This document shows positions 1 through 64,000 of a stretch of DNA of 64,000 nucleotides, in pieces. The position numbers and the translations under genes are program-made. Each line of letters begins with the position of its first letter. Positions within the stretch are counted from its first letter, which is position 1. The notes beneath the pieces are model-generated. The model did no database searches and was not told the origin of the DNA. It was given only the letters and a program-made list of their open reading frames with translations. Source of the DNA: Polynucleobacter necessarius (lineage in GTDB: Bacteria > Pseudomonadota > Gammaproteobacteria > Burkholderiales > Burkholderiaceae); NCBI RefSeq assembly GCF_900095215.1, contig NZ_LT606949.1, positions 1,276,690-1,340,689 on the forward strand, read 5' to 3'.

Positions 1-764
1 CCTTCTTGATTTCCGGCTGAATCTCTGGGGCTGGACCTGAAGCGGAGCCAAATAGGGCAACGGTTACAAATGGAGCAGTGCAATCTAAAGAACCTAAGAA
101 GGTGGTTTTCGCAACGGAGTCATAAACCACATTTGCTTTTTTACCGCCAGTTGCCTTAATCACTTCTTCAACCCAGTTTGGCTGTGAGTAATCCACCACC
201 GCATCGCAACCAGCCTCCTTGGCGGCAGCGAACTGCGCATGGGAGCCAACAGTACCAACCACAAAGGCGCCCAACGCTTTTGCCCAACCAGCCAAAATTT
301 GACCAACGCCACCAGCAGCTGCGTGCACAAGCACCACATCGCCCGCTTTTACCTTGTAAGTTTTCTGAACAAGATATTGCGCAGTCATCGCTTTAAAGAA
401 AACGGCGGCAGCCACTTCATCCGAAATGCCGTTAGGAATCAACACCAATTTATCAGCTGCAACATTACGAACGCTGGCATATGTGCCAATACCGGCGTTC
501 ATATACACAACGTGCGCCCACCTTAAAGTCAGTAACACCTTCGCCCACAGACTCCACAACGCCAGCAGCCTCATGTCTCAGGCCCGTAGGCATCTCCAGT
601 TGGTATACGCCAGAGCGCTGATACACATCAATGAAATTGAATCCAATAGCGGTTTGACGAATTTGCACTTCACCTCTTGCTGGTAGCGGTAATTCTTTAT
701 CAATCACCTTGATTACGTCAGCACTACCTAGTTCTGTCAGACTAACAACTCGAGCTTTTGTCAC
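1..764 (-). pseudogene. NAD(P)H:quinone oxidoreductase (zeta-crystallin family), frameshifted, cut by window edge
   Basis: Zinc-independent medium-chain dehydrogenase family that reduces quinones with NADPH in the cytosol. The first 85 or so codons (from ATG at 764) give the GroES-like domain, including FNFIDVYQRSGVY. The frame then breaks near 499-512: the residues after VGAR become nonsense, whereas a shifted frame continues unbroken to base 1 with MNAGIGTYASVRNV, the nucleotide-binding AAAGGVGQI and DSVAKTTFLG. The lesion looks like a 2-bp deletion in a GT-rich stretch. No second lesion is visible within the window. The C-terminus lies outside. Family assignment is firm; loss of function is inferred from the frameshift. 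Confidence 0.85.
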
Positions 765-963
765 ATGTCACCTAATTATTTTTTATTGAGAAAAAAATTA
801 TCATACAGTAGAGGCATCTTTTTAATTCCTGCCTCAGCACTGCCACCTAACTACTGAATAAACCCTCTTGGAAAGAGTGACACAAATTCCAGGGTTTTGC
901 TTTGGGTGAGCAAATTTATCGCTCATTTAATCCACTGACTGATACCAAACTTTCAAGGCAGCC

Positions 964-1338
964 ATGCAAAACGAAATCGCGCTCAATGTATTTGGAGAGC
1001 CCCTCACACCCTGCTCCTTCGATCCTCTAACAGGGTTGTTTAGGGATGGCTGCTGCAAAACCAATGAAGAGGATGTGGGCAGTCACCTAGTGTGCGCCAT
1101 CGTGACGGATGCTTTTTTAGAATTTAGCCTACACCAAGGGAATGATCTCATTACCCCAAGACCTGCATATCAGTTTCCAGGATTGATTGCGGGAGACCAG
1201 TGGTGTTTATGCATTAATCGCTGGGTAGAGGCATTCAATGCGAATTGCGCACCCTTTATTAAATTAGAGAGCACCCATATCAAAGCACTTGAAACAGTAC
1301 CCCTCAATATTCTTAAGGAATATGCGAGAGAAATATAA
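964..1338 (+). CDS. DUF2237 family protein
   Basis: Protein of 124 residues with the hallmark Cys-rich signature CSFDPLTGLFRDGCC near the N-terminus, then EDVGSHLVCAIVT, GNDLITPRP and DQWCLCINRW, all characteristic of DUF2237. The biochemical function of the family is unknown; the conserved cysteines suggest metal or redox chemistry, but that is only inference. The reading frame is intact and full length for the family. The stop overlaps the start of the downstream deacetylase-like gene by 17 bp, so the two are probably translationally coupled. It is one of the few intact genes in this decayed stretch. Confidence 0.85.
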   Translation: MQNEIALNVFGEPLTPCSFDPLTGLFRDGCCKTNEEDVGSHLVCAIVTDAFLEFSLHQGNDLITPRPAYQFPGLIAGDQWCLCINRWVEAFNANCAPFIKLESTHIKALETVPLNILKEYAREI

Positions 1339-2263
1339 AAGAAATAAAAGTAGCGTGAAAAAAAAGAAAGCGTTTTATACCGACCATTTTGTATTACCGC
1401 TTTCCGCGGGACATCGCTTCCCCATGGAAAAATATTCACGCCTACGGGATTTGGTCGGCACGCAAGCCGAGATTGAGCTTGTTGAAGCACCCCCTGCCAC
1501 AGATACACAAATTCTGTATACGCATGATCCAAGCTACCTCCTCAAAGTCATCAATGGAACACTTTCAGAACACGAGCAAAGGGATATTGGTTTCCCATGG
1601 AGTGCGCAGATGGTGGAACGCTCCCGGCGCTCCGCTGACGCCACAGTCGCTGCAGCCAAAACCGCTTTACACGCAGGCATCGCAGCCAATCTTGCGGGAG
1701 GCAAACACCATGCTTATTGCGATATGGGTAGTGGATTTTGTGTATTTAATGATTCCGCTATTGCCGCGCGCACCCTCCAAAAAGAAATCAGCTCCTCTTT
1801 AAAAGTGGCCATCATTGCTTTAGATGTCCATCAAGGCAATGGCACCGCAGCCATTCTGCAGAATGATGACTCCATCTTTACCCTTTCTATTCATGGAGAA
1901 AATAATTTTCCATGCAAGAAAGAGCACAGCAATTTGGACTTAGGGCCAGTGGATGGCTGTGATGATGCACTCTACATGCGCTCTTTAGAAGAATGCCTAG
2001 ACCAACTGGATACCCGCTTCAAAGCCGATTGCATCATCTTCCTAGCAGGCGCAGATCCTCATGAGGGCGATCGCTTGGGCAGGCTAAAGATTAGTCAGGA
2101 CGGGATGCGTCAGCGAGATGAGCTAGTTTTTCAATACGCCCTAGACCGCCAACTGCCCATCGCATGCTCGATGGCGGGCGGTTATGGCAAAGAAATTGAA
2201 TCCACTGTGGAGATTCATTTCCAGACCATCAAAACCGCCCTGCAATTTCAGAAAAAATATTAA
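1322..2263 (+). CDS. Histone deacetylase family (AcuC/Hda-type) zinc amidohydrolase
   Basis: Bacterial class II-type deacetylase-like hydrolase of 313 residues, expected to remove acetyl groups from lysine or small acetylated amines using Zn2+. The catalytic His pair is H129-H130 in GGKHHAYCDMGSGFCVFND. The zinc ligands are D168 and H170 (LDVHQGNG) and D245 (AGADPHEGDRLGRL). The catalytic Tyr is Y288 (GGYG). All are present, so the enzyme is predicted active. I chose ATG 1322 because an AAGGA ribosome site lies just upstream; an upstream TTG at 1289 in the same frame is less likely. The substrate cannot be told from sequence. It overlaps the DUF2237 gene, suggesting co-expression. Confidence 0.85.
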   Translation: MREKYKRNKSSVKKKKAFYTDHFVLPLSAGHRFPMEKYSRLRDLVGTQAEIELVEAPPATDTQILYTHDPSYLLKVINGTLSEHEQRDIGFPWSAQMVERSRRSADATVAAAKTALHAGIAANLAGGKHHAYCDMGSGFCVFNDSAIAARTLQKEISSSLKVAIIALDVHQGNGTAAILQNDDSIFTLSIHGENNFPCKKEHSNLDLGPVDGCDDALYMRSLEECLDQLDTRFKADCIIFLAGADPHEGDRLGRLKISQDGMRQRDELVFQYALDRQLPIACSMAGGYGKEIESTVEIHFQTIKTALQFQKKY

Positions 2264-2292
2264 ACGCAGTCTTTCAGCCGCAGCCAAAAACT

Positions 2293-2844
2293 TCAGCTCT
2301 TCTTTTTAGAAGAACTTTTTGGGCTAGAAAGGTTGATGACGTTCTCAACGCTCTTCTCAAAATTAGTGAATGATTCAGCCATTGCAGCACGTATTAACTC
2401 AAAGTTTTGTAAGGCATTATTAAATGAGGTTTTAAAGACAGACACATAAGCCTCACTACCAATTGGCGCATTATCTGTCGCATCATTCACAAAATGAATG
2501 AGATCCACCTTGGACTCCTGAATCATGGTCTCCGCAATATCAGCAAGTTCCTTGTTGCCACTCTTAAGCACTTGCAGCAATTGATTGTGATATTGCATCA
2601 CTTCTTTGGCCGCATCTTGTAGCACCTCAGCATGCACGCACTCAAAAGCGGCTTTAGGATCTTGGGTTTTCATCAGCTCAGACACTCTTTTTTGAATCAT
2701 TCCCGCCAACTCTTGTACAGCCTGTTGATTAATTTGCGCGATTGCTTGAGCGCTTTCCATCGCTACACGCCCAGCAGCCTTAGTCGCATCGATGGCGCTT
2801 TGTTGTCCTGGCGTCGCTTTCATATCAAATGGTTTCTTGCTCAT
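2293..2844 (-). CDS. Phasin family protein (intact copy)
   Basis: A 183-residue, helix-rich, Ala/Gln-rich protein of the phasin family, which coats polyhydroxyalkanoate granules in the cytoplasm. Typical features are the amphipathic helical stretch around AQAIAQINQQAVQELAGM, the segment NKELADIAETMIQESK, and a basic Ser/Lys-rich tail (SSKKKS). A second phasin gene at 14.1-14.7 kb resembles it (shared APIGSEA/APAGSEA and SVFKTSF/SAFKTAF blocks) but carries two stop codons. This copy may therefore be the only working phasin in the window. Convergent with the deacetylase-like gene, with a 29-bp gap. Confidence 0.85.
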   Translation of the reverse strand: MSKKPFDMKATPGQQSAIDATKAAGRVAMESAQAIAQINQQAVQELAGMIQKRVSELMKTQDPKAAFECVHAEVLQDAAKEVMQYHNQLLQVLKSGNKELADIAETMIQESKVDLIHFVNDATDNAPIGSEAYVSVFKTSFNNALQNFELIRAAMAESFTNFEKSVENVINLSSPKSSSKKKS

Positions 2845-2945
2845 ATCAACCTTTCAGGCAGGTAGTAAAGTCATCTACCAATCTACTCTCCTATAGGCGG
2901 GTTTCTATAGAGGAATACCAGTAGATAATCTAACCGCCTAAAGAA

Positions 2946-2973
2946 AAACCCCGAGTATCACTAACCTGGGTTT
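2946..2973 (-). terminator. Possible terminator after the lipoprotein remnant
   Basis: On the minus strand AAACCC and GGGTTT flank a 16-base loop and are followed by a T-rich tract, just past the stop of the broken lipoprotein gene. The stem is short, so this is a tentative call. Confidence 0.35.
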
Positions 2974-2995
2974 AAAAACAATCCGGAATAAAGCT

Positions 2996-3563
2996 TTATT
3001 TCGAATCAGATTTCTTTTTAGGAAGGCTATTTAAGGTGGCCGCATTATTGAGTTGTTGATCAACTAAATAGAGAGTGCCGCCGGATCCAGACGAGAAATT
3101 AGCATCCACGTCGATACCGCCACGCTGACCATCAATTGAAGTCAATAAAAACTGATCAATCGCGCCAGGCGTCTTGAAAATCGCCACTTGATACTGATCC
3201 TGATAGCCAGCCCCTAGACCCTCGCCAGTTTTAAGCGCCTGCATAAAAATTAGGATCTTTACGACGTTTGTCGAACAATACACCTTCACCACGCGCCACC
3301 ACCAACAACACAATATTCACATTGGTAGTAGTAAAGACTGCGTAACCAGCCGCCTCATCCATTTCTTTTTGAACTGAAGGCTTTTGCTTTATGAAAGCGG
3401 CAAGGCTGGTCTTCGATCTCTGCAACGTAGCATCTCGCTTTTGGATGATTTCCGCAGGAGTGAGCGGCTTACCATCCTGATCGGTTGCTTGGCAACCAGA
3501 TAGAAAAATCGCTGCAGTTAAGCTTGCAGCAACTAATTTTGTAATTGAGGCAAATTTCATCAT
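2996..3563 (-). pseudogene. YSC84/SYLF-like lipoprotein, frameshifted
   Basis: N-terminal lipoprotein signal (residues 1-23, lipobox LSGC) followed by a helical segment and AGYAVFTTTNVNI, similar to the start of SYLF/YSC84-type lipid-binding domains. The frame breaks near 3246 after DPNFY. The rest of the domain (MQALKTGEGLGAGYQDQY to a Lys-rich end) continues in a second frame down to 2996. The simplest explanation is a 2-bp deletion (TATATG to TATG). The periplasm-facing product is probably lost. Assignment to the SYLF group rests on recognisable but not diagnostic motifs. Confidence 0.65.
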
Positions 3564-3568
3564 GTGTG

Positions 3569-4677
3569 TTAGTTAACAGCTATCGTAGAGAGGGGTTTGT
3601 CCAATGTGATGTATTTGATCTCTTTGGCATTGACATCGATCGTTTTCAAATCAAAAGTGTAAATATTGGTGGTCTCAAACATTTTCACGTTGTAGGTCAT
3701 GCTTTTGTTATCAGCCACAACAGACCACTCGGTAATTTCAATACCACCTGCGCCGCCAACCATAAGAGGTCGTGGCCGGCAAGCTGATGGCGCCAGGAGG
3801 AATATCAAAACTTCCCAGGATGTGCCAAGCAGTATTCACCTGTTGAGTTGTTGGATAGGCAGTTGGAACCGATTTACTAAGAAATAAAGCGCGCATGAAG
3901 CGGCTTGGACTCAAGTAATCCCCTGGCAGACCATGTAAACCACTGCCTGAACTTGGTGACACATAAGTAACACCATTAATCACTGGTGAATTTTTTTCAC
4001 ATTGGTCAAATTTGCATAGTTACCAATGTTATTGAGCTGATCACTAAATGCTGGATCATTCGTCAAGACACCAACAGGATTGTCAGTGATCACCAATTCG
4101 CCCTTGAGATATTCAACCACAATGCTCTTGCCATTCGCATCATGCAGTGTCATATGCACTGCGGCAGTTTGATTGCGATATGCCGGAATAACGGAACGAT
4201 TTACCTTGATTTTCTGAAAGCCAGCCTTTACTTCATCCACAGTGGCGAAGTTGGTTAAGGCATAAATCAACATCTGAATGGAAGCAATGCTGCTCGCAGA
4301 ATCAGCGGGGCTAACAGCCTGATATACCGCCGTATTAGGTGCATTTAATACACCGCCAACTAGACCTTTTCATTCATGCCATCTACCAGAACTGGCATGC
4401 CCAAACCATTCATGCCGGCAACGGCATACTTAGTTGTCCAATTGAGGCCTGTCCCAGGCTTACCATCCACACCAACACCAGGCATCGGTAAGTTTCTTGG
4501 AATGACTGTGATTTGTGAATTCAGCGGTCAACCAAACTCCATAGTGCGGCCATAAACAAAACCGCCATCACTTTCTTTTAATAAGAAGCTAGTACAGGCA
4601 TTGCTCACCATTGGCGCAAATGTTAATGAAGCCGCTACTGAAGAAGCGGCGACTATTTTGAGCATGTGTTGATTCAT
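3569..4677 (-). pseudogene. Linear amide C-N hydrolase (choloylglycine hydrolase / penicillin V acylase family), multiply disrupted
   Basis: Ntn-hydrolase family that cleaves linear amide bonds of bile salts, penicillin V or N-acyl-homoserine lactones; the substrate here is unknown. A signal peptide (MNQHMLKIVAASS...) precedes the nucleophile Cys in NACTSFLL and then YGRTMEFG. At least four lesions are visible: TGA at 4528-4530 (codon 50, where W is expected before PLNS), a lost A near 4368 (MNEKGLVGG), a lost A in the run near 3988, and a frame change near 3770 before GGIEITEWSVVAD. Reading across the frames restores a complete family member, so decay is recent. Its ATG overlaps the stop of the upstream small gene. 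Confidence 0.85.
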
Positions 4678-4865
4678 ATTTTTTCCTTTAAAGGATTGTG
4701 TGCGCTAAAAGAGTAAGCATTCCTAACTACATACCCGCTGAAGCCATCCACAGGTATCGACGCATCGGCCTCGGCAGGTTTTGTAAGCACATAAGACAAA
4801 ACACAGGCGGCTAAAACAATCAGCACACCCGCAACTACACTCCAAGTTCTATTGTTTGAGCGCAA
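4674..4865 (-). CDS. Small single-pass membrane or exported peptide, unknown function
   Basis: A 63-residue frame starting at a TTG codon with an AAAGGA-type ribosome site about seven bases upstream. Residues 9-28 (VVAGVLIVLAACVLSYVL) form a hydrophobic segment that could be a membrane anchor or uncleaved signal; the rest is short and polar. I do not recognise the family. Its stop overlaps the ATG of the choloylglycine-hydrolase remnant (ATGA), indicating translational coupling, so it may have been an accessory to that enzyme. It could itself be a truncated remnant. Confidence 0.45.
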   Translation of the reverse strand: MRSNNRTWSVVAGVLIVLAACVLSYVLTKPAEADASIPVDGFSGYVVRNAYSFSAHNPLKEKI

Positions 4866-4971
4866 TCTAAAATCCTTTTCTATTTACCGAGAACCTCCTC
4901 CAGAGACCTCTTTTGGAGGATTAGTACAGCCCGGATAATGGCCTCCATATTAAGTGCATACTAGAGCCACC

Positions 4972-5649
4972 ATGAACGTATCTCTCTGGACACAATATTG
5001 GCATCAGATAGGTGCTACCCATAGACTGCTGATAGTCGCCATAACTGGAATTGGGTCGTATTTCCTGTTGCCGGCAGAACTGAGCCCAACTGTCCGCCTG
5101 GCCCTATCTTGGGTGCTCGCAGGCAGTCTTTATTGGACCCCAACCTACATCATGATGTATTTCTCCACACAAGAAAACATCTTCCAACTCTCCAAAAAAG
5201 AGGATGCTGGCGCAGCAATGATTTTGCTCATCATCGTGCTGGCATCGGTGGCCAGTTTGGTAACGATCGTGATCATTCTTTCGGGCATCAAAGCACTCCC
5301 GACCAATCTGGCCATACGTCATGTTGGGCTGGTTTTAGCAACCTATGTCATTTCTTGGCTTTACGTTCACACAGCCTTTGCCCTGCACTATGCAAATGTC
5401 TACTACCAAGAATTTGAAAAGAATAAAGACGCACCATTACTCTTTGCCTCTAAATTAAAGCCCACTTATGTGGATTTTCTTTACTTATCAATGGTGATCG
5501 GCATGACTTGCCAAACCGGGGACATCAATATCGCCAGCTCCAGAATTCGCCTCCTAGTCATGATTCAGGGCATGACTGCTTTTGCATTCAACGCTTCTTT
5601 ACTTGCTCTAGCGATCAATCTCATTTCATGGGTAGTGGCTTTAAATTAA
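4972..5649 (+). CDS. DUF1345 family integral membrane protein
   Basis: A 225-residue hydrophobic protein with about five or six membrane segments, containing the block FALHYANVYYQEF followed by DFLYLSMVIGMTCQTGDINI that marks DUF1345. Inner-membrane location is expected; no transport substrate or activity is established for the family. ATG 4972 is preferred over an in-frame GTG at 4954 because family proteins begin near the first hydrophobic segment. Frame intact. Divergent from the decayed hydrolase cluster and followed by a strong bidirectional hairpin. Confidence 0.8.
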   Translation: MNVSLWTQYWHQIGATHRLLIVAITGIGSYFLLPAELSPTVRLALSWVLAGSLYWTPTYIMMYFSTQENIFQLSKKEDAGAAMILLIIVLASVASLVTIVIILSGIKALPTNLAIRHVGLVLATYVISWLYVHTAFALHYANVYYQEFEKNKDAPLLFASKLKPTYVDFLYLSMVIGMTCQTGDINIASSRIRLLVMIQGMTAFAFNASLLALAINLISWVVALN

Positions 5650-5691
5650 ATCTCCTGTTAATGAACAGTCAAAAAGCAATCGCCATCAAAC

Positions 5692-5718
5692 AAAAGCCAA
5701 CCCGAAGGTTGGCTTTTT
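5692..5718. terminator. Bidirectional rho-independent terminator
   Basis: Perfect 11-bp stem AAAAGCCAACC/GGTTGGCTTTT with a CGAA tetraloop, flanked by A and T tracts. It lies between the convergent DUF1345 gene and the outer-membrane protein remnant, serving both. Confidence 0.85.
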
Positions 5719-5745
5719 AAATTCCACTGCGTTAGCAATACGGCA

Positions 5746-6625
5746 TTACTTCAGCACAACCAGTGTCACTGTTGCTCGAGCGCCCCAACCGGATGGACCA
5801 CCTGGGGTGTTGCTCACGTAATAGATTGGACCCGCCCCAAAGGAAAGCGGCACGCCATCAATTACAACCAAGTTAGAGGTTCACACATACAAAGGATTAG
5901 AGGTGCGATGTGAATCGTAGTTATATTGCCCCTCCATATTGTCTGTAAACGTCCAAGCATCCTTGGTGGTATATGCCACAAATGGCTGTCCGTACAAATT
6001 ATTTTGCGTACCAAAGGCTGGGTTACCACCCATATTCCATGACTGGTAGCCAAGCAATCCATAAGTCCATGGTCCATCGCGATTGAGTATAACTGCTGTT
6101 ACGCCAGCGCCAGTCTGCTGGGAGCCAAACTTACCGCTATTACCCGATGGAGATACCGCATATGGGCCAACACCCCAAATCCAAGAAGAATTCGTATTGG
6201 GCGCATAAAAGGACCATAGGGTCACACTGGCAATGCCATAGCCTGAAAAAGCCTGACCTGGCGCATATTGAACACTCGTCTCTCGCACGCCCGCCACAAT
6301 CGGACGCACAAAAAAACGTATCGCCACCACCTAAATTAAATGGCATCACTGGCTGAACTAAGAGGGTTTGCTCAGAGCCACCTTGATTAAGACCGACACC
6401 ACGATTGAATTCGTATTGCAGCGGTACAGAAATCATATTGGCAATCGGATGAGCCAACTTCTTTGCAATGTCAACTTTATCGACCGCTGGTTTAGGCGCA
6501 GCTAATGCTCCAGAATTTTCAGCTGCAATGATTCCCGCGCGCGCTGGAATTTCTTGGGCGCTAGCTACGGATGCAATAAAGCTTGCCGCAAAAAGAATAC
6601 TTATCGTTTTGAAAATCTGAGTCAT
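5746..6625 (-). pseudogene. Outer-membrane transporter-like barrel protein 1, frameshift plus nonsense
   Basis: Signal peptide (residues 1-23, ending VASAQ) and then beta-barrel-like repeats rich in aromatic and Gly residues, e.g. GIASVTLWSFYAP, WIWGVGPYAV and GLLGYQSWNMGG. This resembles the outer-membrane 'transporter' families related to MetA-type pathway porins. A run of seven A (plus strand 6309-6316), one base too many, shifts the frame after LGGGDTF. A TGA at 5881-5883 then stops it before TSNLVVIDGV, and the frame continues to a TAA at 5746. First member in position, and probably last in transcription, of three adjacent barrel-protein remnants. Confidence 0.7.
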
Positions 6626-6644
6626 AAAATAAACTTATTAATTA

Positions 6645-7455
6645 TTAGAATTTAAATGTTGCACCCAGCTGCGGGCCTTTAAACGTGGTTTTTTGCAAAA
6701 GGCTATCGCCATTCATGTCGTAATACATCATTCGATAAGCAAGAGATATATCAACCCACTTTTCAAAAGTTTTTCCTACATCAAGAACGCCCTGCCAAGT
6801 CATGTTGGGTGTGCCACCACCGCCGCCGATATCAGCATCAAAAGGAATGTACCAAGTAGAGTCAGCGATACGGTAGCGACCTTTAAAACCACCAATCGGA
6901 TCAAGGGTGGCAATAGTTTTAGAGTCGACCACGCTTTTAGAGATTCCATCCGCAGACACGGTAAGCGCGAGCGTAGCAGTTGCAGAAATTCCTCTTACTC
7001 CAACCACACCATCTACATAAACATTCTGATTATTGAGAACAGTATAGGTACTCCAGTAATAATATTTTGTTGCATGGTTACTTTATGTGCCAAACTAGCT
7101 GGTATAGCTCCTGCCTGCGTTGGTACAGTGAGAGTGGTATTGCCAGTAGTTGGCAAAGTCGCAGAACGGGATCACCCATAATGCCCCAGTTGCCGTAATG
7201 CGCTTCTGCAGCAATCATGCGACCTGACTTTAAGTCGCCCAACACATTGCTAGTAGAGAGCTTTGCTGTATTGAGATAGCGATCGTTATAAAGAGCGCGG
7301 AGGAAATGCCGTACCCCCAAAATACGGAGTTACTTCAAAGCGCCATTCATCCGCAATTTTTGGAAGGGGCGAGAGACCTTAATCAGCATGAGCTAAGTTC
7401 AAGGTGGCAAAAACTGCTGAGACAGAATAAAAATGCTGCCAGATTTTTTATTCAT
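6645..7455 (-). pseudogene. Outer-membrane beta-barrel protein 2, multiply disrupted
   Basis: Start ATG 7455 with a signal-like segment (MNKKSGSIFILS...). The remainder is scattered over several frames: RFEVTPYFWGYG-like start of the barrel, LYNDRYLNTAKLSTS, AEAHYGNWGIMGD, then GVRGISATATLALTV to the C-terminal GATFKF. The final Phe and alternating pattern are typical of outer-membrane barrels. Lesions include an in-frame TAA at 7379-7381, a lost base in the A run near 7320, and frame changes near 7180 and 7060. No catalytic residues are recognised and function is unknown. Confidence 0.65.
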
Positions 7456-7550
7456 AAAAGCTCTTTTGGGACAAAGTTGGAGGTAAATAATTTAATACTA
7501 ATTTTGGTAGTCATGATAGACTGTAGAGCCAATTAGGCTGGGCTTAAACG

Positions 7551-8356
7551 CTAAAAATTGAATGATATCTTTGCATATGTTGACCAATCATATTGACGAT
7601 AGGTTTGCACCACTTGTTTGCTGGCACCAACCGCAAAAACCCATTGCTTAGCGAAGCGATGGGTCACAATAGCATCAATCGGCACAAACCATCCCCCGCC
7701 CGGAGAGTTATAAACCATGCCGTTTTCATCCCAAAAACGCAGCATCGTACTTGGGGACAATTGCAAACCAAGCGTGGGGAATAACTGCAAAGTTCTCATT
7801 AATGGTGGCTGACTAGGATTAACGTTGGGACTATTATTTTTGCCTTCAAAACCATACATATAGCGCATTAAAGGCGAGAAGTCCGTCACATGAAGGAGGC
7901 TATCGACTTCCTGGATAAAAGACCACCCTAATTGCGGGCCAATCGCCCACTGCCCATTATTACCAAATGGAAATATCACACAACCGCCCACCAAGACATT
8001 CAAGGACTGTAAAAAAAGTTCTGTTTTGCCCCCCAGATGGTGATCAAGGTGTTGCCGGCACTGTACTGCCCAGCATTATTCGCAGATGAAATAGAGTTGT
8101 AATTAGACGCATAAGAAGTATCTAGACGAATACGTCCACGCCACTCACCCACTTCAAGAGGGTTGTAATACCGCAACCTCAAAATATTTTGATAATTGTC
8201 ATTACCATCGTAATTGTGATAACCAAAAAATTTCAATACCTTGCTGTTAGTTAATTGCTGAGAATCATTGTCAAACTTTAACATCGGACCCAACAAATCC
8301 TCAGCGTAGCTTGCTGATACAAAAAGACTAATGAGGAGTGATAAAAGAAATTTCAT
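7551..8356 (-). pseudogene. Outer-membrane transporter-like barrel protein 3, frameshifted
   Basis: Begins MKFLLSLLISLFVSASYAED, a clear signal peptide. The first half of the barrel (LRYYNPLEVGEWRGRIRLD) is interrupted near 8015 where one A is missing (GGCAAAACAG for GGCAAAAACAG). The second half continues in another frame from LFLQSLNVLVGG through WAIGPQLGWSF to the C-terminal ISFNF, again ending in Phe. A single lesion is visible, so this is the least decayed of the three. Substrate unknown. Confidence 0.7.
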
Positions 8357-8635
8357 ATAAGGCGGCATCGCTCATAAATGATATTTACAGCGATTATTTT
8401 TCAAACAGAGACACTTATATAGCTTTAATGCATCCGAAGATCCTATAGGCATATATGGCCTTAAAAATTCAATCTAAATGGCAATTTCAGCCTTAGATTT
8501 GGCAAATGATCAGTTATCTATAAATTAGATTACAAATATCAAATTTATTCATTAGACAAATAATCAACTCAGGTTCAAAATTCACCCATGTATTCGTTAC
8601 CCAATACATTGATTAACCAAAACAAGGAGCACAGT

Positions 8636-9199
8636 ATGTCCATTGTCAATACCGCAGTTCAACCATTCAAAACTGAAGCTTTCCATAACGGCACGTTTGT
8701 CACTGTTACTGATGAAACCCTCAAGGGCCATTGGTCAGTTCTCATTTTCATGCCAGCAGCATTTACTTTTAACTGCCCAACTGAAATTGAAGACGCGGCA
8801 GAGAACTATGCTGAATTCCAAAAATTAGGCGCTGAAGTGTATATCGTGACAACTGATACTCACTTCTCACACAAAGTTTGGCACGAGACTTCTCCTGCTG
8901 TTGGTAAAGCCAAATTCCCACTCGTTGGCGACCCAACACACACATTGACAAACGCTTTTGGCGTGCACATCCCTGAAGCAGGCTTGGCATTGCGCGGCAC
9001 ATTCATCATCAATCCAGAGGGCATCATCAAGACAGCAGAAATTCACTCCAATGAAATCGCTCGTGATGTATCTGAAACATTGCGCAAGTTGAAAGCCGCT
9101 CAGTACACAGCCGCACACCCAGGCGAAGTTTGCCCAGCGAAGTGGAAAGAAGGCGCAGCAACATTAACCCCTTCTCTGGATCTCGTAGGCAAGATCTAA
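8636..9199 (+). CDS. ahpC: Alkyl hydroperoxide reductase subunit C (typical 2-Cys peroxiredoxin)
   Basis: Reduces H2O2, organic peroxides and peroxynitrite in the cytosol. The 187-residue protein has the peroxidatic Cys C47 in FTFNCPTE and the resolving Cys C166 in GEVCPAKW, matching the AhpC subgroup. ATG 8636 is preceded by AAGGAG at ideal spacing; an earlier in-frame ATG at 8588 has no such site. The frame is intact. Its normal reductant AhpF is encoded next but has lost its central domain, so this enzyme would need another reductase. The 280 bp upstream is AT-rich and probably holds the promoter; no convincing OxyR site was identified. Confidence 0.93.
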   Translation: MSIVNTAVQPFKTEAFHNGTFVTVTDETLKGHWSVLIFMPAAFTFNCPTEIEDAAENYAEFQKLGAEVYIVTTDTHFSHKVWHETSPAVGKAKFPLVGDPTHTLTNAFGVHIPEAGLALRGTFIINPEGIIKTAEIHSNEIARDVSETLRKLKAAQYTAAHPGEVCPAKWKEGAATLTPSLDLVGKI

Positions 9200-9223
9200 G
9201 TCGCTAAGTTAAATAGCTAGTCC

Positions 9224-9250
9224 ATAGACTCTCTTTTTAAGAGAGTCTAT
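9224..9250 (+). promoter_or_regulatory. 12-bp perfect hairpin between ahpC and ahpF
   Basis: ATAGACTCTCTT and AAGAGAGTCTAT flank a TTT loop. No T tract follows, so it may be an attenuator, an mRNA-stabilising stem or a weak terminator that gives more ahpC than ahpF transcript. Confidence 0.6.
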
Positions 9251-9308
9251 TGGAGAGGACCAGATCCTGCCCAATAGACTCACCTAAAAAATACTCCAGA
9301 AATACATC

Positions 9309-10306
9309 ATGCTCGATACCAATATCAAATCTCAATTCAAGGTTTACTTCGAAAAGATTGTTAGCCCGATCGTTCTCGTCGCTAGCGTAGATGAAGGCGA
9401 GAGCTCTCAGCGGATGCTCGAACTCTTGCGTGAAGTAGCTGAACAGTCTGACAAGATTACTGGTAAAATAGATGGTAAGGCTGAACACATTCCTAGCTTT
9501 ACCGTTAGCAAAGTTGATCAGGAGGCCCGCATTATGTTTGCCGACTTACCAATGGGTCATGAGCTGACCTCCTTCATCTTGGCCATTTTGCAATCGAGTG
9601 GTTACCCAGCAAAAGTTGAGCAAGAGGTGATTGAGCGCATCACCAAATTAGAGGGTAAACACCACTTCCAGACATTTATTGCTTTGTCGTGCCATAACTG
9701 CCCTGATGTTGTACAAGCACTCAATCTGATGGCGGCTCTCAACCCAAATATTACTCATGAAATGATTGACGGCGCCCTTTATCCAAGCGTAGTCGATCAA
9801 TTCCAAATCATGGCCGTTCCAACTGTCATCCTCAATGGCGAAGTATTTGGGCAAGGCCGCATGACCGTGGAAGAGATTGTGGCCAAGCTAGATACAGCTA
9901 GCCCTAAAGAAGAGGCAGCGCAACTTTCTGCTAAAGATCCATATGACGTATTAGTGATTGGTGGTGGACCTGCTGGTGCCGCAGCTGCGATTTATGCGGC
10001 ACGAAAGATCGCATCAACAATACCGAGCACACCCTTAAGCTAGAAGGCATCTTGGTGCAAATTGGTTTATTGCCAAATACAGATTGGCTCAAAGGCGCGA
10101 TTGATTTATCCAAGCATGGCGAAGTCATTGTGGATGCCAAGGGTGAAACTTCTTTGCCTGGTGTATTTTCGGCAGGAGATTGCACTACCGTTCCCTACAC
10201 GCAAATCATCATTGCAATGGGCGAGGGAGCCAAAGCATCGCTTGGAGCATTTGATTATTTGATTCGCTCATCCGTTACCGAGCCAGTAGAAGCAGCTCCC
10301 GCCTAA
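9309..10306 (+). pseudogene. ahpF: Alkyl hydroperoxide reductase subunit F with large internal deletion
   Basis: AhpF passes electrons from NADH through FAD and two disulfides to AhpC. The N-terminal thioredoxin-fold domain is intact (CHNC, C128/C131), as is the first FAD motif (GGGPAG, residues 218-223). After residue 233 (near 10008) sequence resumes, in a different frame, at [15 protein letters not shown] and runs to the C-terminal FAD segment with [13 protein letters not shown]. About 190 residues are missing relative to the usual length of about 520, including the NADH-binding domain and the catalytic CxxC. The first frame stops at 10041-10043. The gene cannot make a working reductase. 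Confidence 0.92.
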
Positions 10307-10340
10307 TTAGATATTCAGCGAGATCAGCAGTAAAACAAAA

Positions 10341-10356
10341 GGAGTCTTCCGACTCC
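10341..10356 (-). terminator. Terminator for the YoaK-family gene
   Basis: GGAGTC/GACTCC stem with a TTCC loop; read on the minus strand it is followed by TTTTGTTTT. It lies just beyond the stop of the minus-strand membrane-protein gene. Confidence 0.6.
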
Positions 10357-10381
10357 CTGCCTGCTAATTACACCTCATCTA

Positions 10382-11047
10382 TTATGCAGGCATACGTTCT
10401 TGTGCAGAACTATAAAAAACCAGCATTGCGATCGACATCATAAGCAACGCTAAACCGAGTGACCACACGGAATGAATATTTGCAAGGTATCCACCAATCG
10501 CGCCAGTAACAATAAATAAGAAGATGCTCATAATTCTGCTTAACCATCGATCACTCTTCGCACCAGCCAGGGATGATTCTGCAATGAGGGAAGTATAAGT
10601 TCCAGTAAATACATTGGTTGCTAGATCAGGAACCTCATGTATTCTAACGATGCTAGCCATAGCGCCCATCGCCATTGAGAGCAGATTAACCAACATATCC
10701 TTCAGCAGGGCATGGCTTTCTGGCTCACGCCACAAGGAAAGAGCAACTGCCAAAGCCAACAAAAACCAGACAAGCCAAAATGCTTTGAGTGATTTTTTGC
10801 CTTCTCCAAAAACGCGCATCAAACGAGAAGCTAAAATAATACCGACCGTAAAACCACCCAATGCTCGAATGTATTTAAATCCTTGCGCAATCGGTTCTCC
10901 ATTTGCCAGCGCAATTGCAAACATCAGCAAGTTGCCACTCATCATTGCAGCAAAAACGCGATGCAAACCGACAAAACAGGTGGCATCAACCCAACCGCAG
11001 ACACAGCTCAATAAGTAAAGCCCATATTTACGATCAATTATTGGCAT
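10382..11047 (-). CDS. YoaK family (DUF1275) membrane protein
   Basis: A 221-residue polytopic inner-membrane protein with about six hydrophobic segments. It carries the DUF1275 landmarks GWVDATCFVGLHRVFAAMMSGNLL near the N-terminus (split here by family convention around the conserved F/MTGN-type turn) and ATNVFTGTYTSLI later. The family is widespread but its substrate is unknown. The reading frame is intact. It starts eight bases after the end of a decayed DUF1622 gene on the same strand, so the two were probably one transcript. Confidence 0.85.
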   Translation of the reverse strand: MPIIDRKYGLYLLSCVCGWVDATCFVGLHRVFAAMMSGNLLMFAIALANGEPIAQGFKYIRALGGFTVGIILASRLMRVFGEGKKSLKAFWLVWFLLALAVALSLWREPESHALLKDMLVNLLSMAMGAMASIVRIHEVPDLATNVFTGTYTSLIAESSLAGAKSDRWLSRIMSIFLFIVTGAIGGYLANIHSVWSLGLALLMMSIAMLVFYSSAQERMPA

Positions 11048-11054
11048 CGGAGTT

Positions 11055-11342
11055 TTAACAGTAGTTCCTTACAACGATAGCGCCTAACACCGCAACACTA
11101 GTTAATGTTAGACTCATGGCCACTGTCCGAATCACGTCCCCCGCTACCAGCACTTCAAGGCCCAAAATAAGACAGCGAACACTTTGGATGCGAAAAGTCT
11201 TATAGGCAATATCAGCGATCTGGGTTATCAAACCTTTTGCAAAACCAGATGAGACCCCAAAAAAACACCGATGGAGACCACCGCAACCCCCAAGGGCATC
11301 CATCACATCACTGACACCACGAATAATTTCAATCTGATTCAT
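11055..11342 (-). pseudogene. DUF1622 membrane protein, internally out of frame
   Basis: The continuous reading frame begins IEIIRGVSDVMDALG and ends with ILGLEVLVAGDVIRTVAM and SVAVLGAIVV, both typical of DUF1622. The middle third does not fit. In the next frame the expected hydrophobic segment VAVVSIGVFLGSHLVLQKV is present. An extra G in the GGGGG stretch moves the frame out, and a later small deletion moves it back. The frame is open by chance but encodes a scrambled membrane helix. The C-terminal tail is also shortened. Inner-membrane protein of unknown function when intact. Confidence 0.75.
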
Positions 11343-11453
11343 GTTCTCGTCTTTTTAACTGGAATGCCTACATATTAGCTCGTTTAGCGCGAAGACCCGT
11401 TATAAATTACACTGAACTATCTTTATGTATTCACCAAATCTAGAGGAATCTGA

Positions 11454-12126
11454 ATGAGTTTAATTGACAAACTACAGTGGCGTTACGCAACCAAAAAGAT
11501 GAACCCCACAAAGTCCGTACCACTGGAAAAAAATAGAGCAAATTCTGGAAGCCATTCGCCTGACTGCTAGCTCTAGTGGATTGCAGCCATACGAAGTATT
11601 GGTTATCACCAACAAAGCCATCCACGAAAAGATTAAGGCCATCTCTTGGGACCAAACGCAAATAATAGATGCCTCCCATTTACTTGTTTCTGCCGCTTGG
11701 GATACCTATACGGCGGATCGCATTAACCAATCCTTTGATATGACCGAGAAGCTGCGCAACTTTAAGAGCGAAGCTGGTGATATCTATCGTCAAAAGTTAC
11801 TTACTGGCTATACGGTTAGAGATGCTGAAACCAATTACAACCATGCTGCGAAACAAGCTTATATCGGTTTAGGTACTGCGCTAATCGCAGCCGCCTATGA
11901 GCCAGTAGACTGCACCCCAATGGAAGGCTTTGATCCGGCAGCGTTGGATGAGATTCTGAATCTCAAAGCCCAAGGTTTGCGTAGCGTTGTCATGTTGCCA
12001 CTAGGCTATCGCAAGGCGGATGAGGACTGGCTGGTCAATTTGAAAAAAGTGGGAAGACCCAAGGAAAGCTTCATTAGCTGGATCAAGAAGCATCTAACTC
12101 TTCCTAAAAGCCAACCAAGCAGTTGA
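11454..12126 (+). pseudogene. Nitroreductase family oxidoreductase 1 (NfsB-like), frameshifted
   Basis: FMN-dependent NAD(P)H oxidoreductase family acting on nitro compounds or quinones. Starts MSLIDKLQWRYATKKMNP. After PLEK a run of seven A (near 11529-11535) shifts the frame to a TAG at 11568-11570. Removing one A restores IEQILEAIRLTASSSGLQPYEV and the long second frame through AYIGLGTALIAAAYE to VVMLPLGYRK. Total length about 223 residues, normal for the family. Only one lesion is visible. Confidence 0.85.
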
Positions 12127-12213
12127 CGTTTTTATTAGCCAATTCGCTTTTGAAGGGTGAATTTCACATTCACCACATTAAGGTTGATCCTATATCAAAC
12201 CTGAGATATACGA

Positions 12214-12230
12214 TACTGATTAAATCAGTA
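12214..12230. promoter_or_regulatory. 17-bp palindrome upstream of the amidohydrolase remnant
   Basis: TACTGATT-A-AATCAGTA, perfect 8-bp arms around one base, 41 bp before the amidohydrolase start and next to a TTGACT hexamer. Possibly an operator for a dimeric repressor; the regulator is not identified. Confidence 0.35.
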
Positions 12231-12270
12231 CATTGTTGACTCCTTATTTAATAGAACCTAGGGGCGATCT

Positions 12271-13991
12271 ATGAATAACCTATACAAAGCAGTTCTTCTT
12301 AGCCTCTTTGGCGCACTTCACTGCTTTAGCCCGCTCACTCAAGCGGTCGAATCAGCGGACGTTGTCTTTATGAATGGGCAGATTGAAACTCTGAATGCAA
12401 AACAGCCTAGAGTGAATGCCGTCGCTATCAAAAATGAAACTTTTCTTGCGATTGTCTCGGATCAAAAAATCAAATCGTATATAGGTCCTAATACTCAGGT
12501 TATTGACTTAAAGCAGCAGCTGACAGTTCCCGGCTTTGTGGATGCGCATACCCACCCTATGGAGACAAGCTGGCTAAAAGAAGTGTGGGTAGATGCTCGC
12601 TATCCTGGAACCAATTCGGTAAAGCAGGCTTTACTCAATATTGCCGAACGGGTGAAAGCAACATCTAAAGACCAATGGATTTATGTAGCCGGAGTTTCGG
12701 CCAGTGAAAATAAGTTTGCCGAGAAACGTCTTCCTACCAAAGCAGAATTAGACCAAGTTGCACCGAACAACACAGCCATTATGGCCAATGGTGCGCATAT
12801 GGCGATTGCCCATAGCGCTGCGCTTGCCAAAATGGGAATTAAAAAAAGGGGTAACAAAACTACGTCATGGTGCTGGGGTACTCGCCGATAAAGATGGCGA
12901 ACCTAATGGTGTCATCGCTGACGGCATGGGTGACATTCCTGGCAGCCCTACCCCACCAGAAATCGCCCGCTACTACGCAACCGATATCGCCAAGTTCTGG
13001 AACTCCTACGGCTTTACTTCCGTCATGGCGATCACGCCCGCTGCCGCCATACCGGTAATGCAAAGCGTTTCAGTAAGCACACCGACGCCCAATATTCGAT
13101 ACACCGCTTCCGTATGGGCTGAGCCCAATGGTGAAGGCATGCCGAAAGATTTAAGCGTCTTTGAGGATGCCCGCGAAAGCCAATCCAGCTTACTATCGCT
13201 TTGCCGCCATCAAGGCATGGGTGGATGGTGAGAATGATTGCAGAACAGGCTTCATGTATGAACCTTATGTAGGTATTCAAGATACAGACCCACCTGGTGG
13301 CAAAGGCACTTTGGTTACCAATCAAACTTTGGCAAATCGGTTTTCCGCCTTAGCAAATAAAAATCAGAAGATCAGCATGCTGCATTGCTCCGGCGATGCC
13401 GAAGCGGATATTGGGCTCAACGCCTATGAATCTCTTAGCAAGACTCAAACCAGCAACACTATCAAACGCATTGAACACTTTGGCATGTTTCAGCTAACGC
13501 CAGCACAATTGAAGCGCGGTGTAGCTCTTAAGAAGAATAATTTTCACCTCTCATCACAACCCATCTGGTTACTTGAATTGGTCAGTGCCGATTATGAAAA
13601 CATGGGTACAGCAAGAGCAAAAACTGGTTATCAATTTAAAACCATGATTCGCGCTGGACTTGAGCCTGCAGCAAGCACTGATATGACAGGCATCTACCTT
13701 GGCAATATCGACCCCTTCAAAGCAATTTATGCAACCGTGACAAGACAATCCGATATGGGCATCTTTGAGCATCAAGAAGCTATCAGGGTTCGCGATGCCA
13801 TCAGAATATGGGCCATCTGGCCAGCTAAAGCAGTTGGCGAAGACAAAGTTACAGGCAGCATTGAAGTTGGCAAATATGCTGATATGGCCGTACTCTCTGA
13901 CAATATTTTTACCATTCCAAAACACTCTCTCAAAGATGTCAAAGCATCTATGACTGTTGTTGGCGGAAGGGTCGTTTACAAATCCAACTAA
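12271..13991 (+). pseudogene. Exported amidohydrolase (YtcJ-like), two frameshifts
   Basis: Metal-dependent amidohydrolase superfamily. A signal peptide of about 25 residues (ending PLTQA) leads to ADVVFMNGQIETLNA and the metal site VPGFVDAHTHPMET. The frame shifts near 12842-12848, where a run of seven A should be six (MGIKKGVTKL...), and again near 13172-13180 (EDARKANPAYYRF restored across frames). The last frame carries MLHCSGDAEADIGL, RIEHFGM and the late EVGKYADMAVLSDN. Assembled length about 570 residues fits the family. Substrate unknown. Confidence 0.85.
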
Positions 13992-14025
13992 AAGGTCAAC
14001 CCAAAAAGCGTATCTCAGGAAAAAT

Positions 14026-14049
14026 AAAAGCCACCCGAGGGTGGCTTTT
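14026..14049. terminator. Bidirectional rho-independent terminator
   Basis: Perfect 11-bp stem AAAAGCCACCC/GGGTGGCTTTT with a two-base centre, lying between the convergent amidohydrolase remnant and phasin remnant. Confidence 0.85.
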
Positions 14050-14089
14050 ACTGAAACGGTAAAACTAACTAGCTAATTTAAGCAGTCAA

Positions 14090-14662
14090 TTAAGCAGCTT
14101 TACGGCTTTTTGCAGCTGGCTTAGCAACAGCGTATTAACCTTGAATGTTTGCCAAAGCAGCATCAACGTTCTTTTCAAAGTTAGCAAATGCGTCAGTTGC
14201 AGTTGCACGAACTTGGTCGCACTGTTGGAGTGAAGACTCAAATGCAGTTTTGAATGCAGAAACAAAAGCCTCAGAACCAGCAGGAGCTTGTTTAGTAGCT
14301 TCTTTAACAAACTTCACCAAGTCAGCACGCGCGTCATCAATAGAAGCGTCAACTACTTGAGCAACTTCTTTGTTACCGGTACGCACTACTTTGTTTACTT
14401 TAGCTTGGTAAGCAGCAGCGTATTTAGCGGCTTCTTGAGCAGCTTCTGGCTGAGCCAATTTAGCCAACTGTTGTGCGTCTTTGATTGCCAACAATTGTGA
14501 GCTTGCATCTTGAGCAACAACTAAAGCATCTTTAGCGGCAGCTTGGTTGATTTCAGCTCATTCTTGAGCGCTTTCAACAGCAACTTGTGCCAAATGTTTA
14601 GCGTTTGCGATAGCTTTAGCTCGTGCAGCTGCGAATTGGTCATTTAATTGAGTTTGAAACAT
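14090..14662 (-). pseudogene. Phasin family protein, second copy, two in-frame stops
   Basis: One continuous 191-codon frame from ATG 14662 (MFQTQLNDQFAAARAKA) to TAA 14090-14092, interrupted by TGA at codon 35 (14558-14560) and TAA at codon 176 (14135-14137). Between and after them the sequence is a textbook phasin: AEINQAAAKDAL, AAKYAAAYQAKVNKVVRTG, VSAFKTAFESSLQQCDQV and the basic tail VAKPAAKSRKAA. Both stops are explicable as single substitutions. The piece from an internal TTG near 14494 could still be translated, but it lacks the N-terminal helix. Granule-coat function is presumably lost or taken over by the copy at 2.3 kb. Confidence 0.8.
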
Positions 14663-14896
14663 GATTTATTCTAACTTTAAGTAAATGGGTTGTTTATTGC
14701 GACGCACCATTTTAAGCGTCCCATTTTCCAAATGCAAGATATTTTTGTTGCAAAGCAACATATTTTTTAGTCACCATCATTTCAAGCGTTTAAATGAGGT
14801 TTTTCAAGGGCTTAGCCAGTATCCCTATCATTGGAGATGCCTCTAAAAAAGCTGAGATTTCCTAAAAATCAGTCTAAATTACCCAGCCAAAACGGC

Positions 14897-15592
14897 TCAC
14901 TTTACCCAGGCGGTAAAGTCCTCGGCATTCACTCTAGGGGTAATAAAGGTGTTCACAATGTCAGCTTTATCGGCATAACCTAGCGCCATACCGCATACCA
15001 ACATTTCATTCTCTTTTGCACCAATAGAAGGCAGGATGATCTTTGCATAATCATTCCAGGCTGCTTGCGGGCAAGTATCCAAGCCCTCGCCTCTAGCAGC
15101 GACCATGATGTTCTGCAAAAACATTCCATAGTCCAACATAGAGCCTCTACCCAACTCTTTGTCGATCGTAAACAACAGACACACCGGAGCACAAAACGCC
15201 TCAAAGTTTTTGCGATGCTGAGCATGCATCTTCTCTTTGTCGCCTTTGGTGATTCCGAGTAGACCATATAAACCCAAACCCTTTTCACGACGTCTATCGA
15301 TGTAAGGACTGAACCATTTCGCAGGGTAATACTCATAGGCTGGCTGATACTCTTTAGCCAGCTCTGGATTGGCAGCAATGCCGTCATATACAGCGCAAAC
15401 TTTTTTGCATAACTCTTTAAGTGCGTCGCCTTCTACAACATATGCTTTCCAAGGTTGAGTATTAGTGCCGGAAGGTGCGCGTGCAGCTATATTCAGTCAC
15501 TTGATGATGATCTCTTTAGAGGCCGCCTATTTTGTAAATGCCCGCACAGACATGCGGGATGTAATTGCCTCGGCTGGAGTTAATGCCTTCAT
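14897..15592 (-). pseudogene. Nitroreductase family oxidoreductase 2, two in-frame stops
   Basis: A single 232-codon frame from ATG 15592 (MKALTPAEAITSRMSVRAFTK) is interrupted by TAG at codon 22 (15527-15529) and TGA at codon 32 (15497-15499, where family members often have Trp before LN). It then reads on through IAARAPSGTNTQPWKAYVV, the FMN-binding signature, GRGSMLDYGMFLQNIMVAARGEGLDTCPQAAW and MLVCGMALGYAD to TGA 14897. Everything after codon 32 is well conserved, so inactivation is recent. Substrate unknown; FMN flavoprotein of the cytosol. Confidence 0.85.
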
Positions 15593-15636
15593 CACTTACC
15601 CTTTAACTTTTTAGCATTTATGTCTACTGAATCATT

Positions 15637-17538
15637 TCAAGATATCTTACTAGCTCGCGCCTGATGTAGTTTCTTATAGCTATCCAATAGGCGCTGGTGT
15701 CTATCCAGGCCCTCTAAGCTCAAACCAGTGGGCGTTAGCCCATAAAAACGCACGCTACCGTCGATAGAACCCATCACGGCATCCATTCTGGCATCGCCAA
15801 ACATGCGGCGGAAGTGCAATGCGTAATCCGCCATCTCCAACGCTTCATCGAGCATCACTTCGAGGGCCGCATTCAAGACTTGATAAAACAACTTGCGTTC
15901 GACAGTATTGTCGTTGTACTGCAGGAAAGCCCCCCACTAAATCATGCGCCTCTTCAAAGCGTTGCAGGGCGAGATTGATTAGCAACTTCAACTCGAGCAC
16001 CGTGAGTTGGCCACAGACAGTATTCTCATTAAATTCAATCCCAATCAGCGTAGCGATATCCCCATACTCATCGAGCTCGTTATTCTCCAGACGATCGAGT
16101 AAAGACATTAAGCCGGCATCATCTAATTCTGATAACCCGAGAATATCGTTTCGAAATAACAATTCCTTATTGGTGTTATCCCAAATGAGGTCTTCCACTG
16201 GGTAAACCTCAGAATATCCAGGCACTAAGATTCGACAGGCAGTAGCGCCCAATTCGTCATATACCACCACATATACTTCCTTACCCATCTCTTTCAGGAT
16301 GCCAAATAGAGTATCGACCTCTTCGGCATTTGAGTCTTTACCTTTGCCTGAAAAATCCCAATCTACAAATTCATCATTCGATTTAGCGCTGAAGACGCGC
16401 CATGACACGATGCTACTGAAGTCGATAAAGTGCTCAACGAAGTTATTGGGTTCGATTACCGCTTCGCTTGTAAAGGTGGGCTGGGGTAAATCATTCAGAC
16501 CCTCTAGGCTGCGCCGCCACTACAATAGTTCAGTCAGACTACGCTCTAACGCTACCTCTAAGCTGGGATGCGCACCGAATGAAGCAAAGACCCCGCCTGT
16601 GCGTGGATTCATTAAGGTAACGCACATCACTGGATAGATGCCGCCAAGCGATGCATCCTTCACCAATACTGGAAAGCCTTACTCTTCTAGGTTCTGCATG
16701 CCTGCCCAAATTCCAGGGTATCGTGCCAACACTTCCTTTGGGACATCTGGCAAAGCGATTTCACCTTCAATAATTTCTCGCTTAACCGCTCTCTCAAAAA
16801 TTTCCGACAAACATTGCACTTAAGCTTCGGCGAGCGTATTACCAGCACTCATGCCATTGCTCAAAAATAAGTTTTCAATCAAATTCGACGGAAAATAAAT
16901 TGTCTTGCCATCGGATTGACGAACGTACGGCAAAGAACAAATGCCGCGTTGCTGATTCCCAGAATTGGTATCCACCAAATGCGATGCGCGCAACTCGCCA
17001 TCCGGGTTGTAAATCTTTAAACAGTACTCATCCAAAATTTCAGACGGTAATGCATCTTTTGGTCCAGCCTTGAACCACTTTTCGCTGGGATAGTGCACAA
17101 ACGGCGCATTGGCAATCTCCTCCCCCCAGTAAGCGCCAGCATAAAAGTGGTTATTACTAAGACGCTCTATGTACTCTCCCAGGGCTGATGCCAGCGCACT
17201 TTCCTTGGTTGCGCCTTTGCCGTTGGTGAAACACATCGGTGAATGTGCATCGCGGATATGCAAGGACCAGGCATTGGTATTGAATAATGTAAACAACCAA
17301 AACTGCAATTTCATTTCATACCAATAGTAGATAATTCGCAGCCCACCTCGCTTGCCTTTACCTCTATTTGAATCGCCAAACCTTAACTTCCGCAATCCTC
17401 CGGTCCCCGCAATCACATCTCCAGATTTAGGCATGATAAGCAAGAAGTTTTGCAGCTTTCTATACTCATCGTCCGTTATATAATCCTGGCGATAACGCTC
17501 AAACGAGGGCAATTCAACAAACAGTGCTTTGATTTCAT
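15637..17538 (-). pseudogene. ycaO: YcaO-like protein remnant fused to the N-terminal part of a RelE/HigB-like toxin
   Basis: Residues 1-79 of the 5' frame (TTG 17512) are a RelE/ParE-type mRNA-interferase toxin: YITDDEYRKLQNFLL, GDVIAGTGGLRKLRF, RGKGKRGGLRIIYYW, FWLFTLF. At about 17275 this changes without a stop into YcaO from AWSLHIRDAHSPMCFTNGKG onward, including GEYIERLS. About 45 N-terminal YcaO residues, the toxin's end and its antitoxin are missing. YcaO is the ATP-dependent accessory factor for ribosomal protein S12 methylthiolation. The YcaO part has stops at 16820-16822, 16679-16681 and 16520-16522 (all at likely Gln codons) and an extra C in a run at 15930-15935. The toxin's likely original ATG (17538) is itself out of frame by one base. 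Confidence 0.85.
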
Positions 17539-17565
17539 ACTATACGCAACTTGCGTATAAGTCAA
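17539..17565 (-). promoter_or_regulatory. Toxin-antitoxin-type operator/promoter
   Basis: Perfect inverted repeat TATACGCAA-C-TTGCGTATA at 17541-17559, directly upstream of the toxin remnant. On the minus strand it lies between a TTGACT (17560-17565) and a TATAGT (17539-17544) hexamer, so a bound repressor would cover the promoter, as in autoregulated HigBA/RelBE loci. The 15-base spacer is short, so the exact promoter is uncertain. The repressor itself is no longer encoded here. Confidence 0.6.
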
Positions 17566-17706
17566 TAAGCCTAAAACTAGTAGGTTTTAGGGGTATAAGC
17601 ACACCCCGCCCACTTATTACCCACCTTAAGCGACATTGCCATACGGCACTATGCTATCGCTGGAATTATGGCTAAGCGTGGGGATGACTGGAGGATTGCG
17701 GGGGTG

Positions 17707-17727
17707 AGCGTTACTTAAAGTAACGCT
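17707..17727. repeat. Inverted repeat AGCGTTACT/AGTAACGCT
   Basis: Perfect 9-bp arms around TAA in the 212-bp gap between the toxin remnant and the DUF2971 remnant. No T tract, so not a clear terminator. The rest of this gap shows no recognisable gene. Confidence 0.5.
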
Positions 17728-17750
17728 TGGGATTAGTGCATCAAATGGCA

Positions 17751-18402
17751 TCAACCCTTATGTATTGTTTTGGTAACTCCAAATTTAGTAACCGCCAAAC
17801 TCAACTTATGAACACGAACAGGTTGGGAATCTTCATAAAAATTATGTATTAATTTCTGGAAATGCTCTTTAGTTTGATTGCACTTAACCAACATCAACAC
17901 TTCTGTAAGGCGCAATTTTTCTGAAAATAACTCAAAATACATGCCTTTTGACCTATGTGAATTTTTCAATACGGGGAATAATTCTCTGCTCTTTTTCATA
18001 AGCCCAGCCATTAAACTTAATTGCAAAAATATCTAAAGCATCCTTTTTTGACAAATGGCTTTTGCCATCAAATGTCACTCTATTTCTATATCTAACTTTA
18101 ATTAGATCGCTTTCATCTACATCAAACCCCAAACCTATACCCCTATGGTCATCTGCGTAATGTGACCACATTAATGGTGACGTATAGTCGCTAGAAAATG
18201 AAACTACTCCATATGTATTGTTCAAAACATCAACGGATTGCATATTGCAATTGCGCATATTTTTATCGCGTAAATGGATACAAGAGAGCTCGAAAGGATC
18301 ATTAAGCTCCTTAAACCTTGAAATCTTTAGCCACCGTTTCTCAATAGCCTGAATCGCCCACTCTTCTTTCATGCATTTATAAAGCCTCATGAAATTATTC
18401 AC
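17751..18402 (-). pseudogene. DUF2971 family protein, frameshifted
   Basis: Begins MRLYKCM and contains WLKISRFKELNDPFEL and SPLMWSHYADDHRGIGLGFD, the diagnostic DUF2971 blocks, then WAYEKEQRIIP. An extra base in the CCCC run near 17977 shifts the frame to a TAG. The C-terminal part (VLKNSHRSKGMYFELF...) continues in the next frame to 17751. The family is common in mobile and accessory regions but its activity is not established. It overlaps the upstream membrane-protein remnant by 8 bp, so the two formed one operon. The locus is clearly more AT-rich than its neighbours, suggesting acquisition. Confidence 0.75.
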
Positions 18403-19818
18403 TCAACTTAGATTTAAATGTTTGAGATGCCTCTGAAAGCATCTGATGAATAGGCATCTTCTCGTCATGTTTGCCATCAAGAGTAGCCGAAGCATTATAA
18501 GAAATTACATCAATTGCTCGATCCATTAGTTTTTCAATTAGAGAAGAATCATCTAACTTAAGATCTGTAATCTGTTTTTTATCACTCTCATAAGATTTAG
18601 CCATCGCCTCTTTATGTGAGTGCCCTTCAAGCAATCGTTTGTTTTCGCTCCTTCTCTTATTAACAAAGTAGGCAAACCAAATCACAGGAGCATAGATTGG
18701 TAGCTTCATTAAAAATGCCCTGCGTAATTCATCCAGATTTTTAGAGTTATCTGGTGCAAAATACATTGCCATAGAAAGCAATGCAATTAGAGAAATGTAG
18801 AAAACTACCGAATACGCGATGATATATCCTCGGTATGAGCGCTTTTTTTTGCAGAGTACTCACTTGCTAATCCCGCACTTGCGGCGCCAGGAAGTAAATC
18901 CTCTACCTTAAGATTTAATGCATCAAACTTTGCCTGCTGATCAAGCTCAATTTTTGATAATTGATTTAATCTTTCATCAATTTCATTTTTTAGACTGGGT
19001 TGAGGCTCTCCAGAAGGGGCTGGCAAGCCATAGACTTTTGAATAAAAATCTTCCAGCTCTTGTCGTTTGGACTGAATTTCATTGAATGCATTTTCTGATG
19101 CTTCTTTAGCTGCTTGGATAGTTTTTTCACTTTCTGAAACAATATTTTTTAATGCAGGCGCACCATCCTTATCGACCAATAAATCTTCATATAAAGCTTT
19201 AATTTGCTCACTCTTAGAAGTGGGCTCACGTAGAAGATTTTCAAATTTTGCATCTTTCCCTTCGATACCCTCAACCCCAAAGAGACTATGTTGCAAATCA
19301 GAGATTTGTTTGTTAACACCCAGAATGTGTTCCTGAGCCTCATTTACTTTAGATGTAGCAACATTAATTTGCTCAAGATTCGCTTGGGCATTTTTCTCGA
19401 ACGCCTCGAGCGATGAATTGATTGAGGCTGTGTAGGTTTTTAATGCTTCATACAGCGCTTTTGCAGAATCAGCATCTGAAATGATGTATGGCTTTATATA
19501 CGTCAATATGTTATCCGCTGCATCATTTGCAGTTGCTAAATTTGCATTATTGTTCGATGTCGCATATTGATTAATTTGCTGCAAACAGTTATTTGCTTGA
19601 GTCTTAGCGTTATCCAATATAGATAATGGCATTAAATCGGGGTCTACAGATGTCAGAATGCTGTCGATATAAGAATATATTTTGCTTAATCTACCAACCT
19701 CTTCCGTCGTAGCTGTAGCAGTTGGGTCGTCAATGGCTATCTGTGAAATAGCTTCATTCAATTGGTTCCACACCTCATGGAACTGATGAGCTTCAAATGC
19801 GATCGACCATCTTGACAT
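18395..19818 (-). pseudogene. Coiled-coil protein with C-terminal two-helix membrane domain, frameshifted
   Basis: From ATG 19818 (MSRWSIAFEAHQF) about 320 residues of Ala/Asn/Glu-rich helix with heptad-like stretches (e.g. VSESEKTIQAAKEASENAF) are encoded. A T8 run at 18843-18850 (A8 in the coding strand) is one base short. Restoring it joins SEYSAKKKRSYRGYIIAYSVVFYISLIALLSM, a membrane segment, to a second one (LPIYAPVIWFAYFV) and a cytosolic tail with LLEGHSHKEAMAKSYES. I do not recognise a named family. The arrangement of coiled coil then two membrane helices, next to DUF2971 and a toxin remnant, is reminiscent of accessory defence modules, but that is inference only. Confidence 0.65.
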
Positions 19819-19931
19819 ACTAAACCTACCTTTTAAGCTTATCTGACACTTCAATTAGATATGAAATTCATATAGATATCCAGCGATTAAAGGACAAAAC
19901 CCCCACCATTTCTGATGAGGCTTTGCTTTTC

Positions 19932-19960
19932 TGGTTGGCCCACCAGGACTTGAGAACCTG
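19932..19960 (-). repeat. Degenerate copy of the tRNA-Ile 3' end
   Basis: 29 bases resembling 20509-20536, the T-arm, acceptor stem and CCA of the nearby tRNA-Ile, with one substitution and a 2-base insertion. The copy is in the same orientation and lies just after the GNAT stop. It may be a tRNA-gene remnant or an attachment-site-like duplication. A purine/pyrimidine-rich hairpin-like stretch follows on its 3' side, as after the intact tRNA. Confidence 0.6.
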
Positions 19961-19963
19961 TTT

Positions 19964-20458
19964 CTAGGAGGCCTGATTGCTAATACCCAACTTGAAGTAA
20001 GTGGTTCCAATCACCGGGCTCTCGTAGTAAGGCTTAATTTTCATGAAACCCAATCTTTCATACAAAGAAATAGCCTTCTCCATTGTTGGCAAAGTATCCA
20101 ATAACAAACATGAATACCCAGCAGTCTTTGCGTGAGGAGTAATTAGATCAACCAAATGCTTACCAATCTGTAAATTGCGATACTGCGGCCTCACATATAA
20201 ACGCTTCATTTCACATGCCTTGGGACATTGAGTCAAAGCAACCTGGCGAACTGCCACACATCCAGCCAATTGATCATCTACATAAGCAAGAAGAATAATT
20301 AGGCCTTTTGGCTCAGCATATTTTCCCGGCAAAAGTGCCAGCTCTTGCTCAAAGTCTTGATATGCCAAATCAACCCCAATAGCACCCGCATACTCACGAA
20401 ATAGCTCTCGAACTAATTCCATATGCGTTTGGGATGTGGCGTTAATAAATTTCATCAT
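19964..20458 (-). CDS. GNAT family N-acetyltransferase
   Basis: A 164-residue protein with the GNAT fold: an N-terminal helix pair (MELVRELFREYAGAIGVDL), GCVAVRQVAL strand, MKRLYVRPQYRNLQIGKHL (acetyl-CoA pyrophosphate loop, motif A region) and AISLYERLGFMKI near the C-terminus. It transfers acetyl from acetyl-CoA to an unknown amine. I set the start at the ATG-ATG pair at 20453-20458, since the longer frame runs back into the terminator and tRNA. The gene sits between the intron-containing tRNA-Ile and a degenerate copy of that tRNA's 3' end. Confidence 0.85.
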   Translation of the reverse strand: MMKFINATSQTHMELVRELFREYAGAIGVDLAYQDFEQELALLPGKYAEPKGLIILLAYVDDQLAGCVAVRQVALTQCPKACEMKRLYVRPQYRNLQIGKHLVDLITPHAKTAGYSCLLLDTLPTMEKAISLYERLGFMKIKPYYESPVIGTTYFKLGISNQAS

Positions 20459-20479
20459 CAAAATAATGATATCAAATAA

Positions 20480-20503
20480 AAAGCCACTCCGAAGAGTGGC
20501 TTT
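20480..20503 (-). terminator. Rho-independent terminator after tRNA-Ile
   Basis: AAAGCCACTC/GAGTGGCTTT stem with a tetraloop; on the minus strand it is followed by TTATTT. It lies six bases after the tRNA CCA end and before the GNAT start. Confidence 0.8.
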
Positions 20504-20508
20504 GTTCT

Positions 20509-20836
20509 TGGTGGGCCCACCAGGACTTGAACCTGGGACCAAAGGATTCCGGTTTGTGTAATTTTCATTACTCCCTGGACTATGCCTTCATCATATCGAT
20601 TGCTCGACTTAGATGGGTGCCGTCTAGTCTCTACACGTTCAAAGTATTTCTACTAAGCTTCGCTCGGTGTTGCCATATTCGTTTAAAACGATTTGTGCAT
20701 TTAGTCAAAAATACATTAACCCGTTTAAACGACTTTAGGTTTCTCCGAATTTGACACCATCCCTTATGCAGTTTCCACGCATAAGGCACAACTTTCGCTA
20801 TGAGTCCTCTGCTCTAACCAACTGAGCTATGGGCCC
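20509..20836 (-). tRNA. tRNA-Ile (CAU anticodon, AUA-reading) interrupted by a group I intron
   Basis: The exons join to a complete tRNA. The acceptor stem is GGGCCCA/TGGGCCC with encoded CCA, the D arm is GCTCAGTTGGTTAGAGC, the anticodon loop CTCATAA sits within GGA/TCC, and the T arm is CCAGGTTCAAGTCCTGG. The CAU anticodon and identity elements match tRNA-Ile2, whose C34 is converted to lysidine by TilS. Exon 1 is 20800-20836 and exon 2 is 20509-20548. The gene begins 12 bp after the rpoD stop on the same strand, so it may share the rpoD transcript, and a terminator follows it. The main sequence-based ambiguity is one base at the splice junction. Confidence 0.93.
20549..20799 (-). ncRNA. 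Self-splicing group I intron (Azoarcus-like, IC3-type) in the tRNA anticodon loop
   Basis: About 251 nt without an open reading frame for a homing endonuclease. Core elements match the Azoarcus tRNA-Ile intron. The 5' region has a GUG guide that can pair with the exon CAU. GTGTCAAATTCGGAGAAACC (near 20757-20738) is the P3-P4-P5 segment, GAGACTAGACGGCACCC carries the P7 guanosine-binding site, and GGCATAGTCCAGGGAG is the P8-P7' side. The intron ends in G (20549), as required. The peripheral stem around 20670-20735 is enlarged, with CGTTTTAAACG/CGTTTAAACG arms, making it longer than the roughly 205-nt Azoarcus intron. Structural assignment is from motif recognition. Confidence 0.9.
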
Positions 20837-20848
20837 GTTAGTCTTTGA

Positions 20849-23236
20849 TCAATCTTCTTCGAGGAAGGTCTTGAATTTGTCACTACGGCTTGGGTGACGC
20901 ATCTTGCGGAGAGCCTTCGCTTCAATCTGACGAATACGCTCACGTGTAACGTCAAACTGTTTACCTACTTCTTCGAGAGTGTGATCAGTACTCATCTCAA
21001 CACCAAAGCGCATACGTAATACTTTTGCTTCACGCGGTGTCAATGAATCAAGCACGTCTTTCACCACATCACGCATAGAGTCATGCAATGCGGCTTCAGC
21101 CGGAGCCAAGGTATTACCGTCTTCAATGAAGTCGCCCAAATGAGAGTCCTCATCATCACCAATTGGCGTCTCCATGGAGATAGGCTCTTTAGCGATCTTC
21201 ATGATCTTACGAATCTTATCTTCCGGAATCTCCATCTTCAGCGCCAAGGTTGCCGCATCTGGCTCATGGCCAGTTTCTTGCAAGATCTGACGGCTGATAC
21301 GGTTCATCTTATTGATCGTCTCAATCATATGAACTGGAATACGGATCGTGCGAGCCTGGTCAGCGATCGAACGAGTAATCGCCTGACGAATCCACCATGT
21401 CGCATAGGTAGAGAACTTATAGCCACGACGGTATTCAAACTTATCCACCGCCTTCATCAAGCCGATATTGCCTTCTTGAATCAAATCCAAGAACTGCAAA
21501 CCACGGTTGGTGTACTTCTTAGCAATGGAAATAACCAAACGCAAGTTAGCTACAGTCATCTCACGCTTCGCTTCACGAGCACGCTTCTCGCCCGCGAGCA
21601 TTTGCTTGTTCACTTCTTTCAACTCTGGCAATGGAAGGACGACATTCTTTTGAATATCAATCAATTTCTGTTGCAACTCTTGAATCGCTGGAACATTACG
21701 CTGTAAGAGCGCACTGTAAGGCTTGTTCTCTTTCAATAACTTGTCTGTCCAAGCGAGGTTCATTGACATCTTAGGGAAGTCTTTTAATACCTCACCACGA
21801 TTCACGCCAACCTTATCCACCAACAAGCTCACGATACCGCGCTCGAGCTTCCAAACCTGGTCAACTTGTGAACGCATGGTGTCGCACAGCTTCTCAACAC
21901 TCTTCGCTGTTAAACGGAAACCCAGCAGCTCAGCGCGAATTACATCTTGTGCTTTAACGTAAGCAGGACAGTTGTAACCATCTTTATCGAAGGCGCGACG
22001 CATTTTCTCGGCTTGCGTACGAACAACCGCAAACTTCTCTAAAGAAATCTGCTTCAATTCTTCTAATTGCTTGGCATTTGCTGTCGCAGCACCACCGCCG
22101 CCACCGCCACCTTCTTCGCCGTCTTCAGCATCTGGATCTATCTCTGGCTCATCTGGTCCAAGCTTAATATCTTCCGCATTTGGATCAAGCAAACCGTCGA
22201 CAAACTGGTCGATCTCCATCTCGCCACTAGCGATCTTGTCAACGTTACTCAGAATCTCAGCAATCGTTACAGGGCAAGCAGCCAAAGCCATCACCATATC
22301 TTTAAGGCCGGCTTCAATCTTCTTCGCAATAACGATCTCGCCTTCGCGAGTTAACAGGTCTACTGTACCCATCTCACGCATATACATACGTACTGGGTCG
22401 GTTGTGCGACCAAACTCGGAATCCACTGTGGATAGAGCTGCTTCCGCCTCTTCCTCAGCCTCCTCTTCAGATGCTGCGGCAGATGCGTTATCAGACAGAA
22501 TTAGTGTTTCTGCATCAGGAGCCTGTTCGTAAACAGTAATACCGATGTCATTGAGCAAGCTAATCAAAGTTTCTAATGCATCAGCATCAGACAACTCGTC
22601 AGACATCACGTCATGCATCTCGCCATGGGTTAAGTAACCCTTGGACATACCCATCTTGATCAAAGTCTTCAAGCGAGCACGACGTAATTCTTGCTGCTCT
22701 TCTGTGCCCAACTGTTGCGCGGCAAATTCTTTTAAAAGCGCTTTTTCTTTTGCCTTACGCTCACGCGCTTTTTGACGATCCGTTAATACTGGCTCTGCAG
22801 CTTCAGCGGGCGCATCCGCTTTTGCTTTGCGGCCACGCTTCTTTTCTTCTTCAACCACTACAGGCGCTTCAGCTTCTGCGACCTTGGCTTTTTTGCCCTT
22901 CGTTTCTTTGGCTTCTTTCATTTCTTTTGCTGCTTTAGCTGGCTCAGCCTTAGGTGCCGCTACCGCTTTACCTTTTTTAACTGGCTTTACTTTCACTTCC
23001 GCTTTAGCAGCTTTTGCAGGCACTTTGGCAACAGGTTTAGCGGGAGCGGATTTTGCAGCCGCCTTTACTGGCTTGGCTGGTGTCTTCGCTTTTGGAGCTG
23101 GGTTAGCTGGGGCTTTTGCCTTAGGTGCTGGCTTGGCCGGAGCTTTTGCTTTAACAACAGGCTTTGCAGCCGCCTTTACTGGCTTGGCTGGTGTCTTCGC
23201 TTTTGGAGCTGGTTGTTTGGTCTTGGTATTCGGCAT
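20849..23236 (-). CDS. rpoD: RNA polymerase primary sigma factor (sigma-70)
   Basis: Directs core RNA polymerase to housekeeping promoters. The 795-residue protein has a Lys/Pro/Ala-rich extension (residues 1 to about 150), region 1.1 (about 180-250), region 1.2 ([12 protein letters not shown]), region 2 with the -10-binding [14 protein letters not shown], region 3 and region 4 with the helix-turn-helix [20 protein letters not shown]. It is longer than the roughly 613-residue E. coli protein because of the N-terminal extension, which contains a 50-bp DNA repeat. Intact. Third gene of the rpsU-yqeY-dnaG-rpoD operon; the 245 bp before it may hold an internal promoter. Confidence 0.97.
23052..23212. 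repeat. 50-bp direct repeat inside rpoD
   Basis: Identical 50-base units at 23052-23101 and 23163-23212 encode two copies of an Ala/Pro/Lys segment ([17 protein letters not shown]) in the N-terminal extension of sigma-70. Spacing is 111 bp, in phase, so recombination between them would delete 37 codons without a frameshift. Confidence 0.9.
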
Positions 23237-23481
23237 TTATTAGCACTTGCTCACATTACTGTTGTTGATATCGACTGATTAAACACAGCCCCGTAGTCAT
23301 TCTTTTACTCACTTACCCGCTTACCCCCAAATGTCATCAAAATAAAGTGCAAGTTGCTGAATTAAAGCGATTTTTTGCTTTTGAACAGAGGATTATAGTC
23401 GATTGCGACTTTTTTTACCCCCTTCCCACCTAAAAATATGGGGTAATTTCAGGGGATTTCTAGGGTAATTTTCAGAAATTC

Positions 23482-25449
23482 TTATGAGAATTTCAGCTTT
23501 TCGCCCAATTCCCGATAGCGGGCCTTGTCTTGCTCGGTGGCAACGCTTCCCGCGATCTTTTGAGCAATTTCAGTCATTTCTTGCTTGAGATGGGTTAACT
23601 CTAGTTTTTTGAATGCCCCTTCTAGATCGGCAGCCGCCCCTTCAAGCTCTAAATCCGAGCCCATCACGCGATTTCGCAGAACTTCGTACAAGGGTGCAAA
23701 CTCGCTACGAGACAGTTGATCCTGAAACATTGCAAATGCACCCGCTCCCGCAGTAGCCGGCGTATTACCCTCACCTGGAATGAGTTCCACCAAATCACAC
23801 TGCGACAAAAGATCTTTCATTAAGGCATGTGCTTTTTCAGATCTTTGTTCGGCAGCCTTTAATGCGAGTGCGCGCTTATTCGCATCCAATGCTTTACCCA
23901 AGTGTGGAAACTGAATAATGACGCGCAACATTTGCTCAGCCAAATCTGTTGGCGCTTTTGGCGGTTCCATATTTTGCGTGGTAACTCGCTTTGCGGATCC
24001 CTTGGATGCTTGCCAAGGCGCACTCTGTCGATTGCCGTTACCCGAAAAATTATTCTGACTATTTTGACTACCTTGACCGCTTTGAGTACGCGCTTGCATT
24101 GATTGATATTGTGTTTGTCGCGTGGGCGCAGGTGCAACTGTTAAACCACAAAATGCCTCGAGCTCTGCATGGGTTGTATTGGTCCGAATCGCCAACTCAC
24201 GCAAAATTTGTGTGCGCAATGCAATTGGCGGCATGGAGAATAAGAGCGGCTTAGCAGCATGATGCGTATGGGCCCTACCTTCTGGGGTCGTTAACTCATG
24301 ATCCTCGCTCACTACCTTAAAGAAGAATCTCGAAATCGACATCGCTTCTTTAATCACCTTCTCAAAAGCGGGTGCTCCGTAAGCACGCACATAACTATCT
24401 GGGTCATGTTCTGTGGGCAAAAATAGAAAACGAACTTCTTTGTCGTCCGATATTAATGGCAAGCATGTTTCAAGCGCACGCTGCGCGGCCCGTTGACCTG
24501 CAGCATCACCATCAAACGAAAACACCACTTTATCGGTTTGACGCAATAACATCCGTACATGGTTCGCAGTACACGCCGTTCCTAAAGTTGCAACTGCATT
24601 AGGGAATCCCAATTGCGCCAATGCAACTACATCCATGTAACCTTCACAAACGAGGACATATTCTTGCGCGCGAATCGCTTGTCTGGCTTCAAACAAACCA
24701 TACACAGTATTGCCTTTTGAGAACAAAGGGGTCTCAGGAGAATTTAAATACTTTGGCTCACCTTGATCCAGAATGCGCCCACCAAAACCAATCGTTTGAC
24801 CTTTGGGACTGCGAATCGGAAACATGATGCGATCACGGAAACGGTCGTACCGTTTCACATTTGCGCCCTCGGACTGCTCACCCTGAATCAAGAGGCCGCC
24901 CTCTAACAAAGTCTTTGCCACTTCATCATTGGAATAAGACCCAAAAACCACCTCTAAACCCTGCCAGCCATCAGGCGCATAACCCAAGGCATAGCGCTTA
25001 GCGATCTCACCAGTCAAACCGCGTCCTTTGAGATATTCAACGGCGCGAGTATTGCCTTTCAGTTGCTGACGATACCAATCCGCGGCAGAACTCATCACCT
25101 CGCTGAGCGCCATAGCTTGCTGCTGTCTTGCCACGTCATTGGCAGTGCGCTCTTCACGAGCCACATCAAGGCCTGCTGACCGCGCCAAATCTTCGATTGC
25201 ATCTACGTAACCGAGACCCGAATACTCCATCAAGAAACTAATGGCAGATCCATGTGCGCCACACCCAAAGCAGTGATAGAACTGCTTTGTATGGGATACT
25301 GAAAATGATGGAGACTTCTCCGAATGAAAGGGACAAAAACCTTGAAAGTTCGCGCCCGCTTTTTTTAACTTAACATGCTGCCCAACCACATCAACGATGT
25401 CCACCCGATTTAAGAGATCGGCGATAAAGGATTGTGGGATGAGTGCCAT
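23482..25449 (-). CDS. dnaG: DNA primase
   Basis: Makes RNA primers for replication at the fork, working with the DnaB helicase. The 655-residue protein has an N-terminal CHC2 zinc finger (C39, H42, C60, C63 in CPFH and CFGC), the catalytic RNA-polymerase/TOPRIM core with VCEGYMDVVAL and FSFDGDAAGQRAA, and a C-terminal helicase-interaction domain ending in ELGEKLKFS. A Gln/Ser/Asn-rich linker lies near residues 435-480. Intact and normal in length. It sits in the classical macromolecular synthesis operon between yqeY and rpoD. Confidence 0.97.
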   Translation of the reverse strand: MALIPQSFIADLLNRVDIVDVVGQHVKLKKAGANFQGFCPFHSEKSPSFSVSHTKQFYHCFGCGAHGSAISFLMEYSGLGYVDAIEDLARSAGLDVAREERTANDVARQQQAMALSEVMSSAADWYRQQLKGNTRAVEYLKGRGLTGEIAKRYALGYAPDGWQGLEVVFGSYSNDEVAKTLLEGGLLIQGEQSEGANVKRYDRFRDRIMFPIRSPKGQTIGFGGRILDQGEPKYLNSPETPLFSKGNTVYGLFEARQAIRAQEYVLVCEGYMDVVALAQLGFPNAVATLGTACTANHVRMLLRQTDKVVFSFDGDAAGQRAAQRALETCLPLISDDKEVRFLFLPTEHDPDSYVRAYGAPAFEKVIKEAMSISRFFFKVVSEDHELTTPEGRAHTHHAAKPLLFSMPPIALRTQILRELAIRTNTTHAELEAFCGLTVAPAPTRQTQYQSMQARTQSGQGSQNSQNNFSGNGNRQSAPWQASKGSAKRVTTQNMEPPKAPTDLAEQMLRVIIQFPHLGKALDANKRALALKAAEQRSEKAHALMKDLLSQCDLVELIPGEGNTPATAGAGAFAMFQDQLSRSEFAPLYEVLRNRVMGSDLELEGAAADLEGAFKKLELTHLKQEMTEIAQKIAGSVATEQDKARYRELGEKLKFS

Positions 25450-25497
25450 AAGGCGAGTATGAAGCTGTTTTGCTTGCTTAGCTAGTCAGCGAATTAC

Positions 25498-25944
25498 TTA
25501 CTTTGCTAGCGCGGCTTTTACCAAGCCAGAAACTTTACCCATATCGGCTTTGCCAGCCAACTGGCCTTTGAGCACGCCAATCACTTTGCCCATGTCCTGT
25601 GGGCCAGCAGCGTCCGTAGAAGCCACTGCCGCAGCGACCGCAGCTTCAACCTCAGCATCAGACAACTGGGCTGGCAAGTAGGCTTGCAAGATCACCATTT
25701 CGGAAGCCTCAACCGCAACCAAATCATCACGTCCTGCTTTTTCAAACTGAGAGATCGAGTCTTTGCGTTGCTTAATCATTTTTTCAACAGTAGCAATCAC
25801 ACCAGCATCATCCACTACGATGCGCTCATCGACTTCGCGCTGTTTAATTGCCGCCAACAAAAGACGAATCGTTCCTAGGCGCTCAGTTTCTTTTGCGCGC
25901 ATAGCGTTTTTCATATCTTCGGTAATTTGATCTTTTAGGCGCAT
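25498..25944 (-). CDS. yqeY: GatB/YqeY domain protein
   Basis: A 148-residue protein with the GatB/YqeY fold: MKNAMRAKETERLGTIRLLLAAIK at the N-terminus and the C-terminal helical tail domain containing GPQDMGKVIGVLKGQLAGKADMG. The tail is related to the tRNA-binding tail of the GatB amidotransferase subunit; the role of the free protein is unsettled. Intact. It lies between rpsU and dnaG, the arrangement usual in betaproteobacteria, and shares their strand. An intergenic hairpin separates it from rpsU. Confidence 0.93.
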   Translation of the reverse strand: MRLKDQITEDMKNAMRAKETERLGTIRLLLAAIKQREVDERIVVDDAGVIATVEKMIKQRKDSISQFEKAGRDDLVAVEASEMVILQAYLPAQLSDAEVEAAVAAAVASTDAAGPQDMGKVIGVLKGQLAGKADMGKVSGLVKAALAK

Positions 25945-26020
25945 GACTTTATTCCTATTAATAAATATAGAACGTAGAACGGATATCTTTTGATACTGAA
26001 CAGCGGCGATTAAAAAGCAA

Positions 26021-26051
26021 AAACCCGCTGCGCTTCACCGTCAGCGGGTTT
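26021..26051 (-). terminator. Intra-operon terminator after rpsU
   Basis: AAACCCGCTG/CAGCGGGTTT stem with an 11-base loop; on the minus strand it is followed by TTGCTTTTT. It lies between rpsU and yqeY. A partial terminator here, as known between rpsU and dnaG in E. coli, would keep S21 expression above primase. Confidence 0.8.
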
Positions 26052-26086
26052 CAAAGCTTCTCGGTGAAAAGAGCTTTTAAATTCGA

Positions 26087-26299
26087 TTAGTAAAGCTTCT
26101 TAGGCAACATTTGGCTGCGAATACGCTTGTAATGGCGCTTAGCAGCTGCAGCCTTCTTACGCTTACGCTCAGCTGTTGGCTTCTCGTAGAACTCGCGCGC
26201 ACGCAAGTCTGTCAAAAGGCCATTCTTTTCAATGGTGCGCTTGAAACGGCGCAATGCCACTTCAAATGATTCGTTTTCGCGGAGGCGGACTGTAGTCAT
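26087..26299 (-). CDS. rpsU: 30S ribosomal protein S21
   Basis: 70-residue, strongly basic small-subunit protein that helps base-pairing of 16S rRNA with messenger leaders. Begins [21 protein letters not shown] and ends in a Lys/Arg-rich helix ([15 protein letters not shown]), the standard S21 pattern. First gene of the macromolecular synthesis operon and divergent from tsaD, so the 74 bp between them must hold both promoters. Confidence 0.96.
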
Positions 26300-26373
26300 A
26301 CTTATTTAACTCGTATATGCTCGATAAAAAATATCGAAAAATTAACTGAATTGTGATTTTAGCACGACCAAAA

Positions 26374-27447
26374 ATGATTGTTTTAGGAATAGAAACCTCT
26401 TGTGACGAGACCGGGGTGGCTTTATACAACACCATGCCTTGGGAAGAGGGTAAACCGGCCTTCCAAGGCATACTTGGCCAGGGCTTGCACTCGCAAATCG
26501 CCATGCACCGGGACTATGGCGGCGTTGTTCCTGAATTGGCCTCCCGCGACCACATTCGCCGTGTTTTGCCCCTTTTGAACCAATCTTTAGCCGAATCCGG
26601 CCTCAAATTAGCTGATATTAATGCCATAGCCTTCACCCAAGGCCCTGGATTGGCTGGCGCCCTCCTCGTGGGCAGCGCTTTTGCCAAATCCCTAGCTCAA
26701 GGCCTTAATTTGCCGTCTATTGGGATTCATCACCTTGAAGGACATCTTCTTTCACCGCTGTTAGGTCAAACCGCCCCCCAATTTCCCTTTATCGCACTGC
26801 TCGTGTCAGGTGGCCACACCCAGCTCATGAAAGTCTCCGGCATCGGGCAGTACGAACTACTAGGCGAGACCTTGGATGACGCAGCAGGAGAAGCTTTTGA
26901 TAAAACTGCCAAATTATTGGGATTGGACTATCCGGGCGGTGCAGCGATTTCAAAATTAGCGGCGCGAGGTCGATCTGGAATATTTGATTTACCAAAACCC
27001 ATGCTGCACTCGGGCGATTTGGATTTTTCTTTTTCAGGGTTAAAAACCGCCGTTCTGAATCAAGTAAAAAAATTCGATGAGAAAAAGATTATCGATACTT
27101 CTGAGATAGCGCAATTTCATGCGGATCTGGCGAGAAGCTTTGTCGATGCAATCGTGGCGGTATTGGTTAGCAAATCAGAGAAGGCGCTCAAGCAAACGGG
27201 ATGCAAACATTTGGTGCTTGCCGGTGGCGTCGGCGCTAACTTGCAACTACGAAATGCTCTCAACGACAAAGCCGCACGCAATGGTTTTGAAGTGCACTAT
27301 CCACCACTTAAACTCTGTACCGATAACGGTGTAATGATTGCTTTTGCTGGTGCATTGCGAATGCTAACCAAAAATAATGGCTCCACAACTTCTGGAGCCT
27401 TTGATGTCAAACCCCGTTGGGATTTGCAAAGCAATAATCTGAAATAA
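26374..27447 (+). CDS. tsaD: tRNA N6-threonylcarbamoyladenosine transferase TsaD
   Basis: Catalytic subunit of the TsaBDE complex that puts the threonylcarbamoyl group on A37 of ANN-decoding tRNAs in the cytosol. The 357-residue protein starts [18 protein letters not shown], has the metal-binding HLEGH motif near residue 115, the ATP-site VSGGHTQL and [12 protein letters not shown], and the late [12 protein letters not shown] and [15 protein letters not shown] 26374 matches the family N-terminus; an in-frame GTG seven codons upstream is less likely. Intact. Divergent from rpsU. Confidence 0.96.
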
Positions 27448-27448
27448 A

Positions 27449-28276
27449 TTATTGCTTGTGGCTGATCCGCGCGAACGCACTGTGATTATGGATAGATTCA
27501 AAGTTCTCCGCTTCAACCACAAAAGACTGGATACGCTGATCCGCCTTGAGATTACCAGCCACATCCCGTACCAAATCTTCTACAAATTTAGGATTGCTGT
27601 AGGAGCGTTCGGTAACCCACTTCTCGTCGGGGCGCTTTAATAAGCCCCATAACTCACTGGAGGCTTCACTCTCAGCGGCAACAACTAAATCTTCCACTGT
27701 CATTTGAGTATTCGGATCCAAAGAGACCGTCATCGTGACATGTGAGCGCTGGTTATGCGCACCAAAATCAGAAATTTCTTTTGAGCATGGGCACAAACTC
27801 ATCACAGGCACTTGTGCACGCAAACCTAATGCAACATCAGTGGCGCCTGCCGCATTATGTTTTACAGTAGCCATCCAAGCGACTTCGTAATCCATCAGAC
27901 TTTCAACACCGGATACTGGCGCAGCTTTTGTCACAAAGTGCGTGTATGTAAATTGCACATGCCCTTCTTTGGCATCGAGCAATGGCAGCATCTCACGCAC
28001 CATCGCCACCACTGAAGTGCTATCAACCGCAATATCTTGCTTTTGCAACAAAGCCATGAAGCGGGACATATGCGTTCCCTTCACGTGCGCAGGCAAAGCG
28101 ACATCCATTTCGAAAAGACCTACTGATGGAAAATTTCCAGTCTTGCTGCGAATAGTGAGCGGATGACGCACACCACGAATACCCACTCGCTCAATCGGCA
28201 AAGCGCGCTCATCCCGAGTGGATTGCACGTCGGACATTGCATTAGGCTTCAAACGAGCGGGGTTAATGTCATTCAT
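27449..28276 (-). CDS. folE2: GTP cyclohydrolase I, type 2 (GCYH-IB)
   Basis: Converts GTP to 7,8-dihydroneopterin triphosphate, the first step of folate (and queuosine) synthesis, with a metal that need not be zinc. The 275-residue protein has the type IB signature SLCPCSKEISDFGAHNQRSH with the metal-ligand Cys, plus PVSGVESLMDYEV and NHSAFARISH at the end. ATG 28276 gives MNDINPARLKPNAMSDVQ, matching family N-termini; the longer frame would overlap dxs. Intact, convergent with tsaD with one base between stops, and downstream of dxs in the same direction. Confidence 0.95.
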   Translation of the reverse strand: MNDINPARLKPNAMSDVQSTRDERALPIERVGIRGVRHPLTIRSKTGNFPSVGLFEMDVALPAHVKGTHMSRFMALLQKQDIAVDSTSVVAMVREMLPLLDAKEGHVQFTYTHFVTKAAPVSGVESLMDYEVAWMATVKHNAAGATDVALGLRAQVPVMSLCPCSKEISDFGAHNQRSHVTMTVSLDPNTQMTVEDLVVAAESEASSELWGLLKRPDEKWVTERSYSNPKFVEDLVRDVAGNLKADQRIQSFVVEAENFESIHNHSAFARISHKQ

Positions 28277-28301
28277 AGCTCTATTTTCAGGCAAAACAGG
28301 C

Positions 28302-30203
28302 TTATTTGCCCACAAGCACAGAATTTGGTGTCAATACCGCCGGAAAACGCTGTTTGATAGAGTTGGCAATACCTTCTACATCCAAGCCACACTTGGTCAT
28401 CAGTAAACCGTAGTCACCATGTTCAATAAATGCATCAGGAAGACCTAATTGCAGGAGGGGTTTATGAATTCCGAGGTTTGATAACGCTTCTAAACAGGCG
28501 CTACCAGCGCCGCCAGCAATCGCGCCATCTTCAATCGTGACCAAATAATCATGATCTGCCGCTAGAGATTGAATCAAATCTACATCAAGCGGTTTAACAA
28601 AACGCATATTGGCAACCGTCCCGTTAATACCCTCGGCCATTTCGAATGCGGGATAAAGCAAAGTACCAAAAGCCAATATCGCCACACGTTGTCCAGCTGG
28701 CGCAGTCGATTTGCGACGAACTTCGCCTTTGCCTATCGGCAAAGTACGCAATTCTTTAGAAGGAGTTGCGCCAACACCAGATCCGCGTGGGTAACGCACT
28801 GCGCTTGGATGCGGCTGATGAAAAGCAGTTGTTAATAAATCCCAGCATTCCGCTTCATCTGCGGGCGTCATCACCAGCATATTCGGGATGCAGCGCAAGA
28901 ATGGGATGTCATATGCACCAGCATGAGTTGCGCCATCAGCGCCTACCAAGCCTGCACGATCGAGCGCGAACAGCACTGGTAAATCTTGCAAAGCCACATC
29001 ATGAATTAACTGATCGTAGGCACGCTGCAAGAAAGTGGAATAGATTGCCACTACTGGCTTCATCCCTTCGCAGGCCATGCCGGCTGCAAACGTCACCGCA
29101 TGCTGCTCAGCGATACCAACATCGTAGTAACGCTTCGGAAAATTCTTTTCAAACTCAACTAAGCCAGAGCCTTCACGCATTGCCGGAGTAATACCAATCA
29201 ACAAAGGATCGGCATGCGCCATATCGCATAACCATTCACCGAATATTTGAGTGAACGTTTTCTTGCTGGCAACTGCTTTTTTAACGCCTTCTTCTGGATT
29301 GAATTTGCTAGGGCCGTGATACAGCACTGGATCCGCTTCGGCTAACTCATAGCCTTGGCCTTTTTTAGTCACCACATGCAAGAACTGCGGGCCGCGCCCT
29401 TCAAGCGCTAAGCGACGTACGTTCTGCAACATGGGAATCAAGGCATCTAAGTCGTGACCATCAATCGGACCAAAGTAATTGAAGCCAAACTCTTGGAAGA
29501 TAGTGGATGGAGAAACCATACCCTTGGCATGATCTTCAAGACGTTTAGCGAACTCACGTAAGGGTGGCGCGATCGATAAAACACTGTCAATCCCTTTTTT
29601 GGTTGCGGAATAAATATTGCCGCTAAGCAATCTAGCCAAATGGCGATTAAGCGCGCCCACCGCAGGAGAGATCGACATATCATTGTCATTCAAAATGACA
29701 ACTAAAGGCAGATCGTCATACACGCCTGCGTTATTCATTGCCTCAAATGCTTGGCCGCCTGTCATCGCGCTATCACCAATGACGGCTACAGCAACATGTC
29801 TCTCGCCCTTTGTTTGAAACGCGCGCGCCATACCCATGGCAGCGGAAATACTCGTAGATGAGTGGCCAGTACCAAAAGCATCAAACTCACTTTCTGAGCG
29901 GTGTGGGAATCCCGAAAGGCCTTTGTATTGACGCAAGGTGTTCATGCGCTCGCGACGACCTGTCAAAATTTTATGCGGATAACTTTGATGCCCTACGTCC
30001 CACACAATCCGATCATCTGGTGTATCAAAGACGTAATGCAAAGCGATGGACAATTCGACCGTTCCCAAATTGGACGATAAATGACCACCTGTTTTTGAAA
30101 CAGAATCTAAAACAAATTCGCGCAATTCATCCGCTACTGCGGGCAACTCTTCACGCGAGAGTTTTTTAAGATCGTCAGGGGAATGGATGGAATGTAAAGT
30201 CAT
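28302..30203 (-). CDS. dxs: 1-deoxy-D-xylulose-5-phosphate synthase
   Basis: Thiamine-diphosphate enzyme that condenses pyruvate and glyceraldehyde 3-phosphate, the entry to the methylerythritol phosphate pathway. The 633-residue protein has [13 protein letters not shown], the TPP-binding [18 protein letters not shown], the catalytic Glu in [15 protein letters not shown], and the transketolase C-domain with VRYPRGSG. I set the start at ATG 30203 ([15 protein letters not shown]), the usual N-terminus. Intact. It follows ispA closely on the same strand, forming an isoprenoid operon. Confidence 0.96.
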
Positions 30204-30255
30204 GAAATCTAATAATGTGTACTGATTTATCTCTCTTATTTCTCTTCCATCTTTC

Positions 30256-31158
30256 TTACTTACCGCGATTAACAACTAAGAGAGCTAAATCTTTTAATGC
30301 CTGCGCTGATACGCCAAAACTATCCAAGCTAGCAATAGCTGCCTCTTGCAGCTCCTTAGCTTGTTTCTTTGCATAGTCTAAACCCATCAAGGTCACATAG
30401 GTCGGCTTATTGGCGGCAGCATCTTTGCCGGCCGTCTTACCCAATGTCTGTCTGTCAGCAGTGGCATCGAGTACATCATCCACAATCTGAAATGCCAATC
30501 CCAGGGATCTTGAATAAGTTGCGAGATGCGTCATTTGCGTCTTATCCAGATGAGCGGCAATACCGCCTAATTCCACCGCGCAAGATAATAGAGCGCCGGT
30601 CTTCATTGCATGCATTTGCTTTAGGCCAGCGAGATCTAACTTTTTGCCGACACTTTCCAAATCAATCGCCTGTCCACCTGCCATCCCCCGCGAGCCAGAG
30701 GAAGCGGCTAAAGCGGCAATCATTTGCAGACGTACTTGAGCGTCGCAGTTTGCATTGGCTAGGATTTCAAAGGCGCGCGTTTGTAACGCATCACCAACTA
30801 ATAGCGCTGTTGCCTCATCAAATGCTTTATGCACTGTTGGACGACCACGGCGCAAATCATCATCGTCCATGCAGGGCAAATCATCATGCACCAATGAGTA
30901 AGCGTGGATACATTCAATTGCCACAGCGGCGGCGTCCAATGACTCAGCTCTAGCCGCATCTCCATTTTCACCAAGTTGACCAGCGGCATAAACCAACAAG
31001 GGACGTATCCGCTTGCCCCCACCTTGCGCCGCATAACGCATCGCCTCATGGAAGCGATGGGGGATCGTTTGGGCGGAATCGAGCAAGCGCTCTAAAGCCA
31101 ACTCGGTTCGCTCAGAGTAAGAGCTCACCCGATCTTGAAATTGAAAAGCAGTAGTCAA
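30256..31158 (-). CDS. ispA: Farnesyl diphosphate synthase (geranyltranstransferase)
   Basis: Adds isopentenyl diphosphate to dimethylallyl and geranyl diphosphates to make farnesyl diphosphate for quinone and undecaprenol synthesis. The 300-residue protein has the first Asp-rich motif [17 protein letters not shown] and the second FQIVDDVLD, plus [15 protein letters not shown] near residue 50. Intact. It lies between xseB (adjacent, no gap) and dxs, the standard xseB-ispA-dxs arrangement. Confidence 0.95.
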
Positions 31159-31392
31159 TTAAGCCTCGAACACTCGAACCTGTTGCTCAACTTGCGTCAA
31201 CATTCCCTGGCAATGCTTCAGCAAGGCTGCACCCCGTTGATAAGCCAGCAAGATCTCTTCTAGGGAAAATTTTCCAGCTTCCATGTCAGAAATTAGGTTT
31301 TCAAGCTCCTTCACAGCCTGTTCATAACGCAAATCTGGGTCAATCTGGACCTCTAGACCAGGTTTTTGACCCTCAGACTTCTTGGTTGCCAT
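31159..31392 (-). CDS. xseB: Exodeoxyribonuclease VII small subunit
   Basis: 77-residue helical protein that partners XseA in a single-strand-specific exonuclease. Core motif YEQAVKELENLISDMEAGKFSLEEILLAYQRG is typical, including the LEEsl-type turn. First gene of the xseB-ispA-dxs-folE2 run; its stop directly abuts the ispA start. xseA is not in the window, as is common. Intact. Confidence 0.93.
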   Translation of the reverse strand: MATKKSEGQKPGLEVQIDPDLRYEQAVKELENLISDMEAGKFSLEEILLAYQRGAALLKHCQGMLTQVEQQVRVFEA

Positions 31393-31558
31393 AAGCTTAT
31401 TTCCTTCCTATTTCCAACACGGATAGCGCTACATATTAAAGCGAGAACCCCTTTGCATGGGTATAATCGACCCATTCCTTGCCAATATCTCTCGATCCGT
31501 CGATGGTTGGATTGGTTATTCCGCTTAGCTTCGGCTGACGTTTTCGGGGGTGGGGAGA

Positions 31559-32657
31559 ATGACTAATCTGGCTACCGCGCAGAAGCTTGCGCCGTCCAAT
31601 CTAAAACTGCCGGTTTCGGCATATTTTGACGCTGACTTGTATCAGCAGGAAATTGAACTGCTTTTTAAGCAGGGGCCTGGCTATGTTGGCCACGAACTCA
31701 TGGTGCCTGAAATTGGCTCCTATCAAACTTTAAGCGCGGAAAATGAAGGGCGCATCCTGGTTCGCAATGAATCTGGAATCGAACTGCTTTCCAATGTTGG
31801 TCGCCATCGTCAAGCGCTGATGCTCAACGGTCGCGGCAAAGCCGACAATATTGTGTGCCCATTGCATCGATGGACTGATGACTTGAGTGGCAGCTTATTG
31901 GGCGCCCCACACTTTGAAGACAAGCCTTGTTTACATCTAGGCAAATCCCTTTTGCAAAATTGGCAAGGCCTGCTATTCGAAGGCCCACGCGATGTGCGCG
32001 AGGACCTCGCGACACTAGGCGTTGCCGATGATCTGAAATTTGATGGCTATGTACTTGACCATGTTGAAGTGCATGATTGCAACTACAACCGGAAAACATT
32101 TATCGAGGTGTATCTCGAGGACTATCACGTAGTGCCGTTTCATCCTGGCTTAGGTAAGTTTGTTTCTTGCGAAGATCTTCGTTGGGAGCTTGGAGACTGG
32201 CATAGCGTGCAGACCGTTGGTATTCATAAAGATTTAAAAACACCGGGTTCACCAACCTACCGCAACTGGCATGAAGCAGTGCTTCGTCAATTTGACGGCA
32301 CAGCCCCACGGCATGGCGCTATCTGGCTTACCTACTACCCCAATGTGATGGTGGAGTGGTATCCAGGCGTGCTCTGCGTCTCAACATTGCATCCGATTGG
32401 GACTGGTAAAACACGCAACATCGTCGAGTTCTACTATCCAGAAGAGATTGCTTTATTTGAGCGCGAGTTTGTGGAAGCTGAGCGCGCCGCTTACATGGAA
32501 ACCTGTATCGAAGACGATGAAATCGGCGAGCGTATGGATCAAGGACGCGCCGCGCTCTATGCGCGCGGCCATTAATGAGGTTGGTCCATATCAAAGTCCA
32601 ATGGAAGATGGCATGCAACATTTTCATGAATGGTATCGCCGTGTCATGAATTTTTAA
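31559..32657 (+). pseudogene. Rieske-type aromatic ring-hydroxylating oxygenase, alpha subunit, damaged
   Basis: Rieske/mononuclear iron oxygenase family. The Rieske site should be Cys-x-His then Cys-x2-His. The second half is present (VCPLHRW), but the first reads NVGRHR with Gly at codon 81 (GGT 31799-31801) where NVCRHR is expected. The mononuclear iron region EDYHVVPFHPG is kept. At about 32569 an extra C ends the frame at GRAALYARGH, while the usual C-terminus (INEVGPYQSPMEDGMQHFHEW) continues in the next frame to 32657. ATG 31559 follows a GGGGAGA ribosome site. A near-full-length product could be made, but it would lack a cluster ligand and the tail. Confidence 0.8.
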
Positions 32658-32724
32658 GGCGCATAATCTCAGAAAGTTTGATAGCCACACCCAATACTCT
32701 CATCACTTAAAAATAGGAAGCATC

Positions 32725-33555
32725 ATGACTCCTCAAATTACCGCAAACCAGTTAGAAGAAATCATTAATAGTGGCGAGAATGTTTTGCTCTGTGATTGCC
32801 GATTTGATCTAGCCGATCCTTTGAGCGGCAGAAAATCCTACGAAGAAAGCCATATTCCCGGCGCAATCTATGTCGACCTCGACAAAGACCTATCGGGCAA
32901 TAAGACCGGCACCAATGGTCGCCACCCCCTACCGAGTCCAGAAGCCTGGGCACAAACTAAAACACGGCTAGGCATCAGCCCAAATACACTGATAGTTGCG
33001 TATGACAAACAAGGCTCCGTCTATGCCAGCCGCTTATGGTGGATGCTCAAAGCCACTGGTCATGCCAGTGTCCGCGTGCTGGATGGCGGTTTAGATGCCT
33101 GGAACGGCCTCATGGGCTCGACCCCAAGAACACCCATTCCTTGTAATCAAGTGATTGCATCGATGCCTTATACCGGCCTGGTTCTGGTGAATGAGGTTGT
33201 TGGCAATCTTGAAAGCAAGAAAAATAAAATCATTGATGCTCGTGCCGAAGATCGTTTTCATGGTCAGAACGAAACACTGGATCCCGTTGGCGGACATATC
33301 CCTGGCGCAATGAATCGCTTCTTTAAAAACAATCTCAATGCGACTGCGTTTAAAACTCCAGAACAATTATTTAAAGAGTATTCGGAATTTCTGGGTCCGA
33401 TTAAAGCTTCTCAAGTCATTCATCAATGCGGATCTGGAGTTACCGCTTGCCACAATCTCCTGGCAATGGAAGTCGCTGGCTTTAAAGGCTCACGTCTGTA
33501 TGCGGGCAGCTGGAGCGAGTGGTGCGCAGATCCCAAAAGACCTGTTGAGCTTTAA
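32725..33555 (+). CDS. Thiosulfate/3-mercaptopyruvate sulfurtransferase (tandem rhodanese)
   Basis: Moves a sulfane sulfur from thiosulfate or 3-mercaptopyruvate to a thiophile such as cyanide or thioredoxin. The 276-residue protein has two rhodanese domains: an inactive N-terminal one (CDCRFDLADPLSGRKSY, HIPGAIYVDLD) and a C-terminal one with the active-site loop QCGSGVTAC. The CGSGVTA loop is typical of mercaptopyruvate-type enzymes. AGGAAG precedes ATG 32725. Intact, downstream of the damaged Rieske gene, convergent with the ZIP transporter. Confidence 0.92.
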   Translation: MTPQITANQLEEIINSGENVLLCDCRFDLADPLSGRKSYEESHIPGAIYVDLDKDLSGNKTGTNGRHPLPSPEAWAQTKTRLGISPNTLIVAYDKQGSVYASRLWWMLKATGHASVRVLDGGLDAWNGLMGSTPRTPIPCNQVIASMPYTGLVLVNEVVGNLESKKNKIIDARAEDRFHGQNETLDPVGGHIPGAMNRFFKNNLNATAFKTPEQLFKEYSEFLGPIKASQVIHQCGSGVTACHNLLAMEVAGFKGSRLYAGSWSEWCADPKRPVEL

Positions 33556-33571
33556 GTCGATTGATTTTGGG

Positions 33572-34345
33572 TTAATGCAGCAGGGACAGTAGAACCACAA
33601 ATCCAACCCCGCAGGCAATCAAAATTGTTTGACGTAGTGATTCAGCCCAGTGTGGGCGACGGTGCATTTGTGGAATCAAATCGCTCACGGCAATGTAAAT
33701 AAAACCACTGGAAGCAATGACGAGTAAATATGGCATCGCTGCATGCGCCTTATCCAAACAGAAATACGCCAAGACGCCGCCAACCACGGCAGATAAGCCA
33801 CAAATGAAGTTGTACAGCAAGGCGCGAGCCCTTGAGAATCCGGCGTTGAGCAAAACTATGAAGTCGCCAATCTCTTGCGGGATTTCATGGGCAATGATGG
33901 CGATCGCGGTGAAGATACCTACTTGATAGTCCGCCATGAAGGCTGCGGCAATCAAGATGCCATCGACAAAGTTATGAATACCATCACCAACCAAAATCAT
34001 CCACCCACTGCGTCCAGCATTTTCCGCATCATGCCCATGATGGTGATGGTGACCATCGTCTTCGTGATGGTGATCGTGGCGCAACAAAGCGATTTTTTCT
34101 AATAAGAAAAAACCAAGCAAGCCAGCAAGCAAGGTTGCGAATAAGAGTTGAGACCTTGCGCATTCGATGCTAAATGCCTCTGGCAAGGAGTGCAGCAAAG
34201 CGGTTGCCAACAAAATACCAACCGACAAACTCACCATGTTATTAACCATCTTCGACAACATAGCCAAAGAGCAACTTGCAGCCACTAAAACGCTAGCGGT
34301 TCCCGCTAAGGCAGTGACCAAGAGAATGCTTTGTAAGACAGTCAT
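33572..34345 (-). CDS. ZIP family divalent metal transporter
   Basis: Inner-membrane importer of Zn2+ or related metals. The 257-residue protein has about eight hydrophobic segments, a His-rich cytosolic loop after segment III (HDHHHEDDGHHHHHGHD), and the metal-path motifs of helices IV and V, HNFVDG and HEIPQEIGD. All the ligands expected in the binuclear site are visible. Intact. Six bases downstream of the dienelactone hydrolase remnant on the same strand. Confidence 0.93.
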   Translation of the reverse strand: MTVLQSILLVTALAGTASVLVAASCSLAMLSKMVNNMVSLSVGILLATALLHSLPEAFSIECARSQLLFATLLAGLLGFFLLEKIALLRHDHHHEDDGHHHHHGHDAENAGRSGWMILVGDGIHNFVDGILIAAAFMADYQVGIFTAIAIIAHEIPQEIGDFIVLLNAGFSRARALLYNFICGLSAVVGGVLAYFCLDKAHAAMPYLLVIASSGFIYIAVSDLIPQMHRRPHWAESLRQTILIACGVGFVVLLSLLH

Positions 34346-34350
34346 CTGGC

Positions 34351-34800
34351 TTACGCCACTCCGATTTTTTTAAACCAGGCAAGACACTTTTCCAACCCAT
34401 CCTTTGCGGGACCTTCGCGATAGGTGGCGCGGTAGTCCGCATGGAAAGCATGCGGCGCATCAGGATAAACCTCGAATTGGCAAGCCTTCGCTGCCGGATT
34501 TTTGGAAGCCGCTTGCGCTAAAGCCGCACGCATTTGATCAATACTTTCCAAAGAAATACCGGTATCGGCCGAGCCATATAAACCCAGCACTGGCGCTTTT
34601 AATCGTGAAACGTAGGCTGGCAACTGAAAGCTACCCACTGGGATCATCTGCTCACCCGCTTTAAGACCATTGAAATCAGTCTCGATAGCTGCGGCTATCA
34701 CCGGCTCTGACGCCGCTACAAATCCGACGCCAATAGCGGTCGCACTCACGGCCGATGCCTTCATAAAATGACGACGGCTATTTTGGATATCTTCACTCAT
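34351..34800 (-). pseudogene. Dienelactone hydrolase family protein with in-frame internal deletion
   Basis: Open frame of 149 residues, about half the family length. A twin-arginine-type signal (SRRHFMKASAVSA) and the N-terminal strand region to VGSFQLPAYVS are followed at once by the last third of the alpha/beta-hydrolase fold, LKAPVLGLYGSADTGIS, and APHAFHADYR with the catalytic His. The central part, which would carry the nucleophile Cys in a GxCxGG turn, is gone. The deletion kept the frame, so automated annotation would call this intact. It cannot be catalytic. Co-directional with the ZIP gene. Confidence 0.85.
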
Positions 34801-34836
34801 GATCTTGTCCCCTCGCTTGCATTGCGTATTTGGCGA

Positions 34837-37665
34837 TTAGTGCGCCTCTTCCCAATTATCGCCAATCCCAATACTAACCACCAAAGGCACTTTCAGCTCC
34901 GCCACGTGACACATTAAATCCGGCAACTTGGCCTGTAACAGCTCAATCTCATCCATGGGCACATCAAACACCAATTCATCGTGCACCTGCAGGAGCATTT
35001 TGGTTTTCAGCTGCTCTTTTTCGAGCCAATCCTCAACCGCAATCATGGCTAACTTGATTAAATCCGCGGCTGTACCCTGCATCGGGGCGTTGATGGCAGC
35101 GCGTTCAGCCCCCTGGCGACGCGGCCCATTAGAGCCTTTAATCTCTGGCAACCAAAGACGACGCCCAAAGACCGTTTCTACATAACCATTGTCTCGTGCT
35201 TCAAGGCGGGTACGCTCCATATACTGCGCAACCCCTGGATAACGATCGAAGTATTGAGCAATATAGTTTTTGGCAACCGAGCGCTCAATACCCAAGTTAC
35301 CCGCCAATCCAAAAGCACTCATGCCGTAAATAAGGCCAAAGTTAATCACCTTGGCATAACGACGCTGCTCACAATTAACATCATCTAATGGTACGCCAAA
35401 GATTTCCGCGGCTGTAGCTTGGTGTACGTCTTTACCGTCTCTAAAGGCAGCTAAAAGATTTGCATCTTCAGCGATATGCGCCATGATGCGCAACTCTATC
35501 TGCGAGTAGTCGGCCGACAATAATTTACAACCTTCCGCCGGAATAAAGGCCTCTCGAATACGCCTACCCTCTTCGGTACGCACGGGAATATTTTGCAGAT
35601 TCGGATCACTTGATGCGAGGCGGCCGGTGACTGCCGTAGCTTGCGAGAAGTTGGTATGAACTCGTCCTGTTTTTGGATCAGCCATGCGAGGTAGCTTTTC
35701 AATATAAGTCGACATCAACTTCGCCAAACTGCGATAGTCCAGAATGCGTGCTGGCAATGGATAGTCTTCAGCCAGCTTCTGCAAAACCTCTTCATTTGTA
35801 GATGGCGCGCCTGATGGCGTTTTCTTGATGACGGGTAATTCAAGTTTTCCAAATAAAATTTCGGCGATTTGTTTAGGTGACTGGATATTGAAGGGCTGAC
35901 CAGCAAGCCGATGAATTTCCCCTTCCAACTCTAAAAGACGCTTGCCTACTTGCTGCCCTTGTTTAGCCAAGCGAGCCGAATCAATCCGAATGCCATTGCG
36001 CTCCATCATGCCCAACACACGCATAGCGGGCATTTCCACTGTTTCATAAATGTAGAGTAAACCGGGGTTTTCCTGAATCTGCGGCCATAACTCTAAATGC
36101 AGGCGCAAAGTGATATCCGCATCTTCTGCCGCGTAATCTGTAGCAATTTTCAGGTCCACCTGATCAAAGCCAATCTGATGAGCCCCTTTGCCACAAACCT
36201 CTTCGTAACGAATGGTTTTCATCCCTAGGTGACGCTCTGCCAGGCTATCCATATTGTGCGGCAGGTGCGACTCAAGCACATACGACTCTAGCAAAGTATC
36301 GAATGCCAAACCTTTTAAAGTGATGCCATAGTTTGCAAAAATATGAGCGTCGTACTTCAGATTTTGACCAACCTTTAAATGCGTTGTACTTTCTAACCAA
36401 GGCTTCAACTTTGCACGCACAATATCGCGATTGAGCTGCACTTCACCATTGCGATGCGCGACTGGAATGTAACAAGCCTCACCTGGTTTTACTGATAAAG
36501 AAATGCCGACCAATTCAGCTACAAGCGCATCTAGACTAGTAGTTTCAGTATCGACCGCGGTTAAATTTGCAGACTCAATTTTTTTCAGCCACTTCTCCAA
36601 ACCTACTTCATCGACTACGCATTCGTAGTGTCGCTCGCTCGCATCTTGAGAGTCGCGGGTTTCTTGCGACAAATCTTTGGTTGGTGAACTCACAATGGCG
36701 CGAGATTTTTTCTCTTCGCCAGCATTACCATTAGACGCATCTGAAATCGGACTGCCGGCTAAATCAAAAATGATCGTCTCAGCCTGATCATCTGGGCTTG
36801 TCAGCTGCTTTTCCACATCACGCAACCAAGTCTTAAACGCGTATCTTTCGAACAACTCGCGCAGCAAAGGGGCATCCTCTGGCTTGGCATGTAGATCATC
36901 CAAGCCAGGCAAATGAGGCGATAAATCACAATCTGTTTTGACAGTAATGAGTTGTCGAGCTTGCGGAAGCCAAGGAAGGGTAGCGCGCAAGTTTTCACCA
37001 ACAACGCCTTTGACTTGATCAGCATTGGCCATCAAGTTATCAAGATTGCCAAACTCCGCTAACCATTTATTCGCTGTCTTAGGTCCCGCTTTAGGAACGC
37101 CTGGTACGTTATCGACAGCATCACCAATGATGGATAAATAATCCACAATCAATTCAGGAGGAACGCCAAACTTTTCTTTAACACCTTCGATATCGAGTTT
37201 TTCATTCGTCATCGTATTAATGAGCGTGACCGAGGAATTGACCAATTGCGCCAAATCTTTATCCCCGGTGGAAATAATCGTTTCCCAACCTGCTTGCGTC
37301 GCCTGACAAGCTAGAGTTCCGATGACGTCATCTGCCTCCACCCCATTGACCATGAGTACCGGCCAACCTAACGCTTTGACCATGGCATGAATGGGCTCGA
37401 TTTGCTTTACCAAGGCTTCCGGCATTGGCGAGCGATGCGCCTTGTATTCCGAGTACATTTCATCCCGGAAGGTTTTCCCTTTGTCATCAAAAACACAGGC
37501 AATATGGTCGGCCTTGAGCTCAGACCGGGCCCGGCGCATCATCTTGACCATGCCATAAATAGCCCCAGTGGGCTCTCCAGCCCCATTTCTGAGGTCTGGC
37601 ATAGCCTGAAAGGCGCGATAGAGGTAGTTAGAGCCGTCTACCAACAAGAGTCTATGTTTAGTCAT
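34837..37665 (-). CDS. polA: DNA polymerase I
   Basis: Fills gaps in repair and removes Okazaki primers. The 942-residue protein has an N-terminal 5' nuclease (residues 1 to about 290; LLLVDGSNYLYRAF, EADDVIGTLA, TGDKDLAQLV), a 3'-5' exonuclease with an intact DxE motif (VDTETTSLDAL) and the polymerase domain with ADYSQIELRIMAHIAED, RRYAKVINFGLIYGMS and LLQVHDELVFDVP. All three activities are predicted. Start at ATG 37665 (MTKHRLLLVDG) rather than five codons upstream. Intact. Confidence 0.97.
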   Translation of the reverse strand: MTKHRLLLVDGSNYLYRAFQAMPDLRNGAGEPTGAIYGMVKMMRRARSELKADHIACVFDDKGKTFRDEMYSEYKAHRSPMPEALVKQIEPIHAMVKALGWPVLMVNGVEADDVIGTLACQATQAGWETIISTGDKDLAQLVNSSVTLINTMTNEKLDIEGVKEKFGVPPELIVDYLSIIGDAVDNVPGVPKAGPKTANKWLAEFGNLDNLMANADQVKGVVGENLRATLPWLPQARQLITVKTDCDLSPHLPGLDDLHAKPEDAPLLRELFERYAFKTWLRDVEKQLTSPDDQAETIIFDLAGSPISDASNGNAGEEKKSRAIVSSPTKDLSQETRDSQDASERHYECVVDEVGLEKWLKKIESANLTAVDTETTSLDALVAELVGISLSVKPGEACYIPVAHRNGEVQLNRDIVRAKLKPWLESTTHLKVGQNLKYDAHIFANYGITLKGLAFDTLLESYVLESHLPHNMDSLAERHLGMKTIRYEEVCGKGAHQIGFDQVDLKIATDYAAEDADITLRLHLELWPQIQENPGLLYIYETVEMPAMRVLGMMERNGIRIDSARLAKQGQQVGKRLLELEGEIHRLAGQPFNIQSPKQIAEILFGKLELPVIKKTPSGAPSTNEEVLQKLAEDYPLPARILDYRSLAKLMSTYIEKLPRMADPKTGRVHTNFSQATAVTGRLASSDPNLQNIPVRTEEGRRIREAFIPAEGCKLLSADYSQIELRIMAHIAEDANLLAAFRDGKDVHQATAAEIFGVPLDDVNCEQRRYAKVINFGLIYGMSAFGLAGNLGIERSVAKNYIAQYFDRYPGVAQYMERTRLEARDNGYVETVFGRRLWLPEIKGSNGPRRQGAERAAINAPMQGTAADLIKLAMIAVEDWLEKEQLKTKMLLQVHDELVFDVPMDEIELLQAKLPDLMCHVAELKVPLVVSIGIGDNWEEAH

Positions 37666-37748
37666 GCCGCAATCGTACAATCTAGTGGTGAATTGCCTAC
37701 AGGTATGGTTAAGGAACCAACCGAGAGTAGGCTTAAAAAGGTGAAAAA

Positions 37749-38156
37749 ATGCATTATTTAACGAACTTCATTGGCCACGCACTAATTCACAATCTAGCTT
37801 TAATGAGCTTTTTAATAGTTTTTGGACTTTTTGCTAGCACCTCAACGCAAGCTCACAATAACAGCCAGGCACTGAGCCAATCCGAATTAAATCGCATCAA
37901 TAATCAACCACTCGCTCCCGCAGTCAGTACCACTGGTGCGATGAATACCCCAGAGACTCGCAAGCCAAACTATCAGTACAAGGATAAAAACGACACTACC
38001 GTTACCGAGGACAAGGATGTCAATGCACCTACGCAAGTGGATGTCAAAACACCTTACACCAGCTATGAAATGGCACCGCCCACATCAGTAATGCCAGGAC
38101 CACCAAAGGAAACCGATCTGATTAGCGTACCCAGCATCAGCATCCCCCTTAGATAA
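37749..38156 (+). CDS. Small exported protein, unknown function
   Basis: 135 residues. An N-terminal hydrophobic segment (residues 13-34, ending STSTQA) looks like a signal peptide. The mature part is polar, low in complexity and rich in Asn, Thr and Pro, with no recognisable domain, and is probably disordered in the periplasm. Divergent from polA; thrB follows 41 bp downstream on the same strand. I do not recognise the family. The frame is clean, but with no conserved motif seen the evidence that it is functional is modest. Confidence 0.6.
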   Translation: MHYLTNFIGHALIHNLALMSFLIVFGLFASTSTQAHNNSQALSQSELNRINNQPLAPAVSTTGAMNTPETRKPNYQYKDKNDTTVTEDKDVNAPTQVDVKTPYTSYEMAPPTSVMPGPPKETDLISVPSISIPLR

Positions 38157-38197
38157 AAATTGTTTCAATCGTTTCTTTAATTTAGTCAACTTAGTCT

Positions 38198-39172
38198 ATG
38201 GCCGTATTTACTCCAATCGAGCTTGAGGATATTTCTCAATGGATTGATCAAGATTTTGATATTGGCCAAGCTAGCGACATTCGCGGCATTCATGGCGGCA
38301 TTGAGAACTCCAATTTTTTCTTAGACTCTACAAAAGATGGCAAAACGCAGGAATATGTTTTAACCATTTTTGAAAGATTGTCGGCGCAACAGTTGCCTTT
38401 TTACTTGGAACTCATGCGTCATCTGGCGAATAAAGGCGTGCCCGTTCCAAAGCCCATTGAGAACAAGCAAGGTCAGATTCTCTTTACATTAAAAGGCAAG
38501 CCAGCCGCCATTGTTACCAAGCTGCCAGGCCTGTCTAGACTACAACCCGCAGCCAATCATTGCGCCCTCGTTGGCGAAATGTTGTCGAAGATGCATTTAG
38601 CTGGAAAAGATTTTTCAAAGAACCAGGAAAATCTGCGTAGCCTAGATTGGTGGCAAAAAACAATCCCTTCAGTTTTGCCTCACCTAAATACGTCACAAAA
38701 AGAATTAATCACTCATGAATTAAAAACTCAAGAAGAATTCTTTTCTTCAGGAACCTATGATGGCTTACCGCAAGGCGCTAGCCATTGTGACCTGTTTCGC
38801 GACAACGTCTTATTTTATCCAAAGGGATCCGATGCTTCTCAAGATGAACTGGGCGGCTTCTTTGATTTTTACTTTGCTGGCACTGGCAAATGGTTATTTG
38901 ATATCGCCGTGACTGCAAATGATTGGTGTCTTGCAGACAATAAACAAGATTTAGATCCTGTGCGTCTAGAAGCATTCATGAAAGCATATCAATCGGTGCG
39001 CCCATTGACTACAGAAGAGCAAGCCAGTTGGCCACTGATGCTGCGTGCGGCGGCATTGCGCTTCTGGGTTTCCCGTCTGTGGGACTTTTATTTGCCACGC
39101 GATGCGCAAATGCTGAAACCACATGACCCTACACACTTTGAACGCATTCTTTTAAGTCGTCGCTCCCTATGA
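38198..39172 (+). CDS. thrB: Homoserine kinase (type II, aminoglycoside-phosphotransferase fold)
   Basis: Phosphorylates homoserine in threonine synthesis. The 324-residue protein opens MAVFTPIELEDISQWI, with GIENSNFFL as the nucleotide loop. The catalytic HCDLFRDNVLF (Asp in the Brenner-type H-x-D-x4-N motif) and the metal-binding FFDFYFAG are present. Its end overlaps the next gene's start by 4 bp (ATGA), suggesting coupling. Intact. Confidence 0.93.
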   Translation: MAVFTPIELEDISQWIDQDFDIGQASDIRGIHGGIENSNFFLDSTKDGKTQEYVLTIFERLSAQQLPFYLELMRHLANKGVPVPKPIENKQGQILFTLKGKPAAIVTKLPGLSRLQPAANHCALVGEMLSKMHLAGKDFSKNQENLRSLDWWQKTIPSVLPHLNTSQKELITHELKTQEEFFSSGTYDGLPQGASHCDLFRDNVLFYPKGSDASQDELGGFFDFYFAGTGKWLFDIAVTANDWCLADNKQDLDPVRLEAFMKAYQSVRPLTTEEQASWPLMLRAAALRFWVSRLWDFYLPRDAQMLKPHDPTHFERILLSRRSL

Positions 39173-39948
39173 AACTGAATTACGTAGCTCCCAAAGAAGG
39201 CTATACCTGGATTAGACAAGGCATGTGGCTCTTCAAACAAAATCCCTGTGGATTCTTGATGCTGGTCTTTATGTATGTCTTTGCCGCGCAGCTAGCAGTC
39301 ATCATTCCGGTGATCGGCGTTTTTGCAGTACTACTACTTACACCAACACTTTCGGTGGGATTCATGACTGCCTGTCGACAAGCAATCCTACAAGAACGTA
39401 TCAAGCCGATGGTCTATTTAATTGCATTGCAGTCCGGCCCGATGATTCGCAAAAGAATCTTGCAGCTAGGTTTGCTCTATGCCGGCATGATTTTATTGCT
39501 CAGCTTTATCTTAAGTCTTATGGTGGACTTCGAATTACTTCTCCCATTGATGACTAGCGATAATCCCATCACTCCCGAAGCATTGCGCCAAGTATATTTG
39601 ATACTTTTCTTTGGCACGATGCTTTATGTACCCGTGGCTATGCTGATGTGGTTTTCGCCAGTTCTGGTTGCTTGGACGGATATGCCCGTTCCTCAAGCGC
39701 TCTTCTCAAGCGCTTTAGCTTGCTGGGCGAATAAAGCCGCCTTCTTTTTATATCTCTTGATTTGGAGCGCTATTCTGATTGCCATCCCACTAACGGTTGG
39801 CATGATTTTTGAGGCCTTCAGTTTATGGCAAGTAGCCTCTTTCGTCATTGCGCCAATCTCCATGGCGGGATTAACAGTAATGCACTGCTCTTTCTATGCC
39901 ACTTGGAAAGCCTGCTTTACTGAAGGTGAAGCAATACCTTCTGCTTAG
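39169..39948 (+). CDS. BPSS1780 family membrane protein
   Basis: A 259-residue inner-membrane protein with about six hydrophobic segments. The N-terminal YVAPKEGYTWIRQGMWLFKQNP and the following segments match the BPSS1780 group found throughout the Burkholderiales. No activity is known. Translationally coupled to thrB and convergent with uvrD. The frame is intact. Confidence 0.85.
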   Translation: MKLNYVAPKEGYTWIRQGMWLFKQNPCGFLMLVFMYVFAAQLAVIIPVIGVFAVLLLTPTLSVGFMTACRQAILQERIKPMVYLIALQSGPMIRKRILQLGLLYAGMILLLSFILSLMVDFELLLPLMTSDNPITPEALRQVYLILFFGTMLYVPVAMLMWFSPVLVAWTDMPVPQALFSSALACWANKAAFFLYLLIWSAILIAIPLTVGMIFEAFSLWQVASFVIAPISMAGLTVMHCSFYATWKACFTEGEAIPSA

Positions 39949-39956
39949 TTAAGCAA

Positions 39957-42332
39957 TCAATCGATCGCGGCAAGCTTCGCAATACTGAGTTGCAACCATT
40001 TAATGCCATGGCGCTTGAAATTCACTTGCGCTCTTGCATCCGCATAAACACCTTCTAAACCCGTGACACGCCCCTCACCAAACTTGGTGTGGAACACATT
40101 CTGACCAATGGTAAATGGATAATTTCCACGCGGTGGAGAGGCCAATCTTTTCACTTCCATCGACGCTGAGCCAACTCGCTCCACTCGTTTAGCGGGTCTT
40201 GGACGCTCAGCGCCCGAATCAAAAAAGTCATTCGATTCATATTCACGTTGACGGGTGTAGCCATCTTGCCAAGTGGATCCTGACCTAGAATTACCACCAC
40301 CCCAGCGAGCATCCCTTGCTGTGGGCGTAAGCCACTTCAAGGAACCCGAAGGTAGCTCTTCTAAGAAGCGGGAAGGCATATTGTAGCGCACCTGACCATA
40401 CAACATACGCGATTGGGTGTGGGACAGGTAAAGCCGCTCCTTGGCACGCGTAATCGCTACATACATCAAGCGACGCTCTTCTTCCAAGCCATTCTGCTCA
40501 TTTACGCTATTCTCATGCGGAAATAAGCCCTCCTCAAGTCCGGTAATGAAAACTGAGGTGAACTCTAAGCCTTTGGCAGAGTGGACTGTCATTAACTGAA
40601 CCGCATCTTGACCCGTCTGCGCTTGGTTATCGCCAGCCTCTAGGGAAGCATACGATAGGAACACTGCCAACGGTGAAACCTCTACCGTATCCGGCGCATT
40701 TTCTCCTGGCAACATAGCTGCCGTGGCATCTTGACCATACCCTTCTTCAGCGATAAATGCTGTTGCGGCATTAATCAATTCTTGTAAGTTCTCTACGCGA
40801 TCTTGTCCCTCGCGCTCAGAGAGGTAGTGTTGAATCAACCCACTATGTTGAATTACAAACTCAACGGTTTCCGGCAAGGTATTGTGGCGAGTCGCCTCAC
40901 GCATATGATCGACCAAGCGCACAAATCCGCCAAGTGCCGCACCCGCTTTACCCTCCAATGTCGAGGCAGCCGCATACAAAGAGCATTGCTGTACTCTGGC
41001 AGCATCTTGCAATGCCTCAATTGAACGAGCACCGATACCGCGTGTTGGAAAATTCACCACCCGAGAGAATGACGTATCGTCATTAGGATTTTCAAGCAAG
41101 CGCAAATAAGCGAGCGCGTGTTTAATTTCAGCACGCTCGAAGAAGCGTAAACCGCCATACACACGATACGGAATGCCCGCAGAAAACAACGCGTGCTCAA
41201 TGATGCGAGACTGTGCATTACTGCGATAAAGCAAAGCGACTTCAGTGCGTTTAATGCCGCTATTAACTAAAACTTTAATCTCATCAACCAACCAAGCCGC
41301 TTCTGCATGGTCGCTTGGCGCCTCATAAATAAGGACCGGATCGCCATGCCCAGCATCGGTGCGCAGATTCTTGCCAAGACGCTCAGCGTTGTTCGCAATC
41401 AAATGATTTGCGGTATCCAAGATATGGCCTTGGGAGCGATAGTTCTGTTCTAGCTTTACCAGCATTGGATGAAATTGCTTTTCATAGAGACGCATGTTTG
41501 CGACATCGGCGCCACGGAAAGCATAAATACTTTGGTCATCATCGCCAACAGCGAACACAGAGCTACTGCCCATGCCACTAACGTTTACTTTGCTAGCATC
41601 ATGACCTGACAATAATTTGAGCCACGCATATTGCAAGGCATTGGTGTCCTGAAACTCATCAATCAGAATATGACGAAAGCGCTCTTGATAATGAGTGCGA
41701 ATGGGTTCGCTGTACTTGAGCAATTCGTAACTACGCAATAAGAGCTCCGCAAAATCAACCACGCCCTCGCGCCGACACTGCTCATCGTAAGCCGCATAAA
41801 GTTGCGCCATCTTCGCTTGAAAGTCATCGCCAACTGATAAATCTTTTGCGCGTTGACCGCGCTCTTTAGCATGCGCAATAAAGTACTGCAGCTGCTTGGC
41901 GGGATACTTCTCGTCATCAACTTGTAAACCCTTCAAAAGACGCTTAATCGCCGAGAGCTGATCCTGGGTATCCAAAATGTGGAAGGTTGATGGTAAGCCC
42001 GCTTCTTGATGGTGCGCTCGCAATAATCGATTACAAAGGCCATGAAAGGTGCCTATCCACATCCCACGGGTATTGATGGGGAGCATCGCGCTTAAGCGCA
42101 GCATCATCTCTTTGGCGGCTTTATTGGTAAAGGTCACCGCTAGGACGCCAATAGGATATACCTGACCGGTCTGAATCAACCAGGCTATACGGGTGGTGAG
42201 CACGCGGGTCTTGCCGCTCCCGGCTCCAGCCAAAATCAAGGCTGACTTGGCTTGGCCATTTTCATTTACGGGCGGGAGGGTCACTGCCTCGCGCTGTTCT
42301 GGATTGAGGTTCGCGAGCAAGTCTGAGTACAT
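39957..42332 (-). CDS. uvrD: DNA helicase II (UvrD)
   Basis: 3'-5' superfamily 1 helicase of nucleotide excision and mismatch repair. The 791-residue protein has motif I AGAGSGKT, motif Ia [11 protein letters not shown], motif II DEFQDTN, motif [16 protein letters not shown], motif [10 protein letters not shown], motif [11 protein letters not shown] and motif [14 protein letters not shown], plus a C-terminal Tudor-like end ([11 protein letters not shown]). Intact. Only 24 bp separates it from the divergent valS, so the promoters overlap coding or start regions. Confidence 0.97.
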
Positions 42333-42356
42333 CAGCCCAATTATAATTTGCCTCTT

Positions 42357-45248
42357 ATGCCAAATGCCTCAAATACCCCTAATTCACCAGCGGCCAGCTC
42401 AGCAGGCGAGCTCGCCAAATCCTACGAACCAGCCCCGATAGAGGCCTACTGGGGTCCAGAATGGGAATGCCATGGTATTGCGGATGCCACGATGGACGCA
42501 GGCAAGGGGGATTTCTCAATTCAACTCCCCCCTCCAAATGTCACCGGCACCCTGCACATGGGTCATGCTTTTAACCAAACCATCATGGATGGCTTGGTAC
42601 GTCACGCTCGCATGTCAGGCAAAAACACTTTATGGGTGCCCGGCACTGATCACGCTGGCATCGCCACACAAATTGTGGTTGAGCGCCAACTCGATGCGCA
42701 AAAAGTTTCTCGACACGACTTAGGTCGTGAAAAGTTTTTAGAGAAAGTATGGGAGTGGAAAGAAACCTCCGGAAATACGATTACCAGACAAATTCGTCGT
42801 CTCGGCGCTTCAATCGATTGGGGCAAAGAATATTTTACGATGGACAGCACGATGTCCAAAGCAGTGGTTGAAGTATTTGTCCAACTGCATGAGCAAGGTT
42901 TAATTTATCGTGGCAAACGTTTGGTCAACTGGGACCCCGTTCTCGGTACCGCTGTTTCTGATTTGGAAGTAGTCAGCGAAGAAGAAGATGGCTCAATGTG
43001 GCATATTCGTTACCCACTGGCTGATGGCTCCGGTCATCTCACTGTCGCCACTACGCGCCCAGAAACCTTATTGGGTGACGTTGCGGTGATGGTCAATCCA
43101 GAAGACGAGCGTTATAAACACCTCATTGGTAAATCAGTTCATTTGCCACTATGCAATCGTCAAATCCCCATCATTGCAGACGACTATGTTGATTTGAACT
43201 TTGGCACAGGCGTTGTCAAAGTCACTCCCGCGCACGACTTTAATGACTATGCGGTAGGTCAACGCCATCAACTGCCAATGATTAACATCCTCACTGTGGA
43301 TGCCAAAATTAATGAGAGCGCTCCCATCGCTTACCAAGGCATGGAGCGTTTTGCAGCACGCAAACAAATCGTTTCTGATTTAGATGCCGCTGGGTTACTT
43401 GAAAAAGTTCAGCCACATAAATTGATGGTGCCACGCGGTGATCGCACGCAAACTATTATTGAGCCGATGTTGACTGACCAGTGGTTTGTGGCGATGTCCA
43501 AACTCAGTCCAGACAATCAATATCAACCTGGCTCATCCATTGCAGGCGCAGCTTTAGATGCCGTCACCAAAGGCGACATCAAACTCGTTCCTGAAAATTG
43601 GATAAACGCTTATACCCAGTGGTTTGAAAATATCCAGGACTGGTGTATCTCGCGTCAACTCTGGTGGGGTCATCAAATCCCCGCTTGGTATGGCGATGAT
43701 GAGCAGACATTTGTAGCGCGCTCTGAAGAAGAAGCAAAAACCAAAGCGGCGGCGGCTGGTTATAATGGCAAACTCAATCGTGATCCCGACGTATTAGATA
43801 CCTGGTTTAGCTCTGCGCTTGTGCCATTTAGCTCACTTGGCTGGCCAGACGAGACTCCCGCCTTAAATCACTTTTTACCTTCATCTGTCTTGGTGACTGG
43901 TTTTGACATCATCTTCTTCTGGGTAGCGCGCATGGTCATGATGACTTGCCACTTCACTGGCAAGGTCCCGTTCCATACGGTTTATGTGCATGGATTAGTA
44001 CGTGATGCCGAAGGCCAAAAGATGAGTAAGTCTAAAGGCAATACCTTGGATCCGATTGATTTAATTGACGGCATTCAGATTGAAGAATTGGTAGGAAAAC
44101 GAACTACTAGCCTCATGAATCCGAAACAAGCTGAGAGCATCAGCAAAAAAACGAAGAAAGAGTTTCCGGGTGGTATCCCCGCATTTGGCGCTGATGCCTT
44201 ACGCTTTACTTTCGCATCTTTAGCATCGCTTGGTCGCAATATCAATTTTGATCAAAAACGTTGTGAAGGCTATCGCAATTTCTGCAACAAACTCTGGAAC
44301 GCGACTCGCTTTGTGCTCATGAATTGCTCAGGCAATGACGAGGAGAACGGACTTGGATTATGCGATAACCAGTGTGTACCCGATGGCTATTTAGATTTTT
44401 CACCAGCCGATCGCTGGATCGTCTCTCAACTTCAAAGAACCGAAGCAGAAGTGGCTAAAGGCTTTGAAAACTATCGTTTTGACAATATCGCCAGCAGCAT
44501 TTACCAGTTTGTTTGGGATGAATATTGCGATTGGTACTTAGAGCTTGCTAAGGTGCAATTGCAGACTGGAACTCCAGCGCAGCAACGTGCCACTCGCCGC
44601 ACCCTGTTACGCGTTTTAGAAACCATCTTGCGCCTGGCGCATCCATTAATTCCGTTTATCACTGAAACGCTTTGGCAAACAGTTGGCCCTAAATCTGGGA
44701 AAGAATTGGTCAAGCAAGCTAAACAGACTATTGCGCTCCAGCCTTATCCTGTTGCTCAACCTGAAAAAATTGATGAACAAAGCGAAGCTTGGGTTGCGCA
44801 AATCAAAGCGATTGTGGATGCCTGCCGTAACCTGCGTGGCGCGATGCAAGTACCTCCTGGTCAAAAAGTACCGCTTTGGATTCATGGTCCACGGGAATTG
44901 TTAGCAAACGCGACGCCTTATTTAATGGCACTCGCCAAGCTAACAGAGGTCAAGATCTATAGTGAAGAATCCGCTCTAGAAAAAGATGCTCCTGGAGCGC
45001 CAATTGCCTTGGTAGGGAATATCAAGCTCTTGCTCAAGATTGAAGTAGATGTTGCCGCCGAACGCATTCGCTTGGGCAAGGAAATTGAACGTCTAGCGAA
45101 TGAAATCAATAAAGCCAAGGGCAAGTTGACAAACGAAAGCTTTGTGGCTCGCGCCCCAGCTGAAGTAGTTGCCCAAGAAAAACAGCGCCTTGTTGATTTC
45201 GAGCAAAATCATAAGAAGCTTGTTGCACAATTAGAGCGTCTGAAATAA
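42357..45248 (+). CDS. valS: Valyl-tRNA synthetase
   Basis: Charges tRNA-Val and edits mischarged threonine. The 963-residue class I enzyme has the HMGH (HIGH) motif in [15 protein letters not shown], the editing CP1 domain with [17 protein letters not shown], the [12 protein letters not shown] loop, and a C-terminal coiled-coil arm ([16 protein letters not shown]). ATG 42357 is preferred to a TTG three codons upstream. Intact. Confidence 0.97.
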
Positions 45249-45279
45249 TAAGCGGTCAAACATAGCGATTGGAAGTCAT

Positions 45280-46164
45280 ATGCCATTAAGCACCAAAGCA
45301 GTCAACAAAGCAGTCTTTCCTGTCGCGGGCTTAGGCACACGATTTTTGCCAGCCACAAAAGCCAGCCCGAAAGAAATGTTGAATGTGGTCGATAAACCAC
45401 TTATTCAATACGCCGTTGAAGAGGCCATCGCCGCTGGCATCACCCAGATGATTTTTGTCACCGGTCGCAGCAAACGCGCCATTGAAGATCACTTTGATAA
45501 AGCGTATGAATTAGAGGCTGAACTCGAAGCCAAGAATAAACAAGCCCTCTTAGAAATCGTTCGCAGTGTTAAGCCAAGCCATGTAGATTGCGTGTATGTT
45601 CGTCAACCAGAAGCCCTGGGCTTAGGTCACGCAGTCCTATGCGCGGAAAAATTAGTGCGCGATGAACCCTTCGCCGTCATCTTAGCGGATGACTTATTGG
45701 ATGGCCAACCGCCAGTCCTGAAGCAAATGCTGAAAGTATTTGACGAGCAAAATGGTTCAGTTTTAGCGGTAGAAAAAATTGATCCCGCCAAGAGCAGCTC
45801 ATACGGCATTGTTTCTGGTGCCGAGGTTGGTAAAGGTATTTATCGCCTAAATGGGATTGTGGAGAAGCCGCAGCCGAAAGATGCGCCATCCAATTTAGCA
45901 GTTGTAGGACGCTACGTTCTGTCATCAGAGATCTTTGCCAATATTCGCAACCTCAAGCCTGGCGCTGGCGGAGAAATTCAACTCACCGATGCGATCGCTT
46001 CTTTGCTGACAGAAGGGCCTGTATTTGCTTATGAGTACGATGGGGTACGTTACGACTGCGGTAGCAAGTTGGGCTATCTCAAAGCTTCTGTTGAGTTTGC
46101 TTTGCGTCATCCAGAAGTTTCCGCTGACTTTACCGCTTATCTTAAAAGCCGCTCATTGCTGTAA
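45280..46164 (+). CDS. galU: UTP-glucose-1-phosphate uridylyltransferase
   Basis: Makes UDP-glucose for envelope polysaccharides. The 294-residue protein has the nucleotidyltransferase signature [34 protein letters not shown], the metal-binding ILADDLLD and the late [13 protein letters not shown]. Ribosome site GGAAG before ATG 45280. Intact, 31 bp after valS on the same strand, followed by a terminator. Confidence 0.96.
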
Positions 46165-46181
46165 CGCTTCCGCGGCAAAAG

Positions 46182-46211
46182 AAAAAGGCAGCGAATCATC
46201 TCTGCCTTTTT
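46182..46211 (+). terminator. Rho-independent terminator after galU
   Basis: AAAAAGGCAG/CTGCCTTTTT stem with a 10-base loop and further T residues, 17 bp past the galU stop; it may also serve the convergent sulfur-carrier gene. Confidence 0.85.
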
Positions 46212-46250
46212 TATTCAATCTTAGCGCAACCTAGAGCAGGGAGGCCCCTC

Positions 46251-46496
46251 CTATCTACGCTTCATGAAGAAGACCAAGACATCGCCTTCGGTAGTGCTGG
46301 CGAGTAGCTCATTACCGGTCTGCTTAGCAAATGCAGGAAAGTCATGAGCAGCCCCAGCATCAGTTGCCTTAATCTTCAAGACTTCGCCCGAGTGCATGGT
46401 TGCTAACGCTTTTTTAGTGCGCAAAATCGGTAATGGGCAGTTCATGCCAATGGCGTCCACTTCCGCATTAAAAGCAATATTGACCGCTTCGCTCAT
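46251..46496 (-). CDS. TusA/SirA/YeeD-like sulfur carrier protein
   Basis: An 81-residue protein with the family signature [15 protein letters not shown], whose CPxP Cys carries a persulfide, and the second block [14 protein letters not shown]. Probable sulfur relay or a transporter-linked role in the cytosol; which target cannot be told. It overlaps the alaS stop by 4 bp, so the two are coupled. The frame is intact. Confidence 0.9.
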
Positions 46497-49117
46497 TTAC
46501 TTGCCACCCAATCTTTAACGCCAGCTAACGCGGTTCCAAGCTTACTTGGATCATTGCCGCCAGCCATCGCCATCTCAGGTTTGCCGCCGCCTTTGCCACC
46601 CACCTGCTGAGCGACAAAATTCACTAAATCACCCGCTTTAACTTTACCAATAGAGTCAGCGGTTACGCCGGCGATTAATCTTACCTTATCACCTTGAACC
46701 GATGCCAACACAATGGCGGCAGTTGTCAACTTAGCCTTAAGGGCGTCCATCGTTTCGCGCAATACGCCAGCATCAGCGCCATCCAAACGGGCGGACAACA
46801 CTTTGAGGCCGTTCACATCAATTGCTTGCCCAGCCAACTCATCACCCTGGCTTGCGGCTAATTTGGAATTGACTTTCTCTAGTTCACGTTCAGCTTGACG
46901 CAAGCTTTCTTGCAGTTGCGCAACCCGATTGACCAAATCCCCAGGATGGGTTTTCAGAATCGCTGCGGCTTCGTTGATTTTGTCTTCAAGACCTTGCAGG
47001 AAATGCAATGCATGATTTCCGGTTACCGCCTCAACACGACGGATACCAGCAGCGACACCGCCCTCAGAAACAATCTTTAAAATACCAATGTCTCCCGTGC
47101 GCGCTACGTGCGTACCACCACACAATTCCTTGGAAGAGCCAATCTCCAGCACGCGGACTTCATCTCCATATTTCTCGCCAAAGAGCATCATGGCACCGGT
47201 CTTTTGCGCATCATCTAAAGACATGACCTTGCCTGAGGTGGCACTGTTTTCCAGGATCTCTTGATTGACGATATCTTCAATACGGCGAATTTGCTCAGCC
47301 GTAATGGGCGCATTATGGGTAAAGTCAAAACGGGTCTTAGTAACATCTACTAAGGAACCCTTTTGTTGCACATGATCACCTAGCACCTCACGCAATGCTT
47401 TGTGCAAGATATGGGTGGCGCTATGGTTGCGCATCGTATCGGTTCTCTGTTGGGTATCAACTAGGGCATTAATCGAATCGCCCACTTTGAGCTCACCCTC
47501 AAGTACTTCACCTTGATGGCCAAATACATCAGCTTGAATCTTGAGGGTATCTTCAACCGCGAAGAGGATGCTTTCATTGCGCAGCTCGCCTTTATCGCCA
47601 ACCTGGCCACCAGATTCAGCATAGAAAGGGGTGTTATCTAAAGCGATTACAGCTGCATCCCCAGCCTTAACTGATGGGACTGCCGAGCCATCCACGTACA
47701 GGGCAGTCACTTTCGCACCCTCATGTTTTAAGGTGTCATAACCATGGAACTGGGTTGACTGCCCTTTGTAGTCCAAGCCCTGAGCTACCTTGAACTTACC
47801 AGAAGCTCTTGCTCGATCACGTTGCTTTTGCATCGCCACCTCAAAGCCATCGGCGTCGACAGTCACCCCACGCTCACGACAAACGTCAGCAGTTAAATCT
47901 AATGGGAAGCCAAAAGTGTCATGTAAGCGGAAAGCAGTTTCACCATCAACCATCCTTGCGCCGCCAGCCAACGCGCCATCCAAAATTTCCATGCCATTCG
48001 CAATCGTCTGGAAGAAACGCTCTTCTTCTTGCTTGATGACTTCACTCACCTTGTCTTGCGCAGCGCGTAATTCTGGATAAGCATCACCCATCTCTTTTAC
48101 AAGCGCAGGCACCAGCTGATAAAAGAATGGTTTGCGAGCACCCAGTTTGTATCCATGACAAATCGCACGACGCGCAATGCGACGCGATACATATCCACGA
48201 CCTGCGTTACCTGGAATCACACCATCCACTACGATAAAACTACAAGCGCGAATGTGGTCAGCAATCACCTTCAATGAGGGACTATTAGCATCGCAGTTTT
48301 CACCGCCGGCAGCAGCTACCGCTTCCTTGGAAGCCTTGATTAGATTGACGAAGAGGTCGATTTCATAATTGGAGTGCACGTGCTGCAAAACTGCCGCAAT
48401 GCGCTCAAGACCCATACCGGTATCCACGCTAGGCTTAGGCAATAGGTACATAACACCCGCTTCATCGCGGTTGAACTGCATGAAGACGTTATTCCAAATT
48501 TCGATAAAACGATCGCCATCTTCATCTGGACTTCCGGGAGGGCCACCTGGAATATGCTCACCGTGATCGTAAAAAATTTCAGTACAAGGCCCGCAGGGAC
48601 CTGTGTTACCCATCATCCAGAAATTGTCTGATGCGTAACGCGCGCCTTTGTTGTCGCCAATACGAATGATGCGATCAGCGGGAACGCCGATTTGCTTATT
48701 CCAAATCTCATAAGCCTCATCATCTTCCGCATATACGGTGACCAAAAGCTTCTCTTTTGGCAACTTGAATACTTGGGTCAATAAATCCCATGCAAATTGA
48801 ATGGCGTCCTTCTTGAAATAATCCCCAAAGGAGAAATTACCCAACATCTCAAAAAAGGTATGGTGACGAGCCGTATAGCCCACGTTATCCAAGTCGTTAT
48901 GTTTTCCACCCGCCCTAATACACTTTTGGGCAGTGGTAGCGCGCTGATAAGGGCGCTTATCAAAGCCCAAAAACACGTCTTTGAACTGATTCATACCTGC
49001 ATTGGTAAATAGCAGGGTTGGATCGTCCCCCGGCACTACCGGGCTGGATTGGACGATTTGATGGCCTTTTTTGGCGAAGAAATCCAGGTAAGCCTGGCGA
49101 ATTTGGGAGACTTTCAT
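46493..49117 (-). CDS. alaS: Alanyl-tRNA synthetase
   Basis: Class II synthetase that charges tRNA-Ala and edits Ser and Gly. The 874-residue protein has the N-terminal catalytic domain ([25 protein letters not shown]), the tRNA-recognition domain, the editing domain with [11 protein letters not shown] and the zinc motif [13 protein letters not shown], and the C-terminal C-Ala domain rich in Gly ([15 protein letters not shown]). Intact. Divergent from tctB, with about 120 bp between. Confidence 0.97.
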
Positions 49118-49239
49118 GGCGATAATTATCGCATTGGCACTAGCCTAGGGCAAACGCCTGGCAAGAAGGGTCAAACCTGCATTACAATCCCACAACATCA
49201 ATAAAAATCGGCGCCTAAGTCGACAACAAGGAGAGCAAC

Positions 49240-49701
49240 TTGAAAATTCGCAATCAACGGGATTTTGGGGCTGGGGTCATGTATATGGTCATTGGCCTCT
49301 TCTTCGCGATCATGGCCACCCAATATCCAATGGGAACCGCGGCCAAAATGGGTCCGGGCTACTTCCCGTTCTATGTAGGCATTTTGATGTTCCTATTAGG
49401 CATTCTGGTAGCTGTGAAGGCCTTAGGTTCAAAAGCGGCTATCGAATCCATCCCTAAATTCAATTGGCGCATCATTGCGCAAATTACGGGTGCGGTCGTG
49501 CTCTACGGCCTCCTGTTGCCACGCCTCGGATTCTTAATCGCTGTAGTGGTATTGGTTTTTGTTGCAGCTAGCGCCAGCAGAGAATTTACCTGGAAGGGTA
49601 CATTAATTAATGCAGCCTTCTTGGTGACATTGACCTATTCGGTATTTGTATTTGGCCTGAACCTTCAGTTCCCAATCCTACCTGTATTCCTAGAGCAATA
49701 A
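49240..49701 (+). CDS. tctB: Tripartite tricarboxylate transporter, small membrane subunit TctB
   Basis: 153-residue inner-membrane protein with four predicted helices and the TctB pattern MVIGLFFAIMATQYPMGTAAKMGPGYFP. Starts at TTG 49240, supported by AAGGAG eight bases upstream. It works with TctA and a periplasmic TctC-type receptor to take up citrate or other carboxylates using an ion gradient. No tctC is next to it, so the receptor must be encoded elsewhere. Intact. Confidence 0.92.
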   Translation: MKIRNQRDFGAGVMYMVIGLFFAIMATQYPMGTAAKMGPGYFPFYVGILMFLLGILVAVKALGSKAAIESIPKFNWRIIAQITGAVVLYGLLLPRLGFLIAVVVLVFVAASASREFTWKGTLINAAFLVTLTYSVFVFGLNLQFPILPVFLEQ

Positions 49702-49720
49702 CGAACCGGGACTCTGAAAA

Positions 49721-51223
49721 ATGGATTTATTTGCTAACTTAGCTCTCGGTTTCGATACCGCGTTCACACTACAAAACCTATTGTACTGCCTTATCGGCTG
49801 CATCTTGGGAACATTGATTGGCGTATTGCCAGGCCTCGGCCCGATCGCAACGATTGCGATGCTGTTGCCAGCTACTTACGCATTGCCTCCGATTGCCGCT
49901 TTGATTATGTTAGCTGGTATTTATTACGGCTCACAGTACGGCGGCTCTACAACAGCGATTTTGCTCAACATTCCAGGGGAGACGTCTTCGGTGGTCACGG
50001 CGATTGACGGCTATCAAATGGCACGAAATGGCCGCGCTGGTGTTGCGCTCTTTACCGCTGGTATAGGTTCATTCTTCGCAGGTTGCGTAGCTACTTTAGT
50101 ATTGGCAGCTTTTGCTGCACCACTCTCGCAGGTTGCGTTTAATTTTGGTCCTGCTGAATACTTCTCGTTGATGGTTTTAGGCTTAATTGGTGCGGTTGTG
50201 CTGGCATCCGGCTCTTTGATCAAAGCGATTGGCATGATCATCTTGGGTCTCTTGATGGGCTTGATTGGTACTGACGTGAACTCTGGTGTATCACGCTACG
50301 CGTTTGATATTCCTGAGTTAAGCGATGGCATCGGCTTCGTTGCAGTATCGATGGGCGTATTCGGTTTCGCAGAAATCATGGGCAACATTGAGAAGTCTGG
50401 TGAAGATGAAGGCTTCCTCAATAAACTCACCAGCATGGTCCCAACCAAGAACGATGTGAAGCGCATGATTCCCTCTATCTTGCGTGGCACAACCATCGGC
50501 TCCATCTTGGGCATCTTGCCTGGCGGTGGCGCAGCCTTAGCGGCCTTTGGTGCTTACTCTGTTGAGAAAAAATCCTCGAAACACAGTGCTGAATTTGGTA
50601 AGGGTGCGATCGAGGGTGTGGCCAGTCCTGAAGCGGCAAATAATGCTGCGGCTCAAACATCATTCATTCCATTGCTCACCTTGGGTATTCCACCAAATGC
50701 GGTGATGGCCTTGATGGTTGGCGCGATGACTATTCACCACATTCAACCAGGTCCACAGGTAATGACCAGCAACCCAGCTCTGTTCTGGGGTCTGATTGCC
50801 TCTATGTGGATTGGTAACGTGATGTTGATTCTCTTGAACTTGCCTCTGATTGGTATCTGGGTGAAGCTCTTGAAGATTCCTTATCGCTTCCTCTATCCAG
50901 CGATTTTGGTTTTCTGCTGTATTGGTGCTTACACCGTGAACAACACTGTGTTTGACGTTTATGTGACTGCGGGCTTTGGCTTGATTGGCTACCTGTTCTT
51001 CAAACTCGATTGCGAACCTCCTCCATTGCTTTTGGGCTTCGTACTCGGACCAATGATGGAAGAGAACTTCCGTCGTGCCCTATTGCTGTCCCGTGGCGAC
51101 TTCTCCACTTTCGTAACCCGTCCACTGTCCTTGGGCCTGCTAATCGCGGCAGCCCTCCTGGTGGTGATCGTGGCTCTGCCAGCAGTGAAGAAAACACGCG
51201 AAGCGGCATTCGTGGAAGATTGA
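49721..51223 (+). CDS. tctA: Tripartite tricarboxylate transporter, large membrane subunit TctA
   Basis: 500-residue polytopic protein with the conserved [17 protein letters not shown] and [15 protein letters not shown] segments and their inverted repeat [15 protein letters not shown] and [16 protein letters not shown], typical of TctA's two-fold internal symmetry. Forms the channel with TctB in the inner membrane. Twenty bases after tctB. Intact. Confidence 0.94.
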
Positions 51224-51294
51224 TTCCAGAACACCTCTCCAGAAATGAGTCCGCTGTAGTTAGCTGGCTTTTTCTTTTTCTCTACAATGTGGCT

Positions 51295-53064
51295 ATGCCC
51301 CAAGATAGCAAACCCTCCAAAGCAAGCAGCACTGTAGCTGAGCCATCCAACTTCTTACGTCAGATCATTGACAACGACTTAGCAAGTGGCGCATTCTCAG
51401 AGCGCACCAACTTAGCTGGCGAAGCTATTCCATCGATCATCACTCGTTTTCCACCAGAGCCGAATGGCTATTTACATATTGGTCACGCCAAAAGTATCTG
51501 CTTGAATTTCGGCTTAGCTGCTGATTACAACAACCAAGCTGGTGGTGCGCGCTGCAATATGCGCTTAGACGATACCAACCCAGTGAAGGAAGATGTTGAG
51601 TACGCCGATAGTATTTTGGATGCGGTGAAATGGCTGGGCTTTGATTGGGGAACCCACCTTTACCATGCGAGCGATTACTTCGATCGCCTCTATGAGTTTG
51701 CCGAAGTCTTGATTCAGAACGGCAAAGCTTATGTTGATAGTCAAAGTGCTGACGACATTCACACTAACCGCGGCAACTTTGGCCAAGCCGGAAAAAATAG
51801 CCCTTATCGCGATCGTAGTCCCGAAGAAAATCTAGCCCTCTTCCGCGAAATGCGTGATGGCAAATTCAAAGACGGTGAGCATGTGCTTCGCTTAAAGATT
51901 GATATGGCGCATCCAAACATCGTGATGCGTGATCCGGTGGTGTACCGCATTCGTCATACCGATCATCACCGCACTGGCAGCAAATGGTGCATCTATCCCT
52001 TATATGACTTCACACATTGCATCTCCGATGCACTAGAAAATATCTCTCACTCTATCTGCACATTAGAGTTTGAGAATAATCGTCCGCTATATGACTGGAT
52101 TGTGAATTCCCTGAAAGAGCTGGGCGTCTTCAAGGACCCCGTTCCACATCAATATGAATTCGCTCGCCTCAATCTCACTTACACCATCACTAGCAAGCGA
52201 AAGCTATTGCAATTGGTAGAAGAAAAACACGTTGAAGGCTGGGATGATCCACGTATGCCAACAATTGTAGGTATTCGTCGTCGCGGTTATACCCCAGAAA
52301 GCATACGCTTGTTCTGTGAACGCATTGGGGTTTCTAAAGCGGATCGCTGGATTGATATGAGCACGTTAGATCAAGCCCTACGCGATGATCTAGAAGCAAG
52401 GGCACCCCGTGCTACTGCCGTCCTCAAACCACTCAAGCTCGTCGTGGAGAACTTTGACGCCTCCGCCAAAGAAGCTTGCTCAGCTCCGCGCCATCCCAAT
52501 CATCCTGAGTGGGGTAATCGAGAATTCAATTTCACGCGCGAATTATGGATTGAAGCGGATGACTTCATGAAAGAACCTATCAAAGGATTCTTTAGACTAT
52601 ATCCACCGATTGGAGATCAACCGGGTAGCCGTGTACGTTTGCGTCATGGTTTTGTCGTCGAATGCACCGGTTTTGAAACCGATGCGCAAGGTAACGTAAC
52701 GCAAATCAATGTGACCCACTTTCCAGACAGCAAGAGTGGCACCCCAGGATCCAATAACTACAAGGTTAAGGGCAATATCCATTGGATCAGTGCTGCTGAA
52801 GCGATTCCTGCTGAAGTACGCCTCTATGACCACCTCTTTACCGATCCACATCCGGATAGCGGCGACAAAAACTTCTTGGATGCGATCAATGTCAACTCCA
52901 AACAAACCATCGCTGCTTATTTAGAACCTTGCATGAAAAATGTCAAACCAGAAGATCATTTCCAGTTTGAGCGCCATGGATATTTTGTCGCGGATAAGCA
53001 TGCTTCAAACCCGGGCAAACTGGTATTTAACCGTACGGTTTGCCTTAAGGATTCTTGGAAATAG
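51295..53064 (+). CDS. glnS: Glutaminyl-tRNA synthetase
   Basis: Charges tRNA-Gln directly. The 589-residue class I enzyme has FPPEPNGYLHIGHAKSI (HIGH) and ITSKRKLLQLVEEKHVEGWD (KMSKS-type loop, with Thr where E. coli has Met), then two C-terminal anticodon-binding barrels (KGFFRLYPPIGDQPGSRVRL). ATG 51295 matches the family N-terminus; the open frame extends upstream through tctA only by chance. Its last 20 bases overlap the convergent epimerase-like gene. Intact. Confidence 0.96.
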   Translation: MPQDSKPSKASSTVAEPSNFLRQIIDNDLASGAFSERTNLAGEAIPSIITRFPPEPNGYLHIGHAKSICLNFGLAADYNNQAGGARCNMRLDDTNPVKEDVEYADSILDAVKWLGFDWGTHLYHASDYFDRLYEFAEVLIQNGKAYVDSQSADDIHTNRGNFGQAGKNSPYRDRSPEENLALFREMRDGKFKDGEHVLRLKIDMAHPNIVMRDPVVYRIRHTDHHRTGSKWCIYPLYDFTHCISDALENISHSICTLEFENNRPLYDWIVNSLKELGVFKDPVPHQYEFARLNLTYTITSKRKLLQLVEEKHVEGWDDPRMPTIVGIRRRGYTPESIRLFCERIGVSKADRWIDMSTLDQALRDDLEARAPRATAVLKPLKLVVENFDASAKEACSAPRHPNHPEWGNREFNFTRELWIEADDFMKEPIKGFFRLYPPIGDQPGSRVRLRHGFVVECTGFETDAQGNVTQINVTHFPDSKSGTPGSNNYKVKGNIHWISAAEAIPAEVRLYDHLFTDPHPDSGDKNFLDAINVNSKQTIAAYLEPCMKNVKPEDHFQFERHGYFVADKHASNPGKLVFNRTVCLKDSWK

Positions 53065-53941
53065 TTTTCAAAAAATGCGCTACGCTCGGGTAGCGTAGTG
53101 GCGTTTTGAGTTCTTGCAATCGCTGATTGGTAACCCTGCGCGATTCACGCATAAATGACCACAGCATTGGGCTGACGATTTTTTGCAGCTCACTCGCGGG
53201 CAATCTCGGCGCCCTTTCCAATTCAAAAGCATCCGCTACTTCATCGAAGTAATCGCCCATCTTGGTTTCACCACCGTCGCAAGCATTAATGATGCGCTGA
53301 GGCTTTCCGTGATAAACAGTCGCGCAAACCAGTCTAGCCAAATCATCACTGTGAAGATGGTTGGAATAGGCGTCTTCCTCTGGAAGTAAGGCTGGTGTTT
53401 GCGCCTTGAGTCGATCAATTGGCAAACGATCGGCGGCATAAATTCCGGGTACTCGCAAAATAGCGACAGCCACCCCATTCGCAGGACCCCACAAGCGAAG
53501 AGCACGCGCAGCATCCACCTCTCTCTTGGCGCGCTCACTTTGAGAATTGACTGGGGTGATTTCACTCACCTTTTCACCCCGATGGTCACCGTATACCCCA
53601 GTAGTGCTGATATAGACCAAGCGCCTGACGGCATTAGAGCCTTGGGCTAAAATTCCGATTAGGTTTCGGGTTCGGCAATCACGATTTCCGCTATTTTGCG
53701 ATGGCGCCAAGTGAATCACGGTTTGAGCTAAACCACTGAGGCGCCACAAAGAATCTGGTTTATCCAGATCACCCAAAATGGGAATCGCGCTAACCTTCCT
53801 CACTTCCTGAAAGCGATTCTGTTGAGAAGTGAGTGCATAAACACGATGACTTCGCGAAAGCTGTTTAGCCACTCGAAGACCAATATCTCCGCAGCCAATA
53901 ATCAGGATTGAAGGTTTGTCAAAAGATTGCATAAGTAACAT
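53045..53941 (-). CDS. Atypical SDR / NAD-dependent epimerase-like protein (YeeZ-type)
   Basis: 298-residue Rossmann-fold protein. The N-terminal ILIIGCGDIGLRVAKQL is the nucleotide-binding GxGxxG, followed by VIHLAPSQ, the strand YISTTGVYGDHRG with the Ser-Thr and Tyr positions, and YSNHLHSDDLARLV. Family members (YeeZ and relatives) are nucleoside-diphosphate-sugar epimerase-like oxidoreductases of unclear substrate. Translation may start at the second Met (53932). Intact. Convergent with glnS. Confidence 0.8.
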   Translation of the reverse strand: MLLMQSFDKPSILIIGCGDIGLRVAKQLSRSHRVYALTSQQNRFQEVRKVSAIPILGDLDKPDSLWRLSGLAQTVIHLAPSQNSGNRDCRTRNLIGILAQGSNAVRRLVYISTTGVYGDHRGEKVSEITPVNSQSERAKREVDAARALRLWGPANGVAVAILRVPGIYAADRLPIDRLKAQTPALLPEEDAYSNHLHSDDLARLVCATVYHGKPQRIINACDGGETKMGDYFDEVADAFELERAPRLPASELQKIVSPMLWSFMRESRRVTNQRLQELKTPLRYPSVAHFLKTISKNP

Positions 53942-53962
53942 CGTAATGATTTATTGAAAGGA

Positions 53963-55009
53963 ATGAGAGTGTCTTATCAGGTCACGCTCAAAACGAGCGG
54001 CAAACAATGTACCGTCAATCCAGATGAAAATCTCCTGGAGGCTGCTTTACGCCAAGGAATCAACCTGCCTTATGGCTGCAAAAATGGGGCTTGCGGCTCT
54101 TGTAAAGGCAAAGTCTTAGATTGACAAGTTACCAATGGCCAACATAGTGAGAGCGCCCTCAACAAAGCAGATGAAACCGCTTGGGGCATTTTGTTTTGCT
54201 GCTCACACCCTCAGTCAGACCTTCTAATTGAGGCGCGCGAAGTCCAGGGGGCTGGAGATATTGCGATGCGCAAAGTACCTTGTCGCGTCAATACCATTAG
54301 CAAACCAAGTGACGATGCGGCGATTCTGAAGCTGGAACTCCCTGCGGCAGAGCGCTTTCAGTTTCTCGCAGGACAGTATTTAGAGTTTCTCCTCACAGAC
54401 GGTCAACGCCGCGCTTACTCCATTGCCAATGCGCCAGAGCAAGAAGGCCCGCTTGAACTGCATATTCGCCACTTGCCTGGCGGCTTATTTACCGATTTTG
54501 TATTTGGTGCTGTTACCCCTGCGCTAAAGGAAAAAGATATCCTGCGTTTTGAAGGCCCGCTAGGAAGCTTCTTCTTGAGATAGGATTCCAAGAAACCGAT
54601 GATCTTTGTTGCAGCCGGCACAGTATTTGCGCCTATCAAATCCATCGTCGAACAAATGCAAGCCAAGAAAATCGAGCGGCCAATCCATCTGTACTGGGGC
54701 AGACGTCGTCCTAGCGATTTGTGCTTGGATAAGTTATGCAAGACTTGGGAACAGGAAGTCGCTCACTTTAAATACATCCCCGTCATATCAGATGCCTTAG
54801 CGGAAGATGCTTTGCAAGGTCGCACTGGCTTTGTTCATCAGGCTGCAATGGCTGACCGTTCCGACATGAGGGACTTTCAGGTCTATGCCTGTGGCGCTCC
54901 AGTCATGGTGAACGCCGCCAGAAACGACTTCTCAAGCAAATGCCAGCTGCCTGAAGAAGAATTCTTTGCCGACTCTTTCACTAGCGCGGCCGATTTAGCC
55001 ACAAACTAG
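53963..55009 (+). pseudogene. 2Fe-2S ferredoxin-FAD/NAD reductase (CDP-6-deoxyglucoseen reductase-like), two in-frame stops
   Basis: A single frame from ATG 53963 codes for a plant-type ferredoxin domain (YGCKNGACGSCKGKV and later LFCCSHP, giving four Cys ligands), an FAD-binding domain (GQYLEFLLTDGQRRAYSIAN) and a NAD-binding domain (YACGAPVMVNAARNDF). TGA at codon 54 (54122-54124) and TAG at codon 207 (54581-54583, in place of a Glu or Gln) interrupt it. The usual GTGFAP turn also reads GTVFAP. The family passes electrons from NADH to an iron-sulfur dehydratase or oxygenase. Each stop is a single substitution from a sense codon. Confidence 0.88.
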
Positions 55010-55074
55010 ACTGCAAAAAGTTAGATAATAGAAGCCTTACCAGCTCATTGGACCACACCCTTAGTTAAGCCGAT

Positions 55075-56268
55075 ATGAATAAGCCAAACCAGACTATTGA
55101 TACCCACTCAGTCATGTTTATTACACCTCGCCCAGAAGTGGTAATGGTGGAAGGTAAAGGATCATGGTTAACAGACAACAATGGCAAGCGCTATTTGGAC
55201 TTCTTACAAGGCTGGGCAGTGAACTGTTTAGGTCATGGCAACTCAGGCATGATTAATGCGCTCAATACGCAAGCCAAAAAACTCATCAATCCAAGTCCCG
55301 CGTTTTACAACGAACCCATGATTGGCTTGTCTAATCTGCTGACAGAAAACAGTTGCTTTGACAAAGTGTTCTTTGCCAACAGCGGCGCTGAAGCCAATGA
55401 AGGCGCGATTAAGCTAGCGCGCAAATGGGGTCAGCTCAATAAATCTGGCGCATTTGAAATTATTACTTTTGATCACAGCTTTCATGGTCGCACCTTGGCA
55501 ACGATGAGTGCCTCTGGCAAACCAGGCTGGGATACGATGTTTGCGCCACAAGTGGCAGGCTTTCCAAAGGCGGACTTGAATGATTTGGAGTCCGTAAAAA
55601 AACTGGTGACCGATCAAACAGTGGCGGTCATGCTAGAGCCAGTTCAAGGCGAAGGCGGTGTCATTCCAGCGACAAAAAAATTTATGCGCGAGCTGCGTAA
55701 GTTCACCAAAAAAAATAATATCCTCCTCATTGCCGACGAAGTTCAAGCTGGTTGTGGCCGAACAGGCTCTCTTTTCGCCTATCAGCAGTACGGGATTGAA
55801 CCTGACATTATGACTTTGGGCAAAGGTATTGGCGGAGGCGTACCTCTAGCTGCTCTATTGGCAACCGATGTGGTGGCTTGCTTTGTGCCCGGCGATCAGG
55901 GGGGCACTTATAACGGCAATCCATTAATGACTGCGGTCGGCATCAGCGTCATTGAACAGCTTTTGGCTCCGGGATTTTTGGAGAGCGTGAAAGCTAAGGG
56001 TGAATTGCTCAAAACAGCATTACTTAAGTTGGCCGCCGAGTTCAATCTTGAAGGTGAGCGTGGTGAGGGCTTATTGCGCGCCCTCATGCTTGGCAAAGAT
56101 ATTGGCGGCAAACTCGTTGAGCTTGCACGTGACCGCAGCCCAGCAGGTTTATTGATTAACTCACCAAGACCAAACCTATTGCGCTTCATGCCAGCCTTGA
56201 ATGTGTCTGACGATGAGATTCGTCAGATGTGCGGTATGTTGCGCGAGTTACTCAAAGAAGTCACCTAA
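55075..56268 (+). CDS. Acetylornithine aminotransferase family protein (ArgD-like)
   Basis: PLP enzyme, class III aminotransferase, 397 residues. Contains [20 protein letters not shown] (PLP phosphate loop), [19 protein letters not shown], the coenzyme Asp in [14 protein letters not shown], and [15 protein letters not shown] with the Schiff-base Lys. Best matched to acetylornithine transaminase in arginine synthesis; succinylornithine, 4-aminobutyrate or other omega-amine specificity cannot be excluded. Intact. No RNA or other arg gene adjoins. Confidence 0.85.
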
Positions 56269-56293
56269 AACTGAGCGCCTCTCAATCGCCTAC

Positions 56294-57010
56294 TTACTCA
56301 CCCAAGTAGGCGGTTCTCACTCTTGGATCCTCTAGCAATTCTTTTCCAGATCCGCCGAGGGTGATTAAACCGCTCTCCATCACATAAGCGCGGTCTGCCA
56401 TCTGCAAAGCCAAGCGTGCATTCTGCTCCACCAACAATACAGTCATTCCATTGGCTGATAAGCTGCGAATAACATCAAAGATCGTCTCCACCATAATCGG
56501 CGACAGGCCCATAGATGGCTCATCTAACAATAGCAATTTGGATTCCGCCATCATTGCCCTACCCATCGCTACCATTTGTTGCTCACCACCAGAAAGTGTG
56601 CCGGCCAACTGAGATAAGCGCTCTTTTAGCCTTGGGAAATAGGTATAAACCTCTTCCAGTTTGCGTTCGATTCCTTTGACGTCTGTTTGTAAATAGGCGC
56701 CCATTTGTAGGTTTTCTAAAATCGTCATGCGCTTAAAAACACCACGCCCCTCGGGCACCATGCCCAGCCCCAAGTGAACCAACTCATAAGCGGGCAACTT
56801 GCTGGTTTCCTGATGCGCAAAATGAATTTCGCCGGCAGCGGGAGTGAGCAAACCTGAAATGGCCTTGATGGTTGAACTTTTTCCAGCACCATTCGCGCCA
56901 ATTAAGGCAACTAGCTCACCTTGATTCACATGCAAGTCAATGCCTTTGACGGCGTTAATACCGCCATAAGACACCTTAAGACCCGTTACTTTTAATAGAG
57001 CGCTCATCAT
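56294..57010 (-). CDS. livF: Branched-chain amino acid ABC transporter ATP-binding protein LivF
   Basis: 238 residues with Walker A GANGAGKSS, the signature LSGGEQQM, Walker B LLLLDEPSMGLSP and the H-loop-like region LLVEQN. LivF-type ABC ATPase on the cytosolic face of the LivHM pore. Last gene of livKHMGF; its ATG overlaps the livG stop by 4 bp. Intact. Confidence 0.95.
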   Translation of the reverse strand: MMSALLKVTGLKVSYGGINAVKGIDLHVNQGELVALIGANGAGKSSTIKAISGLLTPAAGEIHFAHQETSKLPAYELVHLGLGMVPEGRGVFKRMTILENLQMGAYLQTDVKGIERKLEEVYTYFPRLKERLSQLAGTLSGGEQQMVAMGRAMMAESKLLLLDEPSMGLSPIMVETIFDVIRSLSANGMTVLLVEQNARLALQMADRAYVMESGLITLGGSGKELLEDPRVRTAYLGE

Positions 57011-57786
57011 GCAGCCCCTTGCCCAAGATAAGCCCTAATCACCTCTGGATGCGCACGCACATCCGCAGGCTCTCCTGAGGCAATCACTTTGCCGTAATCA
57101 AGCACGGTAAGGCTATCGCAGATACCCGTTACCAAGCTGACATCGTGTTCAATGAGCAAAATCGTTTTGCCATCTTCACGAATGCGCAGCAGTAATTCGC
57201 GTAACTCCAATTTCTCGGTAGCATTCATGCCCGCCGCTGGCTCATCGAGCGCCAAAAGCTTGGGCTCGGTGGCCAAAGCCCTCGCAATCTCCAGGCGTCG
57301 CTGATCCCCATAGGAAAGATTGCGCGCCTGCATATCTGCAAACTTGTTAATACCCACATAAGCCAAAAGCATCTGCGCCTTATCTCGAATCGCCTGCTCT
57401 TCACGTCTTGCGGATGGAAAGCGAAAGATTGCCCCCAGCAATCCAGCCTTAGTGCGGCAATGGCAACCCACCATCACGTTTTCTAGAACAGTCATTTCTC
57501 CAAAAAGACGAATGTTTTGGAATGTCCTCGCCAAACCAGATTTGGTCACCTCAGATACCGATTCCGGAAAATACGATTTGCCATCAAATAAAAAAATTCC
57601 AGAGTCCGCTGGATATAAACCAGTGATCACATTAAAGAATGTTGTCTTACCAGCGCCATTAGGGCCTATCAAACCAATAATTGCACCTTGGGGTACTCGC
57701 AAGCCAACAGAGTCTAAGGCCTGTACACCACCAAAACGTTTAGAGACATCAGTAACATCAAGAAGTAAGTGATCTGAAAGTGTCAT
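57007..57786 (-). CDS. livG: Branched-chain amino acid ABC transporter ATP-binding protein LivG
   Basis: 259 residues from ATG 57786, which overlaps the livM stop (ATGA). Walker A GPNGAGKTT, signature LSYGDQRRLEIARAL, Walker B LLALDEPAAGMNATE. Forms the ATPase pair with LivF for uptake of Leu, Ile, Val or related compounds. Intact. Confidence 0.94.
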   Translation of the reverse strand: MTLSDHLLLDVTDVSKRFGGVQALDSVGLRVPQGAIIGLIGPNGAGKTTFFNVITGLYPADSGIFLFDGKSYFPESVSEVTKSGLARTFQNIRLFGEMTVLENVMVGCHCRTKAGLLGAIFRFPSARREEQAIRDKAQMLLAYVGINKFADMQARNLSYGDQRRLEIARALATEPKLLALDEPAAGMNATEKLELRELLLRIREDGKTILLIEHDVSLVTGICDSLTVLDYGKVIASGEPADVRAHPEVIRAYLGQGAA

Positions 57787-58874
57787 TGCCTTACCCCGCC
57801 CTTTTGCCAAATACCACCTGGACGATAGAGCATGATCAAAAGCAAGACTAAGCCATAAATCAATTGGCGAATGATTTCGACATCAACAATCACGTGACCG
57901 AATAAAAACTGCTGAACTGGCTGAGCAATACCCCGCAACACCTCTGGGAATACTGACAATAGGACTGCACCCAAAATCACTCCTGGAATGTGGCCGATAC
58001 CCCCCAGAACCACCATAGCCAAAACCACAATAGATTCCCAGAGAGTAAAAGACTCTGGTGATACAAAGCCCTGGAACGCAGAGAACAGCACACCTGCAAC
58101 CCCAGCAAAAGAAGCTCCAATCGCAAAAGCTAGTAATTTCATATTGCGCGTATTAATGCCCATCGCTTTAGCGGCGATCTCATCTTCACGAATGGCGATC
58201 CAAGCACGCCCAATGCGAGAGTCCTGCAAATGCAAACAAACGGTGGCTACCGATATCGCCAGCAATAAAAATAAATAAAACACCAAATACAAGACTGGAA
58301 TCTGGATAAAACTCAAGTCCAAAGGCTTGGCAAAAGAAATACCGAATAATTGAATAGGGTCTATTCCAGAAATTCCCTTAGGGCCATTGGTGAGATTTAA
58401 AGGGCGATCAAGGTTATTCATAAAGATACGAATAATTTCACCAAAACCCAAAGTAACAATTGCCAAGTAGTCTCCGCGCAATTGCAAAGTAGGCAAACCC
58501 AAGATCAATCCACACAAGGCCGCCAAAATAATAGAGAACACGGCCACCATCCAGGGTGAAAAGTGCATTCCACCCGGAAAGCTTGCCGCGATAGTTTCAA
58601 ACTGAGTTGGCAAGTGCGGAGAAGCCAATAAAGCAAAGCTATAAGCACCTAATGCGTAAAAGGCGATGTAACCCAAATCCAGTAGGCCCGCAAAACCAAC
58701 CACCACATTCAAACCTAAGGCCAGGACGATATAGAGCAAGGCAAAGTCAAGTACTCGCACCCAATAGTTACCACCACCTGCACCGACCACCCAAGGCAAG
58801 AGCGCTAAAACGATCACACCAATCCACAGATAAGCTGCATGACTGAGACGGTTAGCAAAAAGGTTTTTAAGCAC
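57783..58874 (-). CDS. livM: Branched-chain amino acid ABC transporter permease LivM
   Basis: 363-residue polytopic permease with the LivM core LLYIVLALGLNVVVGFAGLLDLGYIAFYALGAY (membrane segment and loop) and the EAA-type loop IAIREDEIAAKAMGINTR. I chose GTG 58874, which has an AAAAGG site upstream and overlaps the livH stop by 8 bp; a TTG seven codons earlier is possible. Intact. Confidence 0.9.
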   Translation of the reverse strand: MLKNLFANRLSHAAYLWIGVIVLALLPWVVGAGGGNYWVRVLDFALLYIVLALGLNVVVGFAGLLDLGYIAFYALGAYSFALLASPHLPTQFETIAASFPGGMHFSPWMVAVFSIILAALCGLILGLPTLQLRGDYLAIVTLGFGEIIRIFMNNLDRPLNLTNGPKGISGIDPIQLFGISFAKPLDLSFIQIPVLYLVFYLFLLLAISVATVCLHLQDSRIGRAWIAIREDEIAAKAMGINTRNMKLLAFAIGASFAGVAGVLFSAFQGFVSPESFTLWESIVVLAMVVLGGIGHIPGVILGAVLLSVFPEVLRGIAQPVQQFLFGHVIVDVEIIRQLIYGLVLLLIMLYRPGGIWQKGGVRQ

Positions 58875-59802
58875 GATCAGCAACCTTTTCGCCAAACAGT
58901 CCCGTGGGTCGCAAAACCAATACCAAGATCAACACCAGGAAAGCAAAAATATCTTGATAGTTAGAACCAAAGACCCCACCAGTGAGCCCACCAATATATC
59001 CAGCGCCCAATGATTCGATCAAACCCAGGAGCAGGCCACCGAGCATAGCGCCTTGTAAATTTCCAATGCCACCAAGAACGGCAGAGGTAAACGCTTTTAA
59101 GCCGGGAATAAAGCCCATATAAAAATGAACGTTGCCATAGTTACTGGCAATCATGACGCCTGCCAATCCCGCTAATGCCCCGCCCAACATAAAAGTAATC
59201 GAGATCACGCGATTGGAATTGACGCCCATTAGCGCGGCAATCTGAGTTTGCTCCGCTGTAGCGCGCATTGCCCGGCCAAGCTTTGTTTTTTCTACCAGAA
59301 ACAACAAACCTGCCATCACCAGGAAGGCAGCCACAATAATCACAATCTCTTTTCCGGTGATCGTCGCGCCACTACCCCACAAATCAATCGGAGCAGAAGG
59401 GAGCAGCTGTGGATAAGTCATGGGATTGCGCGACCAAATGATCATCGCAATCGTTTGCAACAAAATAGACATTCCAATAGCGGATATCAGTGGCGCTAAA
59501 CGTGGCGCATTGCGTAAAGGACGATAAGAAATCCGCTCAATCCAGTAACTCAGTCCGGCGCAGACCACCATCGTGACAGGCAACACAATTAATAAAGTCA
59601 ACCAACCAGGCAAGTCACTTGTCAAATTCAGAATCAAGCGCAATAGAGAGAGCGAAACCATCGCGCCAATCATCAACACTTCGCCGTGCGCGAAATTGAT
59701 AATCCCCAGCACGCCATACACCATGGTGTAACCCAGAGCAATTAAGGCATAGATGCTACCGAGCACTAAGCCGTTAATGATCTGTTGAAGAAGAATATCC
59801 AC
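58867..59802 (-). CDS. livH: Branched-chain amino acid ABC transporter permease LivH
   Basis: 311-residue permease beginning at a GTG codon (59802) as DILLQQIINGLVLGSIYALIALGYTMVYGVLGIINFAHGE, the standard LivH N-terminus; the open frame extends further upstream but with atypical sequence. EAA-type loop GRAMRATAEQTQIAALMGV and AFTSAVLGGIGNLQGAMLGG are present. The start has no strong ribosome site, so it is the least certain boundary in the operon. Intact. Confidence 0.85.
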   Translation of the reverse strand: MDILLQQIINGLVLGSIYALIALGYTMVYGVLGIINFAHGEVLMIGAMVSLSLLRLILNLTSDLPGWLTLLIVLPVTMVVCAGLSYWIERISYRPLRNAPRLAPLISAIGMSILLQTIAMIIWSRNPMTYPQLLPSAPIDLWGSGATITGKEIVIIVAAFLVMAGLLFLVEKTKLGRAMRATAEQTQIAALMGVNSNRVISITFMLGGALAGLAGVMIASNYGNVHFYMGFIPGLKAFTSAVLGGIGNLQGAMLGGLLLGLIESLGAGYIGGLTGGVFGSNYQDIFAFLVLILVLVLRPTGLFGEKVADRA

Positions 59803-59885
59803 GAGGGTTGAGAATGAATGAGGTCTTGGTAGAAAAATAGCGCCGCCGCACAACAACAGCAGCAACGCTATTTTTAAAAGTGTTT

Positions 59886-61064
59886 TTACATCTTAATAAC
59901 GTCCAGGACAGTTTTCTTTTTGTCTTTAAAGTCATATAAGGTAGTCACGCCCTTTTGCATGTCACCGTTGCCGTTGAAGGCAATATCACCCACTAAACCT
60001 TGCATATTTGTAGCTGGCATCGCGGCCAAAATCTTGGCTGGATCGGTTGAGTTTGCGCGCTGCATCGCGTCCACCAAAACATAGACTGCGTCATAAGTGA
60101 AAGGCGCATAGATCTGCACATCGGAATTAAAGCGTTCTTTGTGGCGCTTTTGGAAGTCAGCTCCTTGCGGCATTTTCGATAAAGCCATACCAACTTCAGA
60201 GCAGGTGACATTGAGCACAGCCTCGCCAGCCAACTCCGCAAGTTTTTCAGTACACATACCGTCACCACCGACTACCCTCGCCTTAATGCCCAACTCTGCA
60301 GCTTGTTTCGTGAGCGGGCCACCAGTAGCATCCATGCCGCCGTACATGATGACATCGGGCTTGCTTCCCTTAATCTTTGTCAAAATGGCTTTAAAGTCTG
60401 TGGCCTTATTATTGCTTGCTTCACGAGTAACCACTTTCATTCCTGCGGCTTTAACGGTTTTCTCAAACTCATCCGCCAAGCCTTTGCCATATTGAGTGGA
60501 ATCGTCAATGATCGCTACAGTCTTTGCTTTCAGAGTATTCGCAACATAATTAGCTAGTGCTGTGCCTTGCTGGGCATCAGTCGCCACTAAACGATAGGTC
60601 GTTTTAAATCCTTGCTTAGTATAATCAGGATTAGTGGCCGATGGAGACACTTGGGTAATGCCTGCATCGCTATAAATACGCGAGGCCGGAATACTGGTAC
60701 CAGAATTCAGGTGCCCCACTACGCCCACCACCTTGGCATCCACTAGTTTTTGCGCCACCTGTGTAGCCGTCTTTGGATCTTCAGCATCATCCTCGGGCAC
60801 CAAGGTCAACACCACTTTTTTTCCATCAATGGTTAAACCGGCTTTATTAATTTCTTCAAGCGCTAAGCGAGCACCATTCTCATTGTCCTTACCCAAGTGG
60901 GCAATAGGGCCAGTCAACGGGGCGACGTGACCGATCTTGACTTCAATGCCATCGACTGGAACTGCCGCAGACCTATCGCCACCCTTGCCGCAAGCCGCTA
61001 AGAGCAAAGCTGAAGCCGCTAATGCAAAAGCACTGCTTGAAAAAGTAATGTTGGATTTGTTCAT
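59886..61064 (-). CDS. livK: Branched-chain amino acid ABC transporter substrate-binding protein LivK
   Basis: 392-residue periplasmic lipoprotein. Start at ATG 61064 with AGAGGAG upstream; signal ends in LLLAACGKGG, a lipobox that anchors the protein by Cys. The periplasmic-binding fold has IGHVAPLTGPIAHLGKDNENG, GHLNSGTSIPAS and IYAPFTYDAVYVL. Leads the livKHMGF cluster, 30 bp after ispH. Intact. Confidence 0.93.
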   Translation of the reverse strand: MNKSNITFSSSAFALAASALLLAACGKGGDRSAAVPVDGIEVKIGHVAPLTGPIAHLGKDNENGARLALEEINKAGLTIDGKKVVLTLVPEDDAEDPKTATQVAQKLVDAKVVGVVGHLNSGTSIPASRIYSDAGITQVSPSATNPDYTKQGFKTTYRLVATDAQQGTALANYVANTLKAKTVAIIDDSTQYGKGLADEFEKTVKAAGMKVVTREASNNKATDFKAILTKIKGSKPDVIMYGGMDATGGPLTKQAAELGIKARVVGGDGMCTEKLAELAGEAVLNVTCSEVGMALSKMPQGADFQKRHKERFNSDVQIYAPFTYDAVYVLVDAMQRANSTDPAKILAAMPATNMQGLVGDIAFNGNGDMQKGVTTLYDFKDKKKTVLDVIKM

Positions 61065-61093
61065 GTACAGCTCCTCTATTATGAATGGATGCT

Positions 61094-62035
61094 TCAATCA
61101 ACTAAATTTTTAGGCAACGAAAAAGTAATATCTTCAACTACACCATCGAGCGCACGCACTTGTCGTGGACCAAATTTCTGTATACGACTAACAATCGACT
61201 GAGCCAAGACTTCTGGCGCAGAAGCGCCGACAGTTAAACCGACACGCTTTTTACCAGCAAACCATTCTGGATTGAGCTGCTCCGGGGAATCCACCATGTA
61301 AGCAGGAACGCCAAGCTTTTCAGCCAGCTCTCGCAAACGATTGGAGTTCGAGCTTGTGGCGCTTCCCACCACAATAACCACTTCAACTTGTGGCGCCATA
61401 AATTTCACGGCGTCTTGACGATTTTGAGTGGCGTAACAAATATCTTGTTTGCGGGGTTGAACAATATTGGGAAACTTTTTTGTTAAAGCTTCAACAATCT
61501 CCTTTGTCTCATCCACTGACAGTGTTGTCTGGGTTACAAAGACGATCTTCTCATCAGCAGGAAATGGTAACGCGCTCACATCTCCAAGCTTCTCAATTAA
61601 GAACACACCTTCTTTTACCTGACCCATGGTCCCTTCCACTTCTGGATGCCCGGCATGGCCAATCATCAGAACCGTGAAACCCTCTTTACACATTTTGACG
61701 ACTTCAAGATGAACCTTAGTCACCAAAGGACATGTGGCGTCATAGACCTGCAAACCCCGAGCTTCGGCGTCTTTACGCACTTCCTGAGAAACGCCGTGAG
61801 CACTAAACACGACAATTCTACCTTTAGGAACTTCGTGCAGCTCATTCACAAATACCGCGCCCTTATCGCGCAGCTCATTCACCACATATACGTTGTGCAC
61901 AATTTCGTGACGCACATAAATTGGCGCACCGAAACGATTCAGCGCTTCATTCACGATATTAATTGCACGGTCAACGCCTGCGCAAAAACCGCGCGGCTGA
62001 GCCATCAAAATTTCTGTGTTATTGGAATCACTCAT
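61094..62035 (-). CDS. ispH: 4-hydroxy-3-methylbut-2-enyl diphosphate reductase
   Basis: Last step of the methylerythritol phosphate pathway, reducing HMBPP to IPP and DMAPP at a [4Fe-4S] cluster. The 313-residue protein has the three cluster Cys in PRGFCAGVDRAI, YDATCPLVTKVH and the CYATQNRQ block, and EIVHN. Intact. Three bases after fkpB, so one operon, the common fkpB-ispH arrangement. With dxs and ispA nearby, isoprenoid supply is conserved here. Confidence 0.96.
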   Translation of the reverse strand: MSDSNNTEILMAQPRGFCAGVDRAINIVNEALNRFGAPIYVRHEIVHNVYVVNELRDKGAVFVNELHEVPKGRIVVFSAHGVSQEVRKDAEARGLQVYDATCPLVTKVHLEVVKMCKEGFTVLMIGHAGHPEVEGTMGQVKEGVFLIEKLGDVSALPFPADEKIVFVTQTTLSVDETKEIVEALTKKFPNIVQPRKQDICYATQNRQDAVKFMAPQVEVVIVVGSATSSNSNRLRELAEKLGVPAYMVDSPEQLNPEWFAGKKRVGLTVGASAPEVLAQSIVSRIQKFGPRQVRALDGVVEDITFSLPKNLVD

Positions 62036-62038
62036 GCT

Positions 62039-62485
62039 TTATAGGATCGCTACAATCTCTGCTTCAAAAGTCACAGGTCTGCCGGCAAGGGGATGATTAA
62101 ATTCAAACCATGCGCCCTCATCATTAATCGATTGCAAAACGCCTGCGTACTGAGCGCCACCCGGCGCATTGAACTCAATCACATCGCCTGGATTAAATTC
62201 CACATCGTCATCACGACCTTCTTTCAGCGCCTTGAGCGATACCCACTGCACTAAATCCTCCTTGCGCGCACCAAAACTTTCTTCAGGCGCAAGGAGTGCA
62301 CTTTTTTTCTCACCAACCCCTAAACCCAGCAATACCTTTTCAAAGCAAGGAGCAAATTGTCCAGATCCCATCAAAACCGTCGCAGGACGATCGATAAAGG
62401 TGTTGATGTAATCCTCCCCATTGGGCAAAGTGAGCCGGTAGTTCAGAGTCAAGTAGGAATTAGGCAAAACGGTAAGCTTGGTCAT
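62039..62485 (-). CDS. fkpB: FKBP-type peptidyl-prolyl cis-trans isomerase (FkpB/SlyD-like)
   Basis: 148 residues. FKBP-type core with YRLTLPNGEDYINTF, MGSGQFAPCFEKVLLGL and the inserted-flap ESFGARKEDLVQWV of the FkpB/SlpA group, and HPLAGRPVTFEAEIV near the end. It lacks the His-rich metal-binding tail of SlyD. Cytosolic proline isomerase and probable chaperone. Intact; co-transcribed with ispH. Confidence 0.92.
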   Translation of the reverse strand: MTKLTVLPNSYLTLNYRLTLPNGEDYINTFIDRPATVLMGSGQFAPCFEKVLLGLGVGEKKSALLAPEESFGARKEDLVQWVSLKALKEGRDDDVEFNPGDVIEFNAPGGAQYAGVLQSINDEGAWFEFNHPLAGRPVTFEAEIVAIL

Positions 62486-62516
62486 AAGGTGATTGTATCT
62501 AGGCCTGCGCTAGCTG

Positions 62517-63213
62517 TGCACTCCCCCATTAACAGGTTGGCCAAAAAATCAGCAACCTAGAGAAAAACTGCGATTAAATGGTGCGGGGGCACTTTCAGAC
62601 GCTGAATGACTCACCATCTTTCTGCGGGTAGGTGTGAAAGGAAAAAGCGCAGTTGCCCTAGCTCAGGATCTCCTGCATCACTTTGGGAGTCTGCCTAAAC
62701 TTCTAGCCAGCAGCCCTGCAGAGCTCACTCAACTGCATGGGATGGGACTATCCAAGTGGTCGCAAATTCAAGCGGCGCACGAACTCATTAAACGGAGTCT
62801 TGAGGACGGCTTAACCCAAGACCCCATCTTTTCCTCACCCAACCATGTCAGAGAGTTCTTGCAGGCCAAGATTGGCCGCCTTCCGCATGAGGTCTTGCTG
62901 TGCCTCTACCTTGATTCCCGACTGCATCTGATTGAATGTGATGAGCTCTTTAGGGGCTCCATTACCCAAACAACCATTTACCCCCGAGAAATCCTCAAAG
63001 AGACCTTAGCGAAAAATGCCAGCGCCCTCATCGTGGCGCACAAGCATCCCAGCGGAAACCCATTACCTAGTGACGCAGACCAAGAATTAACGAAGGTACT
63101 ACTCAATGCCCTACAATATTAGTGTATATTCAGCTTTTAGACCACTGCATTGTGAGTAGGAGCGGTTTGTTCTCCTTTTCAGATTCAGGCCCTTATGGAT
63201 AATGGGATTAAAT
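62517..63213 (+). pseudogene. radC: RadC/JAB-domain protein remnant
   Basis: The helix-hairpin-helix part ([39 protein letters not shown]) and the MPN-type domain with IVAHKHPSGNPLPSDADQELT, the metal-binding H-x-H then D motif, are intact. The N-terminal part (PREKLRLNGAGALSDAE) is separated by a TGA at 62608-62610, and no start codon is seen in that frame upstream. Past 63119 the frame ends early, while IQLLDHCIVSRSGLFSFSDSG continues in another frame, then shifts again. The GTG at 62634 could start a shortened protein that retains the catalytic core, but the C-terminus is lost. RadC's DNA-repair role is doubtful even when intact. Confidence 0.8.
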
Positions 63214-63344
63214 GATAGTAAATACTAACTTATTGGCCTATTTTTCCAATAGAGGCGCTTTTTAGACCAAATCCCGCTTACAAAAGCCATGTAGCTGGGC
63301 CTGATACAATCTTCTTTTTTCGCAATTAAAAATGGAGTTATGTC

Positions 63345-63578
63345 ATGGCAAAAGTTTGCCAAGTCACTGGGAAAAAGCCGATGGTTGGCAACAATGTATC
63401 CCATGCAAACAATAAAACGAAGCGTCGCTTTTTGCCGAATTTGCAAAACCGTCGTTTCTGGGTTGAATCTGAAAACCGTTGGATTAGCTTGCGCTTAACC
63501 AATGCTGGTTTGCGCGTTATCGACAAGAACGGCATCGATTCTGTGTTGTCTGATCTCCGTGCACGTGGCGAAATTTAA
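63345..63578 (+). CDS. rpmB: 50S ribosomal protein L28
   Basis: 77-residue basic protein with [34 protein letters not shown], the standard L28 N-terminal pattern. Large-subunit protein. First gene of the rpmB-rpmG pair, with a GGAG site before ATG 63345. Intact. Confidence 0.96.
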
Positions 63579-63589
63579 GGAGCGCACAA

Positions 63590-63757
63590 ATGGCTAAAGG
63601 CGGCAGAGAAAAAATCAAGTTGGAGTCATCAGCAGGTACTGGTCACTTCTACACCACTTCAAAAAACAAGCGCACTAAGCCTGCGAAAATGGAGATCATG
63701 AAGTTCGACCCAACCATTCGCAAGCACGTTGCTTACAAAGAAACAAAGCTGAAGTAA
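63590..63757 (+). CDS. rpmG: 50S ribosomal protein L33
   Basis: 55-residue protein [18 protein letters not shown]... ending YKETKLK, typical L33. It lacks the Cys of the zinc-binding (C+) type, so it is the zinc-free form. Eleven bases after rpmB with an AAGGAG-like site upstream. Intact. Confidence 0.95.
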
Positions 63758-63793
63758 GGCATTGATTTAATACTGACTTTCAGTAAATAAAAA

Positions 63794-63816
63794 ACCCGCT
63801 ACATCAGCGGGTCTTT
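63794..63816 (+). terminator. Rho-independent terminator after rpmG
   Basis: ACCCGCT/AGCGGGT stem with a five-base loop followed by CTTTT; flanking A run lets it act on both strands. Confidence 0.75.
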
Positions 63817-63864
63817 TATGGCCTAAATTTTTCTAAAATTTTTTAGTGTTTATTTTCTTAGAAA

Positions 63865-64000
63865 TTAAATGTAACGACGCAATCTCAAAGAGAACTCACG
63901 TAAGTTAGTTAAACCACTCTCTTCCGCACGCTGGCACCAAGTGTGCAATTGAGATAACAACTGCTCTTTAGTGGCTGAGGAACGACTCCAGATGGCTTGC
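63865..64000 (-). CDS. C-terminal end of a fatty acid desaturase (partial, cut by window edge)
   Basis: The last 44 or so codons of a minus-strand gene, reading QAIWSRSSATKEQLLSQLH...EFSLRLRRYI then TAA at 63865-63867. The helical end with W, E and the final LRRY matches the C-terminus of acyl-CoA delta-9 desaturase-type proteins of the Burkholderiales, which I recall as neighbours of rpmBG; no catalytic motif lies in the window, so the call is tentative. Frame intact as far as visible. Confidence 0.55.
   Translation of the reverse strand, partial: QAIWSRSSATKEQLLSQLHTWCQRAEESGLTNLREFSLRLRRYI

Follow-up and report, generated by a model that had tools for sequence, protein, structure and literature searches.

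The window, a 64-kb stretch of a Polynucleobacter necessarius genome, contains an Azoarcus-type group I intron inside the sole tRNA-Ile(CAU) gene of that genome, just after rpoD. With a probability of roughly 0.6, we read tRNA-Ile(CAU) as the attachment (att) site of tyrosine-integrase elements that carry an intron-masked replacement copy of the gene, the intron as spreading with these elements and the window copy as the relic of one of them.

The split tRNA-Ile(CAU) gene and its intron

When introns were allowed, ARAGORN detected a single tRNA(cat) in the window, at complement(20509..20836), made up of 77 nt of exons and a 251-nt intron. Without introns, the same program returned no tRNAs across the 64 kb, and hence tRNA finders can miss this gene, as the first-pass annotation had cautioned. 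The 5' exon (20800..20836, minus strand; 37 nt) has the anticodon CAT at its end (20800-20802), the intron (20549..20799, minus strand) lies between tRNA positions 36 and 37 with the junctions ctcat-intron-aatcc, and the 3' exon (20509..20548, minus strand; 40 nt) encodes the CCA. These boundaries agreed with the insert length and the terminal G (20549) given in that annotation, and its claim of a perfect rebuilt tRNA was borne out by the joined exons, which were 100% identical over 77 nt to intronless tRNA genes in nine same-genus genomes (among the matches listed; 101 genomes were searched). The upstream neighbor, as had been noted, is rpoD (sigma-70; 20849..23236, minus strand; taken from the ORF list and named from sequence resemblance), whose stop codon is separated from the tRNA gene by 12 bases. 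In relatives, rpoD also adjoins this tRNA gene.

A covariance search with RF00028, proposed at first pass as a check, was significant: the match at 20556-20812 scored 59.4 bits (gathering cut-off, 50; E value, 1.2e-13 for the 5 kb searched) and upheld the group I intron that ARAGORN placed in the anticodon loop. The whole genome (1,703,354 bases in one contig, 99.94% complete and, at 1.70 Mb, near the small end of the sizes in the genus) contained this match only. The stretch 20550-20800, one base off the intron, folded better than shuffled sequences (z, -2.5), and a long hairpin was predicted within it at 20680..20731 (minus strand). This is the enlarged peripheral stem of the earlier description, and the intron alignment supported it as real, as it was also present in the introns of loci L014 and L022, both of which sit behind a AATCTAATTAAG left end of the elements described below. 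One ORF of at least 60 aa overlapped the intron, a 75-aa frame on the opposite strand (20527-20754) that runs into the 3' exon; no homing endonuclease was recognized in the 251-nt intron among ORFs of at least 60 aa, in keeping with the earlier statement that such a gene is missing.

A total of 114 introns were extracted from loci and 56 were chosen for diversity, of which 45 were aligned and 11 were left out. RNAalifold, which performs nested folding only and has the P3/P7 crossing outside its score, found 57 consensus pairs in the 45 introns, 29 of them with compensatory changes on both sides. The sequence UGUGC (columns T20-C24) was invariant in 45/45 aligned introns and includes the GUG at 20787..20789 (minus strand) of the window, the putative internal guide sequence for the CAU of the 5' exon by analogy with the Azoarcus ribozyme. 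The group I intron of the Azoarcus tRNA-Ile(CAU) is a small self-splicing ribozyme that holds no gene, is inserted after CAU, has the guide GUG and ends in G. The window intron resembles it in the tRNA interrupted, the insertion after the anticodon CAU, the GUG guide, the lack of a gene and the final G. The label Azoarcus type was retained on the CAU-adjacent insertion and the GUG guide, that is, on the general definition of the type. The window intron differs from that of Azoarcus in its 251-nt length with the enlarged peripheral stem and, in Polynucleobacter, in being tied to integrative elements, a tie that is not known to have been described for Azoarcus. Judged by its sequence, the window intron would be expected to self-splice.

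The family is widespread. RF00028 matches were present in 45/150 relatives, several of which had two to four copies, and a scan of named genomes with a core pattern yielded 107 loci, distributed over Polynucleobacter, Methylophilaceae, Rhodocyclaceae, Oxalobacteraceae, Limnobacter and other groups, Azonexaceae among them. The 107 loci held 108 motif places, 88 of which were a tRNA(cat) with an intron by ARAGORN; 18 had no ARAGORN tRNA, several of these being at contig ends or without a 5' exon, and two lay in other tRNAs (L105 and L127). At loci L067 and L099, a MAG titled Klebsiella pneumoniae and a Nevskiaceae MAG had split-tRNA introns of almost the same sequence; the Klebsiella title appears to be a case of mislabeling or misbinning. 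A plasmid search with the split gene matched four records, none over 80% of the gene. In the intron tree, the introns of this first kind in the genus formed one clade together with some Burkholderiales MAGs; the window intron was basal in a 54-row clade, sister to the remaining 53 rows (95/88 and 89/79), and did not group specifically with those of genomes G032 and G044. By identity among the full-length genus introns compared, its nearest matches were those of G032 (94%), G044 (93%), G077 (88%) and G026 (84%), all of which stand behind a AATCTAATTAAG left end.

A covariance model found 36 further tRNA genes in the genome, and a second intact tRNA-Ile(CAU) gene, which the first-pass annotation had named as evidence that would count against it, was absent from the genome-wide search. 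The two other CAU tRNAs detected by ARAGORN were elongator-Met-like and initiator-Met-like (a call made by eye from the sequence), and therefore the split gene is the only tRNA-Ile(CAU). TilS, which makes a CAU tRNA-Ile read AUA, is encoded in the genome (TIGR02432, 196.5 bits, E value of 4e-58; PF01171, 195.1 bits). The split gene is in these terms a lysidine-type tRNA-Ile(CAU): distinct from Met and fMet, present as a sole copy and accompanied by an encoded TilS.

Integrative elements at the tRNA-Ile site

In closed genomes of the genus, the order of features was rpoD, a tRNA 5' half (..CTCATAA), a left end of 160 to 220 bp with short direct repeats, a complete intron-split tRNA-Ile gene, often an integrase gene, cargo, and a right end followed by CTCATAATCC and a 3' half. 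The bases common to both junctions, CTCATAA, are the anticodon loop. Tyrosine-integrase elements would attach at the tRNA-Ile(CAU) gene after rpoD with a crossover within this 7-bp loop, so that the left junction would keep the 5' half of the gene and the right junction the 3' half. The type of element seen most often would also repair the damage, as it carries a complete tRNA-Ile between the left-end repeats and the integrase.

All parts of an element were present in 6/18 mapped arrays with a left end and an intron (G032, G026, G016, G031, G059 and G047), and the integrase lay within 8.1 kb of rpoD in 11 of the 18; four mapped arrays (G010, G038, G150 and G176) had a right end and no integrase match. 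The element integrases matched PHROG_1 (E values of 2.2e-32 and 1.2e-31), with one of the two giving a Pfam Phage_integrase match below that model's cut-off (E value, 0.0018) and the other giving none. The G032 and G026 elements had in common the AATCTAATTAAG left end and the CTTCTACA right end, and their integrases were 88% identical to each other. The elements of G016, G031, G059 and G047 shared a left end starting with AAGAAAG, their integrases had 38% identity to the G032 enzyme, and three of the four had ACACACC flagged at the right end, G047 being the exception. As left end, right end and integrase varied together, the split tRNA is situated inside the element. An integrase and paired att junctions, the hallmarks of a tRNA-targeting integrative element, were found together at these loci.

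An empty site was identified for one of the 17 distal junctions tried: over 1,500 bp, the sequence following the G040 distal 3' half matched that following the intact G166 tRNA with 97% identity, beginning at the first base. For G032 (versus G012) and one G010 junction (versus G045), the sequences were colinear from about base 250 on, and most of the remaining distal junctions had only short or offset matches to intact-site genomes.

A different group I-like intron was located between U33 and C34 in G001, G019, G043 and G163, where the gene is behind a left end, and in G025. The copy in G163 (L256, 688-905) gave an RF00028 score of 35.6 bits, under the cut-off, with an E value of 1.3e-6. Both introns interrupt one and the same 7-bp anticodon loop.

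We also considered whether units of 230 bp (5' half, left end and 5' half) could be mini-elements lying beside an already split gene. This was rejected as the main picture since ends of matching type, with a matching integrase, enclose the split copy; individual arrays, for example the tandem units of G087, may fit the mini-element reading. Another type of element uses the same tRNA in G006 (L273), G027 (L274) and G040 (L238), where a left junction is followed by an integrase 28 to 30% identical to that of G032; it spans about 5.5 kb and is followed by a complete intronless tRNA in G006 and G027 and by another 5' half in G040. In nine intact genomes inspected, the genes after tRNA-Ile differed between species, giving the appearance of an insertion hot spot.

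Association of intron and element, and the window copy

Ends of rpoD were found in 111/121 genus genomes; 110 genomes were mapped, and 94 of these were classified. A left end plus an intron was present in 33 genomes, a left end plus an intronless copy in 4 (G014, G020, G073 and G088), an intron without an upstream 5' half in 4 (G000, which is the genome of the window, G003, G023 and G025) and an intact intronless gene in 53. The 16 unclassified genomes comprised 8 that were truncated, 5 with other architectures, 2 with a left end but truncated and 1 without an rpoD end. The intron was therefore present in 33/37 copies preceded by a left end versus 4/57 others (Fisher P value of 1.4e-16, uncorrected for descent). 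On an rpoD tree built from 414 to 420 bases, 30 changes were counted for the left end and 28 for the intron; among 16 independent pairs on supported branches, 12.3 differed in the same direction, none in the opposite direction and 3.7 showed no difference (sign test P value of 0.0005). In G003 and G025, the last bases of a left end were still upstream of the split gene, which leaves G000 and G023 as the two genomes whose intron-split gene has native flanks. Both of these genomes have a decayed second tRNA 3' end downstream. Among the left-end-preceded intronless copies, that of G014 resembled a whole element, with an integrase at +7 kb and a right end at +38 kb, indicating that the intron is not required by the element.

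Integrases of near full length with 86% or more identity to the G016 enzyme were detected in 15/121 genomes, 13 of which had a left end plus an intron; the other two were G014, with a left end and an intronless copy, and G009, which was unclassified. This class was found in 0/53 intact intronless genomes, one of which (G012) had a 60-residue integrase fragment with 97% identity. It was absent from 20/33 genomes with a left end and an intron, some of which have another class (G032 and G026), and no integrase match at 1e-20 was obtained in G005, G030, G038 or G043. At this threshold, the same query matched in 67/121 genus genomes. The window's genome had no integrase of this family at an E value of 1e-3.

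In the window, 0.55 kb downstream of the split gene and past a GNAT acetyltransferase ORF (19964..20467, minus strand; PF00583, E value of 8.7e-16), sequence comparison revealed a decayed second tRNA 3' end (19932..19960, minus strand), corresponding to bases 14-40 of the 3' exon with 90% identity. The terminator-like sequence after it was 95% identical over 44 nt to that after the intact tRNA of G158. We read this remnant as a probable scar of the right junction of an element. The window copy has native flanks and occupies the host position, 12 bases beyond rpoD, and the window contained no left end, right end or integrase, so that the combination of an integrase with both junctions seen in relatives is missing from it. 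The window copy looks like the leftover of an element, a relic at most: the element would have gone, leaving the split gene at the host position and the decayed 3' end downstream. Our guess is that the left end was lost by recombination between identical 5' exons. Farther downstream of the presumed scar, 15819-19854 includes a DUF2971 ORF and other small ORFs. One of the ORFs in this region (16820-17512) has an N-terminal resemblance, by eye, to a RelE/HigB-type toxin, with part of a YcaO domain (PF02624, E value of 2e-22, profile positions 1-128 of 325) after it, and may be island debris.

Integrase targeting and the proposed role of the intron

If integrases recognize the anticodon loop, a gene interrupted there should be hit less often. 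At 51 places, spread over 37/121 genomes, the right end TCTGCTCTCATA was joined to ATCC, with which an intronless 3' half begins. A whole 3' half was seen at 15 of the 51 places, and a reversed control pattern gave zero matches in the 121 genomes. The same right end was joined to an intron at two places in 2/121 genomes (G007 and G087). The two patterns were unequal (23 bases for the intron versus 16 for the intronless junction) and covered one right-end sequence. A looser intron-junction pattern brought in seven matches with one mismatch and a single exact match, the latter at a G031 position lacking an RF00028 intron; its control gave three matches. Compared with a share of split genes of 37/94, 2 of 53 junctions gave a P value of 1.9e-9, or 7e-4 if the share was set at 20%, both being face-value figures; the 51-to-2 ratio and its P value overstate any avoidance, because first insertions into intronless genes precede any split copy. 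Integration into split genes was seen by sequence at L013 (G007), L042 (G087), L061 and the gammaproteobacterial L081, and any shield must therefore leak.

From these patterns we infer that the intron travels with the elements as they spread and turns the replacement tRNA into a poor target for the integrase. The intron of the replacement gene sits in the same 7-bp loop, so that its DNA would offer the integrase no intact target; self-splicing would restore a normal tRNA, which TilS would then modify, and the intron would be favored because the replacement copy is poor prey for its own and rival integrases. A shield role is well motivated by these observations. The broader proposal, in which the att site is hidden in DNA and restored in RNA, two introns were recruited for this purpose and the Azoarcus-type introns of the genus owe their spread to it, is tentative, and we hold it with somewhat less than even confidence.

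The association could also have arisen if the tRNA copies of founder elements already held introns, which have since been carried along without benefit to the element. The intronless copies behind left ends (G014, G020, G073 and G088), the single clade that first-kind introns of the genus form with some Burkholderiales MAGs and the occurrence of integration into split genes would all fit such a neutral history. We nevertheless consider it rather unlikely, as two different introns occupy two positions of one 7-nt loop in element-borne copies, at least three types of left end carry introns, and both the intron distribution (33/37 versus 4/57) and the junction counts (51 versus 2) are skewed.

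Two further accounts place the origin of the pattern outside the elements. As in Azoarcus, the host tRNA gene could simply have a group I intron of the ordinary, vertically inherited kind, near which islands inserted by coincidence. The native flanks and host position of the window copy, 12 bases from rpoD, are what this account would lead one to expect, and the rpoD-linked introns of Rhodocyclaceae, Uliginosibacterium and Pseudoduganella, for which no left end was seen, fit it as well. It is hard to reconcile with the patchiness of the intron in the genus, which changes 28 times on the rpoD tree and is missing from the 53/94 genomes with an intact intronless gene, with the position of the nearest introns by identity behind left ends and with the restriction of the close integrase class, among classified genomes, to those with left ends; we judge it improbable. 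Slightly more doubtful still is a self-mobile intron, propagated through reverse splicing or by a homing system since lost, that prefers exposed anticodon loops and hits element-borne copies in proportion to their number. Its fixed insertion site beside a match to the guide sequence and its presence in many families of Betaproteobacteria speak for such mobility, but no endonuclease gene was recognized among ORFs of at least 60 aa, and the intact intronless host genes of 53/94 genomes would be equally good targets, yet only the introns of G000 and G023 are natively flanked.

Beyond the genus, a 5' half with a non-tRNA continuation was located upstream of the split copy in Methylophilaceae (L050, L054 and L082), Sterolibacterium (L048), Gulbenkiania (L039), Massilia (L079), Duganella (L128) and a gammaproteobacterial MAG (L129). 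Eight loci from Rhodocyclaceae, Uliginosibacterium and some Pseudoduganella (L037, L049, L077, L085, L096, L125, L135 and L136) had no upstream 5' half and a split gene 54 to 106 bases after rpoD; no left end was seen in these groups.

Interrupted tRNA genes have a precedent in archaea, where tRNA introns and split tRNA genes have been proposed as a protection against integration. The shared logic is that interrupting a tRNA gene spoils it as a place to integrate; the difference is that the putative shield in Polynucleobacter is a bacterial group I ribozyme borne by the integrating element itself. The present case bears on two old questions, namely, why group I introns without homing genes persist in the anticodon loops of bacterial tRNAs and whether tRNA introns shield against integration. 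With about 100 species that have or lack the element and the intron at one site, Polynucleobacter provides a natural experiment, and a protective role predicts that a split target is worse than an intronless one.

In literature searches, from which most subscription papers were out of scope, no paper was found that pairs Polynucleobacter with a group I intron, and none that brings a group I intron together with tRNA-Ile and Azoarcus; nothing alike appeared in the titles and abstract openings of the papers listed on group I introns, tRNA genes, integrases and genomic islands. As far as these searches reach, the intron itself belongs to the known Azoarcus type and its element context is new, as is an element with an intron-split replacement tRNA among tRNA-targeting integrative elements. 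The elements resemble tycheposons and other tRNA-targeting tyrosine-integrase islands in having an integrase, a tRNA gene at one end, a tRNA fragment at the other and up to tens of kilobases between; they differ in the crossover in the anticodon loop and in the complete replacement tRNA with a predicted self-splicing intron. A Methylophilaceae tycheposon begins with tRNA-Met(cat) and xerD (PMC10872708), and the word "intron" occurs zero times in the main text of that paper. The published tycheposon at "tRNA-Met(cat)" (fGI-3 of Methylopumilus; PMC10872708) may be at the tRNA-Ile(CAU) locus, because ARAGORN labels such genes Met. At the Methylopumilus locus in our own set (L082), the split gene was behind a left end.
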